Made by a program: the position numbers and the translations under genes. From an uncultured Pseudomonadota bacterium (GTDB lineage: Bacteria > Pseudomonadota > Gammaproteobacteria > Burkholderiales > Thiobacillaceae), in NCBI GenBank assembly GCA_903835655.1, contig CAILNT010000008.1:1-64000 (forward strand): a stretch of 64,000 bases of DNA, in the 5' to 3' direction. Below the pieces are notes generated by a model. It saw only the letters and a list, made by a program, of their open reading frames with translations, made no database searches and was not told the DNA's origin. Shown one piece after another: positions 1-64,000 of this stretch (position 1 is the stretch's first letter; the number at the start of each line of letters is the position of its first letter).

Positions 1-74
1 CCGCGCAACGCCTCCAAGCCCACCTTCGCCTTGAACTCAGGGGCATGCACCTTCCGCTTCTTCGCTTCGCTCAT
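1..74 (-). pseudogene. IS3-family transposase OrfA, N-terminal fragment cut by window edge
   Basis: The minus strand from 74 reads MSEAKKRKVHAPEFKAKVGL and continues to the window edge. This is the usual start of the helix-turn-helix OrfA of IS3-family insertion sequences, which binds the element ends together with OrfB. Only about 24 residues lie in the window, so completeness cannot be judged. On the same strand just upstream, around 131-135, the sequence TGTGGACCCCG could be the element terminus, but the matching end is outside the window. Whether this is an intact IS or another remnant, like those that follow, is unknown. Confidence 0.75.
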
Positions 75-104
75 CGCTTCTCATTCCTTATGACTGAGCC
101 AAGC

Positions 105-255
105 TTAAACCGCTGTCTCAAAATCGGGGTCCACAATAGACCGCCACGGTCCCTCCGGGTCATACAGGTTGCGTTGACCCGAATTGTGACGCCGAATCTG
201 GGCCAGGTAGCGCGACTTCCACCCCATCAGCACCTCTGCCAGCATCCACTCGCCC
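105..255 (-). pseudogene. Unidentified ORF fragment in a mobile-element remnant
   Basis: An open minus-strand frame ends at a TAA at 105-107 and reads GEWMLAEVLMGWKSRYLAQI, then continues through RNLYDPEGPWRS to the stop. It has the look of real coding sequence, rich in W, R and Y with few low-complexity runs, but I do not recognise the family. It lies in a different frame from the ATPase remnant at 253-417 and touches it at about 253. The two are therefore either pieces of one frameshifted gene or a junction between two genes. No start codon can be assigned. Confidence 0.3.
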
Positions 256-417
256 AAAGTCGGTTTCAGCAAAATAGGCCGCCTGGTAGCGGTGGGGGTT
301 GAGCTTGGCGGTGAGTTGGCGCAGTGAGGTGGTCTTGCCCAGGCCGGGGGATTCGAGTAGCTAGGCGAAGCGCTCGTTCAGTTGCGACAAGCCACCCGAC
401 ACAAGGCTTGGCACTCG
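253..417 (-). pseudogene. Broken AAA ATPase of the ExeA/TniB transposition-helper type
   Basis: Read on the minus strand, the sequence gives a Walker A loop, ESPGLGKTTSLRQLT (about 307-351), followed by KLNPHRYQAAYFAETDFG. This pattern is typical of the small AAA ATPases that accompany transposases or sit in ExeA-like proteins. An in-frame TAG at 361-363 interrupts the frame just before the Walker A loop, and the homology stops abruptly at 253. No Walker B is found in the right frame. It is a dead fragment and fits the neighbouring IS3 and IS110 remnants. The family call is from motif recall and the exact subfamily is uncertain. Confidence 0.55.
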
Positions 418-547
418 CCACTGACACCGGTATCGCCATGCCCTTGACCCCGGTGCATTGGTCGATCTGATCCTCCAGCATGTGATGCCCGGTGCCGCGT
501 ATCATGGCCAAGTGACTCGCATTCGCCCCAACGACCAGAACCCGTCA

Positions 548-3500
548 ATGTTCCAAAAATTTAAAAACCTCGGCCTCAAGGCCCGGATCACCGGCGTCGT
601 GCTACTTCTAGTGATCGGGAGTTTCTGCATATTGACTGTGGCCGTTGAAGGGCGACTCGAGCAGGACATGGTTGCCTTGCTCGAAGCTCAACAGCATGCA
701 ACCGTCTCCTACATTGCGGCAGACATCGATGCCAAGATCCGGCAGCGAATCGATTTGATCAACCGTAACGCCCTGCTGGTTGCCGAGTGCGTCGACTCTC
801 CCACGAAGACAAGGGAGTTCCTCAAGAGCCGCATCGGTTTGCAAGCCCTCTTTCCGGCAGGTTTGCTGGTTATCGACAAGAACGGCAAGAGCGTAGCCGA
901 CTATCCAGTTGTGGCCGGTCGAGAAAATGCCACCTACAGTAAACTGGAATATTTCCAGGCGGCAATGGCGACTGGCAAGTTCGCCCTAGGTAAACCACGA
1001 GTGGGTCGATATACAAAAACCCCCGGGGTGGCCATCGCGGCACCCATCCGAGCCAAGTCCGGTGAGACAATCGGCTTGCTGGTCGGCTTTGCCACGCTCT
1101 CCGATCGCAGTCTGTTCGGACAGGTCGAGCAGGGCAAGGTGGGACGCAGCGGCGAGATTTTGGTAAGTTCACCGCGTGACCGGCTGATCGTCTCATCAAG
1201 CAACCCGGCGCGAATACTCCAGCCATTGCCTGCATCAGGCACAAGGAGGGATCGGCTCGCTGCAGAGGAAGAAGGTTCCGGCTTATCGATCAGCAACGAG
1301 GGGGTCGAGTCTCTGGTATCCGGCAAAGCCGTGCCCTCAACGGGATGGATGGTGCATATGATGCTTCCCACTGAAGTGGCCATGGCGCCGGTCAGAAATA
1401 TGAAAGCACGTGTGTATTCCACCGCCACAGGACTGACTTTGCTGGTCTGCCTGGCCGTATGGCTACTCATCAGGAACATGTTGCTTCCGCTTGAGAAAGC
1501 CACCGGGATCATCCAGAACATGACAATTGGCAAGGAAGATTTGCACATGCTGGCATTGACAGGAGGAGGCGAAATCCAAAACCTGCTGATCAGCTTCAAC
1601 AAGTTGGTCAGTCAACGCAAATCAACTGAAGCTGAACTTCTATTGGCCCAGAAATTCAGCCAGGGGACGCTGGATGGCCTCACGGCCCACATCTGTGTAC
1701 TTGATGCGGAAGGCGTCATCCTTGGTGTCAACCAGGCCTGGAAAGATTTTGCCAAAGAAAATGGGGGCTTGCCACTACGTGTCAACGAAGGTGCCAACTA
1801 CTTGACGGTCTGTGACGAGTTCGCGAGGCAGGTTGGGACTGAGGCAGATGGGATGTCTGCCGGTTTGCGCAACGTGCTCACAAGGAAAGTTGAGTTCTTT
1901 GAAATGGAGTACCCCTGCCATTCACCGAATGAGCTGCGTTGGTTCCAGGTAAGGGTGACTCGCCTTCCCGGGGAGGGGGTCGCGCGAGTGGTGGTCGCCC
2001 ATGAGAACAGCACCACACGCAAACGTGCAGAGCGGCAAATCCAAGCCGCGCGTGATTACGCCGAAAACCTGATCCGGTCTGCCAACGTCATGGTCGTTGA
2101 ACTTGATCTCGATGGACGACTGAAGGTCTTTAATCCCATGGCCGAGCATATTTCTGGCTATACCCTGGCTGAATTGCAAGGACGCAACTGGTTCGAGACC
2201 TTGGCACCAAGAGATCGTTATCCCCATGTATGGGAAACATTTGAACGTTTGTCTACTGGCGAATCTATTACCCATTTCGAGAATCCGATCCTGACCAAGG
2301 GGGGCGAAGAACGGTATATCTCCTGGAGCAATAGCACCACCTCCATGGATGGACAGATATCCGGTGTCGTCAGTTTCGGGTTAGACATCACCGATCAGCG
2401 CAAGCTGACTAAGCGTCTAGCTGAAGCGCAGCGAATGGCCCATGTAGGGAGTTGGGAACTTGAGCATGCCACCCAGGGTATGGTGTGGTCTGATGAGTTC
2501 ATCGAAATTCTGGAAATTGAGCAAAGCCGAGTACTCACCCCTGGCTGGCGGGATTTTATTCAGGTCATCCACCCTGATGATCGCAAAAGGGTAGCCGATG
2601 GCTTCGCCTGGGCACGGAACGGCAGACAGAACTTCGAAGTGGAGTGTCGTCTCCTGCTTTGCAACGACATCATCAAACACGTGGCGTTGCTGGGCGAGAG
2701 GGAGCTCGCTGCTGATGGAACATTATTGCGTACCTTCGGGACGGCCCAGGATGTGACCGACCGAGTCCTTCAGGAAGAAATGATCCGCGTAAGCGAGGAT
2801 CGCTTCCGTACCATCGCCGATTACACCTATGGATGGGAGTACTGGGAGGGTACTCTGGGTGAAATCCTTTATATGAGTCCTTCCTGCGAGCGCATCAGCG
2901 GATATACCCGCATGGAATTCATCATGGACCCAGACTTGCTCAGACGAGTCGTCCATCCTGATGATCGTGCCTCATTCGATGTCCATCATCGTGATCTAGA
3001 GTCACACCACGAAGGTCATCTACATTTCCGCATCCTGACAAAGTCGGGCAAGGTTTTATGGATCGCCCATGGATGCCAAGGTGTCTTTTCCATGGATAAA
3101 AAATTTCTAGGCAGGAGGGCCAGCAATCGTGACATCACGGATCTGAAGGATGCCGAGCAAGCCGCGCATCATCTGGCTCACTATGACCCCCTCACAGGAT
3201 TGCCCAATCGTAGGCTTCTGCTAGATCGGCTACACCTTGCCCTGACGCAAGCCAAGCGATTCCATCGTGCGTTGGCAGTCATGTTCCTAGATTTGGATCA
3301 TTTCAAGAAAATCAATGACACACTGGGTCACGAGATCGGTGACAAGTTGTTGATCGAGGTCAGCCGGCGTTTTTCCGCCTGCGTTCGGGCCGGCGATACT
3401 GTTTCTCGCCCTGGTGGAGATGAGTTTGTCATTATTCTTCAGGAGATTTCAAATCCAGATGCTGCAACCGCAGTGGCCGATAAAATTATTCAAGCAATTC

Positions 3501-3682
3501 ATAGCCCAATCCATATCGGCAACCACTCACTTGATGTGACTACCAGCATTGGAATAGCCATCTATCCTGTAGATGGTACTGATGATGCTGGTGAGTTGAT
3601 GAAGAATGCGGATATCGCCATGTATGAGACTAAACAGGCTGGTCGTAATGGGTACCAACTCTACGTCAATTACGAAATTTAA
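548..3682 (+). CDS. Membrane diguanylate cyclase with periplasmic sensor, several PAS domains and GGDEF
   Basis: This protein of 1044 residues should synthesise cyclic di-GMP in response to an extracytoplasmic signal. A first membrane helix (about 14-34) and a second (about 290-312) enclose a periplasmic region of dCACHE type. A HAMP-like linker follows, then about four PAS-like domains (roughly 380-865) and a C-terminal GGDEF domain. The signature is RPGGDEF with the motif at 956-960. The usual residue before GGDEF is Leu, so the Pro is a slight oddity. An RAGD sequence five residues upstream matches the product-inhibition I-site. There is no EAL domain. I chose ATG 548 because the hydrophobic N-terminus begins right after it; an upstream in-frame ATG at 458 would add 30 polar residues overlapping mobile-element debris. 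It sits alone among accessory genes. Confidence 0.9.
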   Translation: MFQKFKNLGLKARITGVVLLLVIGSFCILTVAVEGRLEQDMVALLEAQQHATVSYIAADIDAKIRQRIDLINRNALLVAECVDSPTKTREFLKSRIGLQALFPAGLLVIDKNGKSVADYPVVAGRENATYSKLEYFQAAMATGKFALGKPRVGRYTKTPGVAIAAPIRAKSGETIGLLVGFATLSDRSLFGQVEQGKVGRSGEILVSSPRDRLIVSSSNPARILQPLPASGTRRDRLAAEEEGSGLSISNEGVESLVSGKAVPSTGWMVHMMLPTEVAMAPVRNMKARVYSTATGLTLLVCLAVWLLIRNMLLPLEKATGIIQNMTIGKEDLHMLALTGGGEIQNLLISFNKLVSQRKSTEAELLLAQKFSQGTLDGLTAHICVLDAEGVILGVNQAWKDFAKENGGLPLRVNEGANYLTVCDEFARQVGTEADGMSAGLRNVLTRKVEFFEMEYPCHSPNELRWFQVRVTRLPGEGVARVVVAHENSTTRKRAERQIQAARDYAENLIRSANVMVVELDLDGRLKVFNPMAEHISGYTLAELQGRNWFETLAPRDRYPHVWETFERLSTGESITHFENPILTKGGEERYISWSNSTTSMDGQISGVVSFGLDITDQRKLTKRLAEAQRMAHVGSWELEHATQGMVWSDEFIEILEIEQSRVLTPGWRDFIQVIHPDDRKRVADGFAWARNGRQNFEVECRLLLCNDIIKHVALLGERELAADGTLLRTFGTAQDVTDRVLQEEMIRVSEDRFRTIADYTYGWEYWEGTLGEILYMSPSCERISGYTRMEFIMDPDLLRRVVHPDDRASFDVHHRDLESHHEGHLHFRILTKSGKVLWIAHGCQGVFSMDKKFLGRRASNRDITDLKDAEQAAHHLAHYDPLTGLPNRRLLLDRLHLALTQAKRFHRALAVMFLDLDHFKKINDTLGHEIGDKLLIEVSRRFSACVRAGDTVSRPGGDEFVIILQEISNPDAATAVADKIIQAIHSPIHIGNHSLDVTTSIGIAIYPVDGTDDAGELMKNADIAMYETKQAGRNGYQLYVNYEI

Positions 3683-3796
3683 TAAGTAAGCCTGCGCTAC
3701 CGATTTTGCCTCGAGAAGCCCGGGGGCAGCTGTGGCCGTCGGGCAGCGCAGATTTCTTTGAGTAATGCAAAACAGTTCCGAGGACTTACTTAGGAT

Positions 3797-4225
3797 TCAT
3801 CCTTCCCACGGATTGAGGACGGTGAGTCCTGCAATGCCTTCGAAATCCTTGCAGTTTCGCGTCGCCAGAGGCAGTTCATGGTGGAGGGCAGTGGCGGCGA
3901 TCAGGCCGTCCTCGGTGGAAATGGCATGGCCGCGCCGGGTGCGTCCGGCGACGAGCAGCGCGTACTCCGGCGCGCTGTTGCCGTCGAAAGTAAGACTGTG
4001 CCCGGCAAAGTCCTCCTCGAACATCTGCTCCGCCGCAGCGGCGAGACTGTCGCGCCGCTTACCGGCGGGCAGGAGCGCGATGCCCAGCAGAATCTCTGCG
4101 CGAGTGATGGCGCTGACAAAATAGGAGGTGCCTTGCTGCCGGTTGAACCAGTCCAGTACTACCAGGGCCGGCTCCGGGCGCATGAGTTCCGAGAGAACGT
4201 TGGTGTCGAGCAGAATGCTGCCCAT
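3797..4225 (-). CDS. vapC: VapC-like PIN-domain toxin (FitB type)
   Basis: This 142-residue protein is the probable ribonuclease toxin of a type II toxin-antitoxin pair. The PIN-domain acidic residues are visible. LDTNVLSE near the N-terminus supplies the first Asp, AEILLGI near residue 43 the Glu, STEDGLIAATA near 105 the central Asp, and NCKDFEG near 128 the last Asp. These would bind the divalent metals needed to cut RNA. The start is two bases after the stop of the antitoxin gene, so the pair is translated together, antitoxin first, as is usual. The closest match in form is FitB/VapC of the RHH-partnered group. Its RNA target cannot be told from sequence. Confidence 0.9.
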   Translation of the reverse strand: MGSILLDTNVLSELMRPEPALVVLDWFNRQQGTSYFVSAITRAEILLGIALLPAGKRRDSLAAAAEQMFEEDFAGHSLTFDGNSAPEYALLVAGRTRRGHAISTEDGLIAATALHHELPLATRNCKDFEGIAGLTVLNPWEG

Positions 4226-4227
4226 GG

Positions 4228-4473
4228 CTAGTCCTTTTGGACGATCGGCAGGCGGGCCGCGCGACGCTCGGGGATCGGCAGTTCGTCCACCCCCAGGTCG
4301 GCGAAACGCTGGCAGATCTTTTGCGCAAAGCCGGCACCCGTGGCTTCATCCTGTACCGCGCGCAGCAGGATGTCCCGTGCTTCCTGCTCCATCGAGCAGC
4401 CGTGACGGGCTGCCTGCAGGCGCAGACGCATTTTCAGTTGGTCGTCGAAATTACGGATGGTCAGACTGGCCAT
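4228..4473 (-). CDS. vapB: FitA/VapB-like ribbon-helix-helix antitoxin
   Basis: This 81-residue protein begins MASLTIRNFDDQLKMRLRLQ, a ribbon-helix-helix DNA-binding N-terminus of the FitA/VapB type. The C-terminal half would wrap and neutralise the PIN toxin encoded two bases downstream. The RHH dimer is expected to bind its own promoter and repress the operon. The ATG at 4473 is preceded by CTGGAG at a suitable distance. An upstream in-frame extension to 4743 is open but has no family resemblance and runs through IS110 debris. A direct repeat, AATCATT twice, lies just upstream and is a candidate operator. Confidence 0.88.
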   Translation of the reverse strand: MASLTIRNFDDQLKMRLRLQAARHGCSMEQEARDILLRAVQDEATGAGFAQKICQRFADLGVDELPIPERRAARLPIVQKD

Positions 4474-4499
4474 AGTACGACTCCAGGTGATTTCAATGC

Positions 4500-4515
4500 A
4501 ATCATTGTAATCATT
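4500..4515 (-). promoter_or_regulatory. Candidate VapB operator: tandem AATCATT repeat upstream of vapBC
   Basis: Two copies of AATCATT separated by GT lie 27-42 bases upstream of the vapB start codon, in a short AT-rich patch of an otherwise GC-rich region. Autoregulation through such repeats is typical of RHH antitoxins. No clear -35/-10 pair is visible, so the assignment rests on position and repetition only. Confidence 0.3.
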
Positions 4516-4733
4516 CCTGGGTGATGAGACTAGGCACCTCGGGAGGCGTCGGCGGCAGTGGCTGGGCGGGGCTGACTTCGAATGCCCAGAGTGCCGGTGG
4601 CCCCGCCGAGTGTATCGGTGAAATCTTCTATACGTATTGTGGCCATCGTGACGGAAGCCTGTACCATGACGAAGGTCGGTCGGCGTCGCGTGGGGCGGGG
4701 CGGGGCGGGGAAGGGCGCGTGTGATCACGTCGG

Positions 4734-4982
4734 CTAACTGCAAGGCCTGAGCGCGCGGTTGGCGCAGCGTTTGGCCTTACTGCTCATCACCTTGCCGCCG
4801 GTGATTTTGGTTCCTGGGCACAAGGCTAGCCAACTGGTGAAATGCTTGTCGAACTTCGGGTCGTTGCGCGCACGACTGCGTTTCTTGCCCTTGGCGGGGC
4901 TCCCTTCATAAATTTGCAGACGCTCCAGTTGTGCCTCGATCTCCCGGTCGCACTCGGCCAGTTGGGTAACCGGGCTTGTCAT
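4734..4982 (-). pseudogene. IS110-family transposase, C-terminal remnant
   Basis: The minus strand reads CDREIEAQLERLQ and then HFTSWLALCPGTKITGGKV, SSKAKRCANRA. These are hallmarks of the C-terminal half (Transposase_20 part) of IS110/IS116-type transposases, which carry a catalytic Ser rather than a full DDE triad. The N-terminal RuvC-like half is missing. Residues between the two blocks appear deleted, and a one-base shift near 4750 changes NRAAQALQLA-type sequence into NRALRPCS and a stop. The fragment is inactive. It lies between vapBC and the DUF2442 gene and marks the region as a mobile-DNA graveyard. Confidence 0.8.
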
Positions 4983-4988
4983 CCATCT

Positions 4989-5279
4989 TCATGGTGGACT
5001 TTGCCATGCGCCTTCTCTGGACATTGAACTGGCGTCAACCCTAGCCAAGGGAACGGATTCGTCGTATAGGGTTTCGGGTGCGACGTCGATTTCTCCCGGC
5101 CAGACCACCGTGCCGTGTTCGGCGCGAACACGGTGAAAATCTTGTGTTAAGTGGATACGATTCCACGGTTTGACGGCCAGCAGTGGTTTCATGTCGAAGC
5201 TCCGCCATTCGCCGTTTTCGAAGAGCAGATCGAGCGAGAAATCGTCGTTTGCCTGAACGCGAACTACATCGATCAACAT
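4989..5279 (-). CDS. DUF2442 domain protein
   Basis: A 96-residue protein beginning MLIDVVRVQANDDFSLDLLF with the DUF2442 pattern: a short beta-rich N-terminus, GEWRSFDMKPLL, then a central F..V....GT..WP.. block and DVAPETLYDESV near the end. The WPGEIDVAPETLY stretch is the strongest family mark. The function is not established. Members usually sit beside a DUF4160 gene, as here, and the pair is often suspected of being a toxin-antitoxin-like module. I chose ATG 5279 over an upstream ATG at 5324 because the family starts here and only seven bases separate it from the DUF4160 stop. Confidence 0.85.
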   Translation of the reverse strand: MLIDVVRVQANDDFSLDLLFENGEWRSFDMKPLLAVKPWNRIHLTQDFHRVRAEHGTVVWPGEIDVAPETLYDESVPLARVDASSMSREGAWQSPP

Positions 5280-5286
5280 GGCAACC

Positions 5287-5556
5287 TCACTGTAAAGGGG
5301 CGATTTTGTAAGGATCGTCGCCACTCACCGCGAGTTCCCAATCGGCCAGCAACTCGTCGCGGTGTATGTCCATCCACACCTGCACCATACGCAATTGCCG
5401 GGTTGGAATTTCACCATCCAGCACCGCACTGTCGGCAATCGCCAGCACCACTGCCTGGCCTTGGTAGCGGGCGTGAATGTGCGGCAAGTGGTGGTGTCCA
5501 GTGTCGCGGAAGTACATCTGGATCAAAATACCGTAGAACATGCTAATCGTGGGCAT
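5287..5556 (-). CDS. DUF4160 domain protein
   Basis: An 89-residue protein starting MPTISMFYGILIQMYFRDTG, followed by HHHLPHIHARYQG, the His-rich signature of DUF4160. It ends with a WELAV stretch of the family type. It is the first gene of a two-gene unit with the DUF2442 gene seven bases downstream. The role is unknown. The His cluster hints at metal binding, but this is inference. The ATG at 5556 lies inside the end of the HsdS remnant (14-base overlap), which suggests the pair once followed a restriction-modification operon. Confidence 0.85.
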   Translation of the reverse strand: MPTISMFYGILIQMYFRDTGHHHLPHIHARYQGQAVVLAIADSAVLDGEIPTRQLRMVQVWMDIHRDELLADWELAVSGDDPYKIAPLQ

Positions 5557-5833
5557 GGCCAGTCTCCTGGGTCTTTGCAAGTTCCGTCTGGGTTTCATTT
5601 GTTTCACCCCAGACATGGGCGAGGGTGGCCTGGATTTTCTTCTCGCAGCGGGCGATCAGTTCGCGGTTGGCTGCCACCAGGGCTTGCTCGGCCTCGATCT
5701 CGGCGACGATGGCTTGCTGGATGGCTAGGGGTGGGAGGGGGAATGTAATCGCGCTCAAGTCGTCAGTGTTGATCTTCAGCGTTCCGTGCGCGACGGTTTC
5801 CAGAATCTTCCGAAACTGAGGTTCTGATGACAT
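5543..5833 (-). pseudogene. HsdS-like type I restriction specificity subunit, C-terminal remnant
   Basis: The open frame reads FRKILETVAHGTLKINTDDL, then FPLPPLAIQQAIVAEIEAEQ and a long helix to ARCEKKIQATLAHVWGE. This is the end of a target-recognition domain plus the distal conserved helix of a type I restriction-modification specificity protein. At least 300 residues are missing upstream. No methylase or restriction gene is in the window, so it is a truncated remnant. Its stop overlaps the start of the DUF4160 gene. Confidence 0.7.
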
Positions 5834-6327
5834 GCGAGTCTGCTCCGAGGACACCGCGCGCTCGTCTGAGCGTGGCGAGTGTCTCACACCCCCTTTCGAT
5901 CATGTGGGGTATGCCTCCACGACATCACCCGGCAATCCTGATACTTCGGATCTACAGCCGTGGGCGTGCGGCCGGCGCAACCTGGCCGCAGGCCGTGCCG
6001 TCAGATCGCAGAAAAGTCAGTATTGGGAAGCCTCGAACCCCATCCGTTTTGATTACTCAACACGAGGTGAACAGCGGTGGCGGTGTGGCCCGTGGTGTCG
6101 AGCCTGCGGGCCACTAGGCCGGACTGATGGCGAGACTAGACGGGTTCAGCCGCGACCGAGATCAATGCTTAAAACGCTTGTCTGAAGGGGGGCGGAAGGT
6201 AATCGCCGTCAGCATGAATTGGCGATTTTGGCTTGCTGGAGCGCATGGTTTTACGCGCCCTGCTTACCCATGTGCTTACCAGGGTTTTTTCGGATTAACT
6301 GAAACTCTCGTAAACCATTAAATACTT
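5834..6327. other. Gene-free stretch between HsdS remnant and tRNA-Val
   Basis: No reading frame in this stretch has recognisable protein features, and base composition and codon pattern are irregular. It lies directly downstream of the 3' end of tRNA-Val, the usual place for island integration. I see no intact integrase gene and no direct copy of the tRNA 3' end on the left side. It is probably degraded island DNA. Confidence 0.5.
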
Positions 6328-6402
6328 TGGTGGGCAGTAGTGGTTTCGAACCACCGACCCCCGCCGTGTGAAGGCGATGCTCTACCACTGAGCTAACTGC
6401 CC
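6328..6402 (-). tRNA. tRNA-Val, anticodon CAC
   Basis: On the minus strand the sequence folds into a full cloverleaf. The acceptor is GGGCAGT/ACTGCCC. The D arm is GCTC-AGTGGTA-GAGC. The anticodon arm is TCGCC-TTCACAC-GGCGG with anticodon CAC, and the T arm is GGTGG-TTCGAAA-CCACT. Discriminator A is followed by an encoded CCA at 6330-6328. It reads the GUG valine codon. Its 3' end faces the accessory block to the left, making it the likely integration site for that block. Confidence 0.95.
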
Positions 6403-6503
6403 AAAGCGGCGCGCAGTGTACGAAGATGGGGCCGCCAGGTCAAAGGATTTTTTCGCGGGCGAGGCTAGTAGAATCACGGCCTTTCGCACTCGACGCCTCG
6501 ATC

Positions 6504-7928
6504 ATGGTCCGCACCCGCTTCGCACCTTCCCCCACCGGCTACCTGCATATCGGTGGCGCCCGCACCGCGTTGTTTTCCTGGGCTTACGCTCGCAAGATGG
6601 GGGGGGCGTTCGTCCTGCGTATCGAGGATACCGACCAGGAACGTTCCACCCAGGCCTCCGTGCAGGCCATACTCGACGGCCTGGCCTGGCTGGGGATCGA
6701 CTGGGACGAGGGCCCGCACTACCAGATGCAGCGCATGGAACGCTACAAGGCGGTGGTCGACCAGTTGCTGGAAGCCGGACAGGCCTACTACTGCTATGCC
6801 AGTCGAGAGGAACTCGACGCGATGCGCGAGGCGCAAAAGGCACGCGGCGAAAAGCCGCGTTACGACGGGCGCTGGCGGCCAGAGGTGGGCAAGACGCTGG
6901 CCGCGCCCCCGGCCGGAGCGGGGGGGGCATCTAAGCCGGTGATCCGCTTCAGGACGCCGCGAGAGGGTGGCGTCACTTTCAACGACATGATCAAGGGCCC
7001 GATCACCGTGGCCAACGCGGAGCTGGACGACCTGGTGATCGTGCGTGGGGATGGCGTGCCCACGTACAACTTCGGCGTGGTGGTGGACGACTGGGACATG
7101 GGCATCAGCCACGTCATTCGCGGCGACGATCATGTCAACAACACGCCTCGCCAGATCAACATCCTCCAGGCCCTGGGCGCGCCCATTCCCACCTATGCGC
7201 ATGTGCCCATGATCCTCGGCCAGGACGGCGAGCGGTTGTCGAAGCGGCATGGTGCGGTTTCGGTGCTGCAATATCGCGACGAAGGCTTCCTTCCTGAAGC
7301 CTTGCTCAACTACCTGGCGCGCCTGGGCTGGGGGCATGGCGACGAAGAGAAGTTCGACCTCGCGCAATTCGTCGAATGGTTCGATGTCGGCCATGTCAGC
7401 CACTCCGCCGCGCGTTTCGACGCGGGCAAGTTGACTTGGCTGAATCAGCAGTATCTCAAGGAGGCCGATAACGCCCGCCTGGCGGAGCTGGTTCGGCCCT
7501 TCCTGGTGGCGCAATGCGTCGATTCGACGCAAGGGCCGGACCTCGCGGCCCTGGTCGGCCTGGTCAAGGAGCGGGTGAGCAGCATCGTCGAGTTGGCCGA
7601 TGCCGTGCACATCTACTTCCACCAGGCCCTGGCCGCGGTCGAGGATATCAAGGCCAGGCTCGATCGCGATGCGCTGCCCGCCTTCGAGCAGCTGCGCATC
7701 GATCTGGCCACGGTGGCCTGGGATGCGCCGGCCATAGGCCAACTCATCAAGGACACGGCCAAGGCCTTCAATCTGAAGATGGGCCAGATCGGCATGCCGC
7801 TGCGCCTGGTCCTGTTCGGCACCGCACAGACTCCAGCCATCGACCAGACCCTGTTCCTGCTGGGGCGCAGCGAAACCCTGCGCCGCTTCGAGGCCGCCTG
7901 GCCGCAAGCGCTGGCAGCGGTGGCGTAA
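6504..7928 (+). CDS. gltX: Glutamate--tRNA ligase
   Basis: This 474-residue class I aminoacyl-tRNA synthetase charges tRNA-Glu with glutamate. The N-terminal VRTRFAPSPTGYLHIGGART contains the HIGH-type ATP-binding signature. ERLSKRHGAVSV near residue 245 is the KMSKS-type loop. The length is normal for a bacterial GluRS. ATG 6504 is chosen because the family begins MxxRTRFAPSPTG; the 26 upstream in-frame residues do not match. It is transcribed away from tRNA-Val, with only 101 bases between them, and stands alone. Confidence 0.97.
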   Translation: MVRTRFAPSPTGYLHIGGARTALFSWAYARKMGGAFVLRIEDTDQERSTQASVQAILDGLAWLGIDWDEGPHYQMQRMERYKAVVDQLLEAGQAYYCYASREELDAMREAQKARGEKPRYDGRWRPEVGKTLAAPPAGAGGASKPVIRFRTPREGGVTFNDMIKGPITVANAELDDLVIVRGDGVPTYNFGVVVDDWDMGISHVIRGDDHVNNTPRQINILQALGAPIPTYAHVPMILGQDGERLSKRHGAVSVLQYRDEGFLPEALLNYLARLGWGHGDEEKFDLAQFVEWFDVGHVSHSAARFDAGKLTWLNQQYLKEADNARLAELVRPFLVAQCVDSTQGPDLAALVGLVKERVSSIVELADAVHIYFHQALAAVEDIKARLDRDALPAFEQLRIDLATVAWDAPAIGQLIKDTAKAFNLKMGQIGMPLRLVLFGTAQTPAIDQTLFLLGRSETLRRFEAAWPQALAAVA

Positions 7929-8106
7929 TTCGACAGGCTAGAATGCACTTCGCCCGTAACCGTTCATGGTTCGATGCCCCTGCGCCGATGCAAACCGCGT
8001 CGGGCCACGAACGGTTGCCTCACCCCCAACCCTTCTCCCGGTGGGAGAGGGGGCTTCGTGGTCGCGGTTGCGGCTTGTACGAAAAAAAGAGACGGATCGT
8101 TCGTTC

Positions 8107-8727
8107 ATGAATCAGAAAATGAAACTCATCGCTTCACTGACCAGCCCGTTCGCACGCAAGGTACGCATCGTCGCGGCGGAGAAACACATCGAATACCAGC
8201 TGGTGGTGGATGTGCCCTGGGCCGCCGATACGCATGTCCCCGAATTCAACCCTCTGGGCAAGGTGCCGGTATGGGTGCTGGAAGACGGCAAGACCTTGTT
8301 CGACTCGCGCGTCATCGTCGAGTATCTCGACAGCGTCAGTCCGGTAGGCCATCTCCTGCCTCGCGAGCCGCGCCCGCGCATCGCGGTGAAGCGCTGGGAG
8401 GCGCTGGCCGATGGCGTGGCCGACGCCGCGGCATTGGTGTTCGTCGAGCGCAAACGCCCGGTCGAGCTGCAAAGCCAGGAATGGATAGACCGCCATCTCG
8501 GCAAGATCGGAGCCGGTCTTCAAGCGATGAGCGACGACCTCGGGACGCAGGTCTGGTGCACCGGGGAATACTTCAACCTGTCCGACATCGCCCTCGGCTG
8601 TAGCCTGGGTTACCTGGAGTTTCGTTTCCCCGAGATCGACTGGCGCCGCAGCCATCCCAACCTCTCCGAGATCTATGACCGGCTGATGCAGCGCCAGGCG
8701 TTCAAGGAGACCATTCCGGCGGTGTGA
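8107..8727 (+). CDS. Glutathione S-transferase family protein
   Basis: A 206-residue protein with an N-terminal thioredoxin-like domain (MKLIASLTSPFARKVRIVAA, with Ser at the place of the activating residue, then FNPLGKVPVWVLEDG with the cis-Pro and LFDSRVIVEYLD with the glutathione-binding Ser). A C-terminal all-alpha domain includes YFNLSDIALG. It resembles YibF/stringent-starvation-like GSTs of unknown substrate. The start could also be the ATG at 8119, four codons in, which matches the family better by length. About 180 bases separate it from gltX, including a short run of the dispersed CTCACCCCCAACCC type. Confidence 0.85.
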   Translation: MNQKMKLIASLTSPFARKVRIVAAEKHIEYQLVVDVPWAADTHVPEFNPLGKVPVWVLEDGKTLFDSRVIVEYLDSVSPVGHLLPREPRPRIAVKRWEALADGVADAAALVFVERKRPVELQSQEWIDRHLGKIGAGLQAMSDDLGTQVWCTGEYFNLSDIALGCSLGYLEFRFPEIDWRRSHPNLSEIYDRLMQRQAFKETIPAV

Positions 8728-8755
8728 CCTCCGCTTTCGCTGGGCCGTGGGGCGC

Positions 8756-9154
8756 TTACAGCCACATGCCATGCTGCACTTCCCGCAGCGGGATGCCGTC
8801 GCTGTCGGCCACGAACAAGCCGATCGCAAAGCTCAGCAGCGCGATGAAGATGCTGGCAAAAAATGCGGTGCGAAACCCGGAAATGGTGAAGCCGCTCACC
8901 ACGGCGGAAACCAGTTGCAGCATCAGGGCGTTGATCACCAGCAGGAAGGCCCCCAGGGTCAGCAGGGTCAGCGGCAGGGTCAGGAAGATGAGCAGCGGCC
9001 TCAGGATGGCGTTGGCAAAACCGAGCAACAGCGCGGAGACGATCAACGCGGAAGTATCCGAAAATCGCAGGCCGCTGAACACGTGGCTCGCCACCCAAAG
9101 CGATAAGGACGTGATCGCCCAGTGGAGCAGGAATGGCGTCAGATTGTCGAGCAT
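8756..9154 (-). CDS. Phage-holin-family IV membrane protein (YvlD-like)
   Basis: A 132-residue integral membrane protein with about four hydrophobic helices: the N-terminal LLHWAITSLSLWVASHVF, LIVSALLLGFANAILRPLL, a TLPLTLLTLGAFLLVINALM block and a C-terminal SIFIALLSFAIGLFVA. The NAILRPLLIFLTLPLTLLTLG pattern is the mark of the pfam04020 family, named for a phage holin but found in many bacterial chromosomes with no phage. No lysis partner is nearby, so a holin role is not supported. It is convergent with the GST gene and alone. Confidence 0.8.
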   Translation of the reverse strand: MLDNLTPFLLHWAITSLSLWVASHVFSGLRFSDTSALIVSALLLGFANAILRPLLIFLTLPLTLLTLGAFLLVINALMLQLVSAVVSGFTISGFRTAFFASIFIALLSFAIGLFVADSDGIPLREVQHGMWL

Positions 9155-9187
9155 GCGGGGCGTCCTGGTGTCTTCCGATGCGGGATC

Positions 9188-9440
9188 ATCCTTGAATCCT
9201 CAGTTGAACACACTCGAGTGTGCGTCTGGCGAGTTGCCTGGCAAGGGCGCGGAGTCGTAGCGCTTGAGCGCGTACGAATCCGGCGTACCCCGCGCGGGTA
9301 CAACGCAGCCAGGCGTCGCCTGCCGTGCAATCGGGTGCGTAGCGGGTTCACCCAAAGGGTGAGCGTGATCGAAGGCGCAAACCTTAATGTCCATGGGGCC
9401 TCACGGGGGAAATTGAACGGTCAACTGAGGAATCGAGGAT
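9188..9440. repeat. MITE-like element, copy 1
   Basis: This 253-base element is bounded by imperfect inverted ends. The left end is ATCCTTGAATCCTCAGTTGA at 9188-9207, and the right end reads TCAACTGAGGAATCGAGGAT at 9421-9440. The last 77 bases (9364-9440) match 24749-24825 at 68 of 77 positions with no gaps. The left end also matches the hairpin at 24550-24601 in the opposite orientation. The middle (about 9230-9363) is unrelated to copy 2 and includes the palindrome GTACCCCGCGCGGGTAC. A 64-codon minus-strand frame (9200-9394) crosses it but has no known domain. Nothing else is seen in the 9155-9544 gap. Confidence 0.65.
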
Positions 9441-9544
9441 CATAGCAGCGCGGGGGGGCTCGGTCGCTGCCCGTAGCCTGTGCCCGCGTCACATGTTTCG
9501 CTGCGTTATGCTTGGGCGCAGCAGTCATCGATAGGGGGCGGTTC

Positions 9545-12500
9545 ATGTTAACTCGCACTATTCTGGCCCTGTTCCTGGCCTGTCTTTGCGCGGCCCAGGC
9601 CCGTGCAGCGGGGGTCGAGGCCTTTTCCCCGCAAGGCGAGATCAAGGGCATACGTCAGGTCACGGCCCGTTTCGATGTGGATATGGTGCCACTGGGTGCC
9701 CCCGATCTGGCCGACCCCTTCCAGGTGGAGTGCCCCTCCAGGGGGTCGGGCCGTTGGCTGGATCATCGCAACTGGGCGTATGACTTCGAGCAGGATCTGC
9801 CGGCCGGCATGTCTTGCAGTTTCACTCTGAACCATGATGTCCAGGCTCTGTCTGGCGAGAAACTGGCTGCGGCAAAATTCGGTTTCTCCACGGGGGGGCC
9901 GGCGATCTTGCTGACGGCCCCCTCAGAAGGCGCGCAGATCGACGAGGATCAGGTGTTTCTGCTGGGACTCGATGCGCCGGTGCGCGAGGCCAGCATGGCC
10001 GGACGGTTCTGGTGCGTGGCGGAGGGCGTAGCCGAGAAAATTCCGGCCCTGCTGCTGAGTGGGGAGGACAAAGCCCGTGTGCTGGCGGCCAGTCAGGGCT
10101 TCTTCCAGGATTACCTCCAGATGCTGCCACTGCATCACGGCCTGCCTCTGGTCGACGTGCACTCCGGCCGCGAGGCGATGTTGCGCGCGGCAGGCAAGGC
10201 TGACGCGCCGGTGCTGGTGGCCCGTTGCGGCCGGCGACTGCCGGCGGATAAGGCAGTCAGCTTGGTCTGGGAGGCAGGCATCGCGTCCACTGGCGGTGTC
10301 GCCAGCAGTAGCGAGCAGAGGCTGGCATTTCGCACGCGTCCCGATTTCAGCGCGCGTCTACATTGCGAGAAGCTCAACCCGCGCCGTCCCTGTTTGCCGG
10401 TACTGCCTATGCGCCTGGAGTTTTCCGCACCGGTGGCGTTGAAGGCGGTGGCCGGCATTACGCTCTCCAGCGGCAAGCAGGTCTGGCGCGGCCAGGTCGA
10501 CGCCGATGACCAGAAATCCGGCTATGTCCAGTCGCTCCGATTCGCCGGGCCCTTCCCGGAAGGGGCCGATTTCGTCCTCGGCCTGCCGGCCAAATTGCTC
10601 GACCAGGATGGCCGCAGCCTGATCAACGCCCGTAGTTTCCCCCTGAAGTTGAAGACCGATCTGGCGCCGCCGCTGGCCAAGTTCGCCAGCGAGTTCGGCA
10701 TCTATGAACTCCATGTCCAGCCGGCCTTGCCGCTGACCGTGCGCTATGTCGACAGCCTCAGCCTGAGCCACAGCCAGTTCAATGCGGAGCAGTTGACCAC
10801 GCAAAATCCCGTGGAAATCATCGAGTGGATGCGGCGCATCCGGGCGATGTCCGAGAATGTTCGCGGCGAGCGCGACGAGGACAAGGGCTACACGCCGATC
10901 GTGCATTTCGGCGCGGAGGAATCGATCTTCGAGGCGCGCCACAAGATCACGACCTATGCCTTGCCCAAGCCCTTGCCGGACAAGGAGACCGAGGTCATGG
11001 GCATCCCTCTGGTCGGCGCCGGTTTTCACATCGTCGAGGTGGCCAGTCCACGCCTGGGCGCGGCCCTGATGGACAAGGCCAGGCCTTACCATGTGCGTGC
11101 CACCGCCCTGGTCACCAACCTGGCAGTGCATTTCAAACAGGGTGCCGAATCTTCCCTGGTCTGGGTAACCCGCCTGGACAGCGGCCAACCCGTGGCCGAG
11201 GCGGAGGTGGCGGTACGGGATTGCAAGAACCGGATCTATGCCCGGGGGCGCACCGACGCCGAAGGCCTGTTGCGCATCAAGGAGGCCTTGCCCCCGGAGG
11301 AAGGTCTGCCCGCTTGTCTGGAAAGATATGATCGGCAGTACTTCGTCACCGCCAGCCAGGCGGGCGATTTCAGTTTTCTCCTGTCGAACTGGGGCGAGGG
11401 GATCTCGCCCTGGCGCTTCAACCTGTATCAGTCGGCCTGGCAAGGGCCCTTCGTCGCCCACGCGGTGCTCGACCGCAGCCTGTTTCGGCCCGGCGAGGAA
11501 GTGGCGATGAAGCTGTTCGTGCGACGCAAGCAGCAGCAGGGTTTCGGCTATGTCGAGGTGTCACGCCTGGGCGATAGCCTCATCCTGCGCCACCAGGGCA
11601 GCGGAGAAGAGATCAAGGTGGCGCTGAAGTGGGATGGGCAGGGCATCGCCGAGGCGAAGTATGGCTTGCCCAAGGAGGCCAAGCAGGGCCGCTACGAGAT
11701 CCTGATTCCCTACCCGCTTCGCGGCCGTGCGCGGGAACCGCTCCATGCCGGTGAATTCCGCGTCGCCAGTTACCGTGTGCCGAGCGTGTGCGCCCGCCTG
11801 GGCGGCCCGAGTGTGGCGGTCAATCCGAGCGAGATCCGGCTCGACATGCAGGCCGAATATCTGGCGGGGGGTGCGGCCAGCCAGATGCCGGTGACACTGC
11901 GCGGTCAGTTGCAGCCTTATGCGCCCGACTTTCCCGACTACGAAGACGCCAGCTTCGCCAATGGCCGCGTCAAGGTGGGGCGGCAGGACGAACATGCCGA
12001 ATGGCTGAGCGGTGATGACGACACCGAGGAAGAAGAGTCCGCGGCAGCCACCCCGGTCGGGGTCCGGGCGCTCAAGACGCTGAAGCTGAGGCTAGACGCC
12101 AGCGGTGGCGCCCGCGCTGGCTGGCAGGATCTGCCGCGAGCCGATACGCCGCGCGAACTGCGCGCCGAAGCCGAATATCGCGACGCTAACGGCGAGACGC
12201 GCAGCGCTGCCGTGCGCGTGCCGATCTACCCCTCGCGGCTGTTGTTGGGCGTGCAACCCGATTCCTGGGTGCAAGCTCGTGCGCTGCAACGCTTCCGCAT
12301 CATCGCCCTGGATACGGCTGGCCATCCCCAGGGCGGCGTGGCGGTGCAGGGCCGCTTGTACCAGCGCAACTGGTATTCCTACCGCAAGCGGGTGATCGGT
12401 GGCTTCTACGCCTACGCGCACGGCGCCGAGATCCAGGCCCTGGCCGAGACTTGCGCGGGCCGCACCGATGCGCGCGGGTTGTTCTTCTGCGAGACCCATG

Positions 12501-15346
12501 CCACGGCGAGCGGCAGTTTGATCTTCGAAGCCGAGTCGCACGACGAACAGAACAATCCCAGTTACGCCCAGCGCGATTTCTGGGTACCCCAGGGCGATGG
12601 CTGGGTCGATGCTTCCGATAGCGACCGCATGGATCTGATCCCGGAGCGTCGCCATTACGAGATCGGCGAGCGGGCCCGCTTTCGTCTGCGCATGCCTTTT
12701 CCCGTCGCCCGCGTGCTGGTCAGCGTGGAGCGCGAGGGCGTGCTCGACGCCTGGGTCGCCGAGGTCAGGCGCGAGGACCCCGTGATCGAGGTGCCGATCA
12801 AGCCGGAGTACGGCCCCAATATCTTCGTCAGTGCGCTGGCCGTGCGCGGCCGCGTGGGCGACGTGCGGCCGACCGCTATGGTCGACCTGGGCAAGCCGGC
12901 ATTTCGCATGGGTATGGCCGAGATCCAGGTGGGCTGGTCGGGTTATGCGCTCAAGGTCAAACTGGAGACGGATAAGCCTGGTTACCACACACGCGAGAAA
13001 GTCAGGGTGAAGGTGCAGGTGCGCCGCCCCGATGGGGGCCTGCCCGGCAAGAATGCCGAAATCGCGCTGGTGGCGGTGGACGAAGGCCTGCTCGAACTCG
13101 CCCCCAATCCGAGTTGGAAACTGCTCGACGCCATGATGCAGCGGCGCGGCATCGCCGTGACCACCAGCACCGCACAGATGCAGGTGGTGGGCAAACGCCA
13201 TTTCGGCCGCAAGGCGGTGGCGGCCGGCGGAGGAGGGGGGGCGGGCGGTCCGGTGCGGGAGTTGTTCGATACGCGCATCTTCTGGCGGGCGCGGGTCAAA
13301 CTCGATGAGCAGGGCGAAGCCCAGGTCGAGGTGCCGCTCAATGACAGCCTCACCCGTTTTCGCATCGTCGCCGTGGCCAATGCCAGCGTCAGCCGTTTCG
13401 GCAGCGGCCAGACCGAGGTCGCGGTCACCCAGGACCTGCAAATCCTCTCCGGCGCAGCCCCCCTGGTGCGCGAGGGCGATCGCCTCAAGGTCTATTTCAC
13501 GCTGCGCAACGGCAGCGACCGGGCGATGGACGTGGATCTGGCCGCTCGCCTCAACGGCCAGGACTACTCCAGTCCATCGCCCGGTCGTACCAAGCTGGAC
13601 CCGGCTACCTCGGGGGGCGGGGTGGCAGAGGGGCTGCAATCCGCGCGCGGCCTGCACCTGGAACCGGGCCAGGGCCGCGAACTCGCGTTGCCGCTGGAAG
13701 TCCCGTTCGGTGTCGAACTTCTCGACTGGGAACTCGCCGCCAGCGAGCGCGGAGGTGCTGCGACCGACCGCCTGCATATCCGCCAGCAGGTGCTGGCCGC
13801 CGTGCCGGTGCGCACCTTCCAGGCAAGCATGATGCAATTGGCCGAGCCGCTCGATGTACCGGTGCAGCGCCCGGCGTATGCCGTTCCCGGGCGCGGCGGC
13901 ATCGGTCTGAAGTTTCAGGCCAGCCTGGCCGGCGATCTGGCGGGCGTGCGCGAGTTCATGGATTACTATCCCTGGACCTGCCTGGAGCAGCAGGCCTCCA
14001 AGGCCGTCGCGCGCGCGGATGCCGCGGGCTGGCGCAGCCTCGCCGCCAGCCTGCCGGCTTATCTGGATGCCGATGGCCTGGCCAAATTCTGGCCCGGTCT
14101 GCGCGAAGGCAGCGACAGCCTCACCGCCTATTTGCTGGCGGTCAGCGCAGAGGCCGGGCTTGAGATTCCCGAGGCCAGTCGCACCCGCATGAGCGAGGGT
14201 CTGAAGGGCTTCATCGAAGGCCGCGTGCTGCGCGACTCCGCCCTCAAAACCGCCGACCTGGCGGTACGCAAACTGGCCGCCATGGATGCGCTCTCGCGCT
14301 ACGCCGACAGCGAAATTCAGCCCGGCTGGCTGGAGAGTTTCGACTTGACCCCCAACCTGTGGCCCACCTCCGCCGTCATCGACTGGATCGACGTGCTGGC
14401 GCGCACCCCGAAGTTGCCGGAACGCGATCGGCGCTTGCAGGAAGCCCGCGGCATCGTCCGCGCCCGGCTCAATTTTTCCGGCACGACGATGGGCTTTTCC
14501 GGCGAGCGCCGCGACGACTGGTGGTGGCTGATGGTGAACGGCGACAGCAACGCCAACCGCATGATTCTGGCGGCGTTGGGTGATGCGGACTGGTCGGCGG
14601 CCGACCTGGGGCGGCTCATGCGTGGCTCGCTGGCGCGCCAGCAACACGGTTCCTGGAACACCACCGTGGCCAACGCCTGGGGCGTGCTGGCCGCCAGGCG
14701 TTACTCGGAAAAGCTGGAAAGCGTCGCCGTCAGTGGCGTCACCCTGGCCCGCCTGGGCGAACGCGACTACCAGCAGGACTGGAACAAGTCGAATGGCAGC
14801 ACCGGCCTGCTGCCCTGGCCGGACGGACCGCAGAGGCTCAGACTCAGCCATCAGGGGCAGGGCCGGCCGTGGCTGACGCTGGCGAGCCAGGCCGCCATTG
14901 CGCTGGCGGCGCCGCAGAACGCGGGTTACCGCATCCTGCGCGTGGTGACGCCCGTCGAGCAGCGCGAGGCCGGCGTGTGGCACCGCGGCGACGTGCTGCG
15001 CGTGACGTTGACCGTGGACGCCCAGACCGATATGGGCTGGGTGGCTCTGCTCGATCCCGTTCCGGCGGGCGCCACCATTCTGGGGACGGGCCTGGGTGGC
15101 GATTCCACCTTGCTGGCTCAAGGCGAGAAGCGCCAGGGCTGGGTGTATCCAGCCTACGAGGAACGCAGCCACGACAGCTTTCGCGCCTATTACCGCTTCG
15201 TGCCCAAGGGCCGGTTCACGGTCGAATACACTTTGCGCCTCAACAACGAAGGCCGTTTCCATCTGCCCCCCGCGCGGGTCGAAGCCATGTACGCGCCGGA
15301 ATTGTTTGGCGAAACACCCCTGGAGGCGATGGAAGTGCAACCTTGA
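9545..15346 (+). CDS. yfaS: Alpha-2-macroglobulin family protein (YfaS-like), periplasmic
   Basis: A 1933-residue bacterial alpha-2-macroglobulin, thought to trap proteases that breach the outer membrane. A signal peptide (MLTRTILALFLACLCAAQAR) leads into a series of MG and BRD-like beta domains. Near 1218-1233 a Gly-rich linker (AAGGGGGAGG) precedes the A2M core. The thioester motif is intact as C1479-LEQ in YYPWTCLEQQA, followed by the alpha-alpha toroid, so covalent capture is possible. ATG 9545 is chosen because the signal peptide starts there; an earlier frame start at 9512 would add eleven unlikely residues. The PBP1C gene follows six bases after the stop, the usual pairing with a peptidoglycan repair enzyme. 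There is no lipobox Cys after the signal, so it may be soluble. Confidence 0.93.
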   Translation: MLTRTILALFLACLCAAQARAAGVEAFSPQGEIKGIRQVTARFDVDMVPLGAPDLADPFQVECPSRGSGRWLDHRNWAYDFEQDLPAGMSCSFTLNHDVQALSGEKLAAAKFGFSTGGPAILLTAPSEGAQIDEDQVFLLGLDAPVREASMAGRFWCVAEGVAEKIPALLLSGEDKARVLAASQGFFQDYLQMLPLHHGLPLVDVHSGREAMLRAAGKADAPVLVARCGRRLPADKAVSLVWEAGIASTGGVASSSEQRLAFRTRPDFSARLHCEKLNPRRPCLPVLPMRLEFSAPVALKAVAGITLSSGKQVWRGQVDADDQKSGYVQSLRFAGPFPEGADFVLGLPAKLLDQDGRSLINARSFPLKLKTDLAPPLAKFASEFGIYELHVQPALPLTVRYVDSLSLSHSQFNAEQLTTQNPVEIIEWMRRIRAMSENVRGERDEDKGYTPIVHFGAEESIFEARHKITTYALPKPLPDKETEVMGIPLVGAGFHIVEVASPRLGAALMDKARPYHVRATALVTNLAVHFKQGAESSLVWVTRLDSGQPVAEAEVAVRDCKNRIYARGRTDAEGLLRIKEALPPEEGLPACLERYDRQYFVTASQAGDFSFLLSNWGEGISPWRFNLYQSAWQGPFVAHAVLDRSLFRPGEEVAMKLFVRRKQQQGFGYVEVSRLGDSLILRHQGSGEEIKVALKWDGQGIAEAKYGLPKEAKQGRYEILIPYPLRGRAREPLHAGEFRVASYRVPSVCARLGGPSVAVNPSEIRLDMQAEYLAGGAASQMPVTLRGQLQPYAPDFPDYEDASFANGRVKVGRQDEHAEWLSGDDDTEEEESAAATPVGVRALKTLKLRLDASGGARAGWQDLPRADTPRELRAEAEYRDANGETRSAAVRVPIYPSRLLLGVQPDSWVQARALQRFRIIALDTAGHPQGGVAVQGRLYQRNWYSYRKRVIGGFYAYAHGAEIQALAETCAGRTDARGLFFCETHATASGSLIFEAESHDEQNNPSYAQRDFWVPQGDGWVDASDSDRMDLIPERRHYEIGERARFRLRMPFPVARVLVSVEREGVLDAWVAEVRREDPVIEVPIKPEYGPNIFVSALAVRGRVGDVRPTAMVDLGKPAFRMGMAEIQVGWSGYALKVKLETDKPGYHTREKVRVKVQVRRPDGGLPGKNAEIALVAVDEGLLELAPNPSWKLLDAMMQRRGIAVTTSTAQMQVVGKRHFGRKAVAAGGGGGAGGPVRELFDTRIFWRARVKLDEQGEAQVEVPLNDSLTRFRIVAVANASVSRFGSGQTEVAVTQDLQILSGAAPLVREGDRLKVYFTLRNGSDRAMDVDLAARLNGQDYSSPSPGRTKLDPATSGGGVAEGLQSARGLHLEPGQGRELALPLEVPFGVELLDWELAASERGGAATDRLHIRQQVLAAVPVRTFQASMMQLAEPLDVPVQRPAYAVPGRGGIGLKFQASLAGDLAGVREFMDYYPWTCLEQQASKAVARADAAGWRSLAASLPAYLDADGLAKFWPGLREGSDSLTAYLLAVSAEAGLEIPEASRTRMSEGLKGFIEGRVLRDSALKTADLAVRKLAAMDALSRYADSEIQPGWLESFDLTPNLWPTSAVIDWIDVLARTPKLPERDRRLQEARGIVRARLNFSGTTMGFSGERRDDWWWLMVNGDSNANRMILAALGDADWSAADLGRLMRGSLARQQHGSWNTTVANAWGVLAARRYSEKLESVAVSGVTLARLGERDYQQDWNKSNGSTGLLPWPDGPQRLRLSHQGQGRPWLTLASQAAIALAAPQNAGYRILRVVTPVEQREAGVWHRGDVLRVTLTVDAQTDMGWVALLDPVPAGATILGTGLGGDSTLLAQGEKRQGWVYPAYEERSHDSFRAYYRFVPKGRFTVEYTLRLNNEGRFHLPPARVEAMYAPELFGETPLEAMEVQP

Positions 15347-15351
15347 AGCCG

Positions 15352-17457
15352 ATGACGCGCTTCTCCATCCTCTTGATCCTGCTGCTGGCGCAGCAGGTGC
15401 AGGCCGCCTTGCCAGGCTTCGCCCTGGTACGTGCCGCCCACATTTCTTCCGAGGCCTGGGTGCTCGACCGCCACGATCGCCTGCTGCAAAGCGTGCGCGT
15501 GGACAAGGCGCATCGGCGGCTGCCCTGGGTGAGCCTGGCCGATCTTTCTCCGGCCATGATCGCCGCGCTCATCGCCTCCGAAGACCGGCGTTTCATGAGC
15601 CATGCCGGGGTCGACTGGAAGGCGATGGTCGGCGCCATCTGGACCAATCTGGTCGAACACCGACAGCGTGGCGCCTCGACCTTGACCATGCAACTGGTCG
15701 GGCTGATCGACCCCAGCCTGCGACGCGACGCCGAGGGTCGCAGCCTGAATCAGAAATGGCGCCAGATCGGTGCTGCGCGCGAGCTGGAAAAACATTGGAG
15801 CAAGGAACAGATCCTGGAGGCCTACCTCAACCTGGCGAATTTTCGCGGTGAACTGGCCGGGATCGCCACCGCTGCGCGCGGCCTGTTCGGCAAACACCCG
15901 TCCGGGCTCGACCGGGCCGAGGCCAGCGTGCTGGCCGCCTTGCTGCGCGGCCCCAACGCGAAGCCGCAGGTGGTCGCCAAGCGGGCCTGCGGCGTGGCGC
16001 AGCGGATCGGCCGGGTGGATTGCCGGTTCGTATCCAGCCTCGCCCTGTCGGCACTGAACCGGGCTCCGCGTCTGGAACCGGCAAGGCAATTCGCGCCGCA
16101 TCTGGCCAGGCGCTTGAACCTGGCGCCAGGGCAAAGCTTGCGCACCAGCCTGGACGCCGACTTGCAAGCCTTCGTGCTCGATACCCTCAAGCGCCAGTTG
16201 ATCGAGTTGCGTGACCGCCAGGTCGAGGATGCTGCGGCGCTGGTGCTGGATAACGCCAGCGGCGAAGTGCTGGCCTGGGTGGGTTCCAGCGCCGCTACCT
16301 CCGAGGCCGCCGAAGTGGACGGCGTCACCGCAGCGCGCCTGCCGGGCTCCACCCTGAAGCCGTTCCTCTATGGTCTGGCTATCGAGCGCGGCCTGCTCAC
16401 CGCCGCTTCGCCCCTGGAAGACAGCCCACTGGCGCTGGACACACCGGCCGGGCTCTACGTGCCGCAGGACTACGAACGCGACTTCAAGGGTTGGGTCAGT
16501 GTGCGTACGGCGCTCGGCGCATCGCTCAATGTGCCGGCGGTGCGCACCTTGTTGCTGCTGGGCGTGGAACGCTTTCATGCCGGACTCAGACGCATGGGCT
16601 TGAATAGCCTCAGCCATGACGGCGATTTCTACGGCTATGCGCTGGCCCTGGGTGGGGGTGAAGTCACCCTGCTGGAACTCGCCAATGCCTATCGCAGCCT
16701 CGCCAACGGCGGTGTCCTGAGGCCGGTCGTACTGATCCCGTCCGCAAAGGGCCACGCTGGCGGGCGCGTCCTGTCGCGGGCCAGCGCCTACATCATCGGC
16801 GACATCCTGGCCGACAAATCCGCCCGCGGCCTCACGTTCGGCATGTCGAGTCCGTTGGAAACCCTGGGCTGGGCCGCCGTCAAGACCGGCACCAGCAAGG
16901 ACATGCGCGACAACTGGTGCCTGGGCTACACCGATCGCTACACGGTCGGCGTCTGGGTGGGCAACGCCTCCGGCACGCCGATGCGCGATGTCTCCGGGGT
17001 GAGTGGCGCCGCGCCGATCTGGCAAGCGGTGATGGACCGCCTGCAAATCGGTCGACCCAGCAAAGCGCCGAAGTCGCCGCCCGGCTTGGAAAGCCGGATT
17101 GTGCGGTTCGAGCCGGCCATCGAACCGGAACGGCGCGAACTGTTCCTGGCCGGCACAGCGCAGGATCGCGTCGTCATGCCGCGCAGCGAAACCCTGCCGC
17201 CGCGTATCGAAGGCCCCGGCAACGGCGCCATCCTGGCACGCGACCCTGACATCCCGGGCGAACGCCAGAAAGCCCATTTCAGCATCGCAGACGGCGGCCG
17301 TGGGCTGATCTGGCAGGTCGACGGAAAGCCAGCGGACCCTGCCTGGCTGGATGCCGACGGCAGCCTGCTCTGGCCGCTCGTTCCCGGGGCGCATCGCATC
17401 AGCCTGAGCACGGTCGATGGCCAAACCGTCGCCGCGATGTTGGTGACGGTGAAATAG
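15352..17457 (+). CDS. pbpC: Penicillin-binding protein 1C
   Basis: A 701-residue bifunctional peptidoglycan synthase. An N-terminal membrane or signal helix (TRFSILLILLLAQQVQA) is followed by a GT51 transglycosylase domain with SEDRRFMSHAGVDW and RGASTLTMQL, then a transpeptidase domain with the nucleophile S333 in STLK, ASLN and KTGTS motifs, and a C-terminal BiPBP_C beta domain. The typical DNWCLGYTDRYTVGVWVGN block is intact. It overlaps or abuts the macroglobulin gene: a TTG at 15343 overlaps its stop, but ATG 15352 is preferred. The pair is thought to act together, with the macroglobulin holding proteases while PBP1C repairs the wall. Confidence 0.93.
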   Translation: MTRFSILLILLLAQQVQAALPGFALVRAAHISSEAWVLDRHDRLLQSVRVDKAHRRLPWVSLADLSPAMIAALIASEDRRFMSHAGVDWKAMVGAIWTNLVEHRQRGASTLTMQLVGLIDPSLRRDAEGRSLNQKWRQIGAARELEKHWSKEQILEAYLNLANFRGELAGIATAARGLFGKHPSGLDRAEASVLAALLRGPNAKPQVVAKRACGVAQRIGRVDCRFVSSLALSALNRAPRLEPARQFAPHLARRLNLAPGQSLRTSLDADLQAFVLDTLKRQLIELRDRQVEDAAALVLDNASGEVLAWVGSSAATSEAAEVDGVTAARLPGSTLKPFLYGLAIERGLLTAASPLEDSPLALDTPAGLYVPQDYERDFKGWVSVRTALGASLNVPAVRTLLLLGVERFHAGLRRMGLNSLSHDGDFYGYALALGGGEVTLLELANAYRSLANGGVLRPVVLIPSAKGHAGGRVLSRASAYIIGDILADKSARGLTFGMSSPLETLGWAAVKTGTSKDMRDNWCLGYTDRYTVGVWVGNASGTPMRDVSGVSGAAPIWQAVMDRLQIGRPSKAPKSPPGLESRIVRFEPAIEPERRELFLAGTAQDRVVMPRSETLPPRIEGPGNGAILARDPDIPGERQKAHFSIADGGRGLIWQVDGKPADPAWLDADGSLLWPLVPGAHRISLSTVDGQTVAAMLVTVK

Positions 17458-17494
17458 CGGCCCCGCGCGAGGATGCCGCGCCCACAGGACGTCA

Positions 17495-17522
17495 CTTCCA
17501 CTGGACGGGAGGCGGTTATAAT
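17495..17522 (+). promoter_or_regulatory. Candidate sigma-70 promoter of prfB
   Basis: A perfect -10 box TATAAT at 17517-17522 is preceded after 16 bases by CTTCCA, a weak -35. Transcription would begin near 17529, about 24 bases ahead of the prfB start codon. Such an exact -10 in GC-rich DNA directly upstream of a housekeeping gene is persuasive, although the -35 is poor. Confidence 0.5.
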
Positions 17523-17552
17523 CGTCGGCTATTTTTGCATGTTGGACCACGC

Positions 17553-18657
17553 ATGGAAGCCGAACGCCTCAATCTGATCGAAGCCCATCTTGCCGACCTG
17601 GCGCGCCGCGCCGAAGAGTCTCGGGGGTATCTTTGACTACGCTGGCAAGCATGACCGCCTAGCCGAAGTCGCCGGTCTCCTGGAAGACCCAAAAATCTGG
17701 GACGACGCCAAGCGCGCGCAGGAACTGGGTCGAGAACGCCGGGAACTGGAGAACGTGGTCTTCAATCTGGACAAGATCGGCCAGGGCCTGGGCGAATACC
17801 AGGAGTTGTTCGAACTCGCCCGCGAAGAAGGAGACGACGACACCCTGGAAGCGGTGGAAGCCGAGGTCGCGGGACTGGAAAAACTGGTCGCCGACCTGGA
17901 ATTCCGTCGCATGTTTTCCGGTGAGATGGACCCTGCCAACTGCTTCATCGACATCCAGGCCGGCTCTGGCGGCACCGAGGCGCAGGATTGGGCGGGGATG
18001 CTGGAGCGCATGTACATCCGCTACGGCGAGCGACGCGGCTTCAAGGTGGAGGTGCTGGAAGAGTCCGAGGGCGAGGTTGCCGGCCTGAAATCGGCCACCA
18101 TCAAGTTCAGCGGCGACTACGCCTATGGCTATCTGCGCACCGAAACCGGGGTGCACCGCCTGGTGCGCAAGTCGCCCTTCGATTCCAATGCGCGCCGCCA
18201 TACTTCTTTTTCCAGCGTGTTCGTTTACCCGGAAGTGGACGACTCCATCGAGATCGACATCAATCCGGCCGACCTGCGCATCGACACCTACCGCGCCAGC
18301 GGCGCCGGCGGCCAGCACATCAACAAGACCGACTCGGCGGTGCGTATCACCCACATGCCGACGAACATCGTGGTGCAGTGCCAGAACGATCGTTCGCAGC
18401 ACAAGAACCGCGCCGAGGCCATGGCCATGCTGAAATCGCGGCTCTACGAATCGGAATTGCGTAAACGCCAGGCCGAGCAGCAGAAGCTGGAAGACTCCAA
18501 GACCGACATCGGCTGGGGCCACCAGATCCGCTCCTATGTGCTGGACCAGTCGCGGATCAAGGATCTGCGCACCAACTACGAAGTCGGCAATACCCAGGGC
18601 GTGCTCGACGGCGATCTCGATCCCTTCATCGAAGCCAGCCTGAAACAGGGGGTTTGA
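17553..18657 (+). CDS. prfB: Peptide chain release factor 2, with programmed +1 frameshift
   Basis: RF2 recognises UGA and UAA stop codons and releases the peptide. Translation from ATG 17553 runs 27 codons to an in-frame TGA at 17634-17636. The context is a Shine-Dalgarno-like GGGGG run, TAT, CTT, TGA, C, the classic autoregulatory +1 slip site. After skipping T17634 the frame continues from GAC at 17635 to the stop at 18655-18657, giving 367 residues. The mature protein has the stop-codon-reading SPFD motif (residues about 208-211) and GGQ (in [13 protein letters not shown]) for hydrolysis. When RF2 is scarce ribosomes shift and make more, so the level is self-adjusting. Confidence 0.97.
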
Positions 18658-18741
18658 CCCGCCGCTGGCGACTTCGCGGTAAGGCGGAACGCGCAGCAGT
18701 TCCGATCGAGCAAGCGGCGGATCGCCATTCGGGAATCCGCC

Positions 18742-19122
18742 CTAAGGTGCCGGCGCCAGATAGATCTCGATCAATACCCGTTTCCATGGGTCGCGCGACT
18801 TCTGTAGATGCAGGATGCGGGCTTCCACGGGCGTGCCACGATCCATCAGGCGGGCCAGGTCGACGTTGTCGGCGCGCGGAGCATAGCCGATCTGGGTGCC
18901 GTGCCATTCCACGCGCACCGCCCTGGGATCATAAGGATTGTCGGGTTCGCGTCGCAGGCTGAGCGCATCGCCCGCGTTCATCAGCGGGAACAGGGCGGCC
19001 CCCGCGTAGTACTGAAATCCAGCCAGGGGCGAGACCTGGAGGATTTCCCGCTGCTCGACCTCCGCGGCAATCGCCGTCCCGACCAGGCACAACACGATCG
19101 GCAGCAGGCGCCAGAGCTTCAT
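18742..19122 (-). CDS. Secreted HIRAN-domain protein
   Basis: A 126-residue protein with a signal peptide (MKLWRLLPIVLCLVGTAIAA) followed by a HIRAN domain. The domain runs from GFQYYAGAALFPLMNAGDAL through LRREPDNPYDPRAVRV and GTQIGYAPRADN to the C-terminus. HIRAN domains are best known for recognising DNA ends in helicases. A stand-alone copy behind a signal peptide points instead to a periplasmic role that is not defined. ATG 19122 is chosen because the signal peptide begins there. It is convergent with prfB and lies just downstream of the helicase gene on the same strand, with 67 bases between. Confidence 0.8.
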   Translation of the reverse strand: MKLWRLLPIVLCLVGTAIAAEVEQREILQVSPLAGFQYYAGAALFPLMNAGDALSLRREPDNPYDPRAVRVEWHGTQIGYAPRADNVDLARLMDRGTPVEARILHLQKSRDPWKRVLIEIYLAPAP

Positions 19123-19189
19123 GTCGGTGGCGCCGGCCACCTTGCCGCCGGGGTAATAAGACGCCGGCGGCTAGCCGGCGCTACATGCC

Positions 19190-21154
19190 TCACGCCCCGG
19201 CCTCGCGCAGCAGAAACGCCACCGCCTCGTCCTGCCGGCGGGTGCGCTTCATCGGCGGCAGGGCTTGCCAGACGCGGCGGCCATAGGGTTTGTCGACCAG
19301 GCGGGTGTCGCAGATCATGAGCACGCCGCGATCGCTTTCGCGCCGGATCAAGCGCCCGGCCCCCTGTTTCAGACTGATCACGGCGTGCGGCAACTGGTGG
19401 TCGAAGAAGGGATTCTTGCCCGCCTGCCGCAGCACTTCCATGCGCGCGGCCAGGACCGGATCGTCCGGCGGCTGGAAGGGCAGGCGGTCTATGACCACCA
19501 GAGAGAGCGCCTCGCCCGCCACGTCGACGCCTTCCCAGAAACTCTGGCTACCCAGCAGCACGGCGTTGCCCAGACGACGGAATTCGTCGAGCAGTTCGCT
19601 GCGGCTCTTCTCTCCTTGCAGCAGCAAGGGGAAGTGCACGCCTTCCTGGCTCATGCGCGTCTGTAGCAGCTTGTACGCGGCATTCATGGCACGCAGCGAG
19701 GTGAACAACAGGAACGCGCTCCCGCCACTGGCCACGAGCAAGGGCCAGGCGGCTTGCAACGCGGCTTCGGTGAAATCCGGCGAATTCGGGTCGGGCATGG
19801 TCGCGGGTACGTAGAGCAGCGCCTGGGTTGCGTAATCGAAGGGACTGTCCCATACGGCGGTGTCGGCTTCGAGTAGGCCGATTTCATGCAGGTAGTGGGA
19901 GAAATTTCCGCGCACCGAAAGCGTCGCGGAGGTGAAGATCCAGGCGCGCGCGTCGTTCTCGATCTGGCGCGCGAACAATTCGCCGGCATTGAGCGGCGTG
20001 GAATGGAACAGCACGGAATGCGTGGTGGCTTCCAGCCAGCGCACCATGCCCGCTTCGGGCGGGGCACCCGCGCCACCCGGATCCGGACTCGCGGGCGCGA
20101 GCCATTTCTCCAGACGGCTGGCGGCTTCGCGGCAACGAACATGGCACTGGGCCAGCGTCTCCGCCCGCTCCGCTTGCGACTCCAGCAAGGCATCGAGCCT
20201 GGCCAGGCGCGACACCATCTCGATCACGGCTTCGCGAAATTCCTCGCGCTCCAGGGCACGCGCCGCCGGCAGGCGTGCCTGCGCCAGTCCCAGTCCCAGG
20301 CGCACGTCGCGGGCCGCGGTTTCCAGTTCGCCCGCGGCGATCTGGAGATCGGGAAAGTCCGCGGCCGCCACCGCGGCTTCCACCTTCACGTCGCGACACA
20401 GGTCGATGAGGACGCCGGTGGTGACGGTTTCCCCGAAGAACAGGCTGGCCGTGGCCGGAAGCTGGTGCGCCTCGTCGAAGATCACAGCGTTGCTCGCCGG
20501 CAGGAGCTCGCCCGCGCCTTCGTCCTTGAGCCAAACATCGGCGAAGAACAAATGATGGTTGACCACGACCACGTCGGCTTCCAGTGCGTTCTTGCGCGCC
20601 TTCAGCACGAAGCAGTCCTTGTGGTCCGGGCACTCGCTGCCCAGGCAGTTGTCGCGGGTGGAGGTGGCAAACCCCCAGGCTGGAGAATCCTCGGGCACGT
20701 CGCCGCAGGCCATGCGGTCGCCGCTGTCGCTGATCGCGGCGAAGCGGGCGATGGCGCGCAGTTGCAGGGCTTCTTCGCGACTCTTCAGGCGCGCGTCCGC
20801 GAGGGCGCGTCCCAGGTGGTAGGGACAGACATAGTTGCTGCGCCCCTTCAGCAGGGCGATGCTCACCGGCCGTGCCAGGGCGGCGCGCACGGCGGGAATG
20901 TCGCGGTGGAAGAGTTGATCCTGCAAGGTCTTGGTGCCGGTGGAGACGATGACCTTGCCACCGAACAGCAGCGCGGGAATCAGGTAGGCCAGGGTTTTCC
21001 CGGTGCCTGTACCTGCTTCGGCTACCAGGCGGCCGCGCGACTCCAGGGTGGAATATATGCGCCGCGCCATCTCAAGTTGCTGCGCACGCGGCCGATACAT
21101 GGGGATCACCGCTTCGAGCGGGCCGCCGTCGGTGAAGAAGTCGTCCAGATTCAT
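19190..21154 (-). CDS. DinG/YoaA-type ATP-dependent DNA helicase
   Basis: A 654-residue superfamily 2 helicase of the XPD-like iron-sulfur group. Walker A is AGTGTGKT near residue 46. The iron-sulfur cysteines appear in YVCPYHL, MACGDV, and NCLGSECPDHKDCF, and the DEAH box is IFDEAHQL near 227. The C-terminal domain has LLFTSLRAM, GSQSFWEGVDV and the QGAGRLIRR motif VI. Such enzymes unwind 5'-tailed DNA and resolve R-loops or stalled forks. The length fits YoaA rather than the longer E. coli DinG, so no gene symbol is given. It is divergent from the hydrolase gene at 21286. Confidence 0.92.
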   Translation of the reverse strand: MNLDDFFTDGGPLEAVIPMYRPRAQQLEMARRIYSTLESRGRLVAEAGTGTGKTLAYLIPALLFGGKVIVSTGTKTLQDQLFHRDIPAVRAALARPVSIALLKGRSNYVCPYHLGRALADARLKSREEALQLRAIARFAAISDSGDRMACGDVPEDSPAWGFATSTRDNCLGSECPDHKDCFVLKARKNALEADVVVVNHHLFFADVWLKDEGAGELLPASNAVIFDEAHQLPATASLFFGETVTTGVLIDLCRDVKVEAAVAAADFPDLQIAAGELETAARDVRLGLGLAQARLPAARALEREEFREAVIEMVSRLARLDALLESQAERAETLAQCHVRCREAASRLEKWLAPASPDPGGAGAPPEAGMVRWLEATTHSVLFHSTPLNAGELFARQIENDARAWIFTSATLSVRGNFSHYLHEIGLLEADTAVWDSPFDYATQALLYVPATMPDPNSPDFTEAALQAAWPLLVASGGSAFLLFTSLRAMNAAYKLLQTRMSQEGVHFPLLLQGEKSRSELLDEFRRLGNAVLLGSQSFWEGVDVAGEALSLVVIDRLPFQPPDDPVLAARMEVLRQAGKNPFFDHQLPHAVISLKQGAGRLIRRESDRGVLMICDTRLVDKPYGRRVWQALPPMKRTRRQDEAVAFLLREAGA

Positions 21155-21285
21155 GGGCCGAGTTTATCCGAGGCGGGCATGACTACGGCAGGTTAAGCTG
21201 TGCCCCGGTGTCGGGCGTGCCGATCCGTCTTGCCGCGCCCGGTGGATGGATTCGAGTTCTGATACCGACAACCGAGGAGATGGCG

Positions 21286-22122
21286 ATGCGTTTTTTCCTG
21301 CTGCTGCTGCTGAGCTGGAACTGCCTGGGTGTGCACGCGGAGCCAGTGGAGCTGACCATGGCCAACAAGCTGGTGGCATTGGCCGAGTATCGCAAGGGAA
21401 CCCCGAACAAGCCCGCCGTGATCCTGCTGCACGGCTTCCTCCAGACCCACGATTTTCCGACGGTGCACAGCCTGGTCGCCGGCCTGGTCGACGCCGGGTA
21501 TACGGTGTTGGCCCCCACGCTCACCCTGGGCGTGACCTACCGCAAACAGTCCATGGCTTGCGAGGCTATCCATACCCATACGATGCGAGACGGGATGGAA
21601 GAGATCGCCGCCTGGGTGGGCTGGCTCAAGGCGCGGCATCATGGCGATATCGTCCTGATAGGCCACAGTTTTGGCAGCCTCGAAGCGATCGCCTACCTCT
21701 CCGACAAGCACGATCAGGCGGTCACGCGCTTCATCGGCATCAGTGTGATCGAGGGGCGGCTTACGCTGGATGCGGCCCAGACCGCTCACCTCATCGCCGA
21801 GATGCGCCTGGCCGCGAATAGCGGCGAGCCGCGCGTGGTCGTCCACCAATTCTCCTTCTGTCAGCGCTACCAGAGTACGCCCAAGGGCTTGCTGTCCTAC
21901 CTGGAGTGGACGCCGCGGCGGGTACTGGACGCGGCCGCCGGCCTGCCCGTGCCCAGCCTGTTCATCATGGGGGGGCGCGACGATCGCCTCGGCAACGGTT
22001 GGGTGAGCCAGCTCAAGGTGCGTAGTCGGGTGAAAATCATCGAGGGCGCCAATCATTTCATGGACGGGGAATACGAGTTCGACATGATCGATGCGGTACT
22101 CGCCGAGTTGAAGGTTTCCTGA
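21286..22122 (+). CDS. Secreted alpha/beta hydrolase
   Basis: A 278-residue alpha/beta-hydrolase fold protein with a signal peptide (MRFFLLLLLSWNCLGVHA). The oxyanion-hole HG is in VILLHGFLQTHDF, the nucleophile elbow is GHSFGS, the acid is probably in MGGRDDR, and the His lies in EGANHF, so the triad looks complete. The substrate is unknown. GAGGAG at 21274-21279 sits six bases ahead of ATG 21286, which fixes the start. It is followed after four bases by the GGDEF-EAL gene, so the two are probably cotranscribed, though a functional link is not obvious. Confidence 0.85.
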   Translation: MRFFLLLLLSWNCLGVHAEPVELTMANKLVALAEYRKGTPNKPAVILLHGFLQTHDFPTVHSLVAGLVDAGYTVLAPTLTLGVTYRKQSMACEAIHTHTMRDGMEEIAAWVGWLKARHHGDIVLIGHSFGSLEAIAYLSDKHDQAVTRFIGISVIEGRLTLDAAQTAHLIAEMRLAANSGEPRVVVHQFSFCQRYQSTPKGLLSYLEWTPRRVLDAAAGLPVPSLFIMGGRDDRLGNGWVSQLKVRSRVKIIEGANHFMDGEYEFDMIDAVLAELKVS

Positions 22123-22126
22123 AACG

Positions 22127-24331
22127 ATGAAACCGCAAAGCATTGCCCGCCTAGCCAGTCTGTTCATCCTGGGGGTGGCGGGTTTCATCCTGCTGTTAGG
22201 CGCCTATCTCTGGCTCGAGACCGAACGGGTTTCCCGGGAGATCCGTGCGCGCGAGGAGCAGAGTGCACGCGCCGAGGTCATGGCGGGTCTGAAGCAGATG
22301 CAAAGCCGCGCGGACAGCCTGGCCCGCGCCCTGGCTTTATGGGATGAGACCCGGCAGCAACTGGTTTTCACGGACTATTACACGCTGTGGCGCGATGCTC
22401 GCGTGCGCGATGCCGGCATGGTTCCGGAAAGCGTGGAGGCCGTCGGTCTCTACGACAAACAGGGTCGCATCCTGGTCGCACCCGCAGCGGCTCATCCCCT
22501 GTTGCGGCAAGTGCCTGGAGTGGCGCCGCTCTTCCTGCTACAGCGGGAACATGGCCGCAGCTATTTTCTCGTATTCCTGCCGGTGCATGCCGATCCCGAT
22601 GGCGGCATCCTGCTGGGCTATCTTGGCCTGAAATTCGACTACGCGAGGGAATTGCGACAGGTCCGCACTTACCAGTTCGCCGACCTGGGGAAATTGCGCG
22701 TGGACTTGCCCGAGGGCAGTTCCGTGAGCCTGGCGCAGGCGCCGACCTATACCCGTTATTCCACGTATCTGAATCCGGATCGAGTGGCTTTCCACGATCT
22801 CTTCCTCACTTCCTTGCTGCGCCTGATGGTCGTCATCCTGTTCCTGCTGTTCCTCGCGGCCTGGTTGTTGCAGCACCTGTTGGTACGGCCGTTGCGGGCG
22901 TTCTCCGCGGAAATCGCCCAGTTGCGCGAGCCCGGCGTCCACCTGCCCGGGAAATCGTACATCGTGCCTCTGGCCGTCCTGGAACTGGAGAACATGCGCC
23001 ATTCCTTCAACGACTATCAAATGCGCCTGTCCGCACTACACAACAACCTGGAGCAGAACAGTCGCGACTTTTACGACCAGGCGCGTCGCGATGCGCTCAC
23101 CGGTGCCTTCAACCGACGCGCCTTCGACGAAGACTGGAAATCTCAGGACGAAGACCGGCGTCTGGGACCACTCGCCCTGTTGCTGTTCGATTGCGATCAT
23201 TTCAAGGCGATCAACGATACCTATGGCCACCAGACCGGCGATCTGGTGATCCAGAACATCGCCGCGGCCTTGCTCGAGGCCCTGCGCAGCGCCGACCGAC
23301 TGTACCGTCTGGGCGGGGATGAGTTCGTGACCATCCTGTCCGAGGCCGACTCCTACCGCGCCGAGGTGGTGGCGGAACGCTGCATCGAACATGTGCTGAG
23401 CATGAACTTTCGCCAGTACGGCATGAGTGAACCGGCCACCATCAGCATCGGTATCGCCCTGTCGGAAGGGGATGGCATCACCCTGCATGAGCTGCAAAAA
23501 CGCGCCGATCTCGCCATGTACACCGCCAAACGTCCGGGTAGCCGCAAGCTGGTGTTCTATAGCGAGGACATGGGAGGCATGGCCGCATTGGTGGGCAACC
23601 GGGAAATCAGTGCGGTGTTCCAGGCCATCGCAAACCCGGATTTGATCGAACTTCATTACCAGTCGGTGATACGCCTGCCGATGGAAATCAGGGAATACGT
23701 GGAAGCATTGACACGAATTCGCTTCGAAGGCGAATTGATCGGGCCGGGCGCGATCTTTCCCATCGTCCAGGCGCGCAACCTGGATATGGAACTCGACCTG
23801 GCCGTGCTGCGCGCCCTGGAGCGTGACATGACCCTGGGGCGACTGCCGGCGGGGCAGGGGGTTTCGGTCAACCTGTCGGCGCCCAGCATCGTCAACGCCA
23901 AGGTGGTGGATGCGTTGATCGAGTTGATCCACAAGCAACCGGGAAGGAAGATGGTCGCGGAAATCACGGAAACCGCGCTGATCACCCAAATCGAGGTCGC
24001 CTCCGACAACATCCGCCGCCTGCGCGAAACGGGCTGCCTGGTGGCCCTCGACGACTTCGGTAGCGGCTATTCCTCGCTGCGCTATCTGGCTTCGATGCCG
24101 GTGGATCTGGTGAAATTCGACATCAGCATGGTGCGCCTCCTGGAGAGCGGCGACCGCCGTCAGTGCTTGATGATGGAGGAGATCGCCAATCTGGTCGTGA
24201 CCGCCGGCTACGAGATGGTGGCTGAAGGCGTGGAGACCCGTGAGTTGCTCGACAAGGTCATCAGCCTGGGTTTCTCCCACGCCCAGGGCTTCTACTTCGA
24301 CCAGCCAACCGCGCCGAACGAGTGGTCATAA
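22127..24331 (+). CDS. Membrane GGDEF-EAL cyclic di-GMP protein with CHASE4-like sensor
   Basis: A 734-residue protein with a membrane helix (about 10-29), a periplasmic region of about 190 residues with the CHASE4-like WDETRQQLVFTDY pattern, and a second helix (about 226-248). A GGDEF domain (about 310-475) and an EAL domain (about 487-730) follow. The cyclase signature RLGGDEF is intact with an RSAD I-site. The phosphodiesterase residues are also present: EALTR, NLSAPS, EITE, DDFGSGYSSL, VKFD and AEGVET. Both activities are therefore possible, and which prevails cannot be told. It starts four bases after the hydrolase stop. Confidence 0.92.
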   Translation: MKPQSIARLASLFILGVAGFILLLGAYLWLETERVSREIRAREEQSARAEVMAGLKQMQSRADSLARALALWDETRQQLVFTDYYTLWRDARVRDAGMVPESVEAVGLYDKQGRILVAPAAAHPLLRQVPGVAPLFLLQREHGRSYFLVFLPVHADPDGGILLGYLGLKFDYARELRQVRTYQFADLGKLRVDLPEGSSVSLAQAPTYTRYSTYLNPDRVAFHDLFLTSLLRLMVVILFLLFLAAWLLQHLLVRPLRAFSAEIAQLREPGVHLPGKSYIVPLAVLELENMRHSFNDYQMRLSALHNNLEQNSRDFYDQARRDALTGAFNRRAFDEDWKSQDEDRRLGPLALLLFDCDHFKAINDTYGHQTGDLVIQNIAAALLEALRSADRLYRLGGDEFVTILSEADSYRAEVVAERCIEHVLSMNFRQYGMSEPATISIGIALSEGDGITLHELQKRADLAMYTAKRPGSRKLVFYSEDMGGMAALVGNREISAVFQAIANPDLIELHYQSVIRLPMEIREYVEALTRIRFEGELIGPGAIFPIVQARNLDMELDLAVLRALERDMTLGRLPAGQGVSVNLSAPSIVNAKVVDALIELIHKQPGRKMVAEITETALITQIEVASDNIRRLRETGCLVALDDFGSGYSSLRYLASMPVDLVKFDISMVRLLESGDRRQCLMMEEIANLVVTAGYEMVAEGVETRELLDKVISLGFSHAQGFYFDQPTAPNEWS

Positions 24332-24410
24332 GCGATCTGCCCGCAGTGGCCCCGGTGAAACCTCAATCCGTTCGCCGCCTGGCGAAGGGCCTGCCTTTGA
24401 ACATCGAGCG

Positions 24411-24434
24411 CTTCGACAAGCTCAGCCCGAACGG
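24411..24434. repeat. dRS3-like dispersed repeat (CTTCGACAAGCTCAGCCCGA)
   Basis: This 24-base sequence matches the widely dispersed CTTCGACARGCTCAGSSCGAACGG type of repeat seen in many beta- and gammaproteobacterial genomes. A second copy in inverted orientation lies at about 30746-30769, where it encodes the first residues of HisH. Confidence 0.6.
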
Positions 24435-24451
24435 TGAATTCATGTGCCCCC

Positions 24452-24474
24452 GTGGGAGCGGGCTTGCCCGCGAT
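24452..24474. repeat. REP-type palindrome of the GTGGGAGCGGGCTTGCCCGC class
   Basis: The sequence forms a hairpin with arms GCGGGC/GCCCGC and follows the GTGGGAGCGGGCTTGCCCGC pattern that is abundant in pseudomonads and some other Proteobacteria. It lies in the repeat-rich gap downstream of the GGDEF-EAL gene and may act as a transcription end for it. Only one copy is seen in the window. Confidence 0.6.
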
Positions 24475-24549
24475 ACAACGGTGGCATTCGCGGGGCGCGC
24501 GCCGGAGGGAGCGGACTGGGTTGCTTTTCCTGGCTGTGCAAGAAAAATA

Positions 24550-24825
24550 ATCCTTGAATCCTCAGACGCACCCTCGGGCGTGTTCAACTGAGGATTCAAG
24601 GTTCAAGGATGTTGCCATCCACACCATGGAGCTGCCGGCTCGCAACGCTGCTTCGGATGCGGAAGTCATCAAATGCGCCGAGCGGGAACAGCGCATCGTG
24701 GTGACCAAGGATGCCGATTTCGTCGAATCCTTCCTCGTTTCCGGTAGGCGTGATCGAGGGCGCAATCCTCAATGTTCATGGGGCCTCACGGGGGAAAAGG
24801 AGCGGTCAAGTGAGGAATCAAGGAT
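24550..24825. repeat. MITE-like element, copy 2, with toxin-gene cargo
   Basis: This 276-base element has three parts. The left part is a hairpin with perfect 14-base arms, CCTTGAATCCTCAG at 24552-24565 and CTGAGGATTCAAGG at 24588-24601. The middle (24602-24748) encodes a DUF5615 fragment. The right part (24749-24825) is the 77-base tail shared with copy 1 at 9364-9440, ending in AAGTGAGGAATCAAGGAT. The outer ends are inverted relatives of each other. The element belongs to a dispersed family, non-autonomous as far as can be seen. Confidence 0.65.
24602..24748 (+). pseudogene. DUF5615 (PIN-like toxin) fragment
   Basis: An open frame of 49 codons reads FKDVAIHTMELPARNAASDA, then AEREQRIVVTKDADFVESFL and VSGR. 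This is the central part of DUF5615 proteins, PIN-like putative ribonucleases of toxin-antitoxin modules. The TKDADF motif holds the conserved acidic pair. The N-terminal 25-30 residues and the C-terminal third are missing, and no start codon or ribosome site belongs to it, so it should be inactive. It is framed exactly by the two conserved parts of the MITE-like element. Confidence 0.65.
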
Positions 24826-25163
24826 AATTGGTCGCCGGGCTAGCCCCGGCCAGTATCACCCGCCTTGCATGAATTTTGGAGTATCTTTAACGCTGCCGAA
24901 GCTGTGTGCTGTCTTATGGCTTCCATTCGGTTACGAATGATTTCATCATCCGGGGCGGCACCAACGATCACGAAGTTAGACTCGACCAGTACGGACGCTA
25001 CCCCAATACCCTCCCGCCGTTGTTCCGTCTGCCGGGTGAGGCGCCCGGCTCCACCCATACGCATCTGCCATCTACGCCATGACCGGATCATCGCCCCTCG
25101 CCGCAGGTTCGCCATCCCGTAAGCCCCTGGCCGGCAGCCGCCCTGCCTGAACTGTCCCCCGCC
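24826..25163. other. Gene-free stretch upstream of the 1251-residue hybrid kinase
   Basis: No frame here carries recognisable protein features on either strand. A minus-strand frame reading VLVESNFVIVGAAPDDEIIR is the most protein-like, but it has no start and continues as an obvious shadow of the kinase gene. It may be the eroded end of a gene. No clear promoter was seen. Confidence 0.4.
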
Positions 25164-28100
25164 ATGGCGCAGCCCCTGCCCGACTTGTTCCAGCCCTACA
25201 TGGACGTGGTGTTCCTGATCTATGGCGCCGCCTTTCTGGTCATGGGTATGGTCATCGTGGTCCAGCGCCAGCACGGCAGCCGGCTGGAGCTCGCCAATAT
25301 GCTCTGGCTGCTGGCCGGCTTCGGTTTCATCCATGGGCTGCTGGAGTGGACCGACCTTTGGCGCGTGGTGCGCGGTGACCCGCCCTGGCTGGCCGCCGGC
25401 CGGCCCTGGCTGCTGCTGCTGTCCCTGTTGTTGCTATTCGAGTTTGGCCGCCGCCTGGTGGTGGCATCCCTGCGGCAGACCCGGCAAGGCGGCCTGGTGC
25501 GGATCCTGCTGATGCCATGGATACACGCGCCGCTATTGCTGGCCATCCTGGCTGGCATGCTGGTCGCGGACAGGCCACTCCTGGCGCTCAATGTCGGTTC
25601 ACGCTACCTGCTGGGCTTCACAGGCTCCACCCTGGCCGGCATCGGTTTCTTCCTGTACTACCGGGAACATCTGGTGAAGAACGTGCCTTCCACGGGAAGC
25701 GCACGGGTGCGGGTGGCCATCTGGGTGATCGCCGTCACCCTGGTCGCCTATGGCGTGTTCGGTGGCCTGGTGGTGCCGAGGATGGACTACTTCCCCGCGT
25801 CCGTGCTCAATCAGGAAGGTTTCGTCGCTGCCCTGGGCGTGCCGGTGCAATTGCTTCGGGCACTTTGCGCGGTCCTGATCGCCGCTAGCGTCGCCACCCT
25901 GCTGGAAGTCTTCCACCTGGAACAACTCCGACAGTTGTGCGCGGCCATGGAGGATGCACAGAAGGCCTATGTGGAACTACGCAATCTGGGCAACCGGAAC
26001 CAGTTGATCCTGGACTCCGCCGCGGAAGGTATCGTCGGCACCAAGCTGGACGGCAGCGTTGCTTTCGCCAACGGTGCCGCTCTGGCCATGCTGGGCTTCA
26101 CGCAGGAGGAATTGCTGGGCCATTCCTTCCATGAACTGACCCACCACACCCGGGCCGATGGCACTTCCTATCCCGTGACGGATTGTCCAATCCACCAGGC
26201 GATGCACAGCCAGGCGATGTGCCGGGTCAACGCCGACGTTTTCTGGCGCAAGAACGGCACATCCTTCCCGGTGAACTACGCGGCCGCCCCGCTGCTGTGC
26301 GCCGGCAAGGTGGAGGGGGTGGTGGTCACCTTCGATGACCGCAGCCGCGAGGAGGAAGCGCAATCCGCCCTGCGCGTGGCCAAGGCAGCGGCGGAACTGG
26401 AGTCGCTCCAGGCGCAATCCCTGGCGAAGCTGCTGCGCTTGTCCCTGGCGGACATTCCGATGCGGGAATACCTCCAGGTCTCCCTGCGCACCTTGCTCGA
26501 CAGCGTGCCCTGGCTGGCGCTGCTGCCCAAGGGCGGCATTTTCCTGGCGACACGTTCGGGGTCGGGCGCGCACCTGGACCTGGTTGCCCAGTACCAACTC
26601 TCGCCGGAATTGCTGACGCTTTGTGCCCAGGTTCCTTTCGGCCTTTGCCTGTGCGGTCGTGCCGCCCAGGAGAAAACCACCCAGTTCGCGCATTGTGTCG
26701 ACCCCCGTCACGACATCCGATTCGCCGGCATCGCCCCCCACGGCCACTACAACGTGCCGATCATGAAGCGCGACGAGGTGCTGGGCGTCATCGTTTTCTA
26801 TCTGCCCCACGATTACCGGGAAAACGGCGGCGAGCGTCCATTCCTGGAGAAGGTGGCGGACGTGCTGAGCATGGGCATTTCCAGCCGGCGCGACCGCGAG
26901 GCCCTGAAGGACGCCAAGGAAGGGGCGGAATCGGCGGCGCGCACCAAGAGCGAATTTCTGGCCACCATGAGCCACGAGATTCGCACTCCCATGAACGGGG
27001 TCCTGGGCATGGCTCAGCTGCTGGCGGAAACCGACCTGGACGCGGAACAGCAGGATTACATCGAAACCATCACCCAGTCCGGCAACGGCCTGCTGACGGT
27101 GATCAACGACATCCTCGACTATTCCAAGATCGAGGCCGGGCGCATGACTCTGGACCCCATCGCCTTCGATCTGGAGCGCTCCATCCATGACGTGGCGCGG
27201 CTGTTGCTGCCGCGTGCCCAGGAAAAACACCTGGAACTGGTGGTGCATTACGAGCAGACCTGCCCCGCCCAGGTGGTGGGTGACGCTGGGCGCATCCGCC
27301 AGATCCTGCTCAACCTGGCCGGAAATGCCATCAAGTTCACCCATGAGGGCTATGTCCTGCTGGAAGTCCTGTGCGAGGAGATCAGCCCCGAAGGCCAGGT
27401 CAGCCTACGCCTGGCGGTGAAGGACACCGGCATCGGCCTGTCCGACGACGCCCGCAAACGCCTGTTCCAGTCCTTCAGCCAGGCGGATTCCAGCACCACC
27501 CGCAAGTACGGCGGCACCGGTCTGGGGCTCGCCATCAGCAAGCGCCTGGTCGACCTGATGGGGGGAGAGATTGGCGTCGACAGCGCCGAAGGCCAGGGCT
27601 CCGCCTTCTGGTTGAGGATCACCCTGCCGGAGGCGGAATCGGTGCGCGAACTGCCCCAGGCGAGCCTGACGGGCAGGCGGGTACTGTTGGTGGATGATCT
27701 GGAGGTGAACCTGCGCATTCTGCAGGGGCTGCTACGCCATGACGGCATGGAGGTAGCCGCCGCGGCCAGCGGCGACGAGGCCCTTGCCATGCTGCGCGCC
27801 GCAGCGGAGGCCGGCCTGCCCTACGAACTGGCCATCCTGGACTTCATGATGCCGAACATGGATGGAGAGGCCTTGATCCGGGTCATCCGCGCGGAAACAG
27901 ACCCGATGCTGGCCCAGATCCCCGCCGTCCTGTTGTCCTCTTCCGGGCAACGGGGTGACGCCAGGAGCTATTCCGAGATGGGCTTCTCCGGTTACTTGTC
28001 CAAACCGGTGCAATCCCAGGATCTGCGGCGGGTGCTGTCTTCCGTGCTGGGCATGCATGGAGGCATCGTCCGCGCCGAGGAACTGGTGACCCGGCACATG

Positions 28101-28919
28101 GTGGAAGAAGCCCTGTCCGGCCACAAGCCGGAGGTGGCGCAGTTGCAGGGCCGCATCCTCCTGGCCGAGGATGTGCCAGCCAACCAGAAAGTGGCGCAAC
28201 TGATGCTGCACCGCTTCGGCCTCAGTGCCGACGTGGCCGGCGATGGCCGGGAAACGCTGGATCTGTGGAGCCGGGGCGAATACGACCTGATCCTGATGGA
28301 CTGCCAGATGCCGGAGGTGGACGGCTACCAGGCCACCACCCTGATCCGGGCACGGGAGCCGCTGGGCCGGCATGTGCCCATTGTCGCCCTCACTGCCAAT
28401 GCACTGGCCGGAGAGCGCCAGAAATGCCTGGACTGCGGCATGGACGACTTCCTTTCCAAGCCCTTCCAGGCGCGAGAACTGGGCGAGGTTCTGGGGCGCT
28501 GGCTACAGACCAGTCCGGCCGCGGTCGTGCCGGACCCGAGTGCGGCGCAGCTGCCGCAAGCGCCAGGCCAGCCCAGCCTGGACCGCGCGCCCCTGGACCA
28601 GATGCTGGACGACTACGGCGAAGCCTTCGCCGACCTGCTCGATGTCTATCTCCAGACCACACCGGGCATCATCGCGGCGTTGATCGAGAGCATCGCCGCC
28701 AACGACCTGGCGACCGCTCGCATTCATGTTCACGGCCTAAAGTCGTCCTGCGCCAACTACGGCGCAGTGCGCCTGGCGCAGCTATGCAAGCGCATGGAAG
28801 AGGAGGCCAGGGCGGGCGAACTGGTGGATGTTCAGTGGCAACTGGCAGCCCTTTCCGATGAATACGCCAAGGTGGCGGAACTGCTGGGGCAGTACCAGGC
28901 GGAACGGCAACTCATTTGA
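25164..28919 (+). CDS. Hybrid sensor histidine kinase: 7TM-PAS-GAF-HisKA-HATPase-REC-REC-HPt
   Basis: This 1251-residue BarA-like phosphorelay protein has about seven N-terminal membrane helices (to about 250), a PAS domain (about 275-395), a GAF domain (about 420-570), and HisKA with H604 in [10 protein letters not shown]. The HATPase domain includes [10 protein letters not shown] and [10 protein letters not shown]. Two receiver domains follow ([11 protein letters not shown] and [12 protein letters not shown]), then a C-terminal HPt with [12 protein letters not shown]. All phosphotransfer residues are present. The GAF domain has CLCGR and HGHYNVP motifs that recur in the kinase at 38269-41766. 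No response regulator gene is adjacent, so its output partner is elsewhere. The start is the first ATG before the helix-rich N-terminus. Confidence 0.93.
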
Positions 28920-28932
28920 GCGCGGCTGCCGG

Positions 28933-30027
28933 CTAGGGCGACTCGTTTCGAGGGTCGCCCACGATCTCACGTAGCGCCGTGGTCAGGGCCGCACATTGCG
29001 CGTCGTTGCCGATGCTGATGCGCAGGAATTGGGCGATGCGCGCCTGGCGGAAGTGGCGCACGATGATGCTGCGGGCGCGCAGGGCGCTGGCGAGTTCGCC
29101 AGCGTCGTGGTCCGGGTGGCGGGCGAAGATGAAATTGGCGGCCGAGGGCAGGACGGCGAAGCCCAGGTCGCTCAGGTCGCGCACCAGTCGTTCGCGACTG
29201 TGGATGACTGCGGCCCGGGTGGACTCGAAATACGCGTGATCCTCCATGGCGGCCACGGCGCCGGCGATGGCCAGGCGGTCCAGCGGGTAGGAGTTGAAGC
29301 TGTTTTTGATCCGTTCCAGCGCTTCGATCAGGCTTGCATGGCCCACCGCGAAGCCGACCCGCAGGCCTGCGAGCGAGCGCGACTTGGACAGAGTCTGGAC
29401 CACCAGCAGGTTGGGATGGCGATCGACCAGGGCGATGGCGCTCATGGATTCCTGGCCGGCGAAATCGATATAGGCCTCGTCCACGACCACGGCCACGTCG
29501 GGTTTTCCGGCCAGAAGGCGTTCGATTTCCGCCAGTGGCAATAGACAACCGGTGGGGGCGTTGGGGTTGGGAAAGATGACCGCGCCGCAATCGGGCGCAT
29601 TCAGGTAGTCATCGACGTCGATCTCGAAGCGGTCATTTAGCGCCAACGTGCGCTGGGTGATGCCGTAGAGGCCACAGTAGACCGGGTAGAAACTGTAGCT
29701 GATGTCCGGGAACAGCAGCGGCCTATCGTGTTTGAGCAGGCCCTGGAAGGCGTGGCCCAGGACTTCGTCCGAGCCGTTGCCGACGAAGACCTGGCCGGGC
29801 AGGACCCGGTAGTAGCGGGCGATGGCGTTTTTCAGGCGCGCGGCTTCCGGGTCGGGATAGAGGCGCAGCCCTCCGCCGATTTCCTGGCGTATGGCTTCCA
29901 GGACGCGCGGGGAGGGCGGGTAGGGGTTCTCGTTGGTGTTGAGCTTGACGAGATCGGGCAGTCGGGGCTGCTCACCCGGCACGTAGGGGGTGAGGCTGGC
30001 GACGAGGTCGCTCCAATAAAGGCTCAT
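28933..30027 (-). CDS. hisC: Histidinol-phosphate aminotransferase
   Basis: A 364-residue fold-type I PLP enzyme that converts imidazole-acetol phosphate and glutamate to histidinol phosphate. It has [11 protein letters not shown] near the N-terminus, [19 protein letters not shown], the Asp-containing [12 protein letters not shown] and the PLP lysine in [14 protein letters not shown]. The C-terminal RISIGN motif binds the substrate phosphate. The gene is divergent from hisB with 126 bases between. In most betaproteobacterial relatives of this cluster hisC points the same way as hisB, so its opposite orientation suggests a local inversion. Confidence 0.93.
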
Positions 30028-30153
30028 GGCGGTCGCGGAGTGAAGGCAGAAATCAGGGGCGCTGGCGTATGGGGCTGGAACCCGAAAGCGGCCGTGATGG
30101 TATCATGCGTCCAGCCTCTCCCCTGTCCAGCCTGTCTTACCCCAAGAATCCCG

Positions 30154-30741
30154 ATGCGGCAAGCCGAACTCTCTCGCAACACCCTGGAAACCCGGATTCG
30201 CGTCCAGATCGACCTCGATGGCACGGGCCAGGGCATATTCAAGACCGGACTTCCCTTCCTGGAGCACATGCTCGACCAGGTCGCCCGCCACGGCTTGATC
30301 GACCTCGACATCGAGGCCCATGGGGATCTGCACATCGATGCACATCACACCGCCGAGGACATCGGCATCACCTTGGGCCAGGCGTTCGCCCAGGCGCTGG
30401 GCGACAAGAAAGGCATCCGCCGCTATGGTCATGCCTATGTGCCGCTGGACGAGGCGCTGTCGCGCGTGGTGATCGACCTGTCCGGGCGTCCCGGCCTGGA
30501 ATTCCACGTGGACTTCACCCGCGCGCGCATCGGCGACTTCGATGTCGATCTGTTCCGCGAGTTTTTCCAGGGTTTCGTCAACCATGCCGGCCTCACCTTG
30601 CACGTCGACAACCTGCGCGGCGTCAACGCCCACCACCAGGCCGAGACGGTCTTCAAGGCCTTCGGCCGGGCGCTGCGCATGGCGCTGGAATTCGATCCGC
30701 GCATGGGCGATCTCCTGCCTTCGACCAAGGGCGCCCTGTGA
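30154..30741 (+). CDS. hisB: Imidazoleglycerol-phosphate dehydratase
   Basis: A 195-residue monofunctional HisB, step six of histidine synthesis. The two metal-binding His motifs are present as [17 protein letters not shown] and [17 protein letters not shown], with FLEHMLDQ near the N-terminus. There is no fused histidinol-phosphatase domain, as is usual outside Enterobacteria. ATG 30154 is chosen because the protein aligns with the family from [14 protein letters not shown]; the long upstream open frame is a shadow of hisC. The stop overlaps the GTG of hisH in a GTGA pattern. Confidence 0.95.
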
Positions 30742-31409
30742 AGCCTGCCCTGAGCCCTGTCGAAGGGCCTGATGTCGCCATCATCGATTACGGCATGGGC
30801 AATCTGCTGTCTGTGTCCAAGGCCTTCGAGCATGTGGCGCCCGAGAAAAAAATCGTCGTGACCTCGGACCCGGCCGTGATCTCGGCGGCTGCCCGCGTGG
30901 TGTTCCCGGGGGTCGGCGCCATGCCCGACTGCATGCACGAATTGAACCGGCGCGACCTTCTGGACGCGGTGAAACAGGCCGCCGTGAGCAAGCCGTTTCT
31001 GGGCATCTGCCTGGGGATGCAGGCGCTGTTCGCGCATAGCGAGGAGGGCGACTGCGCCGGCCTGGGGTTGTTACCAGGCAAGGTGCGCCTGTTTCAGGCG
31101 GCGGCGATGAAGGATGAGAACGGACAGAAATTGAAGGTGCCGCACATTGGCTGGAACCGGGTACATCAAGCGGTGAAGCACCCGCTTTGGGCCGGGATCG
31201 AGGACAGCGCGCGCTTCTATTTCGTACACAGCTATTATGCCGACCCGGCAGTGCAAGACGTAGTGGCAGGACTTACGTATTATCCCTTCCAATTCGCTTG
31301 CGCGGTGGCCAGGGACAATCTGTTCGCCGTGCAGTTTCACCCGGAAAAGAGCCAGGCCGCCGGTCTGGCGCTCCTCGCCAACTTTGTCACCTGGGACGGT
31401 TCAAGGTAA
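30738..31409 (+). CDS. hisH: Imidazole glycerol phosphate synthase, glutaminase subunit
   Basis: A 223-residue class I glutamine amidotransferase that feeds ammonia to HisF. The nucleophile lies in [10 protein letters not shown] and the His/Glu pair in [19 protein letters not shown] marks the normal family N-terminus. Here it is preceded by an extra segment, [14 protein letters not shown], encoded from a GTG start that overlaps the hisB stop. The first part of that segment (about 30746-30769) is a copy of the dispersed CTTCGACAGG-type repeat, so the repeat has become coding sequence. No ATG lies between the repeat and IDYGMG, so the GTG start and read-through of the repeat look obligatory. 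Confidence 0.93.
30746..30769. repeat. dRS3-like dispersed repeat inside the hisH N-terminus
   Basis: The bases TGCCCTGAGCCCTGTCGAAG and the next few are the inverse complement type of the repeat at 24411-24434. It is translated as ALSPVEG at the start of HisH. It lies exactly at the hisB/hisH junction, leaving the overlapping stop/start intact. Confidence 0.55.
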
Positions 31410-31414
31410 CAGCC

Positions 31415-32161
31415 ATGCTCATCATCCCCGCGATCGATCTCAAGGACGGCCACTGCGTTCGCCTGAAACAAGGTGAAATGGACAGTGCCACGGTGTTTTC
31501 CGTCAACCCGGCCGAAATGGCGCAAAAGTGGCTGGCCAGCGGCGCCCGACGCTTGCATCTGGTCGATCTCAACGGCGCTTTTGCCGGGAAGCCGGTCAAC
31601 GAGGCGGCCATCAAGGCCATTACCGATCTGTTGGGCGACGAGATTCCGGTGCAACTGGGCGGTGGCATACGCGACCTGGACACCATCGAACGCTATCTCG
31701 ACGATGGCATCCGCTACGTCATCATCGGCAGCGCCGCGGTGAAGAATCCCGGCTTCCTGCATGACGCCTGCACCGCCTTCCCCGGCCGCATCATCGTCGG
31801 CTTGGACGCCAAGGAGGGCAAGGTGGCGGTCGAAGGCTGGTCGAAGGTGACCAAACATGATGTCATCGACCTGGCTCGGCGTTTCGAGGATTACGGCGTG
31901 GAATCGGTCGTCTACACCGACATCGGCCGCGATGGCATGCTCTCCGGCGTCAACATCGAGGCCACCGTGCGCCTGGCGCAGGCCTTGAGCATACCGGTGA
32001 TCGCCAGCGGCGGCGTCACCAACCTGGACGACGTGCGCAGCCTCTGTGCCGTGGCCCACGAGGGCATCATGGGTGCGATCACCGGCCGCGCGATCTACGA
32101 GGGCACCCTGGATTTCGCCGCCGCGCAGACACTGGCGGACGAACTGTGCCGAATGAAATGA
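31415..32161 (+). CDS. hisA: Phosphoribosylformimino-AICAR phosphate isomerase
   Basis: A 248-residue (beta/alpha)8 barrel that isomerises ProFAR to PRFAR. It begins [20 protein letters not shown] with the catalytic Asp in AIDLKDG. It has the phosphate-binding [12 protein letters not shown] and [12 protein letters not shown] loops and the second catalytic Asp in [12 protein letters not shown]. The gene starts five bases after hisH. Length and motifs are typical. Confidence 0.96.
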
Positions 32162-32183
32162 TTCGATACTCGACACGCTGCTC

Positions 32184-32954
32184 ATGAGCCTGGCCAAGCG
32201 CATCATTCCCTGCCTCGACGTGACCGCGGGCCGCGTGGTGAAGGGAGTCAATTTCGTCAATCTGCGTGATGCGGGCGATCCCGTGGAAATCGCGCGCCGC
32301 TACGACGAGCAGGGCGCGGACGAACTGACCTTCCTCGATATCACCGCCACCTCCGACAATCGCGATTTGATCCTGCACATCATCGAGGCGGTTGCGGCCC
32401 AGGTGTTCATACCCCTGACGGTGGGCGGCGGCGTGCGCGCGGTCGATGATGTGCGCCGGCTGTTGCATGCGGGCGCGGACAAAGTGGGAATCAACACCGC
32501 CGCCGTGTTCAACCCGCAACTGGTTCAGGACTGTTCCGATCGATTCGGCTCGCAGTGCATCGTGGTGGCGATCGACGCCAAGCAGACCGTCTGGGGTGAA
32601 CATCCGAAATGGGAAATCTTCACCCATGGCGGGCGCAAGTCCACCGGCCTGGATGCCGTGGAATGGGCGCGGAGGATGCAGGGTCTGGGCGCGGGTGAGA
32701 TCCTGCTGACCAGCATGGATAGAGACGGCGCCAAGATCGGTTTCGACCTCAATCTGACGCGGGCGATCGCGGATGCGCTGGACATCCCGGTCATCGCCAG
32801 CGGCGGGGTCGGCACTCTGCAACATTTGGTCGATGGCGTGAAGCAGGGCGGGGCCGATGCCGTGCTCGCCGCGAGCATCTTCCATTTCGGGGAATACAGC
32901 GTCGAGCAGGCCAAGAAATACATGCGGGAACAGGGGATCGAGGTGCGACTGTGA
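32184..32954 (+). CDS. hisF: Imidazole glycerol phosphate synthase, cyclase subunit
   Basis: A 256-residue barrel that joins ammonia from HisH to PRFAR to form imidazole glycerol phosphate and AICAR. It has [20 protein letters not shown] with the catalytic Asp, [16 protein letters not shown], and [15 protein letters not shown] with the second Asp. The stop overlaps the GTG start of hisI. It lies 22 bases after hisA in the same operon. Confidence 0.97.
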
Positions 32955-33343
32955 GCAATGAAAGCTGGTTGAACAAGGTCAACTGGTCCGAGGAAGGTCT
33001 GGTGCCGGCGATCGCACAGGATGCGGAAAGCGGCGACGTCCTGATGGTCGCCTGGATGAATCGGGAAGCCCTGAAGCAGACGGCGGAACTGGGCGAGGCG
33101 GTGTACTGGTCGCGCTCGCGCCGCAAGCTCTGGCACAAGGGCGAGGAGTCGGGTCATACTCAGAAGGTCAGGGAAATCCGCCTCGATTGCGACGAAGACG
33201 TGGTCTTGCTCAAGATCGAGCAGGTAGGTGGCATCGCCTGCCATACGGGACGGCGTAGTTGTTTCTTCCAGAAGTTGGAGCAGGGCAAGTGGCAGGCGGT
33301 CGAGCCGGTACTGAAAGACCCGCACGAGATCTACCGGAAATGA
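32951..33343 (+). CDS. hisI: Phosphoribosyl-AMP cyclohydrolase
   Basis: A 130-residue zinc enzyme that opens the adenine ring of PR-AMP, step three of histidine synthesis. It has [33 protein letters not shown], the [11 protein letters not shown] block and [10 protein letters not shown]; the cysteines in DCD, ACHTG and RSCF supply zinc ligands. It starts with GTG overlapping the hisF stop (GTGA). HisE is a separate gene here, as in most betaproteobacteria. Confidence 0.95.
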
Positions 33344-33684
33344 TGCACTCGTCCGATATCCTGGGCCGATTGGCGGAAACCCTGGAAGCCCGCAAGGCGG
33401 CCGATCCGCAGTCTTCCTACGTGGCCAGGCTCTATTCCAAGGGTCTCGACGCCATCCTGAAGAAGGTGGCGGAAGAGGCCGCGGAGACGATCATGGCGGC
33501 CAAGGACGGTGTGCGTGAAAAAATCGTCTATGAAACCGCCGACCTGTGGTTCCATACCCTGGTTCTGCTGGCACAGCAGGACATCCATCCCGACGAGATC
33601 CTGAACGAACTGGCCCGGCGCGAAGGGTTGTCGGGTTTGGTGGAAAAGGCCGGTCGAGACAACCCTGGCAAGGAAAACGCATGA
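33340..33684 (+). CDS. hisE: Phosphoribosyl-ATP pyrophosphatase
   Basis: A 114-residue MazG-like enzyme that removes pyrophosphate from PR-ATP, step two of the pathway. It has [35 protein letters not shown] and the metal-binding [11 protein letters not shown] followed by [16 protein letters not shown] 33340 overlaps the hisI stop in an ATGA, with a second ATG immediately after, so either could serve. The stop overlaps the next gene. Confidence 0.95.
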
Positions 33685-34019
33685 GCGTAGACTGTCTCTT
33701 CTGCAAGATCGTCGCTGGCGAAATTCCCAGCAAAAAGGTGTATGAAGACGCTGAGGTCTGCGCCTTTTATGACATACACCCGGCCGCACCGGTGCACTTC
33801 TTGATCGTCCCCAAGGAACACATCGCTTCGCTGGCGGATGCGCATGCCCACCACGAGATGTTGCTAGGCCGCATCTTGCTGCTCGCCCCGGTCCTGGCGA
33901 AGGAGCTGGGGCTGGGCAGCGGTTTTCGCACCATCATCAATACCGGCCGTGGCGGCGGCCAGGAAGTGATGCATCTGCATGTCCACATCATCGGCGGCCG
34001 CGCACCGCGACCGATGTAG
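33681..34019 (+). CDS. hinT: HIT-family nucleotide-binding protein (HinT-like)
   Basis: A 112-residue histidine-triad protein with [19 protein letters not shown] at the start and [10 protein letters not shown] at the end, the latter being the HIT active site. Such proteins hydrolyse purine phosphoramidates. It overlaps the hisE stop by four bases and sits between the his genes and tatABC, a position kept in many betaproteobacteria. No link to histidine synthesis is known beyond the operon. Confidence 0.93.
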
Positions 34020-34070
34020 TCCCACGTTCGACGGCGTGTCCCCTACCAATTCCTTCAGGAGAGAGTAAAA

Positions 34071-34295
34071 ATGGGTTCCTTCAGCATCTGGCACTGGATG
34101 ATCGTTCTGGTCATCGTTCTCTTGGTCTTCGGCACCAAGAAGTTGCGCAATATCGGCGGCGACCTGGGGGGCGCGGTCAAGAACTTCAAGGATGCGATGG
34201 CGGAAGAGAAAAACAAACCCACCGAGTTGCCGCGCCAGGGCGAGACCCACGGCACGACCATCGAGGGTGAGGTGAAGGAGAAGCAGCAGTCGTGA
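34071..34295 (+). CDS. tatA: Sec-independent translocase protein TatA
   Basis: A 74-residue single-span membrane protein: an N-terminal helix [17 protein letters not shown], the hinge [21 protein letters not shown] and a charged tail. It forms the pore-like assemblies of the twin-arginine pathway that exports folded proteins. GGAGAG lies just upstream. The hydrogenase small subunit at the right end of the window carries a Tat signal and is a likely client. Confidence 0.95.
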
Positions 34296-34339
34296 GCCGC
34301 AACCACCCCACACCCCTCACGCCTCGCCCCTGACGCCCC

Positions 34340-34774
34340 ATGTTCGACATCGCTTTTTCCGAACTCATGTTGATCGGCGTGGTCGCCCTGGTGGTGATCG
34401 GGCCCGAGCGCCTGCCCAAGGTGGCGCGCACCGCCGGCCAATGGCTGGGGCGGCTCAATCGCTATGCGACCCAGGTCAAGCAGGAAATCGACCGCGACAT
34501 CAAGCTGGAAGAACTACGCAAGATGCAGCAGGACGTCAAGGATACGGCGCAGCGCTATGAAATCCAGGCCGGCGAGACCCTGCAACGGGTCGAGGAGACG
34601 GTGACGCAGGAAACCGCTGGCATCAGCCGCGCGATGGAAGCCATGAGCGGCGTGTCAACAGAGGCGGCCGCCGTGGCCGTGCCACCCGTCGCGCCAACCA
34701 TGCCCACAGTGCCCACTGCCCCAGACGCCGCGCTGCCACCCGCGGCGCCCGAACATCCGGAGCGGACGGTTTGA
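34340..34774 (+). CDS. tatB: Sec-independent translocase protein TatB
   Basis: A 144-residue protein that with TatC receives Tat signal peptides. The N-terminal MFDIAFSELMLIGVVALVVIG with its conserved Glu, then GPERLPKVARTAGQWLGRL and a long amphipathic helix, are typical. The C-terminal 40 residues are Ala/Pro/Val-rich low complexity, as in other TatB tails. It lies 44 bases after tatA. Confidence 0.94.
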   Translation: MFDIAFSELMLIGVVALVVIGPERLPKVARTAGQWLGRLNRYATQVKQEIDRDIKLEELRKMQQDVKDTAQRYEIQAGETLQRVEETVTQETAGISRAMEAMSGVSTEAAAVAVPPVAPTMPTVPTAPDAALPPAAPEHPERTV

Positions 34775-34781
34775 GAACATC

Positions 34782-35594
34782 ATGATCGGCTCGGAGAGTT
34801 TCATCTCGCACCTGATCGAGTTGCGCGACCGCCTGTTGCGCGCGGTGATCGCCTGGGTCGTCCTGTTTGTCTGCCTGTTTCCCTTCGCCAACCGGCTCTA
34901 CAGCGTCCTGGCCCAGCCCTTGCTAGCGAAACTGCCCAAGGGCGGGCAGATGATCGCCACGGACGTGGTCACGCCCTTCTTCGTGCCGGTGAAAGTGGCC
35001 ATGATGACCGCCTTTCTGGGGGCCTTACCCTTCATTCTCTATCAGATCTGGGCTTTCATCGCCCCAGGACTGTACGCACACGAGCGGAAGTTCATCGTGC
35101 CTATGGTAGTCGCCAGCCTGTTGTTGTTCGTCTGTGGCATGTCTTTCGCCTACTTCCTGGTGTTCCCCGTGGTCTTCGGTTTCATCATCGGCATCGCCCC
35201 CGTCGGCGTGGCCGTGATGACCGATATCAACAAATATCTGGATTTCGTCATCACCATGTTCCTGGCCTTCGGCATCACCTTCCAGGTGCCCATCGTGGTG
35301 GTGACGCTGGCTTATACCGGCCTGGTCGAGATTCGCCAGCTCAGGGAGGCGCGGCCTTATGTCATCGTCGGGGCCTTCGTGATCGGCGCCGTGTTCACTC
35401 CGCCGGACGTGGTCTCGCAGAGCATGCTCGCCTTGCCCCTGTGGCTGCTCTTCGAACTGGGCGTGGTCGTTGCCGCCTGGATGTTGCGCAACAAGGCCAA
35501 GGCCGAGGTCGAGCCGTCCTACGAGCCGATGTCCCTCTCGGACATGGATCAGGAGTTCGATCGGGTCGAGGAAGAACAGAAGAAGCTGTCCTGA
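34782..35594 (+). CDS. tatC: Sec-independent translocase protein TatC
   Basis: A 270-residue six-span membrane protein and the core Tat receptor. It begins ESFISHLIELRDRLLRAVIA and has the PFFVPVKVAMMTAF and YQIWAFIAPGLYAHERKF loops that contact the twin arginines, with the conserved Glu in AHERKF. The C-terminal tail SLSDMDQEFDRVEEEQKKLS is acidic and cytoplasmic. It starts seven bases after tatB and is the last gene before a terminator. Confidence 0.96.
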   Translation: MIGSESFISHLIELRDRLLRAVIAWVVLFVCLFPFANRLYSVLAQPLLAKLPKGGQMIATDVVTPFFVPVKVAMMTAFLGALPFILYQIWAFIAPGLYAHERKFIVPMVVASLLLFVCGMSFAYFLVFPVVFGFIIGIAPVGVAVMTDINKYLDFVITMFLAFGITFQVPIVVVTLAYTGLVEIRQLREARPYVIVGAFVIGAVFTPPDVVSQSMLALPLWLLFELGVVVAAWMLRNKAKAEVEPSYEPMSLSDMDQEFDRVEEEQKKLS

Positions 35595-35621
35595 CGACCC
35601 TATTTGGTGCAAACGAAAGCG

Positions 35622-35652
35622 AAAACGCTCCTGCTTGGGGCGTTTTTTATTT
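35622..35652 (+). terminator. Rho-independent terminator after tatC
   Basis: Arms AAAACGC (35622-35628) and GCGTTTT (35640-35646) pair around an 11-base loop, followed by a T-rich run to about 35652. It lies 27 bases past the tatC stop and probably ends the his-tat transcript. Confidence 0.7.
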
Positions 35653-35807
35653 TCCGGAGAGGGCGCACGCCCCGTCAAGTGGCTTTGTTGCGACTGTGGG
35701 CCGTCCCGGACTTCGCTAGACATTCACAACGATATCAGTGAGTTGGCTCTGTTTTCATGGGGCGTACTAGGGTCGGCGACTTTCTGGTGCGCGACGCCCT
35801 AAATTAA

Positions 35808-35821
35808 GGCATGACTCTTGC
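35808..35821 (+). promoter_or_regulatory. Sigma-54 (-24/-12) promoter of the ammonium transporter
   Basis: GGCATGACTCTTGC has GG and GC separated by exactly ten bases, the invariant geometry of sigma-54 promoters (consensus TGGCAC-N5-TTGC), with TTGC matched fully and GGCA in the -24 box. Transcription would begin near 35833, before the AGGAG at 35842-35846. NtrC-dependent control of ammonium transporters by nitrogen limitation is well known, which supports the call. No NtrC site was identified. Confidence 0.6.
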
Positions 35822-35852
35822 TTACAAATCACCCGTTTTTCAGGAGATCACT

Positions 35853-37055
35853 ATGGATGCAATGAAATCGGGCGCGGACGTACTTTTCATATTGTTGGGC
35901 GCCATCATGGTGCTGGCCATGCATGCCGGCTTCGCCTTCCTCGAACTGGGGACGGTGCGCAGGAAGAACCAGGTCAATGCCCTGGTGAAGATACTCACCG
36001 ACTTTTCGGTGTCTACCATCGCCTATTTCTTCATCGGCTATGGCATCGCCTACGGCGTCGACTTTCTCAGCGGCGCGGGCCACCTGGTACAGAAAAACGG
36101 CTACGAACTGGTGAAATTCTTCTTCCTGCTCACCTTCGCGGCGGCGGTTCCCGCCATCATCTCCGGCGGCATCGCCGAGCGCGCCCGCTTCAACCCGCAA
36201 CTGGTGGCCACGTTCGTCCTGGTCGGTTTCGTCTACCCGTTTTTCGAAGGCATGGCCTGGAACAACAACTATGGCTTTGAAACCTGGGTCGCCACCAGCT
36301 TTGGCGCCAAGTTCCACGATTTTGCCGGTTCCGTGGTGGTGCATGCCGTGGGCGGCTGGATCGCCCTGCCGGCGGTGCTCCTGCTGGGCGCGCGCCGAGG
36401 CCGCTATCGCCACGATGGCCAGGTGGCCGCGCATCCGCCTTCCAGCATCCCCTTCCTGGCCCTGGGCGCCTGGATACTCACGGTGGGCTGGTTCGGCTTC
36501 AACGTGATGTCCGCGCAGACGCTGGACGCGGTCTCCGGCCTGGTGGCGGTGAACTCGCTGATGGCGATGGTAGGGGGCACGCTGGCCGCGTTGTTCGTCG
36601 GCAAGAACGACCCCGGCTTCATCCACAACGGCCCGCTGGCCGGGTTGGTCGCGGTGTGTGCCGGTTCCGACCTGATGCATCCGCTGGGGGCTCTGGCCAC
36701 CGGTGCCATCGCCGGCGCGCTGTTCGTGTTGATGTTCACCATCACCCAGAATAAATGGAAGATCGATGATGTACTGGGCGTGTGGCCGCTGCACGGCCTG
36801 TGCGGCGCCTGGGGCGGGATCGCCGCCGGCATCTTCGGCCTGAAGAGCCTGGGCGGCATCGGCGGCGTGACCTTCGCCGCGCAACTGGTCGGCACCTTTA
36901 CAGGTATCGGCATCGCCCTGGTCGGCGGTACGCTGGTCTACGGCGTGCTCAAGAAGACGGTGGGCATCCGCCTGGACGCCGAGGAAGAGTTCAACGGCGC
37001 CGACCTCTCCATCCACAAGATCTCGGCCACGGCGGAGCGGGAAACCAACTGGTAA
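35853..37055 (+). CDS. amt: Ammonium transporter (Amt family)
   Basis: A 400-residue membrane protein with about eleven helices that conducts ammonium. MHAGFAFLELGTVRRKNQVN near the N-terminus and the twin-His residues in FAGSVVVHAVGG and VWPLHGLCGAWGG mark the family. FFEGMAWNN and the DPGFIHNGPLAGLVAVCAGSD block are also typical. AGGAG six bases ahead of ATG 35853 fixes the start; an upstream ATG at 35811 lies inside the promoter. No PII gene (glnK) is adjacent, although amt-glnK pairing is common. Confidence 0.93.
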   Translation: MDAMKSGADVLFILLGAIMVLAMHAGFAFLELGTVRRKNQVNALVKILTDFSVSTIAYFFIGYGIAYGVDFLSGAGHLVQKNGYELVKFFFLLTFAAAVPAIISGGIAERARFNPQLVATFVLVGFVYPFFEGMAWNNNYGFETWVATSFGAKFHDFAGSVVVHAVGGWIALPAVLLLGARRGRYRHDGQVAAHPPSSIPFLALGAWILTVGWFGFNVMSAQTLDAVSGLVAVNSLMAMVGGTLAALFVGKNDPGFIHNGPLAGLVAVCAGSDLMHPLGALATGAIAGALFVLMFTITQNKWKIDDVLGVWPLHGLCGAWGGIAAGIFGLKSLGGIGGVTFAAQLVGTFTGIGIALVGGTLVYGVLKKTVGIRLDAEEEFNGADLSIHKISATAERETNW

Positions 37056-37118
37056 GCCTCGCGCTCGTGGGCGCGTCCGGCCGCGATACGGCTGGCCGCC
37101 CGCCGGGTGGGGCGCGAT

Positions 37119-38255
<1,137 letters not shown>

Positions 38256-38268
38256 GGTCCTCCCTGGT

Positions 38269-41200
38269 TTAATCGTTGTGGTGCGTGGGTCGATCGAGAT
38301 GCTGCGCGAGCTCGAGGAGCAGGGCTTGCATCCCCATCGCCAGCTTATCGGCAGATTCTCCGGCCAGCTTGAGGGCTACCTGAGTGGCATTCTCAGTGGC
38401 CAGGCGCGCCTGCTCGTCCACAGCGCGCGCCTGCGCATACAAGCTCGGGGCCGCGAGATTGCCACTCAGACCCTTGAGGCTGTGGCCCAGGAAGGCCAAG
38501 GCCTCGAGGTCTCCCGCGCGCACCGCGCAGCGCAGCTTCTCCGGCGTCGCCGCATGACTCTCCAGTACCGTCCCCAGCAAGGTACGAATGAAGGCCGTGC
38601 GTCCGGGGAAGCGTGCATTCAGCACCGCCCAATCGATCAGGCCGGGCGCCTCGATTTCGTTCGTACCTTGAGCCGGCTCCGGAACGCTGGATTCCAGGCT
38701 CGGTTCGTGTGCCGGGGCGGCCGGGTCGCGCACTTGGCGCAAGATCGCGGCGATCAGGATGTCCGGGTCGATCGGCTTGCTGACCTGGTCGACCATGCCG
38801 GCGCTCAGTGATTTTTCACGCGCTTCGGCCAGCGCGTGGGCGGTGAGGCCGATCACCGGCAGTCCGGGGGCGAGATCACACAGGCGCCGGGTGGCTTCGA
38901 GTCCGTCCATCACCGGCATCTGCACGTCCATCAGCACCACGTCGAACGCCTCCGCTCCATGCTCTTTCAGACGATCCAGGACCTGCTGGCCGTTCTCCGC
39001 GAACACCACGGAAGCCCCCTCGTGTTCCAGGAAGTCTTCCAGGACCAGTCGGTTGAGCTTCACATCGTCCGCCGCCAGAACGCGCAGCCCGGCTAAGCGC
39101 GGCCCGCACTTCGCCGGGGCGATGGATTCCAGCGGCGCGGTCGACGCCGGCAGCGGCAGGCACAGGATGAAGTGACTGCCCGCGCCGGCTTCGCTTTCCA
39201 CGCCGATATCGCCTCCCATCAGGCGCGCGAGGTTGCGGCTGATGGCCAGCCCCAGCCCGCTGCCGCCGAATTGCCGGGTGGTGGAGGCATCGGCTTGCTC
39301 GAAGGCGCCGAACAGGCGGGAGACCTGCTCCGGCGTCATGCCGATGCCGCTGTCTGACACCCGGAACAGGGTGTGTTCGCCTACCCGACGCACATCGAGC
39401 GACACATCGCCGGAGTCGGTGAACTTGATCGCGTTGCTCAGCAGATTGAGCAATATCTGCTCCAGGCGCAGCACGTCGCCCACGACCCAGGTGGGCAGAT
39501 CGCCGGCGAGGTCGAGGCTCAGGGCCAGCCCCTTGGCGTCGGCGCGTTCGCGGGTCAGCCCGATGGCATGACGCAGCGTGGCGGCAAGCTCGAAGGGCCG
39601 CGTCTCCAGCGTCATCTTGCCGGCCGTGATCTTGGAAAAATCGAGGATGTCGTTGATGATGTTGAGCAGGTGTCGGCCGGCATCGAGTATGTGGCCGAAG
39701 GTTTTCCGCGACTCGTCCGATACGCTGTCGCGCTGGCCGATCCGCGCCATGCCGAGCACCGCGTTCATGGGCGTGCGAATCTCGTGACTCATGTTGGCGA
39801 GGAACTCGCTCTTCACCCGCGACAGGCGTTCGGCCTCCAGTTGTGCCGCCACCAGCTCGCTGGTGCGCGTCGCCACGATTTCTTCCAGGTGGTGGCGATG
39901 GCGATCCAGTTCCAGGCCGATGCGCTTCTTCTCGGTGACGTCCTCGCTGATCGAGACGTAATGGCGAGTGTTGCCCTGTGCGTCGAGGATGGGGGAAATG
40001 CTCTGGTAGGCGTAATAGACCTCGCCGTTTTTGCGCCGGTTGACCACTTCGCCACGCCAGGCCAGCCCATCCCTCAGCGACTGCCACATCGCCGTGAAGG
40101 TGGCGCTTGCTGTTTTGCCCGATTGCAGCCGCCTCGGGTTAGTACCCCGGACCTCCTCCAGGCTGTAGCCGCTGACTTCCGTGAACGCCTGGTTGACATA
40201 TTCGATCTCGACCCGGTTGTCGGTGATGACGATGGCGTGGGAACTCTGTTCGACCGCGCTGGAAAGCTTCTGCAAGGTTTCCCTGGCCTCGATGCGCGCG
40301 CCGATGTCACGATGGAAGGCGAAAAAGCGGCCGCCCGAGACGGGGCAGTAGGAGGTGCTGACCTCGATGTCCAGGATGCGTCCGTCCTTGGTGCGGTGCC
40401 GCGTCTGGAAAAGCAACCGGCCCTCACGTATGCACTGTTCCATCCGCGCGGCCGTGTCCTCGGGACATTCCGTGGCATCCAGTTCCCAGGTATGCATGCT
40501 CAGCAAGGCTTCGCGACTGTAGCCGGACAGCCTTACATAGGCTTCGTTCACCTCCAGAAGGCGGCCCGACCTGTCCACCATCCAGAAACCGTCACCCGCG
40601 GTCTCGGCCACCTTCTGGTACATCTCCTCGCGTTCCTGCAACGCGGTTTCGCTACGCACGCGGGTGATGTAGGTGGCTAGGATACGCGCCACCGCCAGGA
40701 GAAAGGTTTCCTGTGCCGGCTGGCGCGGGGTGCCTGCTTTGAGTTGTACCACCAGAACCCCGAGCACCTGTTTTTCGGTCAGCAAGGGCAGGCAGTAATG
40801 GCCGTGGTCCGGCATGCCGGGATAAACGATCTCATGACGGGCATCGACATGGTCGGCGAACACGACCTGGCCGCTGGCCGCGGTCCGGCCGCAGAGGCAG
40901 CGCCCCAGAGGCAGGTGGCCGCAGTGCTCGATCACTTGTGGCATCAGGTTGTGGCTGACGCTCAGTTCCAGGCCTTCCCCGTCTTCGGCCATCAGGTGGA
41001 TCGCGCCCTTGGGTGGGAGAGCCAGCCAGGATGTGCAAAGCAGTTGCTTCAAGGCGGTGGTGAGCGTCTCCTGCATCGATCCGCTTTGCAGCACGGTCTC
41101 CAATAGTTTCCGCGTGATGGTCTGGTGCTCGTGCTCCTGTCTGGCGATTTCCGCCACGCGGGTCAGTTCGGCGGTGCGTCTGGCCACCAGGGCTTCAAGA

Positions 41201-41766
41201 TGTTCCTGCTTTTCCTGGCGTAGCCGCAGTTCCGATCGCAGCGTGTGCAAGGAAGTGACGTCCGAGAATGCGATCCGGAAAGAAGGGGGAGCGCCCTCCT
41301 GCGGGATGCTGACGCAGTCCATGTGGATCTGGATTTTTGAGCCGTCGGAGCGGCACAGCGTGAGGTCGAGGCGCTGCTTGTCCGCGTTTGCCAGTCCGTC
41401 CAGGAAGGTTTGCCGCCAGCGTTCGCGGTCGGCATCGTCCACACGGAACTCGAAGTGGTAGTCGATCAGATTCTTGCGTTCCTCACCCAGGAGCACTGCG
41501 CCCTCTAGGTTGATCTGGGTGATCTGTCCGCCTGCGCTGAGGGTCGCGTAGCCGACCGGAGCCAGTTCGTACAGGTCGACATAGCGGTCGCGCGAGGCCC
41601 CCAGCTCGAACTGGGACAGGCACAAGGCCTCGTTTTGCATCTCCAGTTCGATTCGATGCACCTGGAGCTCGTGCAGCAGGGCGTCATGGGGGTCGGCTGG
41701 CGCGACACCCGTTGCCTGCTCCGCTTCTTCCCGCAGTCGCGACTTGCCGTTTTCCGAGTGATACAT
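38269..41766 (-). CDS. Soluble hybrid histidine kinase: PAS-GAF-PAS-PAS-HisKA-HATPase-REC-HPt
   Basis: This 1165-residue cytoplasmic phosphorelay protein has no membrane helix. The order is an N-terminal PAS (about 55-185), a coiled-coil linker, GAF (about 225-375), and two PAS domains (about 380-620). Next come HisKA with H661 in [10 protein letters not shown], HATPase with NLLSNAIKFTDSG and GGSGLGLAIS, REC with VVLMDVQMPVMDG, and a C-terminal HPt with GHSLKGLSGNL. The GAF domain has PLGRCLCGRTA, HVDARHEI and HGHYCLP, shared with the kinase at 25164-28919. The HD-GYP regulator gene follows directly, so c-di-GMP breakdown is the probable output. Confidence 0.92.
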   Translation of the reverse strand: MYHSENGKSRLREEAEQATGVAPADPHDALLHELQVHRIELEMQNEALCLSQFELGASRDRYVDLYELAPVGYATLSAGGQITQINLEGAVLLGEERKNLIDYHFEFRVDDADRERWRQTFLDGLANADKQRLDLTLCRSDGSKIQIHMDCVSIPQEGAPPSFRIAFSDVTSLHTLRSELRLRQEKQEHLEALVARRTAELTRVAEIARQEHEHQTITRKLLETVLQSGSMQETLTTALKQLLCTSWLALPPKGAIHLMAEDGEGLELSVSHNLMPQVIEHCGHLPLGRCLCGRTAASGQVVFADHVDARHEIVYPGMPDHGHYCLPLLTEKQVLGVLVVQLKAGTPRQPAQETFLLAVARILATYITRVRSETALQEREEMYQKVAETAGDGFWMVDRSGRLLEVNEAYVRLSGYSREALLSMHTWELDATECPEDTAARMEQCIREGRLLFQTRHRTKDGRILDIEVSTSYCPVSGGRFFAFHRDIGARIEARETLQKLSSAVEQSSHAIVITDNRVEIEYVNQAFTEVSGYSLEEVRGTNPRRLQSGKTASATFTAMWQSLRDGLAWRGEVVNRRKNGEVYYAYQSISPILDAQGNTRHYVSISEDVTEKKRIGLELDRHRHHLEEIVATRTSELVAAQLEAERLSRVKSEFLANMSHEIRTPMNAVLGMARIGQRDSVSDESRKTFGHILDAGRHLLNIINDILDFSKITAGKMTLETRPFELAATLRHAIGLTRERADAKGLALSLDLAGDLPTWVVGDVLRLEQILLNLLSNAIKFTDSGDVSLDVRRVGEHTLFRVSDSGIGMTPEQVSRLFGAFEQADASTTRQFGGSGLGLAISRNLARLMGGDIGVESEAGAGSHFILCLPLPASTAPLESIAPAKCGPRLAGLRVLAADDVKLNRLVLEDFLEHEGASVVFAENGQQVLDRLKEHGAEAFDVVLMDVQMPVMDGLEATRRLCDLAPGLPVIGLTAHALAEAREKSLSAGMVDQVSKPIDPDILIAAILRQVRDPAAPAHEPSLESSVPEPAQGTNEIEAPGLIDWAVLNARFPGRTAFIRTLLGTVLESHAATPEKLRCAVRAGDLEALAFLGHSLKGLSGNLAAPSLYAQARAVDEQARLATENATQVALKLAGESADKLAMGMQALLLELAQHLDRPTHHND

Positions 41767-41899
41767 TCCCGTCCTTCACGAGGTTGATCCCGCCCGCCTG
41801 CCGGAATACTTGTACATTATGCACGGGTATCGAAGCTAGGCGTGTGGGGCGTAGAGCGCGCGCATTTGGCGGCGGCGATCGTCCTCGCCCTGGCAGCGG

Positions 41900-43180
41900 T
41901 CACCCCGGCGTCGCCTGATTCATGCGCATCAGCCGCCCGGCCAGGCTGGCGATGATGCGACGGGCCAGCGGCGCCGAGTAGTGCATCAGTTCTTCCAGCA
42001 TTTCCGGGGGCAGCACCAGAGCGGTCACGCTGCCTTGCGCGCGCACCGTTGCGGTGCGGCGCTCTCCCAGGAGGTAGGCCATTTCCCCGAACAGTTCGCC
42101 CTCGCCCAGTTCACCCAGGTGCTTTTCCCCGCCGCCCAGGGTCTTGAACAAACCCACTTTTCCCGAATATAGGAAGAAGGCCTCGCTCGAAGCGTCGCCC
42201 TCGCGGATCAGGACCTCGCCCTCGCCGTAAGTCTGGCCGTATTTGGCCAGCAGGCGATTGGCGCGGGCGAAGACCAGGTTTTCCAGCTTGCCCGCTCCCT
42301 GGCCCGCGCCGCCGAGGAAGAGTTTTTCCAGGGCGGCCACATCCACCTTGGTCAGGGCATAGAGAAACTGCGACCAGAAATAGAAAATCAGGCAGGCGAG
42401 GTAGGCGCCGATCAGGATGAACACCACGCCCCCCAAAGCGCCGTAGACCGCCTGATATTTCTCGACCCGGTAGAAGTGCCCGAAGCCGGTATAGAGCAGA
42501 CCCAGGGTGAGCGTGGTCAGGCCGCTGACGACGAAGCTGGGGAGCGCGCCCGGTCGGCGCAGGGGCATGCGCCGCAGGACCAGGTAGAGCAGGCCCCAGA
42601 TCGAGCCGATGCCCAGGACCAGGTTCAGTCCCTTGAAAAGCGCGCCGCGGCCGACGCCGATCATCTCCACGCTGGCGAGGAAATTGAGCACTGCCTGCAA
42701 GGTTACGGTCAGGCCGACCAGGCCGAATGCCAGGGGAATGATGATCAGCGGCAGGGCCCAGTTGAACACGAAATGGCGCTTGGCTTCGTCGGGGAATATC
42801 ACCCGGAAGGCGCTTTGCAAGGCGTTGATCAGGCCACGCGAAGACAGGGCCAGGGTCAGGAGGCCGACGCCGCTGGCGGAGAGGGCAGCCTTCTGGGGGA
42901 TGACTCCGAGGCTGATGAGCCGCTCCAGTTGGAATTGATCGTACAGCGCGGCCAGCACCATGGAGGCCAGCGCCGAAGTCTCCGCCAGGTGCGCCAGCAG
43001 GTGCGCGCCGAAGGTGAGCAGCAACACCAGGGGGGCGGCGGACAGCAGAAAATAGAAGGCGGTAGCGGCGGCGTGGTTGGTGAGCTCGTTCTTCACGAAC
43101 AGTCGCCAGGCGGTGTAAGCCGTCTGCAGCAGCCAATCGAGGCGGTTTTTTTGGGATTCCTGCAACTGGATGAGAGACAT
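41900..43180 (-). CDS. YihY/BrkB-family membrane protein fused to a cyclic-nucleotide-binding domain
   Basis: A 426-residue protein in two parts. Residues about 20-285 are a YihY (UPF0761/BrkB-type) six-helix membrane region: NHAAATAFYFLLSAAPLVLL, SSRGLINALQSAFR and the Gly-rich FGHFYRVEKYQAVYGALGG are its marks. Residues about 305-425 are a cNMP-binding domain with GEGEVLIREGDASSEAFFLY and a phosphate-binding cassette GELFGEMAYLLGERRTATV, in which Glu and Arg are in place. YihY proteins normally lack this domain. I chose ATG 43180; an upstream ATG at 43252 would overlap the divergent DUF1015 gene. Confidence 0.88.
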   Translation of the reverse strand: MSLIQLQESQKNRLDWLLQTAYTAWRLFVKNELTNHAAATAFYFLLSAAPLVLLLTFGAHLLAHLAETSALASMVLAALYDQFQLERLISLGVIPQKAALSASGVGLLTLALSSRGLINALQSAFRVIFPDEAKRHFVFNWALPLIIIPLAFGLVGLTVTLQAVLNFLASVEMIGVGRGALFKGLNLVLGIGSIWGLLYLVLRRMPLRRPGALPSFVVSGLTTLTLGLLYTGFGHFYRVEKYQAVYGALGGVVFILIGAYLACLIFYFWSQFLYALTKVDVAALEKLFLGGAGQGAGKLENLVFARANRLLAKYGQTYGEGEVLIREGDASSEAFFLYSGKVGLFKTLGGGEKHLGELGEGELFGEMAYLLGERRTATVRAQGSVTALVLPPEMLEELMHYSAPLARRIIASLAGRLMRMNQATPG

Positions 43181-43250
43181 GAGTTTGAGAGCGCGGTGGA
43201 AAGTCGGTGGGGACGCTAAAATGCGCCATTTTCTCAGCCAGGAAAACCCC

Positions 43251-44507
43251 ATGACGAGTCCCTCGCTAGTGCGTCCTTTCGCCGCCCTTCGTCCCGCTCC
43301 CAGGCGCGCGCCGGAAGTGATCGCGCCGCCTTACGACGTGCTCAACAGCGAAGAAGCGCGCGGGCTGGCAGAAAATCGGCCGTGGAGCTTTCTGCACATC
43401 TCCAAACCGGAGATCGACCTACCTCTCGGCACCGACCCCTATGCGCCTGAGGTCTATGCCAAGGGCGCGGAAAACCTGAAGAACATGCGCGACGCCGGGG
43501 TGCTGCGGCAGGACGACTCGCCTTGCTATTACGTCTACCGTCTCATCATGGGCGAACACGTTCAGACGGGCCTGGTGGCCGTGGCCAGCGTGGCCGACTA
43601 CGACACGAACCGCATCCGCAAGCACGAGTTTACCCGACCCGACAAGGAAGACGACCGCGTGCGCCAGATCGACGCGCTCGACGCCCAGACCGGTCCGGTG
43701 CTCCTGGCCTATCCCCACGCCCCGGAAGTGGACGCCATCCTCGCCGCCGCCACACAAGTCACGCCGGATGCCGATGGCGTCGCCGAAGGTGTTGCGGGCA
43801 GCGCGGTGCGCCACAGCCTCTGGGTGATACGGGACGGCGCGAGCATCGCCCGCCTGACGGCCTTGTTCGATGCCCTGCCGGCCCTCTATATCGCCGATGG
43901 TCATCACCGTTCGGCCTCCGCCAGCCGGATCTGCGCGTCTAGGAAAAACGCGAATCCTGCCCACACGGGGGCCGAGCCCTACAATTATTTTCTTTCCGTG
44001 ATCTTCCCCCACCACCAGATGACCATCCTGGATTACAACCGGGTCATCAAGGACATGAATGGCCTCTCCGAGCCCGAGTTCATGGCTCAGGTCGCGGAGA
44101 GCTTCCTGATCGAAATGTGGGACTGCGCGGTGAAGCCGGCCGCGCCGGGCGAGTTCGGCCTGTATCTCAAAGGCCGCTGGATCAAGCTGACCCTCCGCCC
44201 CGACCTGATTCCCGCCGACCCGGTGGGGCGGTTGGACGTCAGCTTGCTGCAGAACAACCTGATCGCTCCCATCCTGGGCATCCTTGACCCGCGCCGCGAC
44301 AAGCGCATCGACTTCGTCGGCGGCATCCGTGGCTTGGCCGAGCTGGAGAAGCGCGTCGATTCCGGCGAAATGGCCCTGGCCTTCTCGCTCCACGCCACGC
44401 GCATGGAGGACCTGATGGCCGTGGCCGACGCCCATGAAGTCATGCCGCCCAAGTCCACCTGGTTCGAACCCAAGCTGGCCGACGGTCTGGCTTCGCACGT
44501 GCTTTGA
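43251..44507 (+). CDS. DUF1015 family protein
   Basis: A 418-residue protein with the full DUF1015 pattern: VRPFAALRPAPRRAPEVIAP, PPYDVLNSEEARG at the start, then EHVQTGLVAVASV, HEFTRPDKEDDR, and the central YIADGHHRSASASR with its paired His. Some relatives act as free serine kinases or heme-binding regulators, but no activity can be assigned here. AGGAAAA lies just ahead of ATG 43251. An earlier in-frame ATG at 43221 is possible but lacks a ribosome site. It leads the tsaB-rimI operon, with 10 bases before the tsaB start. Confidence 0.85.
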   Translation: MTSPSLVRPFAALRPAPRRAPEVIAPPYDVLNSEEARGLAENRPWSFLHISKPEIDLPLGTDPYAPEVYAKGAENLKNMRDAGVLRQDDSPCYYVYRLIMGEHVQTGLVAVASVADYDTNRIRKHEFTRPDKEDDRVRQIDALDAQTGPVLLAYPHAPEVDAILAAATQVTPDADGVAEGVAGSAVRHSLWVIRDGASIARLTALFDALPALYIADGHHRSASASRICASRKNANPAHTGAEPYNYFLSVIFPHHQMTILDYNRVIKDMNGLSEPEFMAQVAESFLIEMWDCAVKPAAPGEFGLYLKGRWIKLTLRPDLIPADPVGRLDVSLLQNNLIAPILGILDPRRDKRIDFVGGIRGLAELEKRVDSGEMALAFSLHATRMEDLMAVADAHEVMPPKSTWFEPKLADGLASHVL

Positions 44508-44517
44508 AGCGGATATC

Positions 44518-45207
44518 TTGAAACTCCTCGCCTTCGATACCGCCAGCGAATGGTGCTCTGCCGCGCTCTGGATCGACGGCGCGGTGAGTTTTCGCGCCGT
44601 GCACGCGGGACAAAAGCATTCCGAGCTGTTGGCCCCGATGCTGGGCGAGCTGCTGGCCGAGGCGGGCCTCAGTTATCGCCGTCTCGATGGCCTGGCCTTC
44701 GGTAGTGGGCCGGGCTCCTTCACGGGTTTGCGCATCGCCTGCGGCGTGGCCCAGGGCCTGGCCCTGGGCGCGGATCTGCCGGTGCTGGGGGTGTCCACCC
44801 TGGAAGCCCTGGCCGAGGAAGGCTGGGCGGCGAGCTCTGCGAGCGCCCCTTTGGCGGAGGCGGGCGAAGTCCTGGCCTGCCTGGATGCGCGCATGCACGA
44901 GGTCTATGTCGCGCTATACCGGCGCGAGGGGTCGGGCTGGCACCTCCTGTTCGGGCCGGTCGTGTGCGCGCCGCAAGCCGCGCCGCGACCGCAAAGCGTG
45001 AACTGTATCGGCGCCGGCCCGGGGTTTTCCGCCTATCCGCTGCTGGGCGAGGGGGTGGCGCGCATCGCCGCCGACGCCATCCCCCATGCCCGCGCCATCG
45101 TCAGGCTGGCCGCCCCGCGCTTCTCCGCCGGCATGTTCGGCCCGCCGGAAACGGCCGAGCCGCTCTATGTGCGCGACAAGGTCGCTTTGAAAGTCTGCGA
45201 GCGATGA
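44518..45207 (+). CDS. tsaB: tRNA threonylcarbamoyladenosine biosynthesis protein TsaB
   Basis: A 229-residue ASKHA-fold protein that partners TsaD in making the t6A37 modification of ANN-decoding tRNAs. It begins LKLLAFDTASEWCSAALW and has HSELLAPMLGELL and the GSGPGSFTGLRIACGVAQGL motif. It starts at TTG 44518, since no ATG or GTG fits the family start; GCGGA sits just ahead. It overlaps rimI in an ATGA. The tsaB-rimI pairing is common in Proteobacteria. Confidence 0.92.
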   Translation: MKLLAFDTASEWCSAALWIDGAVSFRAVHAGQKHSELLAPMLGELLAEAGLSYRRLDGLAFGSGPGSFTGLRIACGVAQGLALGADLPVLGVSTLEALAEEGWAASSASAPLAEAGEVLACLDARMHEVYVALYRREGSGWHLLFGPVVCAPQAAPRPQSVNCIGAGPGFSAYPLLGEGVARIAADAIPHARAIVRLAAPRFSAGMFGPPETAEPLYVRDKVALKVCER

Positions 45208-45668
45208 GTGCCCTCCTGAAACCGCAGGCCATGGCTTTCCGGCCGATGCGATCGGAGGATCTGGATGCCTTGATCCGGATCGAGCGCGCTTCCTATCCTT
45301 ATCCCTGGACCCTGGGCAATTTCCGCGACTGTCTGGATTCGGGCTATTCCACCTGGGTGGGGGAGGTCGAAGGTGAGTTGGCCGGCTACTGGGTGATGAT
45401 GCAGGCCGTGGACGAAGGCCACATCCTCAACTGTTGCATCGCCCCTGCCTGGCAGGGACGGGGGTTTGGCTACAGCCTGATGCGGCACCTCATCGCCACC
45501 GCTCGCGGCAACGCCACGGTAACGCTCTACCTGGAAGTGCGGCCATCCAATACTCGCGCGGTGAATCTCTATCAGCGCCTCGACTTCGACAGCATCGCCT
45601 TGCGTCGCAATTACTATCCCGCCGATCAGGGGCGCGAAGACGCCTTGGTCATGAGGTTGATCCTATGA
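45204..45668 (+). CDS. rimI: Ribosomal protein bS18 N-acetyltransferase RimI
   Basis: A 154-residue GNAT acetyltransferase that modifies the N-terminus of ribosomal protein S18. It has MRSEDLDALIRIERASYPYPW, the acetyl-CoA loop APAWQGRGFGYSLMRHLI, and LEVRPSNTRAVNLYQRLDF. RRNYYPADQGREDALVMRL closes the domain. It overlaps both tsaB and the next gene by four bases, so all three are translationally coupled. Confidence 0.93.
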   Translation: MSALLKPQAMAFRPMRSEDLDALIRIERASYPYPWTLGNFRDCLDSGYSTWVGEVEGELAGYWVMMQAVDEGHILNCCIAPAWQGRGFGYSLMRHLIATARGNATVTLYLEVRPSNTRAVNLYQRLDFDSIALRRNYYPADQGREDALVMRLIL

Positions 45669-47098
45669 GCCTCGCGCGCGCGGAGATTTTCAGGGAACTG
45701 GGCCTGCTGCCGGTCTGGCGGCTGCAAGGTTCCGCACAGGCAGGCGCAGCCGAAGCTGTAGCGCAGGCATCCCTGCCTGCGTCTGCTCGTCCATACCTGA
45801 CACAAGGCATCCATACCCGCGGCTACCTGCCCCATGTCAAGGCCGAGGGTGCGAGCTACTTCGTCACCTTTCGCCTGGCCGACAGCCTGCCCCAGGAAGT
45901 CCAGGAGCGTTGGCGCGAACTGCCGGAAATCGAAAGAGCCCGGGAAGTGGAACGCCATCTCGATACGGGCGCCGGCGAATGCCTGCTGGCCCGGCCGGAG
46001 TTGGCGGATTTGGTGGTCCAGGCCCTGCGCCACCACGAAGACCGCTATGTCTTGCACGACTTCGTGGTCATGCCCAATCACGTACATTTGCTGTTGACCC
46101 CGGGGCCGGGCCAGACCTTGAGCGATATCCTGCATGGCATCAAGTCATGGACTGCGCAAGAGTTCAACGTTCTACTGGGGCGCTCCGGAGTGCTCTGGCA
46201 GCGCGAGAGCTTCGACCGTGTGGCGCGGGACGACGACGAGATGCAGCGTCTCGCCGCCTACATCCGGCACAATCCGGTCAAGGCAGGGTTGTGCGCGGAG
46301 GAAGCCGGTTTCCGCTGGAGCAGCGCGTGGCAAGACGCAGGCAGGGATGCCTGCGCTACACGGGGCAGCCCAGCCGTCGTGCCGGATGCACGCGTCGCCG
46401 TAGCGCAGACATCCCTGCCTGCGTCTTCTTCGAAAGAGGTGGCCTCCCCTGTAGCGCAGACATCCCCGCCTGCGTCCTCCTCGAAAGCGGCGGCTCCTGA
46501 TGTAGCGCAGGCATCCCTGCCTGCGTCTTTTGACCCCAGCAGCCTCGACTGGCCCGCCCTTACCGCCGCCATCAGGGGGTGCAGCCTCTGCGGTCTGCAC
46601 AAGAGCCGCACCCAGTCCGTCCCTGGCGTCGGCGACCTCCGGGCCGAATGGCTGTTCATCGGCGAGGCGCCGGGAGCGGACGAGGATCGTCAGGGCGAGC
46701 CTTTCGTCGGCCAGGCCGGCAAGCTGCTGGACGCCATGCTGGGGGCGCTGCGCCTGAAGCGCGGCGAGAACGTCTACATCGCCAACATCCTGAAATCACG
46801 CCCGCCGGGCAACCGCGATCCGCTCCCGGAAGAGGTGGCCGCCTGCCTGCCCTATCTACAGCGGCAGATCGACCTGATTCAACCCAAGCTCATCGTCGCC
46901 GTCGGCCGCATCGCTGCGCAAAACCTGCTGGTGACCGACACCCCCATAGGCAAGCTGCGCGGGCACGTTCACGAATATCGCGGCATCCCCCTGGTGGTCA
47001 CCTATCACCCGGCCTACCTGTTGCGCAGCCCCGCGGACAAGGTGCGCGCTTGGGAAGATCTGGTGCTGGCCGCGAACACGATGCAGCGTCTGCGCTGA
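45665..47098 (+). CDS. Family 4 uracil-DNA glycosylase with an in-frame REP-associated transposase insertion
   Basis: A 477-residue open frame holds two proteins in one. Residues 1-21 (MSLARAEIFRELGLLPVWRL) are the start of a family 4 uracil-DNA glycosylase, and residues about 297-477 are its core, with GEAPGADEDRQGEPFVGQAG, KSRPPGNRDP and YHPAYLLRSP. Between them sits a RAYT/Y1 transposase (about 48-222) with the HUH motif H139-VH and HNPVKAGL, plus REP-encoded linkers read as VAQASLPAS and DAGRDACAT. Of the four iron-sulfur Cys expected in the glycosylase, C306, C309 and C394 are present, but position 378 is Ser. The expected transposase Tyr appears to be Phe183. ATG 45665 overlaps the rimI stop. 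Confidence 0.88.
   Translation: MSLARAEIFRELGLLPVWRLQGSAQAGAAEAVAQASLPASARPYLTQGIHTRGYLPHVKAEGASYFVTFRLADSLPQEVQERWRELPEIERAREVERHLDTGAGECLLARPELADLVVQALRHHEDRYVLHDFVVMPNHVHLLLTPGPGQTLSDILHGIKSWTAQEFNVLLGRSGVLWQRESFDRVARDDDEMQRLAAYIRHNPVKAGLCAEEAGFRWSSAWQDAGRDACATRGSPAVVPDARVAVAQTSLPASSSKEVASPVAQTSPPASSSKAAAPDVAQASLPASFDPSSLDWPALTAAIRGCSLCGLHKSRTQSVPGVGDLRAEWLFIGEAPGADEDRQGEPFVGQAGKLLDAMLGALRLKRGENVYIANILKSRPPGNRDPLPEEVAACLPYLQRQIDLIQPKLIVAVGRIAAQNLLVTDTPIGKLRGHVHEYRGIPLVVTYHPAYLLRSPADKVRAWEDLVLAANTMQRLR
45758..45784 (+). repeat. REP hairpin 1
   Basis: The tetranucleotide GTAG is followed by stem arms CGCAGGC and GCCTGCG around the loop ATCCCT, then TCT. A GTAG foot next to the hairpin is the form recognised by RAYT proteins. 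It is translated as VAQASLPAS. Confidence 0.8.
46333..46359 (-). repeat. REP hairpin 2, inverted
   Basis: The same 27-base unit as REP 1 on the opposite strand, ending in CTAC. Read on the plus strand it encodes DAGRDACAT directly after the RAYT domain. With REP 1 it forms inverted flanks around the transposase. Confidence 0.8.
46400..46426 (+). repeat. REP hairpin 3
   Basis: Direct copy with one change in the left arm (CGCAGAC instead of CGCAGGC). It is translated as VAQTSLPAS. Confidence 0.78.
46451..46477 (+). repeat. REP hairpin 4
   Basis: Direct copy with CGCAGAC in the left arm and ATCCCC in the loop. It is translated as VAQTSPPAS. Confidence 0.78.
46502..46528 (+). repeat. REP hairpin 5
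   Basis: Direct copy identical to REP 1 over the stem and loop. The glycosylase reading frame resumes directly after it, at FDPSSLDWPALTAAIRGC. Confidence 0.78.
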
Positions 47099-47196
47099 CC
47101 GTTCATGGCCGGAGATCCTTCCCTCTCCCCAACCCCCACTCCCGCACGCGGGCGAGGGGCGGTTTGAGCGCCGCTGTGCGTCGTTCACGTTAAACC

Positions 47197-48423
47197 ATGC
47201 TCAACGCCCTCTGGGTCGGTTTCGTTCTGACCGCCTTTGGCGCGGCCGTGGTGCGCTTCCTGGGCGGCGATCCGGGGATATTCGCGGCGGTGATGCAGGC
47301 CGCTTTCGCCGCGGCGAAGACGGCTTTCGAGGTGGCTCTGGGGCTGACCGGGGTGATGTGTTTGTGGCTGGGTGTGATGAAGATCGGTGAGCGCGCCGGG
47401 TTCCTCTCGCTCCTGGGGCGTTGGCTGTCCCCCCTGTTCGCGCGCCTGTTCCCCGAGGTGCCGAGCGGGCATCCCGCCCTGGGTTCGATGACCATGAACA
47501 TGGCGGCCAATCTCCTCGGCCTGGACAACGCCGCCACGCCCATGGGCCTGAAGGCCATGCGCGAACTGCAAGAATTGAATCCCGACAAGGACACGGCCAG
47601 CAACGCGCAGATCCTGTTTTTGGTGCTCAACGCTTCGTCGGTGACCCTGTTGCCGGTGACCATCTTCACCTACCGCGCTCAGATGGGGGCGCATGATCCC
47701 AGCGATGTCTTCATTCCCATACTGATGGCCACCTACTGCTCCACGCTGGCGGGTTTCCTGTTCGTCGCGGCCGTGCAGCGCATCCGCCTGGATGCCGTGG
47801 TCCTGGCCTGGATGGGCGGCATCAGCGCAGTTGTGGGCGGCCTGGCCTGGCATTTCGCGCATCTGCCGGGGGCTGTCATGACTACGCAGTCGTCGCTGGC
47901 GAGCAATTTTCTGCTCTTGGCCCTGCTGGTGATCTTCCTTGTGGGCGCCATGGTGAAGCAGGTGAATGCCTACGAGGCCTTCATCGAGGGCGCGAAGGAG
48001 GGTTTTGCCACAGCCGTGAACATCATTCCTTATCTGGTGGCGATGCTGGTAGCCATCGCCATGTTGCGCGCCAGTGGGGCGCTTCCGGGGGCCATCGAAG
48101 CGGTGCGCGCCGGCGTGACGGCCTCGGGGCTGGACGCCGCCTGGGTGGACGGCCTGCCGACCATGCTGATGAAGCCGCTGTCCGGCTCCGGCGCGCGGGC
48201 GATGATGGTGGAAACCATGCGGGCTGCAGGCGCGGATTCCTTCGCCGGCAGGCTGGCCTGCGTGATCCAGGGTAGCACCGAGACGACTTTTTATGTGCTG
48301 GCGGTCTATTTCGGTTCGGTGGGCATCCAGCGCGTGCGCCATGCCGTGGCCGGTGGCCTGGTGGCCGACCTAGGGGGCTTCGTCGCGGCGGTGTTCGCAA
48401 CTTACCTTTTCTTTGGTCGATGA
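47197..48423 (+). CDS. Nucleoside-recognition (Gate) membrane protein, SpmA-SpmB fusion type
   Basis: A 408-residue membrane protein with two Gate domains. The first half has LGLTGVMCLWLGVMKIGERA and NMAANLLGLDNAATPMGLKAM, the mark of SpmA. The second half, from about residue 225, has GAKEGFATAVNIIPYLVAML and GSTETTFYVLAVYFGS, the mark of SpmB. In Bacillus these are separate spore-maturation proteins; fused copies are frequent in non-sporulating Proteobacteria and their substrate is unknown. A CCCTCTCCCC-type dispersed repeat lies in the 98 bases before it. Confidence 0.9.
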   Translation: MLNALWVGFVLTAFGAAVVRFLGGDPGIFAAVMQAAFAAAKTAFEVALGLTGVMCLWLGVMKIGERAGFLSLLGRWLSPLFARLFPEVPSGHPALGSMTMNMAANLLGLDNAATPMGLKAMRELQELNPDKDTASNAQILFLVLNASSVTLLPVTIFTYRAQMGAHDPSDVFIPILMATYCSTLAGFLFVAAVQRIRLDAVVLAWMGGISAVVGGLAWHFAHLPGAVMTTQSSLASNFLLLALLVIFLVGAMVKQVNAYEAFIEGAKEGFATAVNIIPYLVAMLVAIAMLRASGALPGAIEAVRAGVTASGLDAAWVDGLPTMLMKPLSGSGARAMMVETMRAAGADSFAGRLACVIQGSTETTFYVLAVYFGSVGIQRVRHAVAGGLVADLGGFVAAVFATYLFFGR

Positions 48424-48448
48424 ACGAGATTCTTTGGGGAAATGAAGC

Positions 48449-51400
48449 ATGTGGCTGCGTGTCCGTACACTGCTGGTGAAGATGCCGACGCGTATCGCGT
48501 TCGGCCTGGTCGCAGCCTATTTTCTGTTCGCCTGGTTCGGCTTCGAGCCGCTGCTGAAGTGGGCGGCGCCGAAGTACATCACCGCCAAGAGCCAGCACAC
48601 ATTGAGCCTGGACTCCGCAAGTTTCGATCCGCTGGCACTCTCCCTCGACATCAAGGGTCTGAAGCTCGCCTTGCCGGATGGCAAGCCGCTGCTGGCCTTT
48701 GCCGAGTTGTTCGTCGATTTCGACGCTTCCAGCCTGTGGAAGCGGGCCTATGTTTTTCAGGACATCCGCCTGGTGGCGCCGCATGCCTGGGTCGAACTGC
48801 GTCCGGACGGCAGCCTGAACTGGAACGCATTGCTCGCGGCATTCAAATCCAAGGACGATGAGCCCGACAAACCGCTGCCGCGCCTCTTGATCCGCCAGCT
48901 CAGCCTGGAAAAAGGGCGGGTCGAGGTGACCGACCGCAAGGTGGCGGGTGGTTTTTCAACCGTCCTGGCCCCGCTCGATATCCGCCTGAGCGTGCTTTCC
49001 ACGCTGCCGGACGACAAGGGGGCCTACACGCTCGCCGCCACCACGCAGCAGGGCGCGCGCATCCGCTGGAAGGGGGCGCTCGGCCTGAAGCCCATCGCCG
49101 CCAGCGGTGAACTGGGGGTCGACCGGGTGACACTGGCGCGACTTTGGCCCTACGCCGGCGCGAAGTTGAACCTCGCGCCGCCCTCCGGCACTGCGGCCAT
49201 GTCCTTGCATTACCGCCTGGGCTATGCCGACGGGCATCTGTCGTTGAGCCTGGATCGACTCGATTTCAGCCTGGAAGGCCTGGGTTTGCGTGGCAAGGCG
49301 GCCGATCACGATGCCTTGTTCCTGAATCGCCTGGCGCTGCGAGGCGGCCACTTCGACCTGGATCGGCGGCAACTCGATCTCGGCGAGATCGCGCTGAGCG
49401 GTGGCCGGGTGGTCCTGTCCCGCGACCGGGCCGGGCACCTGGATGTGATGGACTGGTTGCCCGCGCCAGCCCATGCCGCCACACCGGCGGCCCCCGTGGC
49501 CGGGCCGGACGCCCTCACGCCCGAAGCCCAGGGGGGAGGGGAGCCATGGCGCGTGAGTCTCGCAAGGTTCTCGCTCGACGCCCTGGGCGTACGCGTGCGC
49601 GATGCCGGTTTCGCCACACCTCTGGACGCGGAAATCGGCAATACGCAGTTGAGCTTCAGCGCGCATGTCGAGGCGGGTGGGCCGCAAACGCAGGCCTTGC
49701 TCGATGAACTCGGCGTGTCGCTCTCCGATCTGCGTCTGTCGGCCGGCAAGAAGTCGCTGTTCGCCCTGGGTAGCATCCGCCTGGAAGGCGGGCGCATCGA
49801 TCTGGCCGCCCGCACGGCGCAGGTCGGCCGGGTGGCGTTGGCGAACGGCAAGGTGGAGGTGCTGCGCGACGCCCATGGGGGCATCGCCCTGCTGGATGCA
49901 TTGAAGCCGGTCGCGGCCATTGGCTCGCCCGCTAGGGCTGGCGTGGCGCAGAGCGATGCACCGCCCTGGCATTACCGGGTGGGATCGGTTGGTCTCTCCG
50001 GTTTCCAGATCGGTCTGCGCGACGAGAGCGTGCGGCCCGCGGGCGGACTGACGCTGCAAGGGATCGAGGCGAACGCAGAGGGCTTGAGCGAAAACCTGAA
50101 GACGTCGCTGCCGGTGAAGCTCGCTTTCCAGGTCAAGGAGGGGGGGCGCTTTCAGGCCGAGGGCAAGCTGGTGCCCGCCCGGCCCAGTGCCGATATCCGG
50201 CTGAAACTCGATGGTCTGGCCCTGGCCCCGGTGCAGCCCTGGTTGGGACAGGCCGCGAATCTGCTGCTGGCCGACGGCCGCCTTTCCACCCAGGGGCGGG
50301 TGCGCTACGACGCCGAGGCGGGGGCGGACCGGCAGGTCGGCTTCACCGGCGGTTTCTCGGTCGACGGCTTGTTGCTCAACGAGGGCGATACCGGGACGCG
50401 TTTCCTGGCCTGGAAACAATTGTCCAGCGACACGGTCAGCGCCACGCCCGCTGGGCTGGATATCGGCCTGCTGCGTCTGGCCGGTCTGGACGCGAAGCTC
50501 ATCATCAATCCGGACAAGTCGACCAACCTCAAGAAGATCCTCCGCGGCGCCGAAACCACGCAGGCCAAGCCCACGCAGGTCATCAAACCCACGGATCTGG
50601 CGAAACCCGCTCCCTCCGTGGCCTCCGGGGGAGGCGCCGGGAGCGAGGGGAAGAACTTCAGGGTCAACATCGACCGGGTTCGGGTCGCGGGCGGGGGGCT
50701 CGATTTCGCCGACCTCTCCCTGAAATTGCCCTTCGGTACCCACATCCACGATCTCGAGGGCACCCTCGACGGCCTATCCAACCAGCCGGGCAGGGTGGCG
50801 CAGCTGGAACTGGACGGACAGGTGGACGAGTACGGCCTGGCGCGCGCGGCGGGGCAGGTCAACCTGTTCGATCCCACCGGCTTCATGGACATCAAGACCG
50901 TGTTCAAGAACGTCGAGATGACCAACCTGACGCCCTATACGGCGACGTTCGCGGGCTACAAGGTCGCTTCCGGCAAGCTCTCGCTCAACCTGGAATACAA
51001 GATCAAGCAGCGCCAGTTGCAAGGCGAGAACCAGGTCATCCTGGACAAGCTGATCCTGGGGGAGCGCCTGGAAGGCCCCGACATCCAGCACCTGCCCCTG
51101 GAACTGGCGATCGCCCTGCTCAAGGATGCGGATGGTCGCATCGACCTGGGGCTGCCGGTCTCGGGCAGTCTGGACGATCCGCAGTTTAGCTATGGCCGCA
51201 TCATCTGGAAGGCCATAGGCAATGTCCTGACGAAGATCGTCACCTCGCCGTTCCGCGCCCTGGCCAGCTTGTTCGGCGGCAGCGGCGAGAAGCTGGAGAG
51301 CCTCGCCTTCGAGCCGGGGGAGGCGGGCCTGACGCCACCCGAGAAGGAGAAGTTCAAGCAACTGGCCCAGATTCTGGGCAAGCGCCCTGGCCTGGCCCTG

Positions 51401-51955
51401 ACCGTCCACGGCGCGTGGGGTGTGGGCGTGGATCGCCCGTTGCTGAAAGCGCGGCAACTGCGCCGCGGCGTGGCCGGGCAGATGGGCCTGAAGCTGGCGC
51501 CGGACGAGGATGCCGGCCCGATCTCGACCGCCAACCCAAAGGTGGCAGCCGCGCTGGAATCGCTCTACGCCGCCCGCATCGGCGATACGGCCTGGAAGTC
51601 GCTGCAAGCCCGGTGGCTCCAGGCCAATCCGGGGAAGACGAGCGGTACGGGCAAGATGATGTCGCGGCTGAAAGGGCTGTTCAAGCAGGAGGAAGCGCTC
51701 TCCGTGGCGGATAGGGGCGCGCTCGCGGGGGCGGATCTGCACGCCTTGCTCTACGATCGCCTGCTGGAGCGCGAGGAGGTCAGCGACGCGGTCCTGAAGC
51801 AGCTCGCCGTGCGTCGTGCCCAGGCCGTCGTCGCGGGGCTGGTCGCCGCCGGTGCGCCGAGCGAGCGCGTGCAGACGGGGGCGATCGAGGCTTACCCGGG
51901 GGACGGCCAGGTTGTGCCGGCGAAGCTGGAGCTGGGCGTGGCCGTAAAGCGCTGA
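48449..51955 (+). CDS. DUF748 (AsmA-like) envelope protein
   Basis: A 1168-residue protein with one N-terminal membrane helix (RIAFGLVAAYFLFAWFGF) and a very long beta-rich region of repeats of the type LSLDSASFDPLALSLDIKGL and GQVNLFDPTGFMDIKTVFKN. DUF748 proteins belong to the AsmA-like group that may form lipid-carrying bridges between the two membranes. The C-terminal 170 residues hold a helix-rich part (LTPPEKEKFKQLAQILGKRP) resembling an OmpA-like peptidoglycan-binding fold. It starts 25 bases after the Spm-like gene. Confidence 0.88.
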   Translation: MWLRVRTLLVKMPTRIAFGLVAAYFLFAWFGFEPLLKWAAPKYITAKSQHTLSLDSASFDPLALSLDIKGLKLALPDGKPLLAFAELFVDFDASSLWKRAYVFQDIRLVAPHAWVELRPDGSLNWNALLAAFKSKDDEPDKPLPRLLIRQLSLEKGRVEVTDRKVAGGFSTVLAPLDIRLSVLSTLPDDKGAYTLAATTQQGARIRWKGALGLKPIAASGELGVDRVTLARLWPYAGAKLNLAPPSGTAAMSLHYRLGYADGHLSLSLDRLDFSLEGLGLRGKAADHDALFLNRLALRGGHFDLDRRQLDLGEIALSGGRVVLSRDRAGHLDVMDWLPAPAHAATPAAPVAGPDALTPEAQGGGEPWRVSLARFSLDALGVRVRDAGFATPLDAEIGNTQLSFSAHVEAGGPQTQALLDELGVSLSDLRLSAGKKSLFALGSIRLEGGRIDLAARTAQVGRVALANGKVEVLRDAHGGIALLDALKPVAAIGSPARAGVAQSDAPPWHYRVGSVGLSGFQIGLRDESVRPAGGLTLQGIEANAEGLSENLKTSLPVKLAFQVKEGGRFQAEGKLVPARPSADIRLKLDGLALAPVQPWLGQAANLLLADGRLSTQGRVRYDAEAGADRQVGFTGGFSVDGLLLNEGDTGTRFLAWKQLSSDTVSATPAGLDIGLLRLAGLDAKLIINPDKSTNLKKILRGAETTQAKPTQVIKPTDLAKPAPSVASGGGAGSEGKNFRVNIDRVRVAGGGLDFADLSLKLPFGTHIHDLEGTLDGLSNQPGRVAQLELDGQVDEYGLARAAGQVNLFDPTGFMDIKTVFKNVEMTNLTPYTATFAGYKVASGKLSLNLEYKIKQRQLQGENQVILDKLILGERLEGPDIQHLPLELAIALLKDADGRIDLGLPVSGSLDDPQFSYGRIIWKAIGNVLTKIVTSPFRALASLFGGSGEKLESLAFEPGEAGLTPPEKEKFKQLAQILGKRPGLALTVHGAWGVGVDRPLLKARQLRRGVAGQMGLKLAPDEDAGPISTANPKVAAALESLYAARIGDTAWKSLQARWLQANPGKTSGTGKMMSRLKGLFKQEEALSVADRGALAGADLHALLYDRLLEREEVSDAVLKQLAVRRAQAVVAGLVAAGAPSERVQTGAIEAYPGDGQVVPAKLELGVAVKR

Positions 51956-51985
51956 GGGCGCGCTTCAAGCTAGCCCAGGCTGGCG

Positions 51986-52255
51986 TTACCGGGCGGCCGG
52001 TCCGATCGTGTTCAGAACGATGATGCGCGCGCGCCTGGCGTGCGCGGCGTTGCATGACGCCTCCCGTTCCTTCCTGGTACGGGCATATTCACCTAGGTAG
52101 CGATCGAGTGCCGCGCCTGGCTGCAACGTGGCGAGGGCCGCGTGGTGCTCGCTGCATTCCCTCTCCGTCAGCAGACGGTGGCAGGGCGGGGCCGGTTCCG
52201 CAGCCGCGGCCAAAGAGGTCAGCAGAAAGGACAAGAGCAAGAGTTTGTTTTTCAT
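51986..52255 (-). CDS. Small secreted protein of unknown family
   Basis: An 89-residue protein with a clear signal peptide (MKNKLLLLSFLLTSLAAAA). The mature part has three Cys, in PCHRLLTERECSEHH and EASCNAAH, and is mostly helical and charged. I do not recognise the family. GGGAG lies seven bases before the ATG. It is convergent with the DUF748 gene and preceded by the most AT-rich stretch in this part of the window. Confidence 0.6.
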   Translation of the reverse strand: MKNKLLLLSFLLTSLAAAAEPAPPCHRLLTERECSEHHAALATLQPGAALDRYLGEYARTRKEREASCNAAHARRARIIVLNTIGPAAR

Positions 52256-52295
52256 GACAGTCTCCCGAGCAGGTGGCTAAGGTCGCCAATATAGC

Positions 52296-52360
52296 GCAAG
52301 AACCATACTAAATCACTCGGGATATAAGTATTCTCTAAATTATATTTAACTTATTGAACG
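52296..52360. promoter_or_regulatory. AT-rich control region upstream of the small secreted protein
   Basis: This stretch is far richer in A and T than its surroundings and contains TATAAT on the minus strand (within AAATATAATTTAGAG) and a second -10-like TATATT nearer the gene. No convincing -35 is paired with either. It also lies at the 3' end of the hybrid kinase gene, so a role as terminator is possible, but no hairpin is seen. Confidence 0.35.
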
Positions 52361-52371
52361 GTGCCACCTCG

Positions 52372-54567
52372 TTACTGGATGGCTTTCAGGAAGGCGTCGA
52401 CCTCGATCCTGGCGAGAGCCGCCTGTTTGCCGCACTCGCTCGGATCGGAGGCCTTGGCCGCGACTTCCAGTGCGCGGGCATGGACCTCGCCTCGGCGGGC
52501 GGAGAAGGTTGCGAGTACGCCTTTGAGCGTGTGGGCGGCGCGTATGAGGCGACTCCAATCGGCGGCTTCCAGGGCGGCGTCGATTTCGTTGAGATAGTTG
52601 GGCGCGTCGGCTACGAACATGTCGATCAGCGTGGCGAGCAATTCCTCATCGTCGGCAATGCGCGAGAGGGCGTCGGCGCGGTCGTAGATCGGAAGGCCTG
52701 ATTCCTCTGGGGGGCTGGGTGCGACGGGAGGCGGACTGGCCAGGGTGGTCCGCTCGCCCAGGACGCGTTCGATCTCTTGAAACAGGACCTCGGGCTTGAC
52801 CGGCTTCGAGACATAGCCGTCCATGCCGGCATCCAGGCAGCGTTCGCGGTCGCCCTGCATGGCGTTGGCGGTCATGGCGATGATGGGGATGTGGCCCTGT
52901 TCTTCCTCGCGGATGCGGCGGGTGGTCTCGAGGCCGTCCATCTCCGGCATCATCATGTCCATCAGCACCAGGTCGTGGCCGCCGCCACGCCAGGCTTCCA
53001 GCGCCAGGCGGCCATTGTCGGCGACGCTGACCGTGTGGCCCTGTTTTTCCAGGAGTTTGACGGCCAGTTTCTGGTTCACCGGGTTGTCCTCGGCGAGCAG
53101 GATTACGTATTTTCTCCTCTCCTCGCGCAGGCTGTGACGGGTGATGAGTTGGCTGGTGTCTGCTTGGCCGAGTGCGGCTTCCATGGCTTCCCTTAATTCG
53201 GTCAGTGCGATAGGTTTGGTGAGGTAGGCGCTCAGGCCGAGCTCCTTGCAGCGGGTGGCATCGCCGCGCAGCCCAGCGGAGGTGAGCATGAGCAGGCTGG
53301 TGCCCGCGTGCGCGGGATCATGGCGCAGTTCCTGGGCGACCGCGAAGCCATCCATGCCAGGCATCCGGGCATCGAGCAGGACCAGGCGGTAAGGCTCGCC
53401 CTGGATGCGAGCCTGCTCGATCTTGTGCATGGCGTCGGCGCCATCGCGGGCGAGGTCATGGCGTACATGCAGGCGTTTGAGCATGAGGCTCATGACGTGC
53501 AGGTTGGTCGGCTGGTCGTCCACGGCGAGCACCCGAACCGCTTTCAGCAGGGCTTCGCGGGAGGCGACATTCTCCGGCTCGACGCTGAGTTTCAGCCAGA
53601 TCTGGAAGAGGAAGCGGGAACCTCGCCCCGGTTCGCTCTCCACGCGGATCGAGCCGCCCATCATCTCGATGAGTTGCTTGGTGATGGTGAGCCCCAGCCC
53701 GGTGCCGCCGTATTTTCGGGTTACCTGGCCGTCCGCCTGGGCGAAGGCGGAGAAGATGTCGCTTTGCTGGTCGGGAGCGATGCCGATGCCGGTGTCATGG
53801 ACGCAGAATTCCAGGCAAATCCCTGCTCGATGTATGGATTTGTGGCAACCTGCCACTTCGATGCCAACCTCCCCCTGTTCGGTGAACTTGATCGCGTTTC
53901 CAAGCAGGTTGATAAAGATCTGCTTCATCCGCGCCGGATCGCCGATGACGAATCGGGGCGTGTCCTCGCCCAGGTCGTAACTGAGTTCCAGGCCCTTGAG
54001 CACGGCGCGTGGGGCGAGCGACTTGAGCGTTTCGCCGACCAGGTCGATCAGGTCGAAATGGACTTCCTGGATGTCGAGCTTGCCGGCTTCGATCTTGGAG
54101 AAGTCGAGGATATCGTTGATGACGATCAGGAGGTGGTCGGCGGAGTTTTTTACCAGGTTCAGGTACTCGCGCTGTTCGCGGCTGAGGTCGGTTTCCAGCG
54201 CCAGGTCCGCCATGCCGATGATGCCATTCATGGGGGTGCGGATTTCATGGCTCATGTTGGCGAGAAACTCGCTCTTGAGGCGGTTGGCGGCTTCCGCGGT
54301 CTTGCGCGCCAGCGCGAGTTCGCCGTGCTGGGTACGCATCTGCAGGTTGAGCTCGGCGAGTTCCTGCTTCTGCCGCTCGGCCTCGGCGAGTGCGGCCGAG
54401 AGTTCATTGGTGCGCTGGCGGATCATCACATCCAGTTCCGAAGCCAGGCGGCGCAGGCTCTGGTTACTCTGGTAGAGCTCCAGCGATTTTTCTTCGAGGA
54501 TGCGCTCCGCTTGTTTGCGGGCGTTGCGCTCGCGATCGAAGCGCGCTTGCCAGACGGAGTCGCTCAT
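52372..54567 (-). CDS. Soluble hybrid histidine kinase: HisKA-HATPase-REC-REC-HPt
   Basis: A 731-residue cytoplasmic kinase without its own sensor domain. A coiled-coil N-terminus (about 10-95) leads to HisKA with H107 in [10 protein letters not shown], HATPase with [13 protein letters not shown] and [12 protein letters not shown]1 with [15 protein letters not shown]2 with [13 protein letters not shown] and an HPt with [12 protein letters not shown]. The lack of a sensor and the H-NOX gene three bases upstream suggest that the haem protein provides the input, as in known H-NOX/kinase pairs. It is the last gene of a five-gene minus-strand cluster. Confidence 0.93.
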
Positions 54568-54570
54568 GGA

Positions 54571-55116
54571 TCAGCCTCGGCGGGTAAGGATGAAGCGGGT
54601 TTGGGCACCGGGTTGGCCGTGGATGGCCTCACTCCGGACTTCGATGTCTTCGCCGAAGTGTGCCACGCAACCTTCGATCAAGCCCCACGCCAGGTCGGAA
54701 AAGGGATGAGGGGAGTAGTACGTCAGGATCAGGCCGAATTTCCCTTTTTCCACTTCGAAGGTGGGCGGTTCTGCGTCCGGGTAGAGCTTGCGGACTTCCG
54801 CATGGATCACGTTCTCGATGCCGGAGAGGAACTGGAAGCTGCCGCCGTCCATGCCATGGAAAAAACGCGGGTAGGCCAGGGCGAAGCGGCCGAACAGGTG
54901 CTTGCCAAAGGTGCGCTCCAGTTCGGGCGTGGCGATTCCCGTCGCTTGGGAAAGGGCCAGCACCAGGGCGATGATCTCCTCGTGGGGGTACGTGCCTACC
55001 GACGTATAACTGCCGCCGGAGGCGACCCTGGAGTCCGCGATGATGGCGTCCACCATGTCCAGCGACCAGGTGGCTTCCACCATTTCCATGAATTCCGTGA
55101 AGATCATGCCTTTCAT
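54571..55116 (-). CDS. H-NOX haem nitric-oxide-binding protein
   Basis: A 181-residue haem sensor (HNOB domain) that binds NO and usually controls a kinase or c-di-GMP enzyme. It begins MKGMIFTEFMEMVEATW. The proximal haem ligand is H105 in ENVIHAEVRKLYP. The porphyrin-propionate motif YxSxR appears as Y133-Y-S-P-H137, so the last Arg is His here. No distal H-bonding Tyr is evident, which would favour NO over oxygen. The gene lies between two hybrid kinase genes, three bases before the next, so it is probably their shared or neighbouring sensor. Confidence 0.92.
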   Translation of the reverse strand: MKGMIFTEFMEMVEATWSLDMVDAIIADSRVASGGSYTSVGTYPHEEIIALVLALSQATGIATPELERTFGKHLFGRFALAYPRFFHGMDGGSFQFLSGIENVIHAEVRKLYPDAEPPTFEVEKGKFGLILTYYSPHPFSDLAWGLIEGCVAHFGEDIEVRSEAIHGQPGAQTRFILTRRG

Positions 55117-55137
55117 GCTTGAATTCTCAGTTGACTG

Positions 55138-57888
<2,751 letters not shown>

Positions 57889-57894
57889 GGGTGG

Positions 57895-58725
57895 CTATTT
57901 CTTGTCGCCGGCGTTTTGCGCATATTCGCCCAGTTTCAGGCTTTCCAGCGGGGCATAGTCACGCGCGTAATCTGCTGCCTGGGGATGGTCCAGTTCCACC
58001 GCCGCGAGCAAGCGGCGTCCGGCCGGGTCGCTGTCGAGTTTGAGCAGGGCGGCGGTCAGGCGCGCGCGCACGCTGGCGGGGACGCGCGGATGGGCGGCGA
58101 GGGGGTGGGCGGCGACCGCGGGCGTGGTGTAGAGCACGGCAAGCCGGGCGCGTATGGCAGCCGACTCCTTTTCCAGGGTGGCGCCGACGCCGCCGCCGGC
58201 GGCTTCCTCGCCCAACAGGACGTGGCGATAGGTGTTCTGATGGGTGCCGACATAGACCGGCGTGAAGGAGATTCCTTCCTTCTTGGCCAGCAGGGCGCGC
58301 ATGTACAGCGAGGCTCCGAAGGCGTTGGGGGCGGGGAAAGCCAGGGACTTGCCGTTGAGGTCGGCGAGCCGCTTGATCGGGCCATTGCGATCGACCACCA
58401 GGATGCCGTCGAGCGGTTCGCCGCTGCGCACCAGGGGGATATAGCCTTGCGCCTTCCTGGCCATGACCTCGTGCCAGGGGTTGAGAAAGACGAAATCCGG
58501 TACTCCGGCGAGAAAGTCGCTCTCGAAATTGGGTATGCGATTCACTACCTGCAACTGTAGGCCGATTCCGGTCTCCTTCTCCAGATACGCGAGCAGGGGC
58601 GACCAGCGCAAACCGATGTCCACCGGGGTGAATTGCGGCACCACGGAAAGGCTGTATACCTGCCCCGCCCAGGCGCAGGGAAGGAGGAGAAACAGGGCAA
58701 GGATGCGGAACATGGGGCGGCCCAT
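57895..58725 (-). CDS. PhnD-like periplasmic substrate-binding protein
   Basis: A 276-residue solute-binding protein with a signal peptide (MFRILALFLLLPCAWA, after a four-residue leader). It has VVPQFTPVDIGLRWSPLLAYL, VNRIPNFESDFLAGVPDFVFLNP and FPAPNAFGASLYMRALLAKK, the pattern of phosphate/phosphonate-type binding proteins. No ABC permease or ATPase is nearby; it is framed by an HD-GYP regulator and a sensor kinase, so a sensing role is more likely than transport. The ATG at 58725 overlaps the stop of the HD-GYP gene by one base (TGATG); ATG 58713 is an alternative. Confidence 0.88.
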   Translation of the reverse strand: MGRPMFRILALFLLLPCAWAGQVYSLSVVPQFTPVDIGLRWSPLLAYLEKETGIGLQLQVVNRIPNFESDFLAGVPDFVFLNPWHEVMARKAQGYIPLVRSGEPLDGILVVDRNGPIKRLADLNGKSLAFPAPNAFGASLYMRALLAKKEGISFTPVYVGTHQNTYRHVLLGEEAAGGGVGATLEKESAAIRARLAVLYTTPAVAAHPLAAHPRVPASVRARLTAALLKLDSDPAGRRLLAAVELDHPQAADYARDYAPLESLKLGEYAQNAGDKK

Positions 58726-59780
58726 CAGAGTTGCGTGAATACCGGATCTTCATCCTGGAAGCTGCCGCGGATGGCCAGTACCTCGGGCAGGCGCGCGATG
58801 AAGGCTGCGACGCACTGGGGGTCGAAATGGCTGCCGGCCCCTTCTTCGAGGAAACGCACCGCGGCTGCGATCTCCCACGCACCCTTGTAGGGGCGCGTCG
58901 AAGTCAGGGCATCGAAGACATCCGCGACCGCGACGATACGGCCATGAAGCGGGATGGCTTCCCCGGCGAGGCCACGCGGGTAACCACTGCCATCGAATTT
59001 TTCGTGATGCGTCTGGGCGATCACGGCGGCGACGTCGAGCAGGCTGGAAGCGCTGCCGGAGAGCAGTTCATAGCCTTTCTCGGCATGGGTCTTCATGATT
59101 TCGAACTCCGCGAAATCCAGGCGTCCGGGTTTGAGCAGGATGTCGTCGCGTATGGCAATCTTGCCCACGTCGTGCATGGGTGCTGCGCGCAGGATGGTTT
59201 CCTGTTCCGCTGGCGACAGGCCGAGCTGCTGCGCGATCAGGCGCGAATAATTGGACATGCGCTGGATGTGGGCGCCGGTCTCCGGATCGCGGAACTCCGC
59301 GGCACGCGACAGTCGCGTGATCATTTCCCGCTCCCGGTCGAGGATTTCCGCCGTGGCCTCGGCCACCTTCTCCGCCAGCCAGGCGGCACGATCGGATAGC
59401 GCCTTCTGGCTGCGTCGCAGCGCCAGCATGTTGCGCAGGCGGGCGCGAAATTCGGCGTTGTCGATGGGTTTGGTCAGGAAGTCGTTGGCGCCGCTCTCCA
59501 GGGCGGCATAGCGGGTCTCCCGCTCATGGTCGGCGGTGATCATGAGCACCGGGATGTCGGCATTGAGCGGATTTTCCCGGAAGCGGCGGATGAATTCCAG
59601 GCCGTCGGGCGGTGGCATCATGTAATCGACGATCAGGAGGTCCGGTGCGTTTTTTAGGCACCAGTCCAGTCCTTGGGCAGAATCCTGGAAGGTCAGCGCG
59701 TTGTAGTCCCCGGCCCGTTTCACCAGGCTCTCCATGAGCTTCAGGTTCACCGGGTTGTCGTCGACGATGATGATCTGCAT
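58725..59780 (-). CDS. Response regulator with HD-GYP phosphodiesterase output
   Basis: A 351-residue protein: receiver domain (about 1-125) with IIIVDDNPVNL, LLIVDYMMPPPDG and FLTKPID, then a helical linker and an HD-GYP domain (about 155-345) with PMHDVGKIAIRDDILL and HHEKFDGSGYPRGL. It is expected to lower c-di-GMP when phosphorylated by one of the kinases encoded downstream. It is the first gene of the five-gene cluster and is translationally coupled to the binding-protein gene. Confidence 0.93.
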   Translation of the reverse strand: MQIIIVDDNPVNLKLMESLVKRAGDYNALTFQDSAQGLDWCLKNAPDLLIVDYMMPPPDGLEFIRRFRENPLNADIPVLMITADHERETRYAALESGANDFLTKPIDNAEFRARLRNMLALRRSQKALSDRAAWLAEKVAEATAEILDREREMITRLSRAAEFRDPETGAHIQRMSNYSRLIAQQLGLSPAEQETILRAAPMHDVGKIAIRDDILLKPGRLDFAEFEIMKTHAEKGYELLSGSASSLLDVAAVIAQTHHEKFDGSGYPRGLAGEAIPLHGRIVAVADVFDALTSTRPYKGAWEIAAAVRFLEEGAGSHFDPQCVAAFIARLPEVLAIRGSFQDEDPVFTQL

Positions 59781-59845
59781 GTGCCTTCCTTGTGCACGAA
59801 TCCATGGCGGTCTATCGGCAGGAACTCGGGGAACTTTAGCGTCGT

Positions 59846-61009
<1,164 letters not shown>

Positions 61010-61102
61010 GATATGAGTTCGGAAGGACGGGACAAATCGGAATTTTAGCAGCCCATGCCGGCCTGTCATGGGGCCCGGACGCCGATCGAGATGCCGATCG
61101 AT

Positions 61103-61116
61103 AAAAGTCGACTTTT
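61103..61116. promoter_or_regulatory. Perfect palindrome in the degS-like/hydrogenase divergent region
   Basis: AAAAGTCGACTTTT is a 14-base perfect palindrome followed by two more T, located 94 bases upstream of the protease start and 48 bases upstream of the hydrogenase maturation gene. It could be a regulator site for either gene. The following T-run also resembles a short terminator, but the stem has no loop. Confidence 0.3.
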
Positions 61117-61163
61117 TTACTCAGTTGTTATCGTCGAATGCACGGAATAGTCTGCTAGTCATC

Positions 61164-61649
61164 ATGCGAACTCTGGTTCTAGGTATAGGGAACACGCTAC
61201 TCACCGACGAAGGTGTAGGCGTTCATGTGCTTCAGGCGCTCGAAGCCGCCTTGGCGGTAGAGCAGCCCCGCATCGACGACGTGACCCTGCTCGATGGCGG
61301 CACGCTTTCTTTCACCCTGGCCGGCCCGATCGAGGACGCCGATGCGCTGATCGTGGTGGATGCCGCCAACATCAAGCGTGAGCCGGGCGAGTGGATTTTG
61401 CTGGAAGGGGAGCAGATGGATACCTTCCTGCTCGGTAACCGCAAATCTACCGTTCATGAGGTCGGGCTGACCGATCTACGCGCCATCGCCATCCTGACCG
61501 GACACTGGCCGCAACAGCGGGCGATGCTGGCGATTCAGCCGCAAATGTGGGACTGGGGCGAGCAGCCCACCCCCGCCGTCGCCGCCGCGATTGCTCCGGT
61601 TACGGGGAAAATACTCGAACTCCTGCGAGCCTGGAACCATGCCGCATAA
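61164..61649 (+). CDS. Hydrogenase maturation endopeptidase (HyaD/HupD type)
   Basis: A 161-residue protease that trims the C-terminus of the [NiFe]-hydrogenase large subunit once nickel is inserted. It has LVLGIGNTLLTDEGVGVHVL with the nickel-sensing Glu (in TDEG), VDAANIKREPGEW with the Asp, and STVHEVGLTDL with the His, the three residues of the family. It opens the hydrogenase operon ahead of the structural genes. A weak TTGTTA/TAGTCT pair with 17-base spacing lies upstream of the ATG. Confidence 0.93.
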   Translation: MRTLVLGIGNTLLTDEGVGVHVLQALEAALAVEQPRIDDVTLLDGGTLSFTLAGPIEDADALIVVDAANIKREPGEWILLEGEQMDTFLLGNRKSTVHEVGLTDLRAIAILTGHWPQQRAMLAIQPQMWDWGEQPTPAVAAAIAPVTGKILELLRAWNHAA

Positions 61650-62073
61650 CGCCACGCCTCTCCATGCCATCCCCGTCGTCACAGTGTCCGCGGGACTGCG
61701 CGCGGGCGAACTGTCGGGCAATGCCCCGACCCTGCTGCGGGAAATCGCCGAGATGCTGCGGCGCCTGCTGGCCACCGACGCCGGCTCGGCCATCGACTTG
61801 CAAGCGTTGCCGCTGACCCCCGCCGACCTGATATGGCTGCGCGCTCGCCTGGGCGAGGGCGAAGTCGCCGTGACCTTGAATGCGGATGGCGACTCCAGCC
61901 TGAACGAGACCGCCTGTCCCGGCGTCTGGTGGGTGACGCATCGCAACCCGCAAGGCGCGGTGGTTTCCGAGTTCATCGAAGTGGCTTACGTACCCGATGT
62001 GGTGCGCGCCCCCCGTGAAGATGTCGTGATCGGATTGGAATCTCTTGAGTCGCTGAGTGCCGAATTATCCTGA
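61639..62073 (+). CDS. HupH/HyaF-like hydrogenase expression protein
   Basis: A 144-residue protein with ALPLTPADLIWLRARLGEGE and NETACPGVWWVTHRN, the pattern of the HupH/HyaF C-terminal domain. HupH proteins help assemble the iron-sulfur clusters of the small subunit. It is about half the length of full HupH, so only one domain is present. ATG 61639 overlaps the protease gene by 11 bases and gives the best family start. It ends 34 bases before the small-subunit gene. Confidence 0.8.
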   Translation: MPHNATPLHAIPVVTVSAGLRAGELSGNAPTLLREIAEMLRRLLATDAGSAIDLQALPLTPADLIWLRARLGEGEVAVTLNADGDSSLNETACPGVWWVTHRNPQGAVVSEFIEVAYVPDVVRAPREDVVIGLESLESLSAELS

Positions 62074-62107
62074 AGTTACGAGTGTGATTTCTAGCCTGGA
62101 GGGCAGC

Positions 62108-63199
62108 ATGCACGGTCCCTTGATTGAAACTCTGGCGCGGCAGGGTGTTACCCGCCGCACATTTATGAAGTACTGCGCCACGCTGGCATCCATGATGGCG
62201 CTTCCACCTGCCGCAGGGCGGGCCATGGCGGAAGCGATGGCCGCGGCGCCCAGCGCGAGCAAGCGGCCCTCGGTCATCTGGCTGCCGTTCCAGGAATGCA
62301 CCGGCTGTACCGAGTCCATCACCCGCTCGCATTCGCCCACGCTGGAAGGCCTGATTTTCGATGTGATCTCCCTGGACTATCAGGAGACGCTGATGGCCGC
62401 GGCCGGCCATCAAGCCGAGGAGGCTCTGCATGCCGCCATGAAGGCAAACGAGGGCAAATATCTGTTGATCGTCGACGGTTCGATCCCGCTCGCTCTGGAC
62501 GGGGCCTATTCCTGCATCGGCGGCAAATCCAATCTGGAAACGCTCAAAGAAGTGGCCAAGGGCGCCGCGGCCATCGTCGCGATGGGGTCCTGCGCGGCTT
62601 ACGGCGGCCTGCCGCGTGCCAACCCGAACCCGACCGGTGCGGTTTCCGTGGCGGATGTCATCAAGGACAAGCCCATCATCAACATTCCCGGTTGTCCGCC
62701 CATCCCCGTGGTCATGACCGGTGTGCTCGCGCACTTCCTGACCTTCGGCAGTCTGCCGGAACTCGACAAGCTGGGACGCCCGAAAGCGTTCTATGGCGAA
62801 ACCATCCATGACCGCTGCTATCGCCGCCCATTCTACGATCAGGGCAAGTTCGCCAAGACGTTCGACGACGAAGGCGCGCGCAATGGCTGGTGTTTGTTCG
62901 AATTGGGCTGCAAGGGTCCGATTACCCACAACGCCTGCGCCACCGTGAAATGGAATGGCGGCACTTCCTGGCCGGTGGAATCCGGTCATGGTTGCCTGGG
63001 ATGCTCGGAACCCGATTTCTGGGACGGAGGCGGTTTCTACAAGGCGCTGTCCATGCCCGCGAATCCGCTGAAGATGGCTGCCGGTGCGGCCGTCGCCGGC
63101 CTGGCGGCGGGTGCTGCGGTGAGCATAGTCAACCGCGGCAAGAAGAGTTCCGCACGGGCCGCCCATGAGACGACCACCCTGGCTGACCTGGAGAAATGA
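62108..63199 (+). CDS. hynS: [NiFe]-hydrogenase small subunit, Isp-type (HynS-like)
   Basis: A 363-residue iron-sulfur subunit that passes electrons from the active site to the membrane. The Tat signal is TRRTFMKYCATLASMMALPP. The proximal cluster ligands begin with ECTGCTES, and GSCAAYGG, PGCPPIP and the C-terminal HGCLGCSEPDFWD complete the three clusters. The extra Cys that make the oxygen-tolerant proximal cluster are Gly here, so it should be of the standard, oxygen-sensitive kind. A C-terminal hydrophobic segment (MAAGAAVAGLAAGAAVSIV) would anchor it. GGAGGG sits five bases before ATG 62108. Isp genes follow instead of the large subunit, the mark of group 1e operons. Confidence 0.92.
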   Translation: MHGPLIETLARQGVTRRTFMKYCATLASMMALPPAAGRAMAEAMAAAPSASKRPSVIWLPFQECTGCTESITRSHSPTLEGLIFDVISLDYQETLMAAAGHQAEEALHAAMKANEGKYLLIVDGSIPLALDGAYSCIGGKSNLETLKEVAKGAAAIVAMGSCAAYGGLPRANPNPTGAVSVADVIKDKPIINIPGCPPIPVVMTGVLAHFLTFGSLPELDKLGRPKAFYGETIHDRCYRRPFYDQGKFAKTFDDEGARNGWCLFELGCKGPITHNACATVKWNGGTSWPVESGHGCLGCSEPDFWDGGGFYKALSMPANPLKMAAGAAVAGLAAGAAVSIVNRGKKSSARAAHETTTLADLEK

Positions 63200-63201
63200 T
63201 C

Positions 63202-63861
63202 ATGAATGAAATGCAATTTCTGACCTGGGTACGCGGCCAGGGTCTTGATCTGGCCGTGAGCATCTTCCTTCTGGGCGTGCTCTGGAGGCTGCTGGAAATC
63301 TACGGCCTGGGACGCAAAAAGGATCTGACGGCCCCGCGCCACACGCCAGGCGCTTCCGGATGGCACACGGTGTTTCGCCGTTCCTTGCCGGCCGAGGGCA
63401 TGTTGAAGAAGTCGCCCGTCACCTACATCGCCGGCTACACCTTCCACATCGGCCTGGGAGGGGTGGTGTTCCTGTTCGCTCCCCACATCAAGCTGATCCA
63501 GAGCCTGACCGGCCTGCACTGGCCCGGTTTGCCCTCGCAGTTCGTCGACCTGATCGCGATCGTGACCATCGCCGCGATGGTGGTGGTGCTGGTCGATCGC
63601 ATCAGCAAGCCGGTCAAGCGTTTTCTCAGCACGTTCGAGGACTGGTTCACCTGGCTGGTGACATTCCTGCCGTTGCTGACTGGCTGGCTGGCGGTTCGGC
63701 ATCTGCTGCTGCCCTATACCAGCATGCTGGCAGTGCACATCCTGAGCGTCGAAATTCTTCTCATCGTTCTGCCGTTCACCAAGCTGTTCCATGCCTTCAC
63801 GGTGTTTGGTTCACGCTGGTACAACGGTACGGTCAACGGTCATAAAGGAGTCGTGGTATGA
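63202..63861 (+). CDS. isp1: Isp1: cytochrome b-type membrane subunit (NarI/DsrM-like)
   Basis: A 219-residue membrane protein with about five helices, resembling the gamma subunit of nitrate reductase and DsrM. His residues in KSPVTYIAGYTFHIGLGGVV and in LAVHILSVE are candidate haem b ligands. It would pass electrons between the hydrogenase and the quinone pool together with Isp2. GGAG at 63190-63193 is eight bases ahead of ATG 63202; ATG 63196, which overlaps the hynS stop, is too close to it. The stop overlaps the next gene in an ATGA. Confidence 0.88.
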   Translation: MNEMQFLTWVRGQGLDLAVSIFLLGVLWRLLEIYGLGRKKDLTAPRHTPGASGWHTVFRRSLPAEGMLKKSPVTYIAGYTFHIGLGGVVFLFAPHIKLIQSLTGLHWPGLPSQFVDLIAIVTIAAMVVVLVDRISKPVKRFLSTFEDWFTWLVTFLPLLTGWLAVRHLLLPYTSMLAVHILSVEILLIVLPFTKLFHAFTVFGSRWYNGTVNGHKGVVV

Positions 63862-64000
63862 GCGCCTCACTCGAAAAGGGCGTGCGTGTCCTGAAGGAAA
63901 TGATCGACGCGCCCATCGCCAGCTACTTCAACAGTTGTGTGCATTGCGGCCTCTGCGCCGAGGCCTGTCTCTTCTACACGGAAACCGGCGATCCCAAGTA
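63858..64000 (+). CDS. isp2: Isp2: HdrD/DsrK-like iron-sulfur protein, cut by window edge
   Basis: The first 47 codons read MSASLEKGVRVLKEMIDAPI followed by CVHCGLCAEACLFYTETGDP, a CxxCxxCxxxC ferredoxin motif for one [4Fe-4S] cluster. This matches the start of Isp2/DsrK/HdrD proteins, which carry two such motifs and a CCG domain. The rest is beyond the window. Order hynS-isp1-isp2 predicts that hynL, the large subunit, follows. Confidence 0.85.
   Translation, partial: MSASLEKGVRVLKEMIDAPIASYFNSCVHCGLCAEACLFYTETGDPK

Follow-up and report, generated by a model that had tools for sequence, protein, structure and literature searches.

In the window, the 64,000-nt stretch of DNA analysed here, a gene for a family 4 uracil-DNA glycosylase (UDG) most probably contains a translated REPtron: a RAYT transposase and its inverted REPs that were once inserted in the glycosylase linker and are now an internal domain of the protein (Table 1). 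The gene is a single 477-codon frame with 0 internal stops, whose ATG overlaps the stop of rimI and which ends in a TGA at 47096-47098. Its first 21 residues correspond to a motif that also opens the plain UDGs of the genus and family, and they are followed by the RAYT domain and the UDG core. Against curated models, the protein scores 208.3 bits for NCBIfam UDG_fam4 (TIGR00758; cut-off 125.3; residues 306-467) and 81.0 bits for REP_Tyr_transpos (NF047646; residues 107-219), the latter barely above its cut-off of 80; Pfam UDG and Y1_Tnp reach 123.8 bits (cut-off 24.3) and 30.7 bits (cut-off 23), respectively. The frame and these scores bear out the original prediction, in which a frame starting right after rimI opened with 21 glycosylase residues, passed into a RAYT, resumed as the glycosylase core, and ran without a stop over 477 codons.

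The RAYT domain contains MPNHVH, which we take to be the HUH motif, and Tyr199, presumably the catalytic tyrosine; H-V-H and the tyrosine of Y..NP are invariant in all ten fused RAYTs of the genus. Family 4 UDGs carry four iron-sulphur cysteines; C306, C309, and C394 are present in the core, and the position occupied by KCRPP in family f50 reads KSRPP in the window. No Pfam match to an intein splicing domain or to a homing-endonuclease domain was found in the fusion or in the scanned host proteins described below. Identity of the N-terminal motif with the HolD (psi) peptide, suggested by a presumed likeness and by rimI next door, was rejected, as profile searches gave no support: no psi chain was found among three PDB matches up to E 10, and PF03603 (DNA_III_psi) was above its cut-off in 0 of 41 relatives, with sub-threshold matches in 8.

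Table 1 Features of the fused gene and its upstream neighbour in the window.
Feature	Position	Strand	Size	Basis or remark
rimI	45204..45668	+		Upstream neighbour; flank for the exchange test
Fused gene: N-terminal motif, RAYT, UDG core	45665..47098	+	477 codons	Frame, Pfam and NCBIfam
UDG N-terminal motif, roughly MSLxRExxLKELGLxPxWRLR	45665..45727	+		Common to plain UDGs
REP 1	45757..45784	+	28 nt	GTAG and 8-bp hairpin, read as VAQASLPAS
RAYT (TnpA_REP) domain	45797..46330	+		Curated model, relatives, 4er8 match
MPNHVH, HUH motif	46070..46087	+		Invariant in 10/10 fused RAYTs of the genus
Tyr199 of Y-x-x-x-NP motif, presumed catalytic tyrosine	46259..46261	+		Invariant in 10/10 fused RAYTs of the genus; role presumed
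REP 2	46333..46360	-	28 nt	Inverted, 100% complementary to REP 1
REP 3	46399..46426	+	28 nt	
REP 4	46450..46477	+	28 nt	51 nt (17 codons) after REP 3
REP 5	46501..46528	+	28 nt	51 nt after REP 4
Family 4 UDG core	46544..47095	+		Pfam, NCBIfam, Foldseek on model

The REPs of the fused RAYT carry a GTAG foot, and REP 1 and REP 2 form an inverted pair that flanks the RAYT. The expectation of five REPs, one inverted and all read as linkers, proved correct, with four on the plus strand and only that at 46333-46360 inverted. The REP core is dispersed, with 25 sites at up to three mismatches in the whole 3.67 Mb genome, five of them in the fused gene, and a reversed control pattern had 0 sites in the same genome at the same mismatch limit. 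The peptides encoded by the REPs adjoining the RAYT vary between fused genes (VAQASSPAS in one and VAPAPSPAN in another, for example), and a hairpin of 7 bp or more is present in the linker before the RAYT in 9 of 10 fused genes. In 20 plain relatives, the site of the RAYT is a linker of 14-70 residues in which no hairpin of 7 bp or more was found (0/20), so a pre-existing linker REP as landing pad has no support. From the foot of REP 1 to that of REP 2 the distance is 602 nt, which is not a multiple of three, and the edges of the first insertion and any target duplication are thus not definable. Among the wider set of RAYT loci described below, the RAYT has flanking inverted repeats that score at least 14 in 30 of 39 nested rows and 38 of 51 other rows, where the best of five shuffles scored about 10 at the median; the other rows include the nested loci L033, L039, L113, and L124, plus L085 twice.

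The fused arrangement recurs among relatives. Of 61 genomes searched, 23 belong to the genus of the window; 10 of these have a RAYT in the UDG linker (G000, G005, G006, G008, G010, G011, G016, G017, G019, and G022), 12 have a plain UDG with a short, often Ala/Pro-rich linker, and in one, the 58% complete G012, a UDG was not seen. The fused RAYTs of the genus share 48-96% identity with that of the window. A scan of 399 genomes of the order for RAYT matches at E <= 1e-25 yielded 11 genomes: four of the same genus, six of genus g95 in family f50, and one in which the RAYT lies inside a type I restriction R subunit. A UDG core is visible in five of the six f50 fused genes, the exception being G379, in which the contig ends after the N-terminal motif and no core is seen; G266 begins inside the RAYT at a contig end, and G323 has its RAYT and UDG core in different frames. 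Within the genus, the G006 fused gene is split over two contig ends, and in G008 the contig ends after the RAYT with no core seen. Overall, RAYT and core lie on one contig in 13 of 16 fused genes and are in frame in 12 of those 13. Judged from these sequences, an arrangement that ten of the 23 genus members have in common, and that a second family shares, is not recent. A very recent event, one of the options first raised, does not agree with this distribution or with the divergence of the RAYTs. Relatives with the same arrangement and normal divergence had been named in advance as evidence for an old fusion instead of an insertion; they exist, and they tell against recency and leave insertion standing.

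An error in assembly or sequencing that joined two genes would produce a similar frame, and most of the records are indeed metagenome-assembled, the REPs are repeats, and the G006 and G008 contigs break in or near them. The same joint is nevertheless found in separate assemblies with different REP types, and nested RAYTs occur in records not titled as metagenome-assembled genomes (Pontiella sulfatireligans F21(T), Dolichospermum sp. LEGE 00240, and Chloroflexales bacterium ZM16-3), so we regard the chance of such an artefact as negligible.

Both domains are under purifying selection. Nei-Gojobori estimates made with our own script gave omega values of 0.06-0.31 for the RAYT domain (45 pairs among the 10 fused RAYTs) and 0.08-0.20 for the UDG core (36 pairs). 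Along with the retained motifs, this suggests that both enzymes are probably active. The proposal that a REPtron invaded the UDG gene and that the frame was kept is upheld by this selection and by the plain relatives, with their hairpin-free linkers at the same site.

Trees of the RAYTs and of the UDG cores were compared. In a tree of 93 RAYT domains, from which L039 and L042 (the same genes as L123 and L127) and the broken L085 were left out, the 16 UDG-nested RAYTs form one clade (support 99/92), and UDG nesting is a single change in 99% of 200 bootstrap trees. The fused cores, in a tree of 34 UDG cores, do not form one clade: eight fused cores of the genus group together (99/96), G011 pairs with plain G001 (90/82), and five f50 fused cores group with plain G050 (99/95). 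Since the RAYTs form one clade and their host cores do not, it seems that one RAYT lineage reached the linkers of UDGs on different branches. A tree that places G011 in a single clade with the other RAYTs of the genus is not rejected (p-AU 0.24), and plain G001 has a long branch, so G011 may, but need not, have acquired its RAYT independently; a single origin followed by many losses is still allowed by these trees.

Inheritance of the fusion as a block would predict like synonymous divergence (pS) in rimI, RAYT, and UDG, and some pairs follow this (G010/G019 at 0.25/0.25/0.22 and G017/G019 at 0.36/0.36/0.34, in that order). In other pairs the RAYT is far more divergent than its flanks: 0.21/0.61/0.29 for G006/G010, 0.25/0.66/0.21 for G006/G019, 0.17/0.63/0.37 for G006/G016, and 0.19/0.58/0.39 for G010/G016. 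For G010/G017 the RAYT is the closer part, at 0.31/0.20/0.32. The RAYT data also reject two groupings taken from the UDG core tree, namely G019 and G006 as sisters (p-AU 1.2e-5; supported at 94/91 by the cores) and a five-genome grouping (p-AU 9e-4; 84/88). The discordant pS values and the AU rejections together show that the RAYT has been exchanged within the gene, the cassette being replaced with both flanks and the frame kept. The swap in place would most likely be the work of either single-strand transposition guided by the REPs or recombination with a fused copy from outside.

These results bear on an older alternative, in which the gene is a fixed domain fusion that descended vertically from one ancestor, is immobile, and was lost in most lineages. 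The single clade of 16 UDG-nested RAYTs, the clade of eight fused cores, and the equal pS of G010/G019 and G017/G019 in all three parts are what such a fusion would give. But the account is already strained and we consider it unlikely, because RAYT pS of 0.49-0.66 accompanies rimI pS of 0.17-0.25 when G006 or G016 is compared with G010, G019, or each other, because the RAYT data reject the core groupings, and because plain cores separate the fused f50 cores from the fused f1 cores, so that many losses would be needed.

The RAYT of the window appears to belong to a subfamily that often lies in frame in the linkers and loops of host proteins. A scan of the contigs of named records, covering the best 80 of at least 467 confirmed relatives, a set biased towards the query, placed the RAYT in frame within a host protein in 31 of those best 80. 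The hosts are UDG (three), DUF1156 methylases (four, one assigned by eye), Eco57I/MmeI-type methylases (seven, one weak), CarB (four), ValS (two), and one each of LeuS, AlaS, PriA, XseA, a CCA-adding enzyme whose contig ends after the RAYT, an SNF2 helicase, and acetyl-CoA synthetase-like, adenosine deaminase, MqnA-like, FabA-like, and radical SAM proteins. Among the 31, L049 was called by eye, L113 has host sequence on one side only, and L116 is below the Pfam cut-off. In CarB, ValS, LeuS, XseA, SNF2, and others the RAYT splits a single Pfam domain; for example, CarB is interrupted at position 55-63 of the 80 in its oligomerisation domain, and LeuS at 143 of the 185 in its editing domain.

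A further 145 genomes were drawn from another phylum, that of G710 (Verrucomicrobia bacterium AV101, the genome with L097), and searched at E <= 1e-12. Matches were found in 56 of the 145 genomes, and 32 of the 139 matches listed lie in frames longer than 400 aa, two of them in one frame (G809). Long frames occur at 13 of 30 loci, of which ten were scanned; L154 is the CarB of L097, and L162 was outside the scan. All ten scanned frames carry a host domain: radical SAM (two), HypF, Eco57I, NUDIX, creatininase, PriA (two), ValS, and CCA. In L144, the NUDIX case, the host domain lies on one side of the RAYT only, and in the long frame of L158 no host was seen by eye after the RAYT. With the general RAYT model, a search of 299 genomes from the phylum of the window gave at least five rows longer than 400 aa by eye among the matches listed, G000 included, and long frames are thus rare among those matches. 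RAYT genes had been described as normally separate, which agrees with the matches listed for the general model and not with the subfamily of the window.

On a quick tree, one change among the grouped rows is enough for each of the radical SAM, CCA, CarB, DUF1156, and UDG RAYTs. ValS and PriA require two changes and the methylases require four, which implies repeated entry into some hosts; the MqnA RAYT falls inside the CarB clade of the 93-RAYT tree. The catalytic motifs are similarly retained in nested RAYTs (HUH in 44 of 45, Y..NP in 43 of 45) and lone RAYTs (45 of 48 and 48 of 48). Separate searches with the N-terminal and the C-terminal portions of 20 host proteins found none of 66 loci with the two as halves around an out-of-frame RAYT; the single match was a distant gene, and the 25-residue N part of UDG is below the reach of the threshold. 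The in-frame cases over-represent survivors, because lethal insertions go unseen.

Because the REP ends have no stop in the host frame and would encode flexible linkers, a single polypeptide of about 51 kDa that contains both the RAYT and the UDG core is expected. In G000 (the genome of the window) and G019, the stretch from residue 1 to the RAYT core contains no in-frame ATG, GTG, or TTG, and the whole RAYT would therefore be makeable there only within the fusion. A RAYT is ordinarily taken as a separate gene with its own start; G000 has no such start before the core, and this lack is, by its sequence, the new part of the fused RAYT and not its defining chemistry. Other fused members have a few in-frame starts before the RAYT core, mostly within the N-terminal motif, and in some the first linker contains a TTG, GTG, or ATG. 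The UDG core depends less on the fusion for its start, because GTG codons 239 and 259 in the second linker of G000 make a separate start possible by sequence. If the frame were open merely by chance in G+C-rich DNA, RAYT and UDG could be two proteins with starts of their own; the GTG or TTG that fused genes have between RAYT and UDG motif (ATG in three), the occasional starts in the first linker, and the L158 frame, which indicates that chance long frames occur, would suit this. We think it very improbable given that G000 and G019 offer no start before the RAYT core, that the separate products of a split CarB, ValS, LeuS, XseA, or SNF2 domain would not fold as known, and that among the loci with a RAYT alone only L041 has another frame that covers the RAYT plus 120 residues to either side.

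Structure prediction agrees with a single two-domain protein. AlphaFold run with the eight fused rows alone gave a pLDDT of 47.9, and with 70 rows a mean pLDDT of 80.1 and a pTM of 0.50. In the latter model, block means are 89-98 for RAYT residues 61-220 and 70-97 for UDG residues 291-477, and values drop below 50 at residues 22-40 and 228-282, the REP-encoded linkers, which suggests two independent domains on loose tethers. Foldseek on the model retrieves family 4 UDGs first (1ui1, 42% identity, TMt 0.86) and the TnpA_REP structure 4er8 at rank 38 (E 2.9e-8, TMt 0.64, rmsd 7.5); the RAYT sequence itself matches 4er8 at E 3.2e-8. The recurrence of the gene in relatives and the predicted two-domain model confirm, as far as sequence and model can, that the observed order of parts is not chance.

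Host function should survive the insertion, as the interrupted gene is the only copy found for one AlaS and four CarB. In G705 the only AlaS match is the interrupted one, and in 4 of 4 genomes every match to the CarB oligomerisation domain lies in the interrupted CarB, although these are metagenome assemblies of unstated completeness in which a second copy could be missed. It is close to an even chance that the RAYT is a selfish passenger, tolerated without a cellular role, in a protein whose UDG part may have become dispensable. A parasite that relies on the host gene for expression would match this order of parts, and intragenic REPs may be neutral in linkers and loops, according to one study (PMC3733652). 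The low omega of the UDG core and the sole copies of AlaS and CarB speak against a dispensable host, but both are still compatible with a RAYT that serves only itself.

Returning to the translated REPtron, we propose that a REP-guided HUH transposase enters single-stranded DNA, that most insertions would be lost, and that in-frame ones in linkers and loops may survive. Because the REPs have no stop in the frame used, the element needs no promoter, start, or stop; the RAYT would borrow its expression from the host gene, and a nested RAYT probably survives because the insert spares the host fold. The lineage is best read as an intein-like but non-splicing domain of protein linkers, presumably translated and active. 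More tentatively, and somewhat short of even odds, the subfamily may consist of mobile protein domains, placed in frame in linkers and loops, that form host-site lineages (UDG, CarB, DUF1156 methylase, CCA enzyme, and radical SAM), re-home to that linker in further lineages, and are kept for a single-strand endonuclease, with a tie to UDG that may be functional. If so, uracil excision and REP single-strand processing would share one chain in the UDG fusion. Nesting of this kind looks like a largely overlooked mode of existence for mobile DNA inside genes.

Several precedents are related. REPs read in frame within genes, many of them for DNA synthesis and repair, have been reported and a linker or loop location proposed; in the available text these encode 20-82 amino acids, whereas in the window the transposase itself is inside the frame (PMC3733652). 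The same text describes Rickettsia palindromic elements as palindromic repeats translated within unrelated proteins, without a transposase inside (PMC3733652). In TnpA_Y1 subclass 2.4, the excerpts consulted place REPs in frame inside an unbroken RAYT, while in the window a RAYT with REPs is inside a host gene; that classification also excluded a small number of long RAYT proteins, which it regarded as fusions or errors of annotation, and this would make the nested class easy to miss (PMC6006769). Cleavage of REPs by RAYTs is established (PMC8266576). Nesting of RAYTs is not described in the available portions of a paper on Thiomargarita MITEs (PMC4853749) or of the first RAYT paper (PMC2817692). 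In the titles and abstract openings listed by searches of the open-licence PMC literature, which leaves subscription papers largely outside, no RAYT inside a host gene was found, nor did a search there yield a paper that joins uracil-DNA glycosylase with a RAYT.

The fusion bears on the role of RAYTs for the cell and on the movement of REPtrons. A RAYT expressible only within a conserved enzyme would be a naturally tagged and selected form that could be purified and assayed, the cassette exchanges are a record of RAYT mobility, and nested RAYTs would provide naturally occurring cases in which essential enzymes seem to accommodate the insertion of a large domain. Domesticated RAYTs were reportedly the subject of work in 2017.

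The fused RAYT resembles known REPtrons and RAYTs (TnpA_REP) in its HUH and Tyr motifs, its GTAG-footed inverted flanking REPs, its 4er8 fold, and its dispersed REPs. Unlike them, it is not a separate gene: it lacks a stop, and the G000 and G019 copies also lack a start ahead of the core. Its sequence forms part of the frame of a host enzyme, as an internal domain, and it is exchanged within the host gene. Inteins are mobile in-frame elements of conserved, often nucleic-acid, proteins, with the same site reoccupied in relatives. Beside inteins, RAYTs in frame in tRNA synthetases, CarB, PriA, and UDG would constitute a further class of translated mobile element, alike in being in-frame mobile inserts at the same site and different in that the RAYT presumably stays in the protein.

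A further REP insert of the window's own genome comprises three tandem REPs with a repeat unit of 72 nt, or 24 codons, lying in frame within a host gene that, by eye, looks like a cobyrinate diamide synthase. Like the REPs of the fused uracil-DNA glycosylase (UDG) gene of this genome, the insert is predicted to be translated. That genome also encodes a second, ordinary RAYT.

Coordinates of the features described in this section
Feature	Contig	Position	Details
UDG N-terminal motif	window	45665-45727	
REP insert (L135)	C48	about 27748-27915	
Second RAYT	C117	2758-3192	179-aa frame; 195 bits

The N-terminal motif, shared with the plain UDGs (L012-L032), is strongly conserved and lies far from the catalytic core. 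It resembles the N-terminal peptide of E. coli HolD (psi), and rimI adjoins both the HolD gene and the UDG gene; profile tests of the motif against HolD gave no support for kinship. At one of the four presumed iron-sulphur cysteine positions of family 4 UDGs, residue 378 of the fusion is Ser (KSRPP), as it is in the plain congeners, with G001 instead carrying KCRPA, while UDGs of f50, the second family with such fusions, have Cys (KCRPP; KCRPA in G266).

Alone among the fused UDGs, that of the f50 genome G323 (L124) has its RAYT and UDG core in different frames, and the REP-encoded linker 3′ of the RAYT is gone; the frame break could reflect decay or an assembly error.

Among the best 80 of 467 confirmed relatives, related RAYTs also lie in frame within DUF1156 methylases (L043, L046, L048 and L049, the last host assigned by eye). 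These records span four phyla, a spread that may reflect either transfer of the host gene or re-insertion.
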